This document shows positions 1 to 34,640 of a stretch of 34,640 bases of DNA, piece after piece. Within the stretch, counting starts at the first letter, position 1. Each line of letters opens with the position of its first letter. Source of the DNA: a virus. The notes under the pieces are model-generated. The model ran no database searches and was not told where the DNA came from. It saw only the letters and a program-made list of their open reading frames with translations. A program made the translations under genes and the position numbers. The stretch lies in the IMG/VR virus record IMGVR_UViG_3300043446_001490, positions 1 through 34,640 of that record; one strand, written 5' to 3'.

Positions 1-490
1 TATAGCCTTCACCGTAGGTTACTTGGTTCTCGCACGCGGTGTCGTACGCTACGTCAGCGTCTGACATGTACTCAATATGTCGCACGATGCCGTCGAGCAC
101 CTCTGCGACCTCGACGTCGGCTTGATCGTTAACAGGTATGACCTTGCCGCTTGGCCGGTTCTGGCGCTGCTCGTTAGTCACTTGCCTAACGTGCTGCGGT
201 AGCTTGTTTATCGTCAAACAAGGTCTTGCATTGACTGTTTGGCCTTGCACCGACCCACGCGTTGCCAACACATCTTGCGGCCATTGCCACTGATTGTCGG
301 GCGAGCCAGCCATAAACCGCAGGTCGTCAAGCTCATCTTCGCGGCTCTCCGAGTACGCGCCGATCGCTTGGCGTAACCGATCGCGCATCAGTTGTAGCGT
401 GTCGCGGTGGTCCTTCTGGTCTGGCCCTCCGCGCGCAGATACTTTACCCGCGCCTTCAATACCTGTAGGGTCTTGCTTAAGCGTTGCCAT
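1..490 (-). CDS. Portal protein, P22 type (N-terminal 163 residues; runs off the left edge)
   Basis: The portal forms the dodecameric ring at the head vertex through which DNA is packaged and ejected. The visible part starts MATLKQDPTGIEG and contains DDLRFMAGSPDNQWQWP, LTINKLP and RQVTNEQRQNRPSGKV, all typical of the N-terminus of P22-like portals. The rest, usually about 500 to 600 more residues, lies beyond base 1. The ATG overlaps the stop of the preceding small gene as TAATG, which indicates translational coupling. Position after the large terminase agrees with P22-type order. The family call is from remembered motifs; partial status is seen directly. Confidence 0.9.
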   Translation of the reverse strand, partial: MATLKQDPTGIEGAGKVSARGGPDQKDHRDTLQLMRDRLRQAIGAYSESREDELDDLRFMAGSPDNQWQWPQDVLATRGSVQGQTVNARPCLTINKLPQHVRQVTNEQRQNRPSGKVIPVNDQADVEVAEVLDGIVRHIEYMSDADVAYDTACENQVTYGEGY

Positions 491-654
491 TACTTTTTCT
501 TCGTCATAGGTTTAGTGCTCGGCCTTTTAGCCGCCGCAGCACGTTGGGTATTGTAAGCAATTGCAACAGCTTGCTTGACAGGTTTGCCTGCGTTAACTTC
601 AGCCTTAATGTTTTTACGAAAGGCTTCTTTGCTGGTCGATTTAACAAGTGGCAT
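490..654 (-). CDS. Small basic protein, 54 aa, between terminase and portal
   Basis: A 54-residue Lys/Arg-rich protein starting MPLVKSTSKEAFRKNIKAE and ending in KPMTKKK. It has an amphipathic segment around EVNAGKPVKQAVAIAYNTQ. Similar short proteins lie near the terminase and portal genes in other phages, but I know no proven function. The start has AAAGGAAA as ribosome-binding site, and its ATG overlaps the upstream stop as TAATG; its own stop overlaps the portal ATG the same way. Strong basicity would fit binding to DNA, RNA or an acidic head partner (inference). Confidence 0.8.
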   Translation of the reverse strand: MPLVKSTSKEAFRKNIKAEVNAGKPVKQAVAIAYNTQRAAAAKRPSTKPMTKKK

Positions 655-818
655 TATTTTCCTTTCGTTGGCTTCTTAGCAGTCTTTGCCGACTCACGAA
701 AATCTTTAGCTGTTGGCGCGCCTTTAGTGCCAGGTTTCCGCATCTTCTCACCTGACCCAGCAGCTATTCGTTCGCGTTTTGCATGAATATTTGCGTACAA
801 ACCAGGTTTTGTAGCCAT
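654..818 (-). CDS. Small basic protein, 54 aa, second of the terminase-portal trio
   Basis: A 54-residue protein beginning MATKPGLYANIHAKRERIA and ending KKPTKGK. The motif IAAGSGEKMRKPGTKGAPTA is a recurrent feature of short phage proteins next to terminase genes, as I remember them. It is dominated by Lys, Ala and Gly with no hydrophobic core, so it may be disordered or fold on a partner. It starts two bases after the previous gene and its stop overlaps the next start (TAATG). Function unknown. Confidence 0.8.
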   Translation of the reverse strand: MATKPGLYANIHAKRERIAAGSGEKMRKPGTKGAPTAKDFRESAKTAKKPTKGK

Positions 819-820
819 GA

Positions 821-1081
821 TTAACACTTCCATCGTTTAAGTGATGCCTTAGCGCGCTCGGCGTCGCCTTTAGCGTTTTTAACAACACCTGACATGCGCG
901 CACAAAAAGACGCCTTGCGCCCCTTGTCAGCTTCAGTCTTAGGACTAGGCGCGGGTGCTTTTAAATTACTACCTGTTTCGCGGTTGTATTTCTCACGACC
1001 TTTAGCCGTTAGCCCTGCGCCCTTAGACACGGGTAGCTTCTCACCACGCCCAACTGATAGTGATACACCTTTCTTTGCCAT
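821..1081 (-). CDS. Small basic protein, 86 aa, DUF6321-like
   Basis: An 86-residue protein starting MAKKGVSLSVGRGEKLP. It carries the segments KGAGLTAKGREKYNRETGS, ARMSGVVKNAKGD and a C-terminal KASLKRWKC, which resemble the DUF6321 family found in many phages beside the terminase. The chosen ATG overlaps the large-terminase stop as TGATG; a start five codons upstream also exists but lies inside the terminase gene. Two cysteines, one at the C-terminus, are present. No activity is known to me; family assignment is from memory. Confidence 0.82.
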   Translation of the reverse strand: MAKKGVSLSVGRGEKLPVSKGAGLTAKGREKYNRETGSNLKAPAPSPKTEADKGRKASFCARMSGVVKNAKGDAERAKASLKRWKC

Positions 1082-2607
1082 CAAGCACCCATCCAAGATG
1101 TCGTTACGCCGTTGGCGTTGTACGCACGATTAGTTTGTTTCTCGACATACTGCCTGTGCGCAACCGGAAATGCAAACGTTACAGCTAAGGCGTCGGCAGC
1201 GTCTGGCGATGCTAACCCTCTAGCTTTCATTTCCTTTTTGCCTTCGAGGAAAATTGTACCCGACGAATTAGGTTTTATGGTAGGCCCAACTAGATCAGAC
1301 TTCAGCGCCCTATCGTTAGGTATCGACGCCGTCTTAAGCCAATCCTTCATCGCTCCCCATAGTTCCGCGCGCTTGTTGCCGTACATAATAGGGTTCTTCG
1401 CCTTCCAACCAAAGTTCACCCCTCGCACGACCTTGTAGCGCTGCTCGTGCAGCCTATCTAATATACCGTACCCTAGCCCACCCTCATCGAGCACCACGAG
1501 CGTTGGCTTGTACTGCTCGATCGCATCGATCACACGCCCTACGATCGTCATCGTATCCTCGCCATGGTAGCGATGGATCGCCGTCAAGTCACGCCCTTGC
1601 CTGACCACGATCACTGTCGAGTCCGCGCCGCCTCGTGCTGGGTCCACACCAATAATGATCGGCGCCGTCTCGTCCTTGTACCGTGGCCGCGCCGCAGCGT
1701 CTGCGACGTGCGTTGATGAGATGAACTGATCGTCGCCACTGGATGGAAACTCACCGTACACCTCCACCCGCGCTTGGCTTGAGTCCTCACCGTACTCATC
1801 AATGATCTGCTTATAGACCTGCTTGTCCGTATCCTCTACCGTCCTTGCGTCTACCTGGCGTGTGCGCCAAAAGTCACGTTTGGCGTGGAAGCACTCAAAG
1901 AAGTACCCGCTGTTGCGCCGTGGGTTACTGAACGCTAACCAGTACCTATCTAATATGTTCTCTGTAAAGAACCCCGCCCCCACCGACCATATTGGGTCTG
2001 GTATCCCGCTTGCCTCATCAAAGATCAACATCATCCCATCGTGGTTGTGCACCCCCGCGTAGCTGTCAGGGTTCTCTTCCGACCACAACTTACCCTCTGC
2101 CGCCCAGTAGCGCGTCCCTTTCCTAAGGTCACGCTCCACAATGTCACACAACCACTTCGCCGGTTGCAGCTTGGTCGCGCTGATCTCCCACCAGTGCGCG
2201 TTGATGATCATCGTTGACCACTTAGTTAGCTCGCCCCAGGTCACCGAGCGTAGCTGCGCCTCACTATTAGCGCTCACAATGACGCTTGACCCTATCCTTG
2301 TCGATAGCATCCACATAATCAACCAACTCACCAGCGCCGACTTACCGATCCCTCGACCTGAACTGACTGCCTCTCGCAGCGTGTCCATATCGACCTGACC
2401 TTTGTTCTTCTGTATGTGCGCCTTGATGTCGCGCAACACCTGACGCTGCCACATGCGCGGTCCGCTGTACTTAACTAGCGGCGTGTTCTCCTGCCCCCAT
2501 GGGAAAGCAAACAGTACAAACGCTTCGGGGTCGTCTTTAATCGCGGGAGACCACAACCGCGTCATCAGCAGTTGCTCGTCTTCTGGACTGTATATCGGCT
2601 TTTGCAT
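1081..2607 (-). CDS. Terminase large subunit (packaging ATPase and nuclease)
   Basis: This motor subunit pumps DNA into the prohead and cuts the concatemer. It has 508 residues, usual for the family. The N-terminal ATPase shows a Walker A motif SGRGIGKS at residues 83-90 and a Walker B motif MLIFDEAS around 193-200. The C-terminal RNase H-like nuclease has GVDPARGGADST (D322), VVLDEGG (D374) and SPDAADA (D469/D472), which supply the acidic metal-binding set. The gene overlaps the small terminase by 71 bases, an unusually long overlap; a later Met15 would still overlap. P22-like neighbours suggest headful packaging (inference). Confidence 0.95.
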   Translation of the reverse strand: MQKPIYSPEDEQLLMTRLWSPAIKDDPEAFVLFAFPWGQENTPLVKYSGPRMWQRQVLRDIKAHIQKNKGQVDMDTLREAVSSGRGIGKSALVSWLIMWMLSTRIGSSVIVSANSEAQLRSVTWGELTKWSTMIINAHWWEISATKLQPAKWLCDIVERDLRKGTRYWAAEGKLWSEENPDSYAGVHNHDGMMLIFDEASGIPDPIWSVGAGFFTENILDRYWLAFSNPRRNSGYFFECFHAKRDFWRTRQVDARTVEDTDKQVYKQIIDEYGEDSSQARVEVYGEFPSSGDDQFISSTHVADAAARPRYKDETAPIIIGVDPARGGADSTVIVVRQGRDLTAIHRYHGEDTMTIVGRVIDAIEQYKPTLVVLDEGGLGYGILDRLHEQRYKVVRGVNFGWKAKNPIMYGNKRAELWGAMKDWLKTASIPNDRALKSDLVGPTIKPNSSGTIFLEGKKEMKARGLASPDAADALAVTFAFPVAHRQYVEKQTNRAYNANGVTTSWMGA

Positions 2608-3028
2608 GGGTTAACTTTTCACTTGGTGGCGTTACGTCGATCACTTTACCTTCATCGACTCTCGTCTCTGCTGCTCTTAACGCGTCAATCACGCTGATGC
2701 GCTGGTCCACCTCAATACTAACGGCTTGCTTGGCAACCCAGCCATGCGTGTGCTTCAGTATCTCTAGCGCCGCCTTAGCGTCCCCATTACGCGCAGCGTT
2801 CAACATGTGCTGGCTGTGCTCACGCTCACTATCAGCGCGTCCCTTGAGTTCGGCAATTTCGGCCATTTTGTCATGCTGTTTCAAGAGCCGGTACTCTACA
2901 GGTAACAACCCTGCTGCTAACGCCAACGAATCCTCTTTTAAACCTAGATACGCAGCGTCGTATATGCGCTCCAGTACCGCTTCTGTCGCTTTGATTTCAC
3001 GCGTTGTAAGAGGGAGACTTTTAAACAT
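2537..3028 (-). CDS. Terminase small subunit
   Basis: The 163-residue product sits directly before the large terminase, as small terminases usually do, and would recognise the packaging start site. The N-terminal part (LTTREIKATEAVLERIYDAA, then an alternating helical stretch to about residue 60) fits a helix-turn-helix DNA-binding domain. A mixed charged helix (HDKMAEIAELKGRADSEREH) follows and could oligomerise. The basic tail contains SRRRATAD. No good ribosome-binding site precedes the ATG; instead a TAAAAT box lies six bases upstream. The call rests mainly on position and on helical character. Confidence 0.82.
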   Translation of the reverse strand: MFKSLPLTTREIKATEAVLERIYDAAYLGLKEDSLALAAGLLPVEYRLLKQHDKMAEIAELKGRADSEREHSQHMLNAARNGDAKAALEILKHTHGWVAKQAVSIEVDQRISVIDALRAAETRVDEGKVIDVTPPSEKLTHAKADIQSRRRATADDAVVVSRD

Positions 3029-3092
3029 GTGACAATTTTACCAAGATGACCTAGCGTCGTTACAACGCGAGCGTAAGACATTCTAATACTTT

Positions 3093-3121
3093 TGTATACA
3101 GGCTTGCTATTAGGCTGTTAA
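3093..3121 (-). promoter_or_regulatory. Candidate sigma70-like promoter reading toward the terminase genes
   Basis: On the minus strand TTAACA (3116-3121) and TATACA (3093-3098) are separated by 17 bases. This matches five of six -35 and four of six -10 consensus bases. Transcription would begin near 3086, leaving a leader of about 58 bases that contains one TTGGTAAAATTGTCA motif directly before the ATG. An alternative is a TAAAAT box at 3035-3040, which would give a nearly leaderless message but has no good -35. Confidence 0.4.
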
Positions 3122-3182
3122 AAATAAAAAAAATTTCTTAGCTTAGTGGGCTGTTGGGCTGCTAAAAATAAAAAAATTTCTT
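3113..3182. repeat. Direct repeat of a 26-27 base A-tract unit
   Basis: Copy one is 3113-3139 and copy two 3157-3182, 44 bases apart. Both read GGCTG, then YTAAAAATA, a run of A and ATTTCTT; they differ by one base and one A. The A-tracts would bend DNA or melt easily. They lie just upstream of the candidate leftward promoter. Confidence 0.75.
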
Positions 3183-3350
3183 GTGAACCCACCGGCTCCG
3201 ACCGGCCAGGCCGTCGGCCCTGGGGGGGGCTTCGCCAGCAAAAAGCCAAAAGCAAAAACGATCTAGCAAACAGAACGATTGATTGATCTAATCGGCATAA
3301 CGATCCATGCCTGGCGACGCGATGCGCAGCGCGGTCGGTCGGTCGGACCA

Positions 3351-3542
3351 TTGGCAAGATTGGCAATTTGTTTTTGATTGCCAAGATTGCCAATGCGGTT
3401 AGTTGATTGGCAATCTTGGCTATTGTTTGACCATAGCCAAGATTGCCCAAAAAGAAAGCCGAAACAAGAAAACGGGTGTTGGCGCGGTGTTGTGGCGTCC
3501 GTGATCGGGGCCAAAGTCTTGGCAATATTGGCAAAATTGTCA
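3351..3542. repeat. Cluster of TTGGCAAnnTTGGCAA motifs in alternating orientation
   Basis: The copies are 3351-3366 (+), 3378-3393 (-), 3407-3422 (+), 3434-3450 (-), 3519-3534 (+) and an overlapping 3528-3542 (+). Start-to-start spacing of the first four is 26 to 29 bases and their orientation alternates, so neighbouring copies form long inverted repeats. Related copies TTGGTAAAATTGTCA are at 3030-3044 (-) and 3603-3617 (-), and a single half site TTGGCAA overlaps the start of the first early gene at 3783-3789 (-). The arrangement suggests multiple binding sites for one protein. Confidence 0.8.
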
Positions 3543-3727
3543 GCCCAAAATAATCGCTGCTAGGTAACAGAAATAATCTGCGACTTTTTTTTCAGAAAAA
3601 CATGACAATTTTACCAATAGCCGAAAAAGCCTCGTCGAATCAGGCGCTTACAAGCCCCAATCATTGGCAATTCACCCCATTTTTATTACCTAACCCCTTT
3701 CAAAACCACTACCAATCTTGCCCATAC

Positions 3728-3757
3728 TTGACAATCTGCAAAACAATGCCTTACACT
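3728..3757 (+). promoter_or_regulatory. Candidate sigma70-like promoter of the rightward early module
   Basis: A perfect -35 box TTGACA (3728-3733) is followed after 18 bases by TACACT (3752-3757), which matches four of six -10 bases. Transcription would start near 3764, about 25 bases before the first ATG of the module, leaving room for the AAAGGGG ribosome-binding site at 3775-3781. Confidence 0.55.
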
Positions 3758-3788
3758 GAAGGCTCACTCAAACAAAAGGGGATTGCCA

Positions 3789-4502
3789 ATGCGTGGATTT
3801 ATCTTTTATCGTGGGAAATCGCCGATCGATGCGGCGCCGATTGTCGGAATAGCAGTCTTAAAGTCTAAGAACATGAAAACTGGCGACATGGTCCAAACTT
3901 ATATTTTGCGCGCTGACATGCATCCAATGGATGCTATTAAAAATGCCGACGACGTTAGCATCTGCGGCGCGTGCGTGCATCGCGGCGATGATAAGCGCAA
4001 GCGCACGTGCTACGTCGACGTTGGCAAGTCAGTTAGTGCAATCTATAAAGCTTTCAAGCGCGGCAGTTATCCCGACATGTCGCGCGATCTTGATCACGCC
4101 GCTAATCAATTGAAAAATCGCAAGGTCAGACTTGGCGCCTACGGCGATCCAGCCATGATTCCCCACGATATCTGGTATGCACTGTTAGCCAATGCAATTA
4201 GTTGGACCGGATATTCTCATCAATGGCGCCAACCCTTCGCGCAAGCTCATCGTGAGTTATGCATGGCAAGCGCTGATTCGATCGAAGATCGCGACGTCGC
4301 GCGCGCCATGGGGTGGCGCACGTTTCGCGTTATTCCATTGAATCAAGCGCCAGCGCTTAAGCACGAAATCGCATGCCCCGCATCGCCCGAAGGTGGCAAT
4401 CGACGCCAATGCATCACGTGCCAAGCTTGCGATGGCGCGCTTAGGCCCGATGCGGTATCAATTGCCATAGTCGCGCATGGCAAATCGGCAGCGCACGTAT
4501 GA
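3789..4502 (+). CDS. Cysteine-rich phage protein, DUF7227-like
   Basis: The first gene of the early module encodes 237 residues of unknown function. It resembles a family I remember as DUF7227. Two Cys clusters are visible: C59, C62 and C74 (SICGACVHRG, then TCYV) and C196, C208, C211 and C214 (CPAS, then CITCQAC), both suited to zinc or an iron-sulfur centre. Conserved-looking blocks are RLGAYGDPAMIP (114-125), WTGYSHQWRQ (139-148), LCMASADS (157-164) and RAMGWRTFRV (172-181). ATG 3789 is chosen over an in-frame TTG at 3783 because AAAGGGG lies seven bases before it. Confidence 0.82.
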   Translation: MRGFIFYRGKSPIDAAPIVGIAVLKSKNMKTGDMVQTYILRADMHPMDAIKNADDVSICGACVHRGDDKRKRTCYVDVGKSVSAIYKAFKRGSYPDMSRDLDHAANQLKNRKVRLGAYGDPAMIPHDIWYALLANAISWTGYSHQWRQPFAQAHRELCMASADSIEDRDVARAMGWRTFRVIPLNQAPALKHEIACPASPEGGNRRQCITCQACDGALRPDAVSIAIVAHGKSAAHV

Positions 4503-4507
4503 AACCC

Positions 4508-4525
4508 GACGCGCGCAAGCGCGTC
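4508..4525 (+). other. RNA hairpin with GCAA tetraloop upstream of the clamp-like gene
   Basis: Arms GACGCGC (4508-4514) and GCGCGTC (4519-4525) form seven pairs closed by a GCAA (GNRA) loop. It lies six bases after the preceding stop and eight bases before the repeated leader. No T-run follows, so it is probably not a terminator. Confidence 0.55.
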
Positions 4526-4533
4526 AACATTCC

Positions 4534-4556
4534 AATCCAATCAACTAAAGGACAAT
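4534..4556 (+). repeat. 23-base leader repeat, copy 1 (contains ribosome-binding site)
   Basis: Identical over 23 bases to 5245-5267. It starts AATCCAATC and ends CTAAAGGACAAT, so it includes the AAAGGA ribosome-binding site and ends one base before the ATG of the clamp-like gene. Confidence 0.85.
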
Positions 4557-4557
4557 T

Positions 4558-5187
4558 ATGAAAATCTACACCACACTGTCAGCCCTCAAAGCTGTTAACT
4601 TACTTTCTGCCGATAAGGATATTCGTTATTACTTAATGGGCGTGCGCGTTACCGCTACCGCAACTGCAACGCGCTTGACTGCTACCGACGGCCACGCGCT
4701 TGGCATGTTTCAATCCGAGCAACAAAACGAAGGTGTTGACTTCGTCGAAATGATCGTCCCTAATGACGTAATCAAACTAATCAAATCAGCGTCTAAAAAC
4801 GTTGATACCGTCGTTATTGATACGGCCGACGGCATTACTGGCACAATTGGCGCGATAACGGGCGCGGCCGTCAGCTTCAAAGCAATCGATGGCAAGTTTC
4901 CCGACGTTCAGCGCGTTATTCCTCAAACTATATCGGGCGCGCCAGCGCAGTATCAGCCTTATTTGCTCGAAAAATTCTCGAAAGCGTCAAAATTGCTCGG
5001 CAGCAAAAATGGGCTCATTAACGTCGCCTACAACGGTCCATCAACTGCGCTTGTTAAGATCGACGCGACGCAAAATTTTATTGGTCTAGTCATGCCGCTT
5101 CGCCCCATATACGACGCCGACGAGGGTAAAACCATACCATCATGGGCGCGCGAGCAACTGAGCGCGCCAGTAACGAAAGCGGCTTAG
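4558..5187 (+). CDS. Reduced sliding-clamp-like protein (DNA polymerase III beta family)
   Basis: The 209-residue protein resembles the later part of bacterial beta clamps, the rings that tether polymerase to DNA. Key segments are ATDGHALG (42-49), like the clamp TDGHRL motif; IVPNDVIKLIK (66-76); IDGKFPDVQRVIP (110-122), very close to the beta-clamp IDGKFPDY-RVIP block; and GLVMPLR (176-182), like the clamp VMPMRL end. Bacterial beta is about 366 residues in three domains, so one domain's worth is missing here; a trimer of two-domain subunits, as in PCNA, is possible (inference). About 27 residues follow the clamp end. Its likely partner is the phage polymerase at 8454-10400. Confidence 0.75.
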   Translation: MKIYTTLSALKAVNLLSADKDIRYYLMGVRVTATATATRLTATDGHALGMFQSEQQNEGVDFVEMIVPNDVIKLIKSASKNVDTVVIDTADGITGTIGAITGAAVSFKAIDGKFPDVQRVIPQTISGAPAQYQPYLLEKFSKASKLLGSKNGLINVAYNGPSTALVKIDATQNFIGLVMPLRPIYDADEGKTIPSWAREQLSAPVTKAA

Positions 5188-5198
5188 TGCTCGACTTT

Positions 5199-5222
5199 AT
5201 GCGCCCGTGAGAGCGGGTGCAT
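5199..5222 (+). other. RNA hairpin upstream of the second leader repeat
   Basis: Arms ATGCGCCCG (5199-5207) and CGGGTGCAT (5214-5222) make nine pairs including one G-U around a TGAGAG loop. No T-run follows. With the leader repeat 22 bases on, it mirrors the hairpin-plus-leader arrangement before the clamp-like gene. Confidence 0.55.
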
Positions 5223-5244
5223 AGGGGCGCGCATTGCGTCGGCT

Positions 5245-5267
5245 AATCCAATCAACTAAAGGACAAT
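5245..5267 (+). repeat. 23-base leader repeat, copy 2
   Basis: Exact copy of 4534-4556. Here the ribosome-binding AAAGGA is followed by CAATCAATC and the ATG at 5273, five bases further from the start than in copy 1. Confidence 0.85.
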
Positions 5268-5272
5268 CAATC

Positions 5273-5545
5273 ATGCCCATTGCAATCCACACTAAATATA
5301 TCGGCGCCACTAACACCAAAGGCTCGCGCATCAAAGCCACTATCCGACGCGATAGCAAAACCCTTTGGACCGCCAGCGTACCATTCGATCATGCGCTTAG
5401 TTGCGAAGAACGGCACGCGCTAGCTGCCCGCGCACTGTTGCAAAAGTACGCGCCTGATCAACTAACCGAAACGCTATCAATAGCAGGATCGACACTCGAT
5501 AATCTTGGTTACGTGTTCACCGTTTACCCTCAAATCCAACCGTGA
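5273..5545 (+). CDS. Hypothetical protein, 90 aa
   Basis: Starts MPIAIHTKYIGATNTKGSR at the ATG behind the repeated leader. Residues 1-35 look like an antiparallel beta sheet (TKYIGAT, RIKATIRR, LWTASVPF), followed by helices (CEERHALAARALLQKYA) and a final strand. I do not recognise the family. An in-frame upstream start at 5234 would lie inside the leader hairpin region and is rejected. Its stop overlaps the next start by GTGA. Confidence 0.7.
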   Translation: MPIAIHTKYIGATNTKGSRIKATIRRDSKTLWTASVPFDHALSCEERHALAARALLQKYAPDQLTETLSIAGSTLDNLGYVFTVYPQIQP

Positions 5546-5736
5546 AACCAGATACACGCGTAACGACGCCTAAGGGCGTCGGCGTTATCGATCGCGTAGA
5601 AGACGGCCAATACGTCGTGCGAATCCCGTCGCGCAATGGTTGGCCGTTTCCTGCGCTGCATACATTCAAACGACGCGAAATCAAACTGCTACGCGACAAA
5701 AGGACCGTTGAAACCTACGGCGAAGCACTTTACTAA
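5542..5736 (+). CDS. Hypothetical small protein, 64 aa, KOW/SH3-like barrel
   Basis: GTG start overlapping the previous stop as GTGA, so it is probably translated by coupling. The sequence TRVTTPKGVGVIDRVEDGQY followed by VVRIPSRNGWPFPALHTF has the turn-rich short strands of KOW or SH3-like barrels, which in other proteins contact nucleic acid or partners. The C-terminal KRREIKLLRDKR is basic. This fold call is an inference from pattern only. Confidence 0.65.
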   Translation: MKPDTRVTTPKGVGVIDRVEDGQYVVRIPSRNGWPFPALHTFKRREIKLLRDKRTVETYGEALY

Positions 5737-5746
5737 AAGGACTAAC

Positions 5747-5827
5747 ATGATCGACTTTTTACTTGATTGGGCCGTTGCGCTCGTGTTCGGCGTCGCGCTC
5801 GGCGCTGCCGTGTTTTTTAATTTATAG
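5747..5827 (+). CDS. 26-residue single-span membrane peptide
   Basis: Reads MIDFLLDWAVALVFGVAL and ends in GAAVFFNL. Almost the entire length is one hydrophobic helix with two acidic residues near the N-terminus. AAAAGGACTAAC precedes the ATG, a good ribosome-binding site, and the frame sits neatly between two genes. Such tiny membrane proteins can modulate host membrane enzymes or lysis; nothing in the sequence says which. Confidence 0.6.
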   Translation: MIDFLLDWAVALVFGVALGAAVFFNL

Positions 5828-5837
5828 GACTAACCCC

Positions 5838-6023
5838 ATGGAAGACGAAACCAAGCCACCCTTGTGGCTAACTCTCATGAATTGCCAGATCGACCCTAGA
5901 GACTGGTGTATACCAGTGGAACAAGTGTGGCGTCGGCATGGTTGGATACCGCCCTCGAAGGAATGTCTCGATACCATGGCAAAACAACAAGCCTTTAGAA
6001 CTTGGACGATGCCGCTATGCTGA
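5838..6023 (+). CDS. Hypothetical protein, 61 aa, Trp/Cys-containing
   Basis: Starts MEDETKPPLWLTLMNCQI with a TAGGACTAAC ribosome-binding site. It contains DPRDWCIPVEQVWRRHGWIP and three cysteines besides the C-terminal one region. The WRRHGWIPPS block looks like a recurring feature of short phage proteins, but I cannot name the family or its function. It follows the membrane peptide by ten bases. Confidence 0.65.
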   Translation: MEDETKPPLWLTLMNCQIDPRDWCIPVEQVWRRHGWIPPSKECLDTMAKQQAFRTWTMPLC

Positions 6024-6079
6024 TGCTCATCTTAGGCGCGCTTATTGCATGGTTGATCAGTGAAATGCTAGACTTGTAG
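6023..6079 (+). CDS. Possible 18-residue membrane peptide at the end of the early module
   Basis: MLILGALIAWLISEMLDL, beginning at an ATG that overlaps the previous stop as TGATG; an ATG two codons earlier is also possible. It is one hydrophobic helix with acidic residues at the C-terminal end. Extremely short, so it could be chance, but the coupled start and position before the terminator favour a real peptide. Confidence 0.35.
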   Translation: MLILGALIAWLISEMLDL

Positions 6080-6117
6080 TGTTGGAACTTCTCCTGTCCT
6101 AGCACCCCACGCTAGTT

Positions 6118-6145
6118 GGCCCGTCGATTGACGGGCCTTTTTTTT
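6118..6145 (+). terminator. Intrinsic terminator of the early rightward module
   Basis: An eight-pair stem GGCCCGTC/GACGGGCC with GATT loop is followed by eight T. It closes the plus-strand module just before the convergent end of the primase-helicase gene at 6154. On the minus strand no T-run follows, so it acts in one direction. Confidence 0.9.
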
Positions 6146-6153
6146 ACCTCACG

Positions 6154-8457
6154 TTACCGCACAAGGGCCATCTTGGTAGGCGCGGTTTCTTCAACCATGC
6201 GCCTAAGCTCTGATTTCGACAGCTTAGATGCAAGCTCAGGCACCGCAAAAATGTGCTTCTTGGTCTGATATTCCGACGACGCTAATCGGCCCACATCAAC
6301 CCAGTTAGCTTCCTTCAGCGCGTGTAGCAGTGCTGCCTGATGGATTTTCACGCCAGCAGGCAAGCCACCGGATAAGCGATCAATCAGTATATGGAAGGGC
6401 GACCCCACCACACCGCGCGCGAACTCGCCTTGGCGGTTACGCATAAGCTCAACCAAGAACGATTCGGACGTACTCATGGAGTGCTCGATCAAGTTAAACT
6501 TGAACTCGGTCCAAGCAGGCGTGGCAGCAGGGTTGAACGCCGACACGTCGCGCTGATACAGCCATGCCGCTATGGAAACGAAGCCTTCCGACTTGTACCA
6601 ATCCCACAATAGCTGCGCCTGGCGATCGACCATGCGAGGCGCGCGCGACCATATACAGAACCAACGCCGATCTTGCGAGTCAAGCGATATGGGGAGTGGA
6701 TCGTTTGTAAACGACAGCACGAGCGATCGATTGAGCATGTCATAGGGATGCAGACCCTTGCGGTTAATCGGCAGCATCTCTGGAGGCGCAGCGATGATCG
6801 GTTTAAGGCGGTTCGCCAACGCGCGACGCGCTGCCGCTTCTGGTTCCTTCAATTCATTAATCACGAGGACCTCGCACTCAAGCTGATAGCCCCATTGGAG
6901 GTTCAGCGTATCGTTATCAAGTAAACCCCTGTTCTTCAGCCCTGGCCCGCACACGGCCCATAGAAACGGCGCCCACATAGTGTCTTTACCGCATCCTTGA
7001 TCGCCGCCATGCAATATCGCGTGATTGATTTTGACTTCGGGATGCTGGAGCTTATAGGCCATGATGTTAAACAGGTGCTCACGCTCGCTAGGCTCAGGCA
7101 CAAGGCGCTCGCAGTGCTCAAGCCATGGCGATATGTCGCGCACAAGGGTCTTATCAACCACGGGCCGCGCATCGCGCCAACGGTTGCCAAACACATCACC
7201 GTCACGCGACACGAGCGTCGACTCGCCAGCAGCGTAGGTAACCCCCACGAGCGTACGCGCGCCCATGGCCTGGCGCTGTTCATCGAAACACGTTGCCGCT
7301 TCGATCTTGCGTTTGCTGTTAATCGATGTGCAATTCACATGGCGATAGAGCGCGTTAAAGACCCAACGCGGTACCTCGCGCCGGTCCTGCATGTCGAAGA
7401 ACGAGTCATCACTCTGAATATAAGCAAAGCGTTGAAACCAGCCCTTCATCTCAACACGCCCAAGCTCCTTACGCTCGACCTCCTCGATCACCTTCTTGGC
7501 GTCATCACTAAAAAAATCGCTAGGCTCTAGCTTGTCAAGCGTCGTTTGCATGGTGCTTGCGAGCAAATCATCGCGCAGCCCCAGCGCGTGAGCAGGGCCA
7601 CCATTCTCAGCGACCCACGCTAGAAACGCTTTAGTGTCAAGATCAACGCAGTGCGAGTGTAGGCAGCAGTACGCGCGCATGGAGGGCTTATAGCGCCCCT
7701 CAGGGTTGCCGTCGGTATGTTCGGCTGAGTTGGGGCAGATGACGCCAGCCCAGCCCTCACCGTTAGGCTTAGACACAACCATACCCTGCGCCGCAAGCCA
7801 CGCGAACACGTCATCGTTACCTGTGTCGACGATCTTGATCGGCTGAGGGCCGCTGCTGTCGGCCTCAGCAGGCGTTACGCCCAGCGCCTCGCATATCTGA
7901 GCGAGCGAGAAGTCACGCTCAGGATGAAACTCGACTAGACGCGACGCAAAACTATTACGACCAGGCTTGAGATTGACCGAGCCAGGCAAGCGAAAATTGC
8001 GCACCGCGTTAAGCGCCCCAGGGTCCGTGTAGCCCGCATCAGCGATCGCACGCATGGCCGCAGCAAACTCACCCTTGGTCGGCTGTTCGGCAAAGGCGTA
8101 GCCCCACTGAAACGAACCAGGCGAGGTCTCCATCACCCAGGTCGGCGCAAGCGGTGGTGTCTTGCTCTTGGTGCCGACGTCATCAAGCACCATGACCAAG
8201 CAATATTCACAATTGGCAGTTGACGCTGAGACGTGCTCACCAAAGCGATCGACAATAAACGACGCTGTGTTGCCGTACCACGCCTGATCGGCCTTGATCT
8301 TGGCGTCTTTGGGCAGGTAAGCAGGCCACGTACACTTAATCGCGCCATCAGCGTGAAACTGCAACTGACCGTCTTTCAATTGCGGCTTTTGCCGCACCAA
8401 CAACGCTGTCTCGCCCTCAGGCGCAAGCGACATTAAAAAGTCAATAAAGGTTTTCAT
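6154..8457 (-). CDS. Primase-helicase (N-terminal primase-like, C-terminal DUF5906-type ATPase)
   Basis: A 767-residue replication protein. The N-terminal part (about 1-200) resembles archaeo-eukaryotic or RepB-type primases, with CLVMVLDDVGTKSKT and NAVRNFRLPGSVN. A Cys/His segment near 239-270 (VICPNSAEHTDG, then AYCCLHSHC) could bind zinc. The helicase part has a Walker A motif GGDQGCGKDT near residue 483, where Asp follows the Lys, as in DUF5906 or NrS-1-type helicases, and VLVINELKEPEAA as the Walker B region. It would unwind DNA and lay down primers for the polymerase. Its ATG overlaps the polymerase stop (ATGA). Primase activity is inferred. Confidence 0.85.
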   Translation of the reverse strand: MKTFIDFLMSLAPEGETALLVRQKPQLKDGQLQFHADGAIKCTWPAYLPKDAKIKADQAWYGNTASFIVDRFGEHVSASTANCEYCLVMVLDDVGTKSKTPPLAPTWVMETSPGSFQWGYAFAEQPTKGEFAAAMRAIADAGYTDPGALNAVRNFRLPGSVNLKPGRNSFASRLVEFHPERDFSLAQICEALGVTPAEADSSGPQPIKIVDTGNDDVFAWLAAQGMVVSKPNGEGWAGVICPNSAEHTDGNPEGRYKPSMRAYCCLHSHCVDLDTKAFLAWVAENGGPAHALGLRDDLLASTMQTTLDKLEPSDFFSDDAKKVIEEVERKELGRVEMKGWFQRFAYIQSDDSFFDMQDRREVPRWVFNALYRHVNCTSINSKRKIEAATCFDEQRQAMGARTLVGVTYAAGESTLVSRDGDVFGNRWRDARPVVDKTLVRDISPWLEHCERLVPEPSEREHLFNIMAYKLQHPEVKINHAILHGGDQGCGKDTMWAPFLWAVCGPGLKNRGLLDNDTLNLQWGYQLECEVLVINELKEPEAAARRALANRLKPIIAAPPEMLPINRKGLHPYDMLNRSLVLSFTNDPLPISLDSQDRRWFCIWSRAPRMVDRQAQLLWDWYKSEGFVSIAAWLYQRDVSAFNPAATPAWTEFKFNLIEHSMSTSESFLVELMRNRQGEFARGVVGSPFHILIDRLSGGLPAGVKIHQAALLHALKEANWVDVGRLASSEYQTKKHIFAVPELASKLSKSELRRMVEETAPTKMALVR

Positions 8458-10400
8458 TTTCCATACCTTGTCATGGTTGAAACTTCAGCATCCAAAGGCA
8501 ACCCCTGCGCCCATGCTGGCGGTGTACACATTACGCGATGCAACGCCTGCGCAGCTTCTTCAGCCCGCGACGCTGGCACCTCAAGCACAATCTCATCATG
8601 GACATGCAGCACTACATCAGTCAGTTGGCGCAGCGACGCGCGCAAGATGTCGTTAGCCGCAGCCTGGCAGATGTTCTCTGCCGCCAGACCCTTCCACAGA
8701 CGCGCGCGAGGCCATTCCTTAGCATCCTGCGCAGGCTTCCACGACGCCTTGGCGTAAGACACACCATCAGCGTCAATGCGCGCGTAGGGGTAGCAAAGGA
8801 TGCGTCCTGAGGGCAGCGCGTACCAGAGGTGCTGAGAGTCAAAATAGTACGTCACACGGCCAGCCTTAAACTCAGACTTTGGGTTCCTCATCGCGCGCGT
8901 ATACGCTGACTCAAGCGCCTGCCAGTAATGCACAGCCCACGGGTTAGCGCGACGCCATGCGTCGACCATGCGCCTGCTGTCAGCTTCAGGTAAGTTAACG
9001 CCATAGATGCGCCCCATCGATGCAAACGCTCCCACGCCGCCACCGTAACCACAGGCAAGCTCTTGCACCTTGCCGATCTGACGCTGCTCTTTATCGATCG
9101 CATCCACCGGCACGTTAAACGTCCGGCTGGCGTTGTGTTTGTAAATGTCTGCGCCCGTGCGAAACAAATCTAACTTAGCTTCAGACGTAGCGTGCGCTGA
9201 CAGCCACGGGTTCATGCGCGCCTCGATCGCCGCCCAATCAGCGACGATCAGCACATGCTCAGGCGCAGGCGTCAGCGCAGGGCGCAGCATCCCCTTAAGC
9301 ACGTCCGTGACGCGTCGCCCGTAAGTCGGCACGATCTTATGGCCGCGCACCATCGCAGTACGGACAGCCTCAGGATCGTCAGCGCACTTACGCGTAAAGT
9401 TATGCACCTGCGCGCCGTAGGACGACGCACGACCCGTAGCCGACCCACCGGCAAACACAAACGCACCGCGCACCCGATGATCCTCATCGTCAGCAAGCGC
9501 AGCCAAGCGGCTGAACTTCGCCACGCTCGACGCCCACAGATCGTCAGCGCACTGGATGACTTCGGCCACATCAGGCGGCACTTGCTCAGGATCGTCTATC
9601 GCAAGCAAGTTAGCCCGCACGGTCTTATCGATCGAATACTTCTTCTCACCGTCCTTATGCGACGCCATGAGCGCCAACGCCTGCGGTCCTACGCGGTCCA
9701 TGACCCACTGCTTCATCTTAGGACTGCGCACGCTCGCAATGGCGCCCTGCGTCACGTCGGCAACGATCTGCTCGATCTCGATGAGTTCATCGCTTGCATA
9801 CTGCACCGCTGCCTTGCACAGCGCCACATCGACCAGCACGCCACGATCATTAATGCGCTCGTTGACGTGATAGTCGGCAAGCTCCTCAGCCGACAGATCG
9901 CGCATGGCCTTAGAGATAGCGCGCATGGCGCGGACGTCTTGCTCGCAATAAGACACTAACTCAGCAAACAACGCCTCGTCGCGGTAAAAATTGCCGTCTG
10001 CCTGCGGCAAGCATAGGCGTCTGATCAGTTGCGAGCCACGGTAGTCTTTACGCATGTCAGCGCTTGCAAACCGTCCTACGTCCTCAAGCGAGCCAGGCGC
10101 ACAGTTAGCCCGTGCTTGGGTAGCCGTGCAGTAGAACTGCTCAAGGTCGTAGTTGATGTGCAGCACGTACCAAAAGATCAGACGCTCAAACGCTGCGTTA
10201 TGCGCGCGTATCTGGCCGGTGTGCTGGCGCACGCGCTTAGGAAACGGTAGCTCAGGCGTCCACGTCACAACGTCCTCATCATTGAACGCGTAGGACATGC
10301 ACAGCACGTCCGTACTTGCGTCTTGCGCGTAGTTGTAAACGCCTTTGGTCGTCAGGTCACAGCGGCTGAGTGTCTCGAAATCCACCCATAGGACGCTCAT
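8454..10400 (-). CDS. DNA polymerase, family A, with 3'-5' exonuclease domain
   Basis: 648 residues, without a 5'-3' nuclease domain. The N-terminus shows the DEDD exonuclease motif VDFETLSRCDL (D6, E8). The polymerase domain has motif A IVADWAAIEAR near 384-394 in place of the usual DYSQIELR, motif B RQIGKVQELACGYGGG near 438-453, and motif C HVHDEIVLEVP near 597-607 with the catalytic Asp-Glu. It copies the phage genome, with primase-helicase downstream and the clamp-like protein as likely helpers. The start follows directly on the previous stop (TAGATG). Confidence 0.95.
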   Translation of the reverse strand: MSVLWVDFETLSRCDLTTKGVYNYAQDASTDVLCMSYAFNDEDVVTWTPELPFPKRVRQHTGQIRAHNAAFERLIFWYVLHINYDLEQFYCTATQARANCAPGSLEDVGRFASADMRKDYRGSQLIRRLCLPQADGNFYRDEALFAELVSYCEQDVRAMRAISKAMRDLSAEELADYHVNERINDRGVLVDVALCKAAVQYASDELIEIEQIVADVTQGAIASVRSPKMKQWVMDRVGPQALALMASHKDGEKKYSIDKTVRANLLAIDDPEQVPPDVAEVIQCADDLWASSVAKFSRLAALADDEDHRVRGAFVFAGGSATGRASSYGAQVHNFTRKCADDPEAVRTAMVRGHKIVPTYGRRVTDVLKGMLRPALTPAPEHVLIVADWAAIEARMNPWLSAHATSEAKLDLFRTGADIYKHNASRTFNVPVDAIDKEQRQIGKVQELACGYGGGVGAFASMGRIYGVNLPEADSRRMVDAWRRANPWAVHYWQALESAYTRAMRNPKSEFKAGRVTYYFDSQHLWYALPSGRILCYPYARIDADGVSYAKASWKPAQDAKEWPRARLWKGLAAENICQAAANDILRASLRQLTDVVLHVHDEIVLEVPASRAEEAAQALHRVMCTPPAWAQGLPLDAEVSTMTRYGK

Positions 10401-10568
10401 CTATTGACCCAACGTCGGTTCAGCATTTTGTGCAGCCAGCACAACAAGCTCCGAAGCCACGCGTCTGATCTGCATCGCACACTCCAGCGCACCAGTCGCA
10501 TCGCACATGTCGCATAAATGCTTATATTCGCGTAATAAGTGATTAAGCGTTTCATAAGGGTGTTCCAT
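10401..10568 (-). CDS. Hypothetical protein, 55 aa, helical
   Basis: Starts MEHPYETLNHLLREYKHLCD, chosen because GGAG lies eight bases before this ATG; a longer frame would begin inside a terminator hairpin. It is predicted to be two helices with three cysteines and no charge cluster. Placed immediately before the polymerase (TAGATG junction) and immediately after an intrinsic terminator, so it is the first gene read by polymerases that pass the terminator. Family unknown. Confidence 0.7.
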   Translation of the reverse strand: MEHPYETLNHLLREYKHLCDMCDATGALECAMQIRRVASELVVLAAQNAEPTLGQ

Positions 10569-10582
10569 CGTTTTCTCCAAAG

Positions 10583-10613
10583 AAAAAAAAGCCACGGCTG
10601 TTACACCGTGGCT
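10583..10613 (-). terminator. Intrinsic terminator inside the replication operon
   Basis: On the minus strand the stem AGCCACGG/CCGTGGCT (10590-10613, eight-base loop) is followed by a run of eight T (10583-10590). It lies twelve bases after the stop of the upstream gene and directly before the ribosome-binding site of the 55-residue protein, so it should reduce transcription into polymerase and primase-helicase. Confidence 0.85.
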
Positions 10614-10624
10614 CTCCAAGCTAA

Positions 10625-11275
10625 TTAGGCTGCGCGACGACGACGACGCGGCGCATCTTCGGCGGCGGGGTTGGCCTCCTCAGGTGCGTCCACTTCCTCG
10701 GTCTTACCGTCCATGCTTGCCCACTCCACAACCTCAAATACTGGCGTGAATATCTTGCCATAAGACTTGTGCGTGTAGTGGTCCTTCTTGAGCCGCACGA
10801 CTGGCACAGGCTTCGATTGATCCTTCTCGACCTGCGCGGCGATCGCTAGCGCGAGCGTCTGTACGCTGCGCTTACCACCGACTGACGTCGTAGTGTAGCG
10901 GGCTTCCATACCCTCATCGTCGCCTGAAAGACACTTAAGCGACATGCCGACTTGGGTTTCCCAACCCTTCTTTGCGCCTGGCGGGGCGACATCGATGTTG
11001 GGCAAAGGCTCAGATACCGATACCATCTTTTCAGCCAACACCTCACCGTCACCCCACGCAATATAGCCGTGGACAAAGGAGAAGGGATTGACTGCCCAGG
11101 TGGAACCATCTTCGATTTCTGTCTGGTCAGCACCAAAGACCCAATGGCCGGTCTTGTCCATCTTGAGAATGACAACGCCAGACGGGCCGACGTCCTTCTC
11201 GAGCGCACGCAGTGCTGTCGAGAGGCTTGCTACGGATGGGAGATTTGCTTGACTGAAAGCTACTAAATTAGACAT
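10625..11275 (-). CDS. Putative DNA-binding replication accessory protein, 216 aa
   Basis: Begins MSNLVAFSQANLPSVASLST with AAGGAAATCGTC before the ATG. The central part contains many short strands (GVVILKMDKTGHWVFGAD, GYIAWGDGEVL) and the segment GWETQVGMSLKCLSGDDEG. The tail is acidic (TEEVDAPEEANPAAED) and then ends in RRRRRAA. An acidic tail recalls single-strand binding proteins, and the position between a nuclease and the polymerase supports a replication or recombination role, but I cannot name the family with confidence. Confidence 0.6.
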   Translation of the reverse strand: MSNLVAFSQANLPSVASLSTALRALEKDVGPSGVVILKMDKTGHWVFGADQTEIEDGSTWAVNPFSFVHGYIAWGDGEVLAEKMVSVSEPLPNIDVAPPGAKKGWETQVGMSLKCLSGDDEGMEARYTTTSVGGKRSVQTLALAIAAQVEKDQSKPVPVVRLKKDHYTHKSYGKIFTPVFEVVEWASMDGKTEEVDAPEEANPAAEDAPRRRRRAA

Positions 11276-11285
11276 GACGATTTCC

Positions 11286-12401
11286 TTACTGAAGTTTAGA
11301 AAGGGCTGCGGTTAAGTGCAACCCAACGTTAAGCACGGCAGGCCGAGGATCGCTCTCCGGCGCCAACGTGCTGCCGCTCGACACAGCCACGACAAGATCA
11401 TCGGGCAGTGCTAGCTTGCTCTTTTTTAGCACCTTCTCAGCTTGAGCAGGGCTAATTAATTCCTTCTTATACAACTGATTCTGACTGACGCCAAGACCCG
11501 CAAGCGCAGCAGACGCCTTAGACTCATCAGCCCACTGACGCGTTGCGCGCTTACTTACTAATTTATACCCAGGCACTGGCATGTCTTTCTCAAGGCGCTC
11601 AAACGCTAACTTACGCGCATCACTAATGAACGACTCTAGCTTATCAGCCAGATCAAGCGCACGGCCTAAGTCTTCAGGCGCAAGCGCATCGAGTTTTAGA
11701 TGCACCACGCGATCGATCTCGCCGGTCATCTTGGGGCAGATCGGTTTGGCCGTACACCAGCGGCACCAATCGCCGATCTCAAGCGGCGCGTTGGGTTTGC
11801 TAGCAAGCGTTACAGCGGTTTGCAGTTCTGCTTGAAAGGCAGCAACACGCTCAAACGTCGTCACCCAGCGCCTGACCGCAGGTGGCTGTACGATGATGAT
11901 CTCAATCTCCTTAGCGCCGTCAAAGGCCCAAGCAAACTCGCTGTTGCTCATCGCAGCGGCAGCGTAGAAAAGACCTTGATAGTTTTCCTCAGCGTCAACG
12001 ATCACGCCATCGCCAAACTTCCAATCAAGAATGATCACGCGATCATCAACGCGTCCGATCAGATCAACGTTACCGAAGACGCCCTCAAGACCTTTAACGT
12101 TTTCAAACCCAACATGCTTTTCTTGATCAAAACTCATATCTTGGTTGGGGTCTATTTCATCCAACGCCGAAATACAAAACGTTAGCTTGTCGATTTGCTC
12201 ATCTGTCAAATTGTGCTTACGAACAACATCAGATAACTTGCTGTATACAAGCACTTCTTCCATGCAGGCGTGCAACAGCGTACCCTCTGCGGCGTACTTG
12301 CTTTCAACCTGCGGTGGCATTTGCTGCACGAGCACCACGCTGCCAGGGCAGTTGATGACGCGCTTGGCGGTCGAGCCGCCGACAATGTTACTGTGCCTCA
12401 T
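11286..12401 (-). CDS. Cas4/RecB-like exonuclease, DUF2800 family
   Basis: 371 residues with a PD-(D/E)XK nuclease core: H44 in GTLLHACMEE, D113 in GNVDLIGRVD, D126 and K128 in IILDWKFGDG, and Q142 in NYQGLFYAA. Four cysteines, C18 (INCPGS) and C213, C216, C222 (WCRWCTAKPICP), are spaced as in the iron-sulfur staple of Cas4 and AddB nucleases. Likely processes DNA ends for recombination. Start overlaps the preceding small gene as ATGA. The DUF2800 name is from memory; the motif set is seen directly. Confidence 0.88.
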   Translation of the reverse strand: MRHSNIVGGSTAKRVINCPGSVVLVQQMPPQVESKYAAEGTLLHACMEEVLVYSKLSDVVRKHNLTDEQIDKLTFCISALDEIDPNQDMSFDQEKHVGFENVKGLEGVFGNVDLIGRVDDRVIILDWKFGDGVIVDAEENYQGLFYAAAAMSNSEFAWAFDGAKEIEIIIVQPPAVRRWVTTFERVAAFQAELQTAVTLASKPNAPLEIGDWCRWCTAKPICPKMTGEIDRVVHLKLDALAPEDLGRALDLADKLESFISDARKLAFERLEKDMPVPGYKLVSKRATRQWADESKASAALAGLGVSQNQLYKKELISPAQAEKVLKKSKLALPDDLVVAVSSGSTLAPESDPRPAVLNVGLHLTAALSKLQ

Positions 12402-12580
12402 GCCTCGACCCCTAACAGCGTGTTGATAGCGTCACGCAACTCGGTGGCTTGCTTGAGCGTAAGCATCGTTGATGCGTAGGCAGTGCCTTTGAACATCGAA
12501 AGCCAGATGCCGTCGCTGTGCAAACTAAGATTGACGCTGTCGCCCTGTCTTGCATCGATTGAAATGTAATCATCATCCAT
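12398..12580 (-). CDS. Hypothetical protein, 60 aa, first gene of the replication operon
   Basis: Starts MDDDYISIDARQGDSVNLSL with AAGGACAGTCAA upstream. The first 35 residues look like strands (SVNLSLHSDGIWLSMF) and the rest like one helix (TLKQATELRDAINTLLG). It ends by overlapping the nuclease start as ATGA. Position right after the promoter suggests strong early expression. Not recognised. Confidence 0.7.
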   Translation of the reverse strand: MDDDYISIDARQGDSVNLSLHSDGIWLSMFKGTAYASTMLTLKQATELRDAINTLLGVEA

Positions 12581-12609
12581 TTGACTGTCCTTGAGTTAAT
12601 TGAGGCTTC

Positions 12610-12637
12610 ACTTTAGCACATCTAATAAACTTGTCAA
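12610..12637 (-). promoter_or_regulatory. Leftward promoter of the replication operon
   Basis: On the minus strand TTGACA (12632-12637), a perfect -35 box, is followed after 16 bases by TAAAGT (12610-12615). The expected start near 12603 gives a leader of about 23 bases to the first ATG. Its -35 box overlaps that of the rightward promoter almost completely. Confidence 0.65.
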
Positions 12638-12659
12638 ATAGTTTTTGACAGGGTATGAT
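12631..12659 (+). promoter_or_regulatory. Rightward promoter of the nuclease-helicase module
   Basis: TTGTCA (12631-12636) and TATGAT (12654-12659) with a 17-base spacer, each five of six consensus bases. The expected start, about seven bases after the -10 box, is the A of the ATG at 12666, so the message may be leaderless. Confidence 0.75.
12632..12650. promoter_or_regulatory. Inverted repeat overlapping both divergent promoters, candidate operator
   Basis: TGTCAAA (12632-12638) and TTTGACA (12644-12650) are perfect complements separated by five bases. The dyad covers the leftward -35 box and most of the rightward -35 box and spacer. A dimeric repressor bound here could switch both operons. 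Confidence 0.5.
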
Positions 12660-12665
12660 GCGGCC

Positions 12666-12938
12666 ATGCTAGAAAAAAATATTGAAGCGCACCTCGTCAA
12701 GCGCGTTAAAGAGATTGGCGGCATCGCTTACAAGTTTGTAAGCCCTGCTCACCGTGGCGTTGCTGACCGCGTCGTCTGCCTGCCTAACGGTGTCGTATGG
12801 TTTGTTGAGTTGAAGGCGCCTGGTGGCCGTCTGTCGCCGTTACAGAAGGTGTTTGAAGACGACATGGCACGCCTTAGGCAGCGCTACGTGTGCCTGTGGT
12901 CTAAAGAACAAGTTGACGCGTGGGTCAAGGAACTATGA
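12666..12938 (+). CDS. VRR-NUC domain nuclease
   Basis: A 90-residue stand-alone VRR-NUC protein of the PD-(D/E)XK superfamily, which cleaves structured or branched DNA. The active-site set is visible: GVADRVV with D34, VELK with E48 and K50, and a downstream Q60 in GGRLSPLQ. ATG 12666 is chosen; no ribosome-binding site precedes it, and it coincides with the expected transcription start. Followed by the helicase with an ATGA overlap, a nuclease-helicase pairing common in phages. Confidence 0.92.
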   Translation: MLEKNIEAHLVKRVKEIGGIAYKFVSPAHRGVADRVVCLPNGVVWFVELKAPGGRLSPLQKVFEDDMARLRQRYVCLWSKEQVDAWVKEL

Positions 12939-14230
12939 AACTGCGCCCTTACCAAGATGAAGCGGTTGACTTTCTGTTTGAGAACGATCGCGCCATGGTG
13001 CTAGCGCCCGTAGGGGCTGGCAAGACTGCGATCACGCTCAAAGCCATGGAAGGTATGATCTTAGAAGGCTACGTCACGCGTTGGCTTGTCATCGCACCGC
13101 TGCGTGTGGCCCGCGACGTATGGCCCATTGAGCAAGTGAAATGGTCGTCAGGTTTGGCGCTCGCCACGGCTACAGGATCACCTGCGCATCGCATAGCCGC
13201 GCTACAAAGTGACGCTGATATTGTCGTGACGAATTACGACAACCTTCAGTGGCTCGCAGCGCAGCCCTTAGATGCGTTTGACGGGATTGTGTTTGACGAA
13301 CTAACCAAGCTAAAAAATCCATCAGGCGCACGCTTTAAAGCGCTTCATAAGATCATCGATCAGTTCAACATCCGTTGGGGTCTGACCGGCAGTTTCACGA
13401 GCAACGGTCTTGAAGACGTCTTCGGTCAGTGCAAGATCATCGATCAAAAATTGCTGGGGCGCAGCAAGGGCGCGTTTATGCAGCAATACTTTAGTCTTAA
13501 TACTTATGCTGGGTTTGACGATTGGACGCCGCTGCCTGGCGCGCTAACGCGCGTCATGGAGCGCATCAAACCTGCTACTTTCGTATTAGAACCTGGTGTC
13601 TATAAAAACAAGCTGCCGCCGTGCCATACGGTGGAGTTGCGTGTGGACATGCAAACGCGCGAGCCGTACGAGACGATGAAGCGCGACTTTGTTGTGCAGT
13701 TTGACAACGCGCAAGCGATTGCACAGAACGCTGCGGTGGTCACGCAGAAGTTGCAACAAATGTCGTCTGGGTTCGTCTACTCACCTGAGCCGGTTTGGTT
13801 CAGCACCCATAAGTTTGATGCGCTTGATGAGTTGATCGAAGAGAATCAACGCGCCAACACGATCATTGTTTATCAATACAAGGAAGAACTCAGTGAACTT
13901 AAACGACGATACAAGCATCTTGCCAGCTTGGACGACCCTGACGCCATTGGACGATGGAACGCTGGCAACATTCCGCTTATGGCGGTGCATCCAAAATCCG
14001 CCGGTCATGGCCTTAACTTGCAGTTCGGAGGCTGCCACATGGTCTTTCTGTCCCTGCCGTGGTCACTTGAGCTTTACGAACAGACCGTTGGACGATTGCA
14101 TCGATCCGGCCAGCAGCGCGACGTGTGGGTCTACGTCCTTATAACGAAGGACACCATCGACGAGCGCATATGGACCGCGCTGCACGACAAACGAAAACTA
14201 AGCGATATTGCTATGGAGGCACTGAAATGA
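12935..14230 (+). CDS. SNF2-type DNA helicase/translocase
   Basis: 431 residues of superfamily 2. It has the Q-tip LRPYQDEAV (3-11), Walker A APVGAGKT (24-31), motif Ia IAPLRVARDVWP, motif II IVFDELTKLKNP with DEL at 121-123 in place of DEAH, motif III GLTGSFTSNG, and motif VI EQTVGRLHRSGQQRDV near the C-terminus, typical of SNF2-like proteins. It would move along or remodel DNA during replication or recombination, probably together with the VRR-NUC protein. ATG 12935 overlaps the nuclease stop and has AAGGAACT before it. Confidence 0.93.
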   Translation: MKLRPYQDEAVDFLFENDRAMVLAPVGAGKTAITLKAMEGMILEGYVTRWLVIAPLRVARDVWPIEQVKWSSGLALATATGSPAHRIAALQSDADIVVTNYDNLQWLAAQPLDAFDGIVFDELTKLKNPSGARFKALHKIIDQFNIRWGLTGSFTSNGLEDVFGQCKIIDQKLLGRSKGAFMQQYFSLNTYAGFDDWTPLPGALTRVMERIKPATFVLEPGVYKNKLPPCHTVELRVDMQTREPYETMKRDFVVQFDNAQAIAQNAAVVTQKLQQMSSGFVYSPEPVWFSTHKFDALDELIEENQRANTIIVYQYKEELSELKRRYKHLASLDDPDAIGRWNAGNIPLMAVHPKSAGHGLNLQFGGCHMVFLSLPWSLELYEQTVGRLHRSGQQRDVWVYVLITKDTIDERIWTALHDKRKLSDIAMEALK

Positions 14231-14460
14231 GTGGCGACCACAACATGTTTCAAAAAGCCACATCCTATCTATCTGGCGAGGCTTTCTGGCGCACCGCTGA
14301 AGATCAGGAGCCGCCGCTTGGCGTGAAGATGCTACTGCTAAACCCTAGTGGCGTCTGCGTCATCGGGACTTGGGACGATTGGGCGGTGGCCTGGGCGCCG
14401 TTGCCCAAGGTACCCGCGCATATCAAACAAATTTTATTGGAGAAAAGCACATGGCTATAG
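14227..14460 (+). CDS. Small protein, 77 aa, DUF551-like
   Basis: Starts MSGDHNMFQKATSYL, with an ATGA overlap on the helicase stop. The segment FWRTAEDQEPPLGVKMLL, then GTWDDWAVAWAPLP, has the W-x-PP-G and W-PLP pattern of the DUF551 family of small phage proteins, whose role is unknown. The assignment comes from motif memory. Confidence 0.65.
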   Translation: MSGDHNMFQKATSYLSGEAFWRTAEDQEPPLGVKMLLLNPSGVCVIGTWDDWAVAWAPLPKVPAHIKQILLEKSTWL

Positions 14461-14762
14461 GTATAGTGCGGCTGAGAAAAGAATCAGCCGTTGATCGGAA
14501 ACAAGCATGTCTAAAGTATTTGCAGCAACGCTCAACACCGATCACGGCGATTGAGTTAGCCTCTAAACTTAAGATGTCATCAAAGACCATCCATAATTCA
14601 CTGTGGCCTTTGCTGGACGAAGGCAAGATCATACGCAAGCGCGTCAAACGGCAGTCATCTGTATCAAAGCGATCAGGCTGGGCCTATGGCTACACCGCGA
14701 CCGAGATAACGCCGCCTACGCGCAATAAGAAAATCTCTTGGCACAACCCCTTCTCGTTATGA
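14451..14762 (+). CDS. Winged-helix DNA-binding protein candidate, 103 aa
   Basis: Starts MAIGIVRLRKESAVDR with GGAGAAAAGCAC upstream; it overlaps the previous gene by ten bases. Residues about 20-62 read as a helix-turn-helix followed by a wing: CLKYLQQRSTPITAIELASK, then LKMSSKTIHNSLWPLLDEGK and IIRKRVKR. The tail is basic. It is the only obvious transcription-regulator candidate in the window and might act on the operator at 12632-12650 or on the TTGGCAA array (inference). Confidence 0.7.
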   Translation: MAIGIVRLRKESAVDRKQACLKYLQQRSTPITAIELASKLKMSSKTIHNSLWPLLDEGKIIRKRVKRQSSVSKRSGWAYGYTATEITPPTRNKKISWHNPFSL

Positions 14763-14959
14763 TTAGCGACGATGAATTAATTGGCATGATCCGCAACGCC
14801 GCTACCGAGCAGTTGCCGATCGCCGTGATGACCGTCAAGGAGATGCGCCAGTTCGCGCAAAAGGTGGCGATGGATTGCATACTGATCGCCGCCATCCCCA
14901 ACATGACGCCTAAAGACATCATGCGAGTGATTAAGGACCGCTATGACCTCCCGACTTAG
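14759..14959 (+). CDS. Hypothetical protein, 66 aa
   Basis: Starts MISDDELIGMIRNAATEQLP, overlapping the previous stop as ATGA. It seems to be all helix: residues 1-15, 25-50 (VKEMRQFAQKVAMDCILIAA) and 53-62. The NMTPKDIMRVIKDR end resembles a helix-turn element. No family recognised; read as part of the same polycistronic unit. Confidence 0.65.
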   Translation: MISDDELIGMIRNAATEQLPIAVMTVKEMRQFAQKVAMDCILIAAIPNMTPKDIMRVIKDRYDLPT

Positions 14960-15155
14960 TTTATGGCAGACTAAACTTAAAGCCGCTAAAGCCGAGCAGC
15001 ATCAGCACGAGAAGATGTTGCGGCAGCAGTACCGCGCACTTGAGCGCATACAAAAGCAGATTACCGAACTGGAGAACAAAATTGAGTATGAACTGGCGAA
15101 AGCTCAACAAAGAACTGGCGCTTATGACCGAGGATCAGGTGTTGAGTTTGCTTAA
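14943..15155 (+). CDS. Hypothetical coiled-coil protein, 70 aa
   Basis: Starts MTSRLSLWQTKLKAAKAEQH, overlapping the previous gene by 17 bases. From residue 8 to 55 it is a highly charged helix with heptad spacing (LRQQYRALERIQKQITELEN), so a coiled-coil dimer is likely. The short tail GAYDRGSGVEFA is not helical. Function unknown. Confidence 0.65.
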   Translation: MTSRLSLWQTKLKAAKAEQHQHEKMLRQQYRALERIQKQITELENKIEYELAKAQQRTGAYDRGSGVEFA

Positions 15156-15273
15156 TGAGGAGCGAGCAGGCGCCAGGCGCATCTCGATACTAGAGCGGCT
15201 GCACCAGCGCTACACGGCGCTGCGTACGGCACGCGAGCGGATGGAGTTGCTGAGAGAAGCAAGGGCGCTCTAG
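15088..15273 (+). CDS. Hypothetical helical protein, 61 aa
   Basis: Starts MNWRKLNKELALMTEDQVLS at 15088; an upstream in-frame start would extend it inside the coiled-coil gene without a ribosome-binding site. Residues 14-58 form a long charged helix (ERAGARRISILERLHQRYTA). Similar short proteins recur in phages as I remember, with no known role. It overlaps the previous gene by 68 bases, and its stop shares the CTAG with the convergent lysis gene. Confidence 0.6.
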   Translation: MNWRKLNKELALMTEDQVLSLLNEERAGARRISILERLHQRYTALRTARERMELLREARAL

Positions 15274-15635
15274 CGTTTCTTTGAGTAGAACAGCGTCCGG
15301 TCGCCAAAGAGATAGAACCCTACGGCGGCTGCGAAGTTATCAACCGACTCTGATGACTGACCGTTGAGCTTAAGCGTCGCCCACGTCGTAAGGACAATGA
15401 GTGCCACGCCTGGTCGCATCAGCCGTACGATCGCCTCGACCCACGGGTAGGACGGGTTAGCACCACCGGCATCGTTCATCGCCTTGAACATGTTAAGGTC
15501 TAGTTCGCGCATCCGCACGTACTCGGCGATGTTGGTGGGTTTGTAACCGTCTGTCTGTATAAACCGACCGATCAAGGACTTACCAAGATCGACTGCCAGT
15601 GGGCCAAACGCGGCGAGGATCGTTAGCGGGTCCAT
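15270..15635 (-). CDS. Holin-like membrane protein, 121 aa
   Basis: Starts MDPLTILAAFGPLAVDLGKS; the ATG overlaps the endolysin stop as TAATG. It has an N-terminal hydrophobic helix (4-17), a central span RPGVALIVLTTWATLKL (74-90) and a C-terminal segment FAAAVGFYLFGDRTLFYSK (101-119). This pattern and the FG-R end resemble the three-span holin family found in phages and gene transfer agents. It would permeabilise the membrane to let the endolysin reach the wall. Confidence 0.7.
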   Translation of the reverse strand: MDPLTILAAFGPLAVDLGKSLIGRFIQTDGYKPTNIAEYVRMRELDLNMFKAMNDAGGANPSYPWVEAIVRLMRPGVALIVLTTWATLKLNGQSSESVDNFAAAVGFYLFGDRTLFYSKKR

Positions 15636-16015
15636 TACGGGTAGTACCTGCGGTCTAACTCGAAGTGCGGGCCGTCCTTGAACGTGCGCCAATCGCCGCC
15701 CCACACGATAGCGACGCCTAACTCATTCGCTGCGGCTTTCATGGCGTTGGCGATCTTATGGTACAAAGGCCAAGACCAATCAACTTGATTGTCTACCCAT
15801 GCACCAAGATCAACGGCGTGGCCTGTGATGTGACGGCTGTTAAGCGTTTGACTTGCGCCTGATGCTACTAAAGTCTGTTGACGCTCAGGCGAGCGTAAGC
15901 CCTCAAGCACCGTAAAGTCTACGGGCGACAGATCAATCGCGCGCTCGACAACCTTGACAAGATCGGGATGAACGCCTTGCAGACGTTCGATCGATCGTTT
16001 GCCTAGCTTAAACAC
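15635..16015 (-). CDS. Endolysin, M15-family peptidase
   Basis: 126 residues, the whole protein being one catalytic domain without a signal peptide. It is a zinc peptidase of the M15 family, like the L-alanyl-D-glutamate endopeptidase of phage T5, and cleaves the peptide stems of the cell wall. The zinc motif SRHITGHAVD (60-69) gives H62 and D69, and DGPHFEL gives H117, the third ligand. Residue VLEGLRSPERQQTLV matches the substrate-side region. Export depends on the holin. The start overlaps the preceding gene by eight bases. Confidence 0.93.
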   Translation of the reverse strand: MFKLGKRSIERLQGVHPDLVKVVERAIDLSPVDFTVLEGLRSPERQQTLVASGASQTLNSRHITGHAVDLGAWVDNQVDWSWPLYHKIANAMKAAANELGVAIVWGGDWRTFKDGPHFELDRRYYP

Positions 16016-16226
16016 CTAACAGCTTCTTAAAAAAAATAGCAGCAGCGCCAGGACCAAGGAGCACGGCCACCATGACGGCGTACATCAGGTACTCAAGTTT
16101 CTTCATCTTTTGCGAACCGTCATCAAATCGCTCTTCAACGCGACTGAACGATTGCTCGATAGACTTATAACGCTCTGCGCACACGGCCTCGTGAACAGAC
16201 AAACGCGTTTCCACTTCTTGCTCCAT
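16008..16226 (-). CDS. Coiled-coil plus one membrane span, lysis-associated protein (72 aa)
   Basis: Reads MEQEVETRLSVHEAVCAERY, then an amphipathic helix with SFSRVEERFDDGSQKMKKL, and a membrane span LMYAVMVAVLLGPGAAAIFF (47-66) ending in KK. This layout resembles XhlA-type holin accessory proteins. ATG 16226 is chosen because GGGTGA lies eight bases before it; a GTG four codons earlier is the other option. It lies directly before the endolysin, so a role in lysis is likely. Confidence 0.75.
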   Translation of the reverse strand: MEQEVETRLSVHEAVCAERYKSIEQSFSRVEERFDDGSQKMKKLEYLMYAVMVAVLLGPGAAAIFFKKLLGV

Positions 16227-16241
16227 GATGTTTTTCACCCG

Positions 16242-18455
16242 TTAATCAATTAACGCATTTTCGCTAGGCTCAGATGCTAACGCATTGATCGATGTTGTGG
16301 TTGCGCCGCTTCGCATAAATTCAGCAGCACGCTGTGCAGCCCTACCTTTAAACGACGAAGGGTTGCTAATGATACGCAGTACGTTACTGCGCTCTTGCGC
16401 GGGTAATTTCTCAAGTAAATTCTTAGCGGTCTGAGGCGACTGCATAGCCTCACCTAAGATTTTCATGGTCTTAGAACCTACTGCTTTTTCTAATTCACCA
16501 ATAGTCTTGTTAGTTGCTGTAGCCCAGAAATTAAGTAATGACGGTAGACGAAACTTAGATGTGTTTTCCCCTAATAAAGTCACCAGCGCTTTTTGGCCGT
16601 CTGACGCCTGTTTGCTAGCAGCAAGTTCATTGATGCGCTTAGACGCTAGCGACTGCAACGTCGAGATCGTGTTTTCGCTTAGTTCAGTGGCGATGTTGTA
16701 GTTGCCTGGGCCAAGAAATTTTTCCACCACATCAGGCGCTTCGTTTTGCACCAAGCGCACAAACGCGTCCTTATCTGTTTTCCATAGCCTAGCGGCTTCG
16801 CCGGTCAGCTTAGTCTCAGCAATTTTTTGCATACCTTTAGAAAACTCATCAAGGTACTCACGGTAGCCTTTGCCGCCCGCCGCTTCAATTGCGCTAATCA
16901 ATGTGGGTTTTAATTCTGACGTTACTTTAGCTGCTAAGTTGCGCTGCGTCGTAGCGTCTACGCCTGGGCGCAATTGTTGCACCGCAGCGTTAATCGAGTT
17001 TTTACGAATAGCATCTAACGCTCTAGCGTCGATGATGCCGCCATTCTTAGTCCATTGAGCAATATCGTTAGCGACGTTCTTAGCCGCGCCACTAAGCAGA
17101 TCATTACCTGCAAACTCAGGATTGTTTAACACACCGCGAATCTGGCTTACTATCTCGTCACCCTTAAGTGGTTTGATGCCCGCCTGCCGTAAACTGTCCG
17201 CAGCCGACTGAGCAAATCTCGCGCCTTGACCTAAATCAAGCGACGCTTCCGCTGCTTTCGACGCCCACTCATCAGACATTTGCGCTAACTTGCCAGGGTA
17301 TGTAAACGTAGCCGCCCAAGTGTTTGAGTAACCAGGTTGCACCTTAGCGGGAGCAAAACGTGAGCCTGCGGGGATGCCTGCTTTAATCTCTTGTAGTCGC
17401 GCTGCTGCTGCCGCATGATCACCAAGATCAATCAGTCGGCGCACCTCTTGCACCTTAGCCGCCGCCTCAGCGCTTAACTTACCAGCCTCGGCCTCGTACT
17501 GCGCAACCTGCTGACCAAGATTGGCACGGTTTAACGCCGCTTGACGCGCAGGGCTTGTAATGTCACGTAGCGTCTGCTTCATCACATCAGTGGTAGCGCG
17601 GACGTCTGTTGCTGTCATACCACCGGCGAGTTTGGCTAATTCATTAACGCCTTCATCATGGCTCATCGTGGCAAATTTATTCAGGTACTGAGCGCCTGAT
17701 GGACTTTTCTCTAATGCGTTACGTACAAACGCTTGCCACGTTGGGTTTTGAATCTTCGCCGTTACCTCAGCCACACTAGCGTTAGGCGGCGCATTGCGAA
17801 GAATACTTAAAGTCTGCTCAAGATCGTTACCTAGCGATGCGCGTGCTAAGGATGCAGCTTTGTTTTGCGCTACGTTTTTAAAGTCAACAAACTTACCAAT
17901 AGTCTTACTAAGTAACGGCGCAACCACACGCCCGCCCGCTTCGTAAGTGGCGCCTTCAAGCACGTTTTGTATCGGCGTTGTTATGGCGGCTTCGCTTTGA
18001 CGTGGCTGCTTGCCACCAAGATAAACGTCGCCTAACTCAAGCGCTTCTTTAGCTATACCATAACCTAAACCAGCGCCAGCAACGCCGCCCGTAGCGACAC
18101 CAATCGGACCCGCAGGCAGCGCAGCCGCGCCGCCAAGCAACGCGCCTCCTGCCGAACCGAGCGCTTCTATGGTCGGCGCAACGTAAGGGCGAATGTTTTG
18201 GTACATCTGCTGCCCAGGCGTTAACTGTTGCCGTGGTGCCGTAGGCATACCTTCACTGCGAGGCTCAAGTCTAGCTGGCGCAGCAGGCTCAGGTGCCGCA
18301 ACAGCAGGTGCAGCAGGTTTTAGCCCAACTTTGGCGTCAAAGTCTGCGCGGGGCATGTCTGAATAAAACTTTTTATAAAGCGCATCCGCTAGCGCTTCGT
18401 CAGACATGTCTGAATATTGGGGATACTTAGCGCGGACTTCAGCAATCGTAGCCAT
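16242..18455 (-). CDS. Internal ejection protein, gp16-like position (737 aa)
   Basis: Packed inside the head and ejected ahead of DNA in P22-like phages. The N-terminal RAKYPQYSDMSDEALADAL and KKFYSDMPRADFD block is typical of phage ejection proteins. A Pro/Ala-rich linker follows (47-63), then a glycine-zipper hydrophobic stretch at 100-134 (GSAGGALLGGAAALPAGPIG) that could insert in membranes. The remainder is long helices rich in Ala, Glu and Lys. No lytic transglycosylase motif is visible. Order after gp7-like and gp20-like genes supports the call. Confidence 0.8.
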   Translation of the reverse strand: MATIAEVRAKYPQYSDMSDEALADALYKKFYSDMPRADFDAKVGLKPAAPAVAAPEPAAPARLEPRSEGMPTAPRQQLTPGQQMYQNIRPYVAPTIEALGSAGGALLGGAAALPAGPIGVATGGVAGAGLGYGIAKEALELGDVYLGGKQPRQSEAAITTPIQNVLEGATYEAGGRVVAPLLSKTIGKFVDFKNVAQNKAASLARASLGNDLEQTLSILRNAPPNASVAEVTAKIQNPTWQAFVRNALEKSPSGAQYLNKFATMSHDEGVNELAKLAGGMTATDVRATTDVMKQTLRDITSPARQAALNRANLGQQVAQYEAEAGKLSAEAAAKVQEVRRLIDLGDHAAAAARLQEIKAGIPAGSRFAPAKVQPGYSNTWAATFTYPGKLAQMSDEWASKAAEASLDLGQGARFAQSAADSLRQAGIKPLKGDEIVSQIRGVLNNPEFAGNDLLSGAAKNVANDIAQWTKNGGIIDARALDAIRKNSINAAVQQLRPGVDATTQRNLAAKVTSELKPTLISAIEAAGGKGYREYLDEFSKGMQKIAETKLTGEAARLWKTDKDAFVRLVQNEAPDVVEKFLGPGNYNIATELSENTISTLQSLASKRINELAASKQASDGQKALVTLLGENTSKFRLPSLLNFWATATNKTIGELEKAVGSKTMKILGEAMQSPQTAKNLLEKLPAQERSNVLRIISNPSSFKGRAAQRAAEFMRSGATTTSINALASEPSENALID

Positions 18456-19894
18456 TAGCGAATACCTAATGGGTCGTCTTTAGCGCCTTTGCTGCTTTTA
18501 GGTGCTGAGGAAGGTCGTGCAGGGGTAGGCGCGACGCTTGGCGCAGCGCTTGGTGCTGGCGTTTCATCCTTCTTAGTATTGTTAGCAATGAATCGTCTCA
18601 TGTTGCTAAGAATAGCCCTGTTAGCTTCAATAGACCTTGTTGGGTCAGACAGCGCCTCAAGCCAAGACCTAAATTCAACGTTAGAGTTAAGCTGTTGCGC
18701 GGACATACCAGTAGCATTTTTAACCGCGTTTAGCAACTGATTTCTTGAACTTTGAATAATGTCGCGCTGCGTCTGCGCTTCAGACCCTACCACGCGGCCA
18801 GCTACTTGACCAACGCCTGTACCCGCAACATACGACAACGCATTAGTTATAGCGCTGCGCCGCTGACTCGGTACAGCTTTCATTCTATCTAAGTCGTTGT
18901 ACGCTGTCTCTAGTGTGTCGAGTATGTCGCCTGCTTGCTGTTGCCCTTCTTCGCGTTTGTTTGCCGCAGCAGTTGCCGCAGGTGTTTTTCCTGCTAGACC
19001 TATAACGCCAACCGATCCTACACCACCACCCCCATATTGACGCGCATCAATCGTAATCATTTGATTGGGGTTAGTGGGGTCTTGAATAGTTGTAAGCGTC
19101 GGTGCGGGCGGTTCTTTAGGTTCTCTTCCTGGCCCCAAACCTAATACTTGTACTGCCGCAGGAGAAAACGGCGTTTGACCCACAGCTTGATCGCGAGGTA
19201 CAAGTGTAGGTCTGCCATTTTGTAGCACAGGAACTAATGGGGCTGGTTGTTGAGGTGGTCGTTGCGCGCCTTGAAACGCTTGATAACCTTCAGGTGTGGC
19301 TGGATAGCCAAGCGATGTCATCGTACGAATAGTCTCAGGCGGCAGCGTAGCGCGGAAGTCGTTTTCAATCTGTTTCAATATCAACTGAGCTTCAGCTTTA
19401 GCGGCTGGTGTATTGATGTTAGACACCATTCTGTAGCGGCGTTGTAATTCTTGGCTTGAAGGTGTTGGTGTTGCTAAGGCGTTAGTAGGCGCGGCCGCAG
19501 GTGTCGGTGCAGGTGTTAATGCGTTAGCAGGCGCTGGAGCAGGCGCTGGAGCAGTCGCAGGTGCTAATGCGTTAGTTGGTGCGTTTTCAGTTTGTCTTAA
19601 GTATTGATTAAACTGATCTTGATTGTCTAATCGTTCTAAGATAGATACGGCTGTTTTTACAAATTCAGGCCGACCCGTTTTAAACATCGCTTGCGCGGCG
19701 GCTCTTAAATCAGTTGGGCCACCTTTAGACGCAATAGTTGATTGAATCTGCGCCAACGCCTCACGCTCTTTAATTATTTCTTCCATCTTAAGCGCGTTAA
19801 ACTGCGCAGCAGACGCCTTGCTGTATTGGTCCAACGGGTCTTGCAGTTGGACGCCCTTGTACGACAGGGCGATGTTCGGGTCAACGAGGGCCAT
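18455..19894 (-). CDS. Internal ejection protein, gp20-like position (479 aa)
   Basis: Starts MALVDPNIALSYKGVQLQDP, followed by a long helical part to about residue 105. It then has a low-complexity linker of Ala-Pro repeats (NALAPATAPAPAPAPA, NALTPAPTPAAAPT; roughly 109-145). A further Pro-rich region and a helical C-terminus end in a Ser/Pro/Lys tail. P22 gp20 is 471 residues, so length and position both fit. Little direct homology can be claimed by eye. Confidence 0.75.
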   Translation of the reverse strand: MALVDPNIALSYKGVQLQDPLDQYSKASAAQFNALKMEEIIKEREALAQIQSTIASKGGPTDLRAAAQAMFKTGRPEFVKTAVSILERLDNQDQFNQYLRQTENAPTNALAPATAPAPAPAPANALTPAPTPAAAPTNALATPTPSSQELQRRYRMVSNINTPAAKAEAQLILKQIENDFRATLPPETIRTMTSLGYPATPEGYQAFQGAQRPPQQPAPLVPVLQNGRPTLVPRDQAVGQTPFSPAAVQVLGLGPGREPKEPPAPTLTTIQDPTNPNQMITIDARQYGGGGVGSVGVIGLAGKTPAATAAANKREEGQQQAGDILDTLETAYNDLDRMKAVPSQRRSAITNALSYVAGTGVGQVAGRVVGSEAQTQRDIIQSSRNQLLNAVKNATGMSAQQLNSNVEFRSWLEALSDPTRSIEANRAILSNMRRFIANNTKKDETPAPSAAPSVAPTPARPSSAPKSSKGAKDDPLGIR

Positions 19895-19896
19895 GA

Positions 19897-20601
19897 TTAG
19901 CCTCCAAAACCTTGAGAATAATACCCACCTTGATAGATAGGCGCAGGTGTTGCTGCTTCCTGTGGGCGCAAGGCGTTCAGAAAGTTCTGGCCCTGCTGAT
20001 AATTCAAATACGTACCAAGACCTTGTGACAATGCGTTTGCGCCACCTACGTACCCCGACGCCCGCGCTTGGGCAGCAGCGCCCAGCGCTTGACCGACGTT
20101 GCCTGCCATCGTCTGCCCTGCTTGACCTAGTTGGTTGGTCGCCGTCTGGCCTACGCCTGCAAGCGATTGAAGCGGGTTAAGACGAGCGTTACGTTCAGCC
20201 TGATAGCGGTTAAACGCGTTCATATACTCTTGCGACGCTAGACCTTGACCGTACTGTTGCGCGCCTTTTAACATGCCACCTGACAACAAGCCACCTCGCG
20301 CGGCTGCCGAGCGTTCTAAGGCTTTCATGCCTTCTTGCATACGGAACGCATAGCCTGGGTCTTGCTGAAACTGATCCATCCCAAAGGGTGTGTACTCAGT
20401 CGCAAGCGGCGTCAGTTTGTTAAGCGCGGTAATACCTGCTTGGCGCCAAGGCTCTTGCAGTTCAACTTGTCGCTCAAACTGCTGCATCTGCAAGTCAGCA
20501 GCGCGGTTAGCCGCGTCAGCTTGCGTGCTAGCGGCTTTCTTAGACGCGCTTGACCCTATTAAAGAACTCCCGACAACTGCGGCTGCAATCATCCAAGGCA
20601 T
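19897..20601 (-). CDS. DNA-transfer ejection protein, gp7-like (234 aa)
   Basis: Begins MPWMIAAAVVGSSLIGSSAS, a hydrophobic N-terminal segment followed by a long helix (QADAANRAADLQMQQFERQV). The motif RQAGITALNKLTPLA, then RMQEGMKALERSAAARGGLL and SGGMLKGAQQYGQGLASQEY, is widely annotated as DNA transfer protein in podoviruses. P22 gp7 is 229 residues, nearly the same. The C-terminal third is Gly/Ala/Gln-rich. It likely helps form the channel that carries DNA across the envelope. Confidence 0.85.
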   Translation of the reverse strand: MPWMIAAAVVGSSLIGSSASKKAASTQADAANRAADLQMQQFERQVELQEPWRQAGITALNKLTPLATEYTPFGMDQFQQDPGYAFRMQEGMKALERSAAARGGLLSGGMLKGAQQYGQGLASQEYMNAFNRYQAERNARLNPLQSLAGVGQTATNQLGQAGQTMAGNVGQALGAAAQARASGYVGGANALSQGLGTYLNYQQGQNFLNALRPQEAATPAPIYQGGYYSQGFGG

Positions 20602-20602
20602 G

Positions 20603-20944
20603 TCAACTCTCCTTCAGGCACTGAGCCATTTGCTGCGCTTGGGTTTCGTCGCCAGACGCGATCAATACGCCATCAATTTTGTCTTCGTCTGTGCAATCGG
20701 TCGCGTGGACGCAGTACCAAACAACATCTGTCAATGATTTTACGCCGTGGTGCTTATTAGCTTCAATAGTTAAACAAGCAGGCGCGTGTACTTCAGAACG
20801 GACGCCATCAACCATAAGTTCGATTGATCCGCTTGCCAGTATCGACAAATGATCAAACTTATGTTTATGCTGCACGAGCACATACCCTGCGGGTATGCGT
20901 GTCTCTTTAGCGTAAACGCCTGCGCCGAAGTGATGATGAATCAT
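20603..20944 (-). CDS. Cupin-like protein, 113 aa, within the tail module
   Basis: A small beta-barrel protein with H26, H28 and H32 in LVQHKHKFDHLSILASG (cupin motif 1 style) and H65/H66 in IEANKHHGVKSL (motif 2). The segment GSIELMVDGVRSEVHAP has the alternating pattern of cupin strands. Metal binding is plausible; I know no substrate. It overlaps the preceding gene by ATGA and sits between a tail protein and the ejection proteins, so it may be a small virion part or a chaperone rather than an enzyme. Confidence 0.75.
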   Translation of the reverse strand: MIHHHFGAGVYAKETRIPAGYVLVQHKHKFDHLSILASGSIELMVDGVRSEVHAPACLTIEANKHHGVKSLTDVVWYCVHATDCTDEDKIDGVLIASGDETQAQQMAQCLKES

Positions 20945-21276
20945 GTGATCTCACGCCCGCTCAAACGAAGGTTAACGCCGGTGTTGTTGCTGGCAATCGC
21001 TGACACGTAATCGCCCGTGTTAAGAATCTGCCCTACAACCTCAGGCCATATATACGTTTCATTAGATGCTAACGTTCGTTTGGCGACATAGTACGCATCA
21101 CCTACTGACCCACCAGACGCCACGATACTAATCGTAATAACGCGGGATACGGTGTCATAGTTAAACGTAGTAAGTTTATCAATGATCGTTGTCGTGTTAC
21201 TTGGCGCGGTGTATACCGTCGTATTTGCGTTTGGAATAATCTGGCCTTCAGCCAGTGTTTTTGCGGTCACAGTCAT
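20941..21276 (-). CDS. Small beta-rich structural protein, 111 aa
   Basis: Starts MTVTAKTLAEGQIIPNANTT. Strand-rich throughout (TVYTAP, RVITISIVAS, YYVAKRTLA, YIWPEV, DYVSAIASNN, VNLRLSGREIT) with no Cys or membrane span. Proteins like this often accompany tail fibres, as an assembly partner or small virion component; this is inferred from position after the tailspike gene. Starts four bases after the tailspike stop. Confidence 0.65.
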   Translation of the reverse strand: MTVTAKTLAEGQIIPNANTTVYTAPSNTTTIIDKLTTFNYDTVSRVITISIVASGGSVGDAYYVAKRTLASNETYIWPEVVGQILNTGDYVSAIASNNTGVNLRLSGREIT

Positions 21277-21279
21277 TTT

Positions 21280-23349
21280 TTAAACTCCATAGCGCAAGGT
21301 CAGCAACGGTGTGCTGCTCGATGAATAAGATACGGCGGGGAAAGTCGAAGGTAAAGTGCCGTATGTTTGACTAGCGGTAATCAACGTATCCGCTGTCCCT
21401 ACTGCGCTGCATCCTATCGTAGCCAACGCAATATCACTAGGCGTTCCAGCCCTTACCGTCGCACCACTGGCGTTAGCAAGCAAAATAAGCGCGTAAGTAC
21501 CTGATGGCAACGGTTGCGAGATAGTGATCTCTTTAGTGCCTGTAGTGGTTAACCCAACAGCCCCAGCGTCTAATACTTTAGTTGTAGGTATACCATTTTC
21601 CATACGATATATACCAAGGTACGCAAAAACACCTGTACCTGCGGTAGTGACCGTGCAGCCTATCTTTGTCCAAAGTTGATGTTGTCTTACCGTAAACGGC
21701 ATGACATACATGATGTTAGCTGCCACAGCCAACGTGCCTGCTGCCGTGGCAGGCGATAACGTTTCCCCTGCGTAAAATCGACCTGACGCATAGCCGCCTT
21801 GGTCAAACACATCAAACGCGCCAGGATTGTCACGGAAGATTTGTGATACTGATTCTTGACCGGACGAGACGTAGATAGCCTGACCAGACGTCCACGTATT
21901 GCCGTTCATCTGATTGTCGCTAATTGTTACGTACTGCGGTGCTGATGATGTGCCGTAGAAGTACACCGCAGCGTAAGCGTCGTTAGCGGGCGCCCACATG
22001 TTGTTGCCAACGATCAAGATGTAGCGCGGTTGGTTAGGGCTGGCCGTCAGCGAGATAACACTAACGCAACTGGCGTTGGGAAACGATGCGCTATCACGTC
22101 GTGGGTTGTAAAGCGAATTGCCGGTAACCGTAACGAATTGCGTGTCAGTTAACGCAATACAATAATCGTCGCAGTCGCCAATAAAGTTACCATTAATTGT
22201 GTGATAGTTACCGCCTGCCTCAATACCTGACGCGGAGATGTTCTTTTTAGTTTGGCCGCTAATCCAGTTATCCGAAATAACGTTGTTGCTGCCGGTCATA
22301 AAAATACCGGATTCTTTATTGTTGACTAGATAATTACCAATAATCGACAAACGATTACCGTTAGCGTACATAGCCGACCAGTTGTTGCTAATAAAGCTAC
22401 TCTCACTAACGCTTACGTCGTACGATATGGTCGTGTCGGCGGCTGGACCCATCCAAATAGCGGCGCCGCCCTCAGCCAACACACTATCATTGCCGCACTC
22501 AGTGAACAGACAATTGTTAACGCCGACAGCGACGCAACCTGCTATGGCAATACCAATGTACTGCACGTTATAGACGTAACAGTTAGTGATGTTAAGGTCT
22601 TCAACCTTAGCAAACGACACCAGTTCAGCCGTGCGTGGGCCTAAGTTATTACCGTCAAACTTGATGTTGCTGACGCTAATACCTTTGTCAGTGTAGACGT
22701 ACGCCGTGCCGGTTTGATTAGGGTTTTTAAGTAGCGGCGTTGTCGCGCCAAGCGTGTTCTTGGCTTTGATAATCGACGTGGCAGGCGAGTCGCCGTACAT
22801 GTTAGTGCCACTGTAGATTGTCAAACCTGTGCAAAGATACGTGCCTGCTGGAACGTACAAGGTTTTGCCTGTCGCCGCAGTCAGCGCGTTTTGAAACGCC
22901 ACAGTGTCGTCGGTCGTACCGTCGCCCGTGGCACCAAAGTCTTTAACACTGATAGTCTGACGAAGTTTGGCCTGCACAGTCGTTGTGACAGCGCCTGCAC
23001 CAGACGGCGAATAACCAATCAGCGATGACCCCGACGCAGCAGCTAGCGACGCGCTCAACGCGTCAATCAAACCTTGCGGCGTAGAGATGTTATCAACCGT
23101 CCAAATCGATACGTCGTTGCTATCCTTAAGAATAAATTTGTATGATGACGTACCTAACCAGACGTTTGCTTCGCCACGGACGTCTAAGATAATCGGGTTG
23201 GTGTTGGCCGTTAGCCCCGTCGAATCGGTGTAGGTCGCTAGCGGTGTAGTTGTACCTGCTTGATAGGTGTACAGTTTGCCGCCTACCAGCAATTCCCCAC
23301 TCGATGAGAAAAACTGAAGTTTTGGGCTAGGTGATAGAACAGTTGTCAT
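21280..23349 (-). CDS. Tailspike with beta-helix, probable polysaccharide depolymerase (689 aa)
   Basis: Starts MTTVLSPSPKLQFFSSSGEL, with AAGGACTAAT before the ATG; the frame upstream would overlap the fibre gene and is rejected. The N-terminal domain (1-105, LVGGKLYTYQAGTTTPLATY) resembles head-binding tailspike domains. ISVKDFGATGDGTTDDTVAF (about 142-161) opens a pectate-lyase-like right-handed beta helix extending to about 500, full of short N-rich turns. The final 160 residues form a beta domain that may bind sugar or trimerise. P22 gp9 has 667 residues, a close match in plan. Catalytic residues cannot be assigned by eye. Confidence 0.85.
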   Translation of the reverse strand: MTTVLSPSPKLQFFSSSGELLVGGKLYTYQAGTTTPLATYTDSTGLTANTNPIILDVRGEANVWLGTSSYKFILKDSNDVSIWTVDNISTPQGLIDALSASLAAASGSSLIGYSPSGAGAVTTTVQAKLRQTISVKDFGATGDGTTDDTVAFQNALTAATGKTLYVPAGTYLCTGLTIYSGTNMYGDSPATSIIKAKNTLGATTPLLKNPNQTGTAYVYTDKGISVSNIKFDGNNLGPRTAELVSFAKVEDLNITNCYVYNVQYIGIAIAGCVAVGVNNCLFTECGNDSVLAEGGAAIWMGPAADTTISYDVSVSESSFISNNWSAMYANGNRLSIIGNYLVNNKESGIFMTGSNNVISDNWISGQTKKNISASGIEAGGNYHTINGNFIGDCDDYCIALTDTQFVTVTGNSLYNPRRDSASFPNASCVSVISLTASPNQPRYILIVGNNMWAPANDAYAAVYFYGTSSAPQYVTISDNQMNGNTWTSGQAIYVSSGQESVSQIFRDNPGAFDVFDQGGYASGRFYAGETLSPATAAGTLAVAANIMYVMPFTVRQHQLWTKIGCTVTTAGTGVFAYLGIYRMENGIPTTKVLDAGAVGLTTTGTKEITISQPLPSGTYALILLANASGATVRAGTPSDIALATIGCSAVGTADTLITASQTYGTLPSTFPAVSYSSSSTPLLTLRYGV

Positions 23350-23357
23350 ATTAGTCC

Positions 23358-26300
23358 TTAAAGTGCGGCGATGACAAAAGCCAACAATTCGCTGTAGCGT
23401 ACACCTAAACGCGTTTGTGAAGAACCGTCTGATGTAGCCCATGTATCACTGCAAAATAAACCGTATTTTGACGCATCTAAGCCTTCTGCGGCAAATGCTT
23501 CTTGAACTTCTTGCGCAATAACACCAAAATGAATCCGCGCCTCGTCGCCTTTGGCCTCTACAGCGTCGTTCCACTTAAACGCCCGTATGAGCTTTTTGAC
23601 CCGTTGAGCTGTGCGTTGCTCGGCGTCTGACAAATCTCTGATCTGCTGCTTTTGGCTTGCGTCTGATGTATTGATCGTACCTGTGGTTGCGTAGACCACG
23701 GTATATCTAAACGACGCAGTACCTAGCGCGCGGACGTTGTCTGTAGTGGGGCGCCAAGTACCTGTATCTCCAGCAAAAATAATACTACCTGGGTATGACC
23801 CAGACGCCAACAACACACCATTAACACCACCTAAAACCGCATAAGAAGTGTCTTCATAAAAATAAGCGTTAGATGTCTTGTAAGTAGCACCAACAAACGA
23901 GTTGCTAGTGCTTGAAAACGTTTTAACGCCTGATATGGTTTGGGTGTCAGTTGTTGTGACAATACCAGCGCCTGTAAGTGATGACGCGCCTGTGCCACCG
24001 TTAGCTACAGCAAGTGTTCCCCCAAGCGTCAACGTTCCTGATGAGGTAATTGGAGAACCACTAAAAGTCAAGCCGGTAGTGCCGCCAGAAGCAGCTACGC
24101 TACTTACTGAACCTGTGGCAGCAATCGTTATTGAACCTGCGCCGTTAGTAACACTAATATTAGTTCCGGCGGTGATAGTTGCTAACGAATAGCCAGTACC
24201 GTTGCCTATTAAAAGTTGACCGTTAGTAGGTGTTGAGGTAACGCCCGTACCACCATAACCAACACCGATCGTTGATCCGTTCCACGCACCTGCGCTTATC
24301 GCGCCGGTTAAATTAATATTTTGAGCGTAAACAGTTGTCCAACGTTCCGCGCTAGTACCAAGGCTGTAAGTTGTAGTGACAAACGGTCTAAATGCAGTTG
24401 AATTAGCTACATAAAGACCTGTGCCTGGAAACGTAGCGCCGCTAGATAATGTGACGCCTCCCACGCCACCTACAACTGCGTAAGTCGTATCTTCACCAAA
24501 GTAGGCGTTTGACGCTGTTCCGTTAGATGTTGAATATTGCGTACCAACAAAACTGTTGGTTAGACTCGTAAATGTTTTAGCCCCAGAAATAGTTTGAGTG
24601 CCTGTTTTAGTTACGATACCCGCGCCATCTAGCGTGGTTGAACCTGTACCACCATTAGCAACAGCAAGCGTACCCCCAAGCGTCAATGTCCCTGACGTAG
24701 TGATAGGACCACCCGTAAGCGTCAATCCTGTCGTGCCACCGCTGCCACTAACGCTGGTTACAGTCCCACCTGAACCTGTTGAGGTAAGCGTACCGCCAGC
24801 AAAACTTAAACCCGATCCAACCGTAACGTTGCTAAACCCGCCAGAACCGTTGCCGTAAAGAATAGACGTTCCACTAGTTGCAGGGGCGTAGTCGGTCCCT
24901 GAAGTTGCGTTACTAAACCCGCCCGTGCCATTACCCTTAAGAATACTGGTGCCACTAGTTGCAGGGGCGTAGTCGGTTCCAGACACGGCGGCGCTTATGG
25001 CAGTGCCGTTGCCTTTAAGCACACCTGTGATGGTTGTGGATAGTGTAATTGCTGGGGTTGTTGTAGCGTTAGCAACCGTTCCAGCCAATCCATTAGCAGA
25101 AACGACCGAAACAGAATTAACACTGCCCGTACCTGCGGACGCCCAAACAAATGAAGTGCCATTCCATTGAAGATAAGTGCTAGTTACGGTTGGTGCCGTA
25201 ATAAAAGAAGTAACGCCTGATCCGGTTTGATAATTAATTTGATTGGCAGAACCACCAGCAATAGCTGCTGCTGTTCCTGTTGTGTTTTGATTTAGTGTTG
25301 GAACATCAGACGCTTGAATAGCAGACATGCTGACATTTGTGCCGTTTCCTCGCAAAAATTGTGCTGAAGTAACTGAGCCAGCCAAAGCATTAAGCGCTGT
25401 TTGTTGAGTTGTAGCTCCAGTACCACCATTAGCGATTGCAACTACGCCGGTTACATTTGATGCCGTTCCCGTCGTATTCTGGTTAAGCGTAGGAATGTCG
25501 GCGGCTACGATGGCTCGAAAAGTTGGCGCACCAGAAGAACCATTAGGAGCCGCTAAGAAATAGTTAGCTGTTTTGCTAGCGTAAGGATTTTGCGTGTCGC
25601 CGTAGTTAGCGTTTAATGAAATAGTCGGTGTAGCACCACCACTTGACGCAATTGGTGCAGTTCCAGACACTGACGTAACACCGGAACCTGCTGGCGTACC
25701 CCATACAAAAGCCGATCCATTCCAACCTAAATAAGTAGAAGATGAAACAGGAGCGGTAATGAATGAAGTTGCGCCTGCCCCTGTTTGATACGCGATGCGA
25801 TTTGCTGCGCCGCCTGCTAAATTAGTTGCCGTGGTTGCTGTAGCTGCGTTACCGGTCGTGTTTTGATTAAAAGTGGGCCACGTCTGACCTGCTGCAAACG
25901 TGATTGCGCCGGTCATTGTACCGCCAGCTAAAGGTAGCTTAGTAGCGTCAACTATTGTAATGTCGGCAGTTCCATTAAATGAAACACCGTTAATAGTGCG
26001 AGCTGTTTGAAGCGCCGTTGCTGTAGCTGCATTACCGCCAATAGATAAACTGCTTGCTGTGCCGGTCAACCCCGTGCCAGGCCCACTGAACTGCGTAGTA
26101 GCCGTAATGGTTGTTCCACGAACTGTAGACGCGGTTGTAGCACCAACAGGCGTGCCATCAATAGCCCCGCCAGTAATAGATACATTGTTAGCGTTTTGCG
26201 TGGACATGGTTCCTAAACCGGAGATGTCCGTGTTAGGAATAGTTGACGCTGCTGTTAACGCGCTAGTACCGCTACCTTTAACATAACCAGTTAATGTAGT

Positions 26301-27035
26301 TGCTCCAGTGCCACCATTAGCAACCGCAAGCGTACCTGCCAGTGTTAACGTGCCACTAGTAGTTATAGGTCCACCACTAAACGTAAGTCCTGTAGTGCCT
26401 CCTGACGCGTTTACTGAAGTAACAGACCCACCACCAGCAGTTGAAGTGATAGTGATAGTGCCAGCGCCGTTGGTAATTGATATACCTGAACCAGCAGTTA
26501 AATTTGCAGATACATAGCCTGAACCGTTACCTATTAACAAAGCACCATTAGATGGTGTTGTTGTAATACCTGTACCACCATTAGCAACGTTAAGCGTACC
26601 GGACATCGTTATCGTGCCGGACGTTGTGATTGGTCCACCACTAAACGTTACGCCCGTTGTACCGCCCGACACATCTACGCTAGTGACCGTACCAGAACTA
26701 CCACTAGATGTTGTAGTTGGTATAACAGGAGGTAGTAAGTCCGCGTAATTGCTAGTTATAATTTGTACAATTGACGGCGATAAGGCTTGATTGTCGGGTA
26801 TTGATATGAAAGGTACAGGAACCGGCGCGGGATCAGTCAAACTGTTAGTTAACAATATGTTGACGTTTTGATCGGGCGGTCCAACTTGAATGTCGTCTAA
26901 GGTAATTTGATTGTTACCTTGTCCAACTAACGTAAACAAATTTAAAAAGAACCGATACCATTCACGCGAAATAAGCCCCGTACGCTCATCAATAATGCTG
27001 ACGCGGGGGGCGGGTATGTTAGTTACGTTAGGCAT
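23358..27035 (-). CDS. Long tail fibre with repeats and C-terminal S74 chaperone domain (1225 aa)
   Basis: The N-terminus (VSIIDERTGLISREWYRFFL) is the type found at the virion-attached end of fibres. Four large repeats share SGGTTGLTFSGGPITTSGTL and AVANGGTG. The C-terminal 103 residues (from 1123) are a peptidase S74 intramolecular chaperone: SDASQK supplies the Ser1124-Lys1129 pair, followed by FGVIAQEVQEAF and RLGVRYSELLAFVIAAL. After trimer folding the chaperone cuts itself off before Ser1124. The gene overlaps the hub stop by eight bases. It likely serves host recognition alongside the tailspike. Confidence 0.9.
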   Translation of the reverse strand: MPNVTNIPAPRVSIIDERTGLISREWYRFFLNLFTLVGQGNNQITLDDIQVGPPDQNVNILLTNSLTDPAPVPVPFISIPDNQALSPSIVQIITSNYADLLPPVIPTTTSSGSSGTVTSVDVSGGTTGVTFSGGPITTSGTITMSGTLNVANGGTGITTTPSNGALLIGNGSGYVSANLTAGSGISITNGAGTITITSTAGGGSVTSVNASGGTTGLTFSGGPITTSGTLTLAGTLAVANGGTGATTLTGYVKGSGTSALTAASTIPNTDISGLGTMSTQNANNVSITGGAIDGTPVGATTASTVRGTTITATTQFSGPGTGLTGTASSLSIGGNAATATALQTARTINGVSFNGTADITIVDATKLPLAGGTMTGAITFAAGQTWPTFNQNTTGNAATATTATNLAGGAANRIAYQTGAGATSFITAPVSSSTYLGWNGSAFVWGTPAGSGVTSVSGTAPIASSGGATPTISLNANYGDTQNPYASKTANYFLAAPNGSSGAPTFRAIVAADIPTLNQNTTGTASNVTGVVAIANGGTGATTQQTALNALAGSVTSAQFLRGNGTNVSMSAIQASDVPTLNQNTTGTAAAIAGGSANQINYQTGSGVTSFITAPTVTSTYLQWNGTSFVWASAGTGSVNSVSVVSANGLAGTVANATTTPAITLSTTITGVLKGNGTAISAAVSGTDYAPATSGTSILKGNGTGGFSNATSGTDYAPATSGTSILYGNGSGGFSNVTVGSGLSFAGGTLTSTGSGGTVTSVSGSGGTTGLTLTGGPITTSGTLTLGGTLAVANGGTGSTTLDGAGIVTKTGTQTISGAKTFTSLTNSFVGTQYSTSNGTASNAYFGEDTTYAVVGGVGGVTLSSGATFPGTGLYVANSTAFRPFVTTTYSLGTSAERWTTVYAQNINLTGAISAGAWNGSTIGVGYGGTGVTSTPTNGQLLIGNGTGYSLATITAGTNISVTNGAGSITIAATGSVSSVAASGGTTGLTFSGSPITSSGTLTLGGTLAVANGGTGASSLTGAGIVTTTDTQTISGVKTFSSTSNSFVGATYKTSNAYFYEDTSYAVLGGVNGVLLASGSYPGSIIFAGDTGTWRPTTDNVRALGTASFRYTVVYATTGTINTSDASQKQQIRDLSDAEQRTAQRVKKLIRAFKWNDAVEAKGDEARIHFGVIAQEVQEAFAAEGLDASKYGLFCSDTWATSDGSSQTRLGVRYSELLAFVIAAL
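24871..24977 (-). repeat. Tandem 81-bp duplication inside the fibre gene
   Basis: A 26-base stretch (CCACTAGTTGCAGGGGCGTA then GTCGGT) is identical at 24871-24896 and 24952-24977, 81 bases (27 codons) apart. The protein shows the same: DYAPATSGTSIL followed by KGNGTGGFSN or YGNGSGGFSN. A recent in-frame duplication that keeps the repeat register. Confidence 0.85.
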
Positions 27036-28467
27036 TGGTAGGCGTTATGAGAAGTTCCGCGCCCATAATCGCTGTTTTAACAGGATCAGTCATTGATAAC
27101 TCATAGACTCTATCGCGCAACTTCATGGTCATCCCTAGACGTCTAAACCAAACGCGGTGGCCGTATTCACCAATTTTTCCAACCGAGGATGTACGGTAGT
27201 TAGACCATGTGTGACCGCCATCGTCAGACCAACGCAGCATAACCTCTGGGTCGCTACCTTGGCCTGTGGATAGCCCAACGCCAGACTCAATGTCGATCTG
27301 CATCGAATACTGCGCGGTGCGTTTGAGATTGTTTTGTCCGGTCGGCAGCGCTCGCCACGAGCGCAGCCACTTTTGTATCTGTCCGTTGTCAGCGTAGGTG
27401 TCAAGGTCAAACGCGTAAATATTGCCGTTTTGATAGTCGCCCACAATAATTTTATTGTTGAACGCCATCTGACAATTGCTGCGGTGCCGCGTAAACGACC
27501 CGTTATTCCATCCAGCTCGCTCGTGCCATGCGCCTGTCGCAACGTCATAGACCCAGGTTGTATTGGCGCTGGGGAAGATAAGCACGTAAAAACTGTGGCC
27601 GTCTTGCTGGTAGGTGTACGCTAACGCATCAGTAAGATTGCCGTACTGTTGAATTTGCCACTCAACGGCGTGGGTACTGATGCGTTGGCCGGTGTAACCA
27701 TTAGCGCGGTAGACAATACCTTGGCCTCTGGCGTCAGCGCCTAGCCAAAACAGACCGTTATCCATCTTAGCGATGGTGTACGCTGATATACAACCAATCT
27801 CATTAAACGCACCTTGTATACGCTGTAACGGAAAATCAGGCGTACCGGCGTCGTACCAAACTTCAACGGTACTTGTGCCGTACACCCAAACTTCACGATG
27901 ATCAACGATTAGGCCCACCACACCGTCGGGCGACCCTTCAGCGCTTGCAAAGTCAAGCGGATCAATAGACGTACCATCAAGCAGTTGCGTAACCCAAATA
28001 CGTTGGCTGTTAGGCTCATTAAAAACAAAGTAACCGTCGATATAGCCAACCGTTACCGCACCAGGAAAATCAGGGTCTATGATCTGACCAAATTCGCCGG
28101 TGTCAACGTTGTAGATGTAGCTAGGACCGTTGCAGGCAATGAATAGCTGTATGCCGTTGTCAGCCATGCTGACAGGGCCATCACCAGGTAAAGAACCTAT
28201 AAGCGTAGCGGCGTAGCTGGTGTTGATTCGGTACAGTTCGTTACCGGATACAACAAACGCGGTGCTGTTATCAGACGAAAACGTCCATAACCCTCTAACA
28301 GGGCCGCTGCCGATCGTAGCAAGGTTTAGTAGACCAGGGCAGCGCTGAAGAAACGCAGGTTCTTTGCCGCCTTCCGGAACTACCTCTGGAAATAAATTGA
28401 CCATCCTCGCATCGGCTGCGTTGACGGAACGGGCAACGTAAGTCGAGCCAAGGATCGGCGTTTTCAT
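27028..28467 (-). CDS. Tail hub protein, P22 gp10-like (479 aa)
   Basis: In P22 this protein forms the hexameric hub that plugs the portal channel after packaging. Starts MKTPILGSTYVARSVNAADA, followed by RMVNLFPEVVPEGGKEPAFL and RCPGLLNLATIGSGPVRGLW, characteristic of this family. Repeated beta-propeller-like segments (GYIDGYFVFNEPNSQRIWVT) fill the middle. P22 gp10 has 472 residues. The start overlaps the previous stop as TAATG and has no ribosome-binding site, so translation is coupled to the adaptor gene. Confidence 0.9.
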   Translation of the reverse strand: MKTPILGSTYVARSVNAADARMVNLFPEVVPEGGKEPAFLQRCPGLLNLATIGSGPVRGLWTFSSDNSTAFVVSGNELYRINTSYAATLIGSLPGDGPVSMADNGIQLFIACNGPSYIYNVDTGEFGQIIDPDFPGAVTVGYIDGYFVFNEPNSQRIWVTQLLDGTSIDPLDFASAEGSPDGVVGLIVDHREVWVYGTSTVEVWYDAGTPDFPLQRIQGAFNEIGCISAYTIAKMDNGLFWLGADARGQGIVYRANGYTGQRISTHAVEWQIQQYGNLTDALAYTYQQDGHSFYVLIFPSANTTWVYDVATGAWHERAGWNNGSFTRHRSNCQMAFNNKIIVGDYQNGNIYAFDLDTYADNGQIQKWLRSWRALPTGQNNLKRTAQYSMQIDIESGVGLSTGQGSDPEVMLRWSDDGGHTWSNYRTSSVGKIGEYGHRVWFRRLGMTMKLRDRVYELSMTDPVKTAIMGAELLITPTNA

Positions 28468-29177
28468 TAGAAGTTATTGGCGTAGATGTTGTACCGTTGA
28501 CGTGTCGCAACAATCGGATAAGGTATCGCCATAAGATCGCCAGGAAAGTTAATGCGCTTGATGTTGCGCTTACTTGACATGGCAATACGCTGTACCTGCG
28601 GCGAAGGTTCCACACCAAACTCAGGCGCTAACTCGCACGCTAGGTTGTAGCGAAACGCGCGTAAATAGCCTGGTGGAAAGTACATGTCTGTAGCGACGCT
28701 TGACACTTCATTGAGCGTTTCTACCGAAATAATGTGCCACTCTAAGGCTTTAATAGGCACAGGGTAGATAGTCAACTCAATATCAGGAAAGGTATTGTTG
28801 ACCCATAAAACCTGCGGATAGGTGGACGTAACCGTTTTGAACGCGATGCCGTCGTACTGCTGCTGATTGATAAGTTTGACGCCAAACGACAACCCTGATG
28901 AAGGGTCTTTAAAGTAAGTTGCGTCGTCAACTTCGATAGGACGATTACCAACAAAATCACCAGTAGGCCCAAGCGTGCGGGACATGGTGTAAGCAGGCCA
29001 TGTAAACACCTGATCTTGCGTGCTAAACACCGACAGGCGCTCGGTATCCCATGACTGAATCATTTGATTCATCGCCATGATGGAATCTTGCATCACAGCA
29101 ACCGAGGGCTGTTCACCTTCGGCCAACACGCCAAGAAGTCTAAGCGACCCTTCAATCAATTCAGCGGCAGTTGTCAT
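28467..29177 (-). CDS. Tail adaptor, P22 gp4-like (236 aa)
   Basis: Starts MTTAAELIEGSLRLLGVLAE, an N-terminal helical block typical of head-tail adaptors that sit under the portal (SIMAMNQMIQSWDTERL follows). The centre has strands and the block YFKDPSSGLSFGV; the end FPPGYLRAFRYNLACELAPE is helical. At 236 residues it is longer than P22 gp4 (166). A strong AGGAG lies eight bases before the ATG, inside the preceding gene, and an ATGA overlap couples the two. Confidence 0.85.
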   Translation of the reverse strand: MTTAAELIEGSLRLLGVLAEGEQPSVAVMQDSIMAMNQMIQSWDTERLSVFSTQDQVFTWPAYTMSRTLGPTGDFVGNRPIEVDDATYFKDPSSGLSFGVKLINQQQYDGIAFKTVTSTYPQVLWVNNTFPDIELTIYPVPIKALEWHIISVETLNEVSSVATDMYFPPGYLRAFRYNLACELAPEFGVEPSPQVQRIAMSSKRNIKRINFPGDLMAIPYPIVATRQRYNIYANNF

Positions 29178-29362
29178 GACTCAATCTCCTGAGGTCTGCG
29201 ACTGCGACGACGTGGTTGAAGTTCGTTAACAGTCTCATGCTCATCCGTTACGACATTAGGATCATACGCTTCCCAGCCATTTTGTCTGTCATGTTCAGCT
29301 TCCATGTCAGATATAGCAACTTTAGCACCATGCGTAGGGTGGCGAAGATAGATGACGGCCAT
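29174..29362 (-). CDS. Small hypothetical head-tail region protein, 62 aa
   Basis: Starts MAVIYLRHPTHGAKVAISDM, then EAEHDRQNGWEAYDPN, and ends in a basic PRRRSRRP stretch. A strand-turn-helix N-domain with a disordered basic tail; similar short proteins often precede the adaptor gene in phages with P22-like tails. No ribosome-binding site is obvious; a GC-rich hairpin ends eleven bases before the ATG. Function unknown. Confidence 0.7.
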   Translation of the reverse strand: MAVIYLRHPTHGAKVAISDMEAEHDRQNGWEAYDPNVVTDEHETVNELQPRRRSRRPQEIES

Positions 29363-29372
29363 AATTTTAGAT

Positions 29373-29389
29373 GGGGGTAGTTAGCCCCC
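29373..29389 (-). other. GC-rich hairpin after the 136-aa protein gene
   Basis: GGGGG (29373-29377) and CCCCC (29385-29389) with a seven-base loop. It is the third and weakest of three hairpins with five-base G/C cores that follow consecutive genes; no T-run follows on the minus strand. Confidence 0.5.
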
Positions 29390-29395
29390 GCGCCT

Positions 29396-29806
29396 TTACA
29401 CGCAATGAATCAGAGCAAAATTGATAACAACTGCTTCAGACAGCGAGCCGCCTGAGATGTTACGCACGGTAATTGACGCAGAACCTGCGCTTATACCGGA
29501 AACCCAGCAGTTATACGCGCCAGCCGTAGCACCGCCGCTCACGTTCAGAATCAAGATGTCGTTAGTAGAAATAAGCGAGTTGTTTAACGTAAAAGTTACG
29601 TTGGTTACGCTCGCCAAAGCTGCGTTATTCATCGTGATCTGACCGGCGGCTTTGTTAAGCGTTACAGCGGTCGATTTGCTAGTAGCCTGAGTTACCGTAC
29701 CTTGAGCGTTTGCTGTGTAACCAAACTGTTCATCAGACAATATGTACTGCGCGCCGATGATGTCTTGGTCAGTGAAAGCAACGCCGATTGGCTTAGTGTT
29801 TGACAT
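29396..29806 (-). CDS. Virion structural protein candidate, 136 aa (beta-rich)
   Basis: Starts MSNTKPIGVAFTDQDIIGAQ, with AAAGGATTAGCT before the ATG. Long Thr/Asn/Ser-rich strands (TSKSTAVTLNKAAGQITMNN, VTFTLNNSLISTNDILILNV, ASITVRNISGGSLSEAVVIN) resemble an immunoglobulin-like or jelly-roll beta sandwich, a usual form for head decoration proteins. Position two genes after the coat supports that, but no family name is certain. Confidence 0.7.
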   Translation of the reverse strand: MSNTKPIGVAFTDQDIIGAQYILSDEQFGYTANAQGTVTQATSKSTAVTLNKAAGQITMNNAALASVTNVTFTLNNSLISTNDILILNVSGGATAGAYNCWVSGISAGSASITVRNISGGSLSEAVVINFALIHCV

Positions 29807-29819
29807 AGCTAATCCTTTT

Positions 29820-29843
29820 AAAAATAGGGGGCGAACCCCCTAT
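29820..29843 (-). terminator. UUCG-capped hairpin with T-run after the 131-aa protein gene
   Basis: On the minus strand ATAGGGGG-TTCG-CCCCCTAT (29824-29843) is followed by TTTTT (29820-29824). An eight-pair stem with a UUCG tetraloop and a T-run can act as a partial terminator or as a 3'-end stabiliser; the next ribosome-binding site lies just after it. Confidence 0.6.
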
Positions 29844-29846
29844 CAA

Positions 29847-30242
29847 TTATGCAATCCGATAAGCCGTCCAAGTGCCGTCGCCGGTCTTGCGAGCCAGCCA
29901 TTGCGACGATGTACCTGCCGATACCGCAGCCGTGCCAACAAGCGTCCAGCCCGTGCCTGCCGTTACGGTCACCGCATCTGTACTGTCGATGTTAACTACC
30001 GCAAACGTAAACGCTGCATTGATCTTAGCTGCGGAAGAAACTTCAGCCTCAAGCAACGCAACCGTAGGCAGCGTCATTGCACCGGCAGTGCCATCAAACG
30101 TAAACAGACCGTTTGCTAGTTGAGCCGCTGTGATTGTAGCTGCGCCAGTAAGCGCGGTAGGAGCACCTTGAACAAACAACAAAGCCTCGCCGGTATTACC
30201 GTCGTTGTACTGATAGCCACCAGCACCATTAGGAATTGCCAT
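29847..30242 (-). CDS. Virion structural or decoration protein candidate, 131 aa
   Basis: Starts MAIPNGAGGYQYNDGNTGEA; ATG 30242 is used because AAAGGATTTATC precedes it, while a TTG five codons earlier contains that site. Regular strands (APTALTGAATITAAQLANGL, then TFAVVNIDSTDAVTVTAGTG) and a WTAYRIA end suggest a compact beta domain. Directly after the coat gene, the usual place of decoration or head-stabilising proteins (inference). Confidence 0.7.
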   Translation of the reverse strand: MAIPNGAGGYQYNDGNTGEALLFVQGAPTALTGAATITAAQLANGLFTFDGTAGAMTLPTVALLEAEVSSAAKINAAFTFAVVNIDSTDAVTVTAGTGWTLVGTAAVSAGTSSQWLARKTGDGTWTAYRIA

Positions 30243-30271
30243 GATAAATCCTTTCAAAAAATAATTCGGTA

Positions 30272-30289
30272 AGGGGGCCGAAGCCCCCT
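30272..30289 (-). other. UUCG-capped hairpin directly after the coat gene
   Basis: On the minus strand AGGGGGC-TTCG-GCCCCCT, seven pairs with a UUCG loop, eight bases after the coat stop. The following sequence has TTATTTTTT only about ten bases later, so 3'-end protection or pausing is more likely than clean termination. Confidence 0.6.
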
Positions 30290-30296
30290 AGATTAA

Positions 30297-31505
30297 TTAA
30301 CCCCAGAGACGAACAGCCATTTGAGGACGAATCACGCTGTAGCCGTACAGCACGTCAATACGGCAGGGCATACGATCATTGTTGATGTCGTACTGACGAA
30401 CAATACGCATCGAGATGCCGTTATGAACCTGACGCGATGCCATGTCAACGCCTTGCGGCATCATCAAATCGGCAGTAGCGAACGTGATAGCGTCCTTGTG
30501 GTAGACGAGGTTTTGTGGGTACTGCGACGATGCAGCGCCGACAAACACGACAGCTTTGCTGGTAGCGGGAAGGCTAGCCACGGTTGCAAGCGCGTTGCTG
30601 GACGAGTACATCGGAGCAACCGTCAAGTTACCTGCGCCAGAACCGTTAAGCGTAACGTCAGTCGTTACAACAAACTGGAACAGCGAACCAGTTGATTCAC
30701 GGGTCTGTGGGTTAACAGCGTAGCAGTCAGCCACGGTGAATACGTCGCCAGCCTTAACCGTTGCGCTAGCACCTGCGCCAGTGATGGCGATGGTGGTGGC
30801 ACCTTCGCTGGTAACAGCCGCAGAAGTCGTGCCGCCGGTAGCCGTGCGCGAGCCGGTCGTGAACTGCTTGATCGACTGAGACATGTTGATCTCATCAAAC
30901 CCAAGCACGCCGACTCCCATCATGCCGTTCTTGAACTGACGGCTGATCGTGTCGGTGGGGTTGAAAAGACCTTTCATGCCTTCAACCAAACCAGCGTTAG
31001 CAGCAGGATTGACTGTAGCGTAACGGGGCGACATAACAGCAGCGTTTTCGTTCAGTTTCTGTTGAGCTTGCAACAGAACCAACGACGTGCCAGGTGTCGT
31101 GCCAGGCGTACCAACTGTGTTACCGATGTTCTGGTAAGAGTTAGCAACGTCTGCATCGATGCTAGCGGCAAGCTGGCTAATACGAGGCTTGAGCACGCGC
31201 TCTGCAAAATCATCCAACTGCAAGGTCAATTCAGCAGAGGTGAAGTTAACGCCAATGTGCTTTTGCGAAGCCACAGTCAACGTGGTGTACTGCTCGTTGT
31301 CGCTTTGGACTTGGAGTGCTGCACCGTCGGTTACAAGTGCGCGGTCCGGTAAGCGGATACGCAAGGTCGAACCAATTTTGGCGCCTTCAACAGCAAAGCT
31401 ATCGTCGTACTGACGGTTAACGTTGCGGGTTAAGACAAGATTATTCTCAAGGATTTCAAGCGCCTTGCGAGTAATCATGTCGATGGTAAGTAGACTATTT
31501 GCCAT
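30297..31505 (-). CDS. Major coat protein, P22 gp5-like (402 aa)
   Basis: Builds the icosahedral shell. Starts MANSLLTIDMITRKALEILE, followed by NLVLTRNVNRQYDDSFAVEG and GSTLRIRLPDRALVTDGAAL, the signature opening of P22-type coats. The block LTLQLDDFAERVLKPRISQL is also typical. A central region (about 210-300, GTTSAAVTSEGATTIAITGA) probably forms an inserted beta domain like the P22 I-domain. P22 gp5 has 430 residues. A strong AAGGAATTGTC precedes the ATG. The scaffold gene lies directly upstream. Confidence 0.92.
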   Translation of the reverse strand: MANSLLTIDMITRKALEILENNLVLTRNVNRQYDDSFAVEGAKIGSTLRIRLPDRALVTDGAALQVQSDNEQYTTLTVASQKHIGVNFTSAELTLQLDDFAERVLKPRISQLAASIDADVANSYQNIGNTVGTPGTTPGTSLVLLQAQQKLNENAAVMSPRYATVNPAANAGLVEGMKGLFNPTDTISRQFKNGMMGVGVLGFDEINMSQSIKQFTTGSRTATGGTTSAAVTSEGATTIAITGAGASATVKAGDVFTVADCYAVNPQTRESTGSLFQFVVTTDVTLNGSGAGNLTVAPMYSSSNALATVASLPATSKAVVFVGAASSQYPQNLVYHKDAITFATADLMMPQGVDMASRQVHNGISMRIVRQYDINNDRMPCRIDVLYGYSVIRPQMAVRLWG

Positions 31506-31525
31506 GACAATTCCTTATCAAAAAG

Positions 31526-32317
31526 TTAGCGGACTCGGTTTTGAGCTTCCCATTTCTTAATCTGCCGTTGACGCTCTGCTTCAATCCACTCTGATGTTGA
31601 CATTTCTTTAATCGAACGCGGGTCAGTCGTGTCTAAAACTCTTGCGTTGCCACCCCGTGGGGTAACCGGCTGAATCGGCGCGGGAGCGCTCGTTGATTTC
31701 TTAACAGGAGGATTTTCGCTCAACTTCGCTTCAATCTTCCCAATTTCTTTGGCCTGCAAAAAAGGCGACAACTTGGCAATACGATCAGCTTCTTTCGGGT
31801 TAGAACCAAGGTAATACGCCACCTCAGGGCCAATGTCAGACGCTTGAATCGTTTCGGCCATCACTGTCGTGATTGGAAGACGCGGGTTGTACGCAACTTG
31901 CTCAAAATCTTCGTACTTAGTCCGTGCTTCTTCTTCGCGCTCGTGATAGACCTCAAGAATTTCGGCTCGCTGTCTTTCTGCATCACGTCGGGCAAGTAAT
32001 TCTGCTGCTTTTCTTTCGGCTAACGCTTCTGCGTATTCCTCAGTTGAAGCAAAACTATCTTGCGCTGGTAATTCACTAGACAGCATTTCAGGCGTTGAAG
32101 CCCTCAGCTTTTGTTCCCGTTCCCACTTGCGTTGCTCTCTTGCAAGTCGTTTGCTGATCATCGCGTCAAGTTCAGCCTGGGTAAATCGCTTTTCCTCAGT
32201 CTGCTCTGGTGCTTGTTCAGCGACCTCCGGCGCATTTTGTGCAATTTCCGTGGTGGCCGTCACCTCGGTTGCTGGCGCGGATTCAACTTCCGCTAAGTTT
32301 TGATTTTCGTCGCTCAT
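31526..32317 (-). CDS. Scaffolding protein (263 aa)
   Basis: Guides coat assembly and then leaves or is recycled. The N-terminus is acidic and disordered-looking (VESAPATEVTATTEIAQNAP), followed by a helical charged middle (MISKRLAREQRKWEREQKLR) and a basic C-terminal helix EWIEAERQRQIKKWEAQNRV, as expected for coat-binding tails of scaffolds. P22 gp8 has 303 residues. Placement immediately before the coat gene and behind a strong promoter fits the role; sequence homology itself is not visible by eye. Confidence 0.85.
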   Translation of the reverse strand: MSDENQNLAEVESAPATEVTATTEIAQNAPEVAEQAPEQTEEKRFTQAELDAMISKRLAREQRKWEREQKLRASTPEMLSSELPAQDSFASTEEYAEALAERKAAELLARRDAERQRAEILEVYHEREEEARTKYEDFEQVAYNPRLPITTVMAETIQASDIGPEVAYYLGSNPKEADRIAKLSPFLQAKEIGKIEAKLSENPPVKKSTSAPAPIQPVTPRGGNARVLDTTDPRSIKEMSTSEWIEAERQRQIKKWEAQNRVR

Positions 32318-32364
32318 GATTCACTCGTTAGAGTCTCGGTCTACTGGGCCGATACAGTTAAAAC

Positions 32365-32393
32365 ATCATATCTTACATACTTTAGTATGACAA
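32365..32393 (-). promoter_or_regulatory. Strong promoter candidate of the scaffold-coat unit
   Basis: On the minus strand TTGTCA (32388-32393), a 17-base spacer and TATGAT (32365-32370), the same two hexamers and spacing as the rightward promoter at 12631-12659. Start near 32358, about 40 bases before the scaffold ATG. Confidence 0.7.
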
Positions 32394-32903
32394 CTAAGCT
32401 GTTAACGCAGCAACTTTAGCTTGAAAATTTTTAACGCGTATTTCTAACGCCGCAGTTTCGTTTTTAAGTATTTCCCGTTCGTTGTCTAGTGCTCGTTGAG
32501 CTGCTAACAATTGAAATTCAGCATTTTCTAGGGTTTTCTCTTTTGCGGCGACTATTTTTTCACGGGCGGCGACTGCTTTTTCACGATTAGTGGTGTCGTT
32601 AATCAACCCGTTCATATCATTGGTTATTTTTTGAGCTTTTTCAACAGCTTCATTAACAACACGTTTAGCTGCTTCTTGATCGTATTTAGCGTCTGCGCGG
32701 ATAGCTTCAGCTTCTTTTTTTGCTGCTTCAAGTTCTTGCGCAGCTTTCTTACGATCGTTCACTGCATCTTCTGCGGCTGTCAGCGCGCCTTGACGAATTG
32801 CTAGCTCGTCACGCAAAACTGCCATTTCAGCCAAGTCCTTAGGAAACTGCTTGGTGAAATAATCAACGTAATTCATCATTGGAGCATCATTAGAAATATT
32901 CAT
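32394..32903 (-). CDS. Coiled-coil protein, 169 aa, upstream of scaffold
   Basis: After a short N-terminus (MNISNDAPMMNYVDYFTKQF) residues 27-165 form one nearly continuous charged helix (VNDRKKAAQELEAAKKEAEA and many further Ala/Glu/Lys heptads). GAGGT lies five bases before the ATG. A rod-like protein next to the scaffold could help head assembly or be a head fibre; no family is recognised. Its stop abuts the scaffold promoter. Confidence 0.7.
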   Translation of the reverse strand: MNISNDAPMMNYVDYFTKQFPKDLAEMAVLRDELAIRQGALTAAEDAVNDRKKAAQELEAAKKEAEAIRADAKYDQEAAKRVVNEAVEKAQKITNDMNGLINDTTNREKAVAAREKIVAAKEKTLENAEFQLLAAQRALDNEREILKNETAALEIRVKNFQAKVAALTA

Positions 32904-32913
32904 GCTGACCTCA

Positions 32914-33219
32914 TTAAGAGTAGTAAGTAATGTTTAACTTAGCGCCAGCAGATTGCTCAATAAACTTAATTTGATTGATGTCGCCGTCGTATTGTAAGGT
33001 TACGCCTACAGCTAAAGGCATACCCACAGTAGCCGTAGGTGAAACACCATCATCCCGCCAACGAACAGCCTGCCCTTCGGGGGTAATAATAGCGATTCTA
33101 GGCGACCCCGCCAAGCCCGCAATGTCTTTTTGAGGTACAGTTAAACCTGTAGCAGAACTTAAGCTAGTGATCTGCTGGTACCCAAGTACCGAGGTAATTG
33201 CTTTAAGATTGATTGCCAT
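32914..33219 (-). CDS. Hypothetical protein, 101 aa
   Basis: Starts MAINLKAITSVLGYQQITSL; AAGGAG six bases upstream lies inside the last codons of the preceding gene, and the stop and start overlap as TGATG. The body contains many short strands (RIAIITPEGQAVRWRDDGVS, LAVGVTLQYDGDINQIKFIE). Its appearance is that of a small virion protein, such as a head-decorating or head-tail part. No known family identified. Confidence 0.7.
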   Translation of the reverse strand: MAINLKAITSVLGYQQITSLSSATGLTVPQKDIAGLAGSPRIAIITPEGQAVRWRDDGVSPTATVGMPLAVGVTLQYDGDINQIKFIEQSAGAKLNITYYS

Positions 33220-34178
33220 CAAAATCTCCTTCGTTCAGTAAACGATCTTAACTTAATTACTAATTGTTCGGCAGAGTCTAACGTGCCAAATTGATCTATA
33301 GCCGTTGCTAATTCTGCAATAACACCTTGAAGCGTTTGAGGTATAGATACTTGGTCTGTAGCAGTGCTTAGTTCCGCGATCAAGGATTGGAAATTTGCTA
33401 GCGTAACAACTTGATCAGAACCAGTTGCGAACTCTGAGATAAACGATTCGTAGGCTTGCAAAGCATCGAAATCATCAAAAACAGCGGCAAATTCACTAAT
33501 GTTGCCAATTTGTTCTTGAGCGCGTGAAGTTTCATCAGTAGCTGTAGCGTTTTCTTGAATATTTCCGCTGCCGTCAATACTTACCGACACTACATCTGAA
33601 CTTTGGCTAAATTCAACAACAGATGCTACTAAAGTATGAGTTGTTGAAATGCTATCGGTAGCTGTTGCAAATTCAGCTATAACGCCACCGATGAAAATAA
33701 CGGAATCACTCGCGTCAGATGAAGTGGCTGACTCTACAATTACTGCGTCTATAGGTAATAAAACATCTACACTGTCTGTGCCGGTTGCTGATTCATCGAC
33801 AGATGCTTGTTGAGCTATTAAGGAATCAGTCTCGTCAGATGCTGTTGCCGATTCAGATAGAAGATTTTGTGTTGTTAAACCGGATGATGAATTATCTGAA
33901 ATTGTTGATGTTTCTGTTGTGGCTACATCATAAGTAGCAAGCAAACTTACTGAGTCAGTGCCAGTAGCTGTTTCGGCTATGGCAGTTAAAGCACTAAGTG
34001 TTGTATCTAAAGAATCAGCGCCAGTAGCTGTTTCGGCTATGACGGATTGGTAAGCTAAATCAGAACTTATTGCGTCTGTTGCGGTAGCCGTTTCACTTAC
34101 TTGTCCTTCTACAGCAGGGGTAGCAGCTCCTGCTGTTGAAGCATAAGGTGTCTGTGCATAAGCGCTAAAACCGTACAT
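33219..34178 (-). CDS. Structural protein made of fourteen 20-residue repeats (319 aa)
   Basis: The 28-residue head (MYGFSAYAQTPYASTAGAAT) is followed by fourteen consecutive repeats of exactly 20 residues and an 11-residue basic tail KLRSFTERRRF. Each unit opens with E-x-A-T-x-x-D (for example ETATATDAISSD, ESATGTDSVDVL, EFATGSDQVVTL) and then has a less conserved hydrophobic-rich half. An exact period without gaps indicates a solenoid or a fibrous stack. Acidic, no Cys. Placed between tail/fibre genes and the scaffold, it may be a long head or tail appendage (inference). Confidence 0.85.
   Translation of the reverse strand: MYGFSAYAQTPYASTAGAATPAVEGQVSETATATDAISSDLAYQSVIAETATGADSLDTTLSALTAIAETATGTDSVSLLATYDVATTETSTISDNSSSGLTTQNLLSESATASDETDSLIAQQASVDESATGTDSVDVLLPIDAVIVESATSSDASDSVIFIGGVIAEFATATDSISTTHTLVASVVEFSQSSDVVSVSIDGSGNIQENATATDETSRAQEQIGNISEFAAVFDDFDALQAYESFISEFATGSDQVVTLANFQSLIAELSTATDQVSIPQTLQGVIAELATAIDQFGTLDSAEQLVIKLRSFTERRRF
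33255..34094 (-). repeat. Coding tandem array, 14 units of 60 bp
   Basis: Residues 29-308 of the protein. The units keep exactly 60 bases, but the bases have diverged, whereas the protein motif E-x-A-T-x-x-D persists. Old duplication under selection for repeat length is the simplest reading. Confidence 0.85.
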
Positions 34179-34179
34179 G

Positions 34180-34560
34180 TCATGCTATTTCAGAAACTTC
34201 AACTTCCACCCAGCTTGTTGTTGCTTCATCCCAGCTATATATCTTTCCGTCCTGCGGCATAGGTACAGGTGCATGCCATAAGCATGTATCTTCGTTCAGT
34301 ATCCACGATGTATAGGGTTTTGGAGGGATGAAAGCGTCTCTCTGTGGGTCGTATGTATAACCAATACCTGCGTAATTTTTTCGGAAATTACCGTTATACG
34401 ATGTTTGCTTCCAGTGCGGGTAACCACCTGACCAGTTCTGGAGAAACCACGCACCTTTCCATTCTTGCTCTTGACCGTTTTGATCCAGCAGTTCGTTGTT
34501 GTGAACAGCGTGTACCTCAAGCACCACGTTGTTCTGATCTAATTTTGCAAAGTGCGCCAT
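34180..34560 (-). CDS. Conserved phage protein, 126 aa, cyanophage/pelagiphage-type
   Basis: Starts MAHFAKLDQNNVVLEVHAVH, followed by HWKQTSYNGNFRKNYAGIGY and TYDPQRDAFIPPKPYTSWIL. This is a well-marked protein in many marine and freshwater phages, located among structural genes, with no established role that I know. It is rich in Trp and Tyr, consistent with a rigid small virion part. GAGGTTATCT precedes the ATG. Confidence 0.85.
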   Translation of the reverse strand: MAHFAKLDQNNVVLEVHAVHNNELLDQNGQEQEWKGAWFLQNWSGGYPHWKQTSYNGNFRKNYAGIGYTYDPQRDAFIPPKPYTSWILNEDTCLWHAPVPMPQDGKIYSWDEATTSWVEVEVSEIA

Positions 34561-34568
34561 AGATAACC

Positions 34569-34640
34569 TCAGAATGTGATGGTGCCGTTGCCGGTAAATT
34601 GATAGATGCGATACCCACCAGACACGGTGACCGTTGGAGA
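34569..34640 (-). CDS. C-terminal end of an upstream protein (tail fibre-like, partial)
   Basis: Only the last 23 codons are inside the window: SPTVTVSGGYRIYQFTGNGT followed by ITF and the stop. The YRIYQFTGNGTITF ending is common at the C-terminus of glycine-rich tail or fibre proteins. The rest lies beyond base 34640. Confidence 0.6.
   Translation of the reverse strand, partial: SPTVTVSGGYRIYQFTGNGTITF

Follow-up and report, generated by a model that had tools for sequence, protein, structure and literature searches.

The locus and its genes

The stretch of DNA considered here (the window) comprises 34,640 bases of a virus record, and on its minus strand lies a gene, with an ATG start, for a 319-residue protein (33219..34178) whose translation contains fourteen gapless units of 20 residues each at residues 29-308 (33255..34094, minus strand). 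This repeat gene is tightly packed between its neighbours: the upstream gene, identified by its PHROG match as phrog_7759 (34180..34560, minus strand), stops one base before its ATG, and its own stop overlaps, as TGATG, the start of a downstream gene for a protein of 101 residues from its ATG (32914..33219, minus strand). There follow, also on the minus strand, genes for a 169-residue protein of heptad-like, coiled-coil-type sequence (32394..32903), a head scaffolding protein (31526..32317; phrog_8865, E 2e-31), and a P22-type coat protein (30297..31505; PF11651, E 4e-38). The small phrog_7759 protein is present in at least 593 viral-contig stretches, often near fibre-type genes, and seems to merit a name.

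The coat and scaffold matches, together with those for P22-like adaptor and head-closure proteins (phrog_578, E 4e-134, and phrog_637, E 5e-9), identify the phage as a P22-type podovirus, and it also encodes a DNA-ejection protein. A pectate-lyase-like tailspike candidate is encoded by a separate ORF (21280-23442; Pfam match) and an S74-chaperone fibre by a gene at 23358-27035, inside which sits an 81-bp tandem repeat (window 24827-24977; 1.9 copies, 82% match). At the contig end, the portal gene is truncated to its start (2..490, minus strand), which matches that of two relatives, L017 and L032, where an accessory cassette comes next. The contig is cut inside this gene (window 1-490) and before phrog_7759 (34640), and relatives have several kilobases of receptor-binding genes there. 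In four close relatives (L009, L014, L016, and L022), the coiled-coil and scaffold genes are separated by approximately 1.5 kb of additional sequence, which is absent in the window, L002, and L004. From the gene context, we infer that the repeat protein is a structural component of the virion, as the initial annotation had proposed.

An array of fourteen divergent units

The division of residues 29-308 into fourteen units holds exactly: read from window position 34094 down to 33255, the array is 14 x 20 residues with no indels. At a lag of 20 residues, 86 of 260 positions are identical, while the highest count at any lag from 5 to 60 had a mean of 35 and a maximum of 48 over 5000 shuffled sequences. 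Similarly, the relaxed pattern E-x-[AS]-[TSQA]-x-x-D occurs 14 times, against a mean of 0.24 and a maximum of 3 in shuffles. The motif E-x-A-T-x-x-D had been placed at the start of every unit; its Glu (E1) and Asp (D7) are indeed present in 14/14, but the full motif is found in 10/14, with units 4, 9, 11, and 13 deviating.

It had also been observed that the bases of the units have diverged, which we can quantify as a mean identity between units of 31% for amino acids and 44% for nucleotides. The array is invisible to Tandem Repeats Finder. An origin by recent tandem duplication was considered and rejected, given that neighbouring units are 33% identical and distant ones 27-33%. As identity hardly drops with distance along the array, the latter is old or well mixed rather than recently expanded.

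The array is flanked by two short segments, delimited by comparison with relatives. The N-terminal cap (residues 1-28, 34095..34178, minus strand), where the structural model described below is of low confidence, reads MYGFSAYAQTPYASTAGAATPAVEGQVS and has an aromatic/small-residue motif common to relatives; others begin with FGFDPFSTAPFSA or GGWGSGTWGQAGWG instead. The C-terminal tail (residues 309-319, KLRSFTERRRF; 33222..33254, minus strand) is the sole basic segment of the protein, and most relatives have in its place a Trp-rich cap (LWELIDDSQTANWQNINDSQ). The latter forms the C-terminal 30-70 residues (e.g., L033:6515-7714 and L143:1934-3028), is built of repeats of about 11 residues (W-x-x-I-[DN]-[DN]-[ST]-Q-[TS]-[AP]-[NG]), and is without a Pfam name; it is possibly a sugar-binding or docking element.

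A family with a fixed period

Using the window protein, the neighbouring gene, an alignment, and one relative as queries, we collected 86 ORFs in 82 loci that contain the unit. These proteins hold 4-30 units each, and 927 of approximately 1000 unit spacings (93%) are exactly 20. The family consensus is E-[TS]-A-T-[GA]-[TS]-D-x-[VI]-S-[AS]-x-x-T-[LFY]-x-[AS]-[AS]-[VI]-[AS], and each of two motif patterns is present in at least 120 stretches of viral contigs. The build is modular: the array is preceded by an aromatic or Gly-rich N-cap, of which there are two main kinds, and followed by the basic tail or the Trp-rich cap.

The Trp-rich cap also leads to a second type of repeat. We surveyed 70 non-redundant proteins chosen by this cap and assigned their types with simple regular expressions, so that the following split is approximate. 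Units of the E-x-A-T-x-x-D type are present in 43/70, with a significant period of 20 in 39; another 19/70 carry a different type (T-G-V-x-A-x-G-x-V-G...), with a period of 20 in 11 and of 22 in 8, and 8/70 are unclassified. Proteins of the second type, with units such as ALTGVSASGAVGTVT (20 residues) or NVTVTGVQGTGQVGQVTV (22 residues), include those of L040, L048, L053, L054, L067, L186, L200, L206, and L207, among others, as well as L216:1150-2280. Judged by their sequences, arrays that are unrelated to each other appear to be interchangeable between similar caps. The strongest argument from sequence for approximately 20 residues as a structural step is that repeats of different type have equal length in front of a similar cap; with the spacings of the family itself, it supports the earlier suggestion that the strict period reflects a structural constraint.

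Searches of existing resources returned little. Pfam has no family for the repeat protein, and PHROGs gave one marginal match (phrog_29318, E 8e-4). In an annotated phage collection, there was no full-length match for the window protein or for its relatives in L143 and L117, and the protein of L033 was matched only through its Trp-rich C-cap, in the metagenomic phage DSL-LC04. Scans of GTDB genomes found no relatives of the repeat protein, and a search of the literature found nothing relevant on these repeats. Sequence-profile matches to the PDB were weak; the top one, at E 5e-5, covered a short part of the repeat region of a clostridial toxin and was set aside as a chance similarity of short repeats. 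The repeat family is real, widespread, and undescribed in uncultured phages, and in kind it would belong with the repeat-built fibre shafts already known from phages.

Exchange of whole units

Close relatives of this phage, with coat proteins 97-99% identical and the 101-residue downstream protein 97-100% identical, have repeat genes that are only 49-86% identical. Their unit counts are 6, 9, 10, 11, 12, or 14; for the six-unit relative (L032), the comparison runs downstream only as far as the coiled-coil gene. A variable number of repeats among relatives had been named in the initial annotation as a sign of a length ruler or of antigen-like variation, and the number does vary.

The differences fall at the edges of units. 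In comparison with L007, DNA identity rises from 0.27-0.47 to 1.0 at the edge between units 3 and 4 (last mismatch at nt 263, similarity from nt 264, and unit 4 beginning at nt 265). With L002, whose coat DNA is 88% identical, units 4-11 are 93-100% identical and mismatches resume from nt 748, unit 12 starting at 745; L004 has units 6-13 in common with the window gene. Whole-unit blocks are exchanged at unit edges, and some of these junctions may go back to one event in the lineage of the window itself.

Within units, selection is purifying: dN/dS of the repeat gene is approximately 0.21 (vs L002 and L004), with 0.10-0.18 in the terminal unit blocks, and diversity arises through the reshuffling and swapping of units. 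A dN/dS this low led us to reject antigen-like positive selection; with diversity coming from the swapping of units, the suggestion of antigen-like variation is not supported.

The accessory cassette and its relatives

In relatives, the interval between portal and scaffold has a recognisable order: the portal gene; genes for proteins of 122 and approximately 187 residues; Mtd_N-type, glycine-rich, and LamG-lectin genes in varying combination, with a 2OG-Fe(II)-oxygenase-like gene (so annotated in L217 and DSL-LC04); phrog_7759 or another small gene; and the repeat gene. Proteins resembling the N-terminal part of the major tropism determinant (Mtd_N) are found in this cassette at L033:4174-5097 and L103:2664-3587. 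In the related phage DSL-LC05, this interval encodes a tailspike together with a protein annotated as a pectate lyase, whereas the cultured Pseudomonas phage PAE2 has only one small gene there. From these contents, we take the interval to be an accessory receptor-binding cassette, so that the repeat gene is located where a tail-fibre or adhesin stalk would be sought.

In distant loci, the repeat gene follows an SU10-type adaptor and virion genes and lies directly upstream of genes that score as tail fibres, tail spikes, or structural proteins of the virion, with S74 chaperone or LamG domains in some of them. DSL-LC04 (OR003939) offers a positional analogue, annotated as hypothetical (CDS 59268-60398): it comes after the adaptor gene and before fibre-type genes, the next of which is annotated with an intramolecular chaperone domain, and it has a W/G-rich N-cap and a W-rich C-cap. 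It differs in its repeat, a 22-residue VTGVQGTGQVG type rather than the E-x-A-T-x-x-D unit.

It is the immediate neighbours, namely the 101-residue and coiled-coil proteins, the scaffold, and the coat, that could suggest a factor in head or tail assembly (a scaffold helper, a length ruler, or a decoration) with no role in adhesion. We consider this improbable: in the majority of distant relatives, the gene stands directly upstream of tail-fibre or virion genes and away from scaffold and coat, and PAE2 has a related coat without the cassette. Moreover, 6-14 units occur among phages with near-identical coats, so the repeat protein can be no measure of the head.

Some loci place the same units in a second gene. 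In L021, L108, L111, L113, L115, and L116, they come after an N-terminal RGFGFG segment and before a C-terminal part, which is of the LamG lectin kind in L113, Lcl_C in L111, and propeller-like in L021 and L116; in L158, they are placed after a Gly-rich segment. Units lying between an N-terminal segment and a lectin- or propeller-like part have the architecture of a stalk. Against a stalk reading of the window protein itself, no lectin domain is attached to it, and its C-terminus is a short basic tail.

The predicted fold

An AF2 monomer model of the window protein (from 31 sequences) has two strands per unit, 17..3 and 7..15, with a mean pLDDT of 65 (75-79 in the first units) and a pTM of 0.59. 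A divergent relative yielded the same strand pattern at a mean pLDDT of 53 and a pTM of 0.44; the two alignments have several members in common, and the runs are therefore not fully independent. These models, of modest confidence and from a method with a known bias, lend weak support to the earlier proposal of one solenoid turn per unit. It is important to remember that AF2 is documented to produce false beta-solenoids when given repeats of 20 residues, frequently with charges that are stacked and uncompensated (PMC11795689), and the predicted E/D ladder matches this pattern uncomfortably well. AF3 is free of this bias (PMC11795689). The authors of that study worked with perfect repeats and drew no conclusion on imperfect ones, whereas the units here are only 31% identical. 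On balance, we place the solenoid fold a little above even odds. If it is correct, fourteen turns of approximately 4.8 Å would give a length of approximately 6.7 nm, so the thin fibre of the initial annotation is better called a short stalk.

Foldseek searches of the PDB and BFVD gave no match with E below 0.05. At a probability of 0.93-0.98, BFVD gave unnamed proteins from uncultured Caudovirales phages, which are possibly members of the family.

Could the array instead be disordered, a weakly structured acidic linker rich in Ser, Thr, and Ala, in which the repeats are kept only through composition? Its low complexity and the modest AF2 confidence would fit, and other predictors can assign disorder to repeats that AF2 models as solenoids (PMC11795689). 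We nevertheless think it unlikely, since there are almost no indels over a large family, dN/dS is low, and one would hardly expect a flexible linker to hold a period of 20 in two sequence types. In addition, the repeat protein is on the folded side of a charge-hydropathy plot, Thr and Ser prefer even unit positions (permutation p 0.0007), and unit positions 15 and 19 are hydrophobic in 81% and 98% of cases. The odd/even pattern of hydrophobic residues alone was not significant (p 0.14).

A second alternative concerns the fold and would leave the role as a stalk unchanged. Phage tail-fibre and tailspike shafts are usually trimers, and the array could be such a shaft of three intertwined chains, as in a triple beta-spiral; every 20 residues would then form one repeat, and each unit would have a longer rise. 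Fibre genes accompany the cassette, and the swapping of units at a constant period would fit equally well. Known triple beta-spirals, however, have units of approximately 15-18 residues, and AF2 gives a solenoid in both runs, which is weak evidence given that only monomers were modelled. We would put a trimeric shaft at roughly one chance in a handful.

Resemblance to known solenoids and the question of calcium

Several known systems invite comparison. In the ice-binding region (region IV) of the Marinomonas primoryensis adhesin MpAFP (PDB 3p4g), 13 tandem RTX-like units of 19-21 residues form a Ca2+-bound beta-helix with one turn each and a half-turn of xGTGNDxu (PMC3492233). VIA-align superposes it on the first AF2 model with Z 25.3 and 2.7 Å over 272 residues, a superposition that rests on a model of modest confidence; the second model matched assorted parallel beta-helices (best Z 15.7), and MpAFP was absent among the top matches listed. 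The highest score for the first model (Z 27.9) was to curli CsgA (PDB 8c50), which likewise has two strands and one turn per repeat of approximately 20 residues, but at an rmsd of 8.6 Å that reflects a different twist, and none of the 31 members examined has a Curlin Pfam match. Trimeric beta-helix tailspikes and depolymerases (Sf6, HK620, and Phi92) have in common with our protein the receptor-binding cassette context and, as predicted by AF2, the parallel beta-solenoid; unlike them, the window protein is strictly periodic, has no catalytic domain that we could find, and, as with its family, no pectate-lyase or beta-helix Pfam match. Because the closest structural match is to a region that binds ice, we mention, as a resemblance only, that the T-x-T-x-T of unit positions 2, 4, and 6 on one face recalls the Thr ladders of hyperactive antifreeze proteins.

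The initial annotation had suggested that stacked Asp and Glu residues bind metal, and in our analysis metal binding by the array is plausible, while the holding of Ca2+ by the E1/D7 ladder in particular is speculative. In its specific form, this explanation envisages a Ca2+-loaded, RTX-like solenoid in which Ca2+ sits between adjacent turns, bound by the ladder, and in which the stalk does not fold until it is outside the cell. It is a special case of the stalk explanation, with which its confidence overlaps, and we regard it as a minority view. A3-T4-G5-T6-D7-x-V9 recalls the MpAFP half-turn (PMC3492233), and the 3p4g superposition points the same way. E1 and D7 are nearly invariant, the units of the family contain 14% acidic and 0.5% basic residues, and the net charge is about -44; a ladder of this kind with almost no basic residues would need charge compensation if buried.

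Other observations speak against calcium. At an E value of 0.01, none of 31 members has an RTX Pfam match, and instead of the RTX nonapeptide GGxGxDxUx there is one G-x-D-x-h half-turn per 20 residues. In comparison with MpAFP, the window protein is phage-encoded, has a strict period of 20 and no second Gly-Gly turn, and carries an extra invariant Glu, E1, with no counterpart in the MpAFP consensus. The second repeat type with the Trp-rich C-cap has 3.3% acidic residues, and metal therefore cannot be the general principle of these arrays. The absence of MpAFP from the top matches of the second model, and the stacking of charges as a known AF2 artefact (PMC11795689), likewise count against it.

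Proposed role and significance

We propose that the array is probably the length-adjustable, beta-rich stalk or shaft of an accessory virion protein in the adhesion apparatus, most likely with one solenoid turn per unit. We rate the stalk role somewhat more likely than the solenoid fold, as it is independent of how the units fold. Each 20-residue unit would lengthen the protein by the same step, most likely a single turn of a two-stranded beta-solenoid, giving a rigid stalk whose length is the unit number multiplied by a constant rise. Whole units could be added, removed, or swapped through recombination at the conserved E-x-A-T-x-x-D motif with the fold unbroken, and phages would thus be able to change the length or the surface of the stalk in a single step. 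The N-terminal aromatic segment and the C-terminal cap (Trp-rich in most relatives, RSFTERRRF here) presumably attach the stalk to the virion and to partner proteins, a direction of attachment that we offer as provisional.

A bolder version, which we regard as a long shot, combines the two themes. The array would be a calcium-gated solenoid, unfolded in the low-Ca2+ cytoplasm while the virion assembles and a stiff rod only after lysis, and the family a slot-in system in which arrays of different sequence but 20-residue geometry are swapped between fixed caps, tuning the reach of adhesion.

For annotators, the family would provide a name for many "hypothetical proteins," and for designers a modular, almost indel-free 20-residue repeat that has been recombined many times in nature. 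Phages with near-identical coats but strongly different repeat genes and cassettes would form a natural experiment in which the reach and geometry of adhesion can be set against the choice of host. If our reading is correct, a class of proteins that is very common in uncultured phages, though unnamed, would equip them with a stalk that is adjustable in length and made of interchangeable units.
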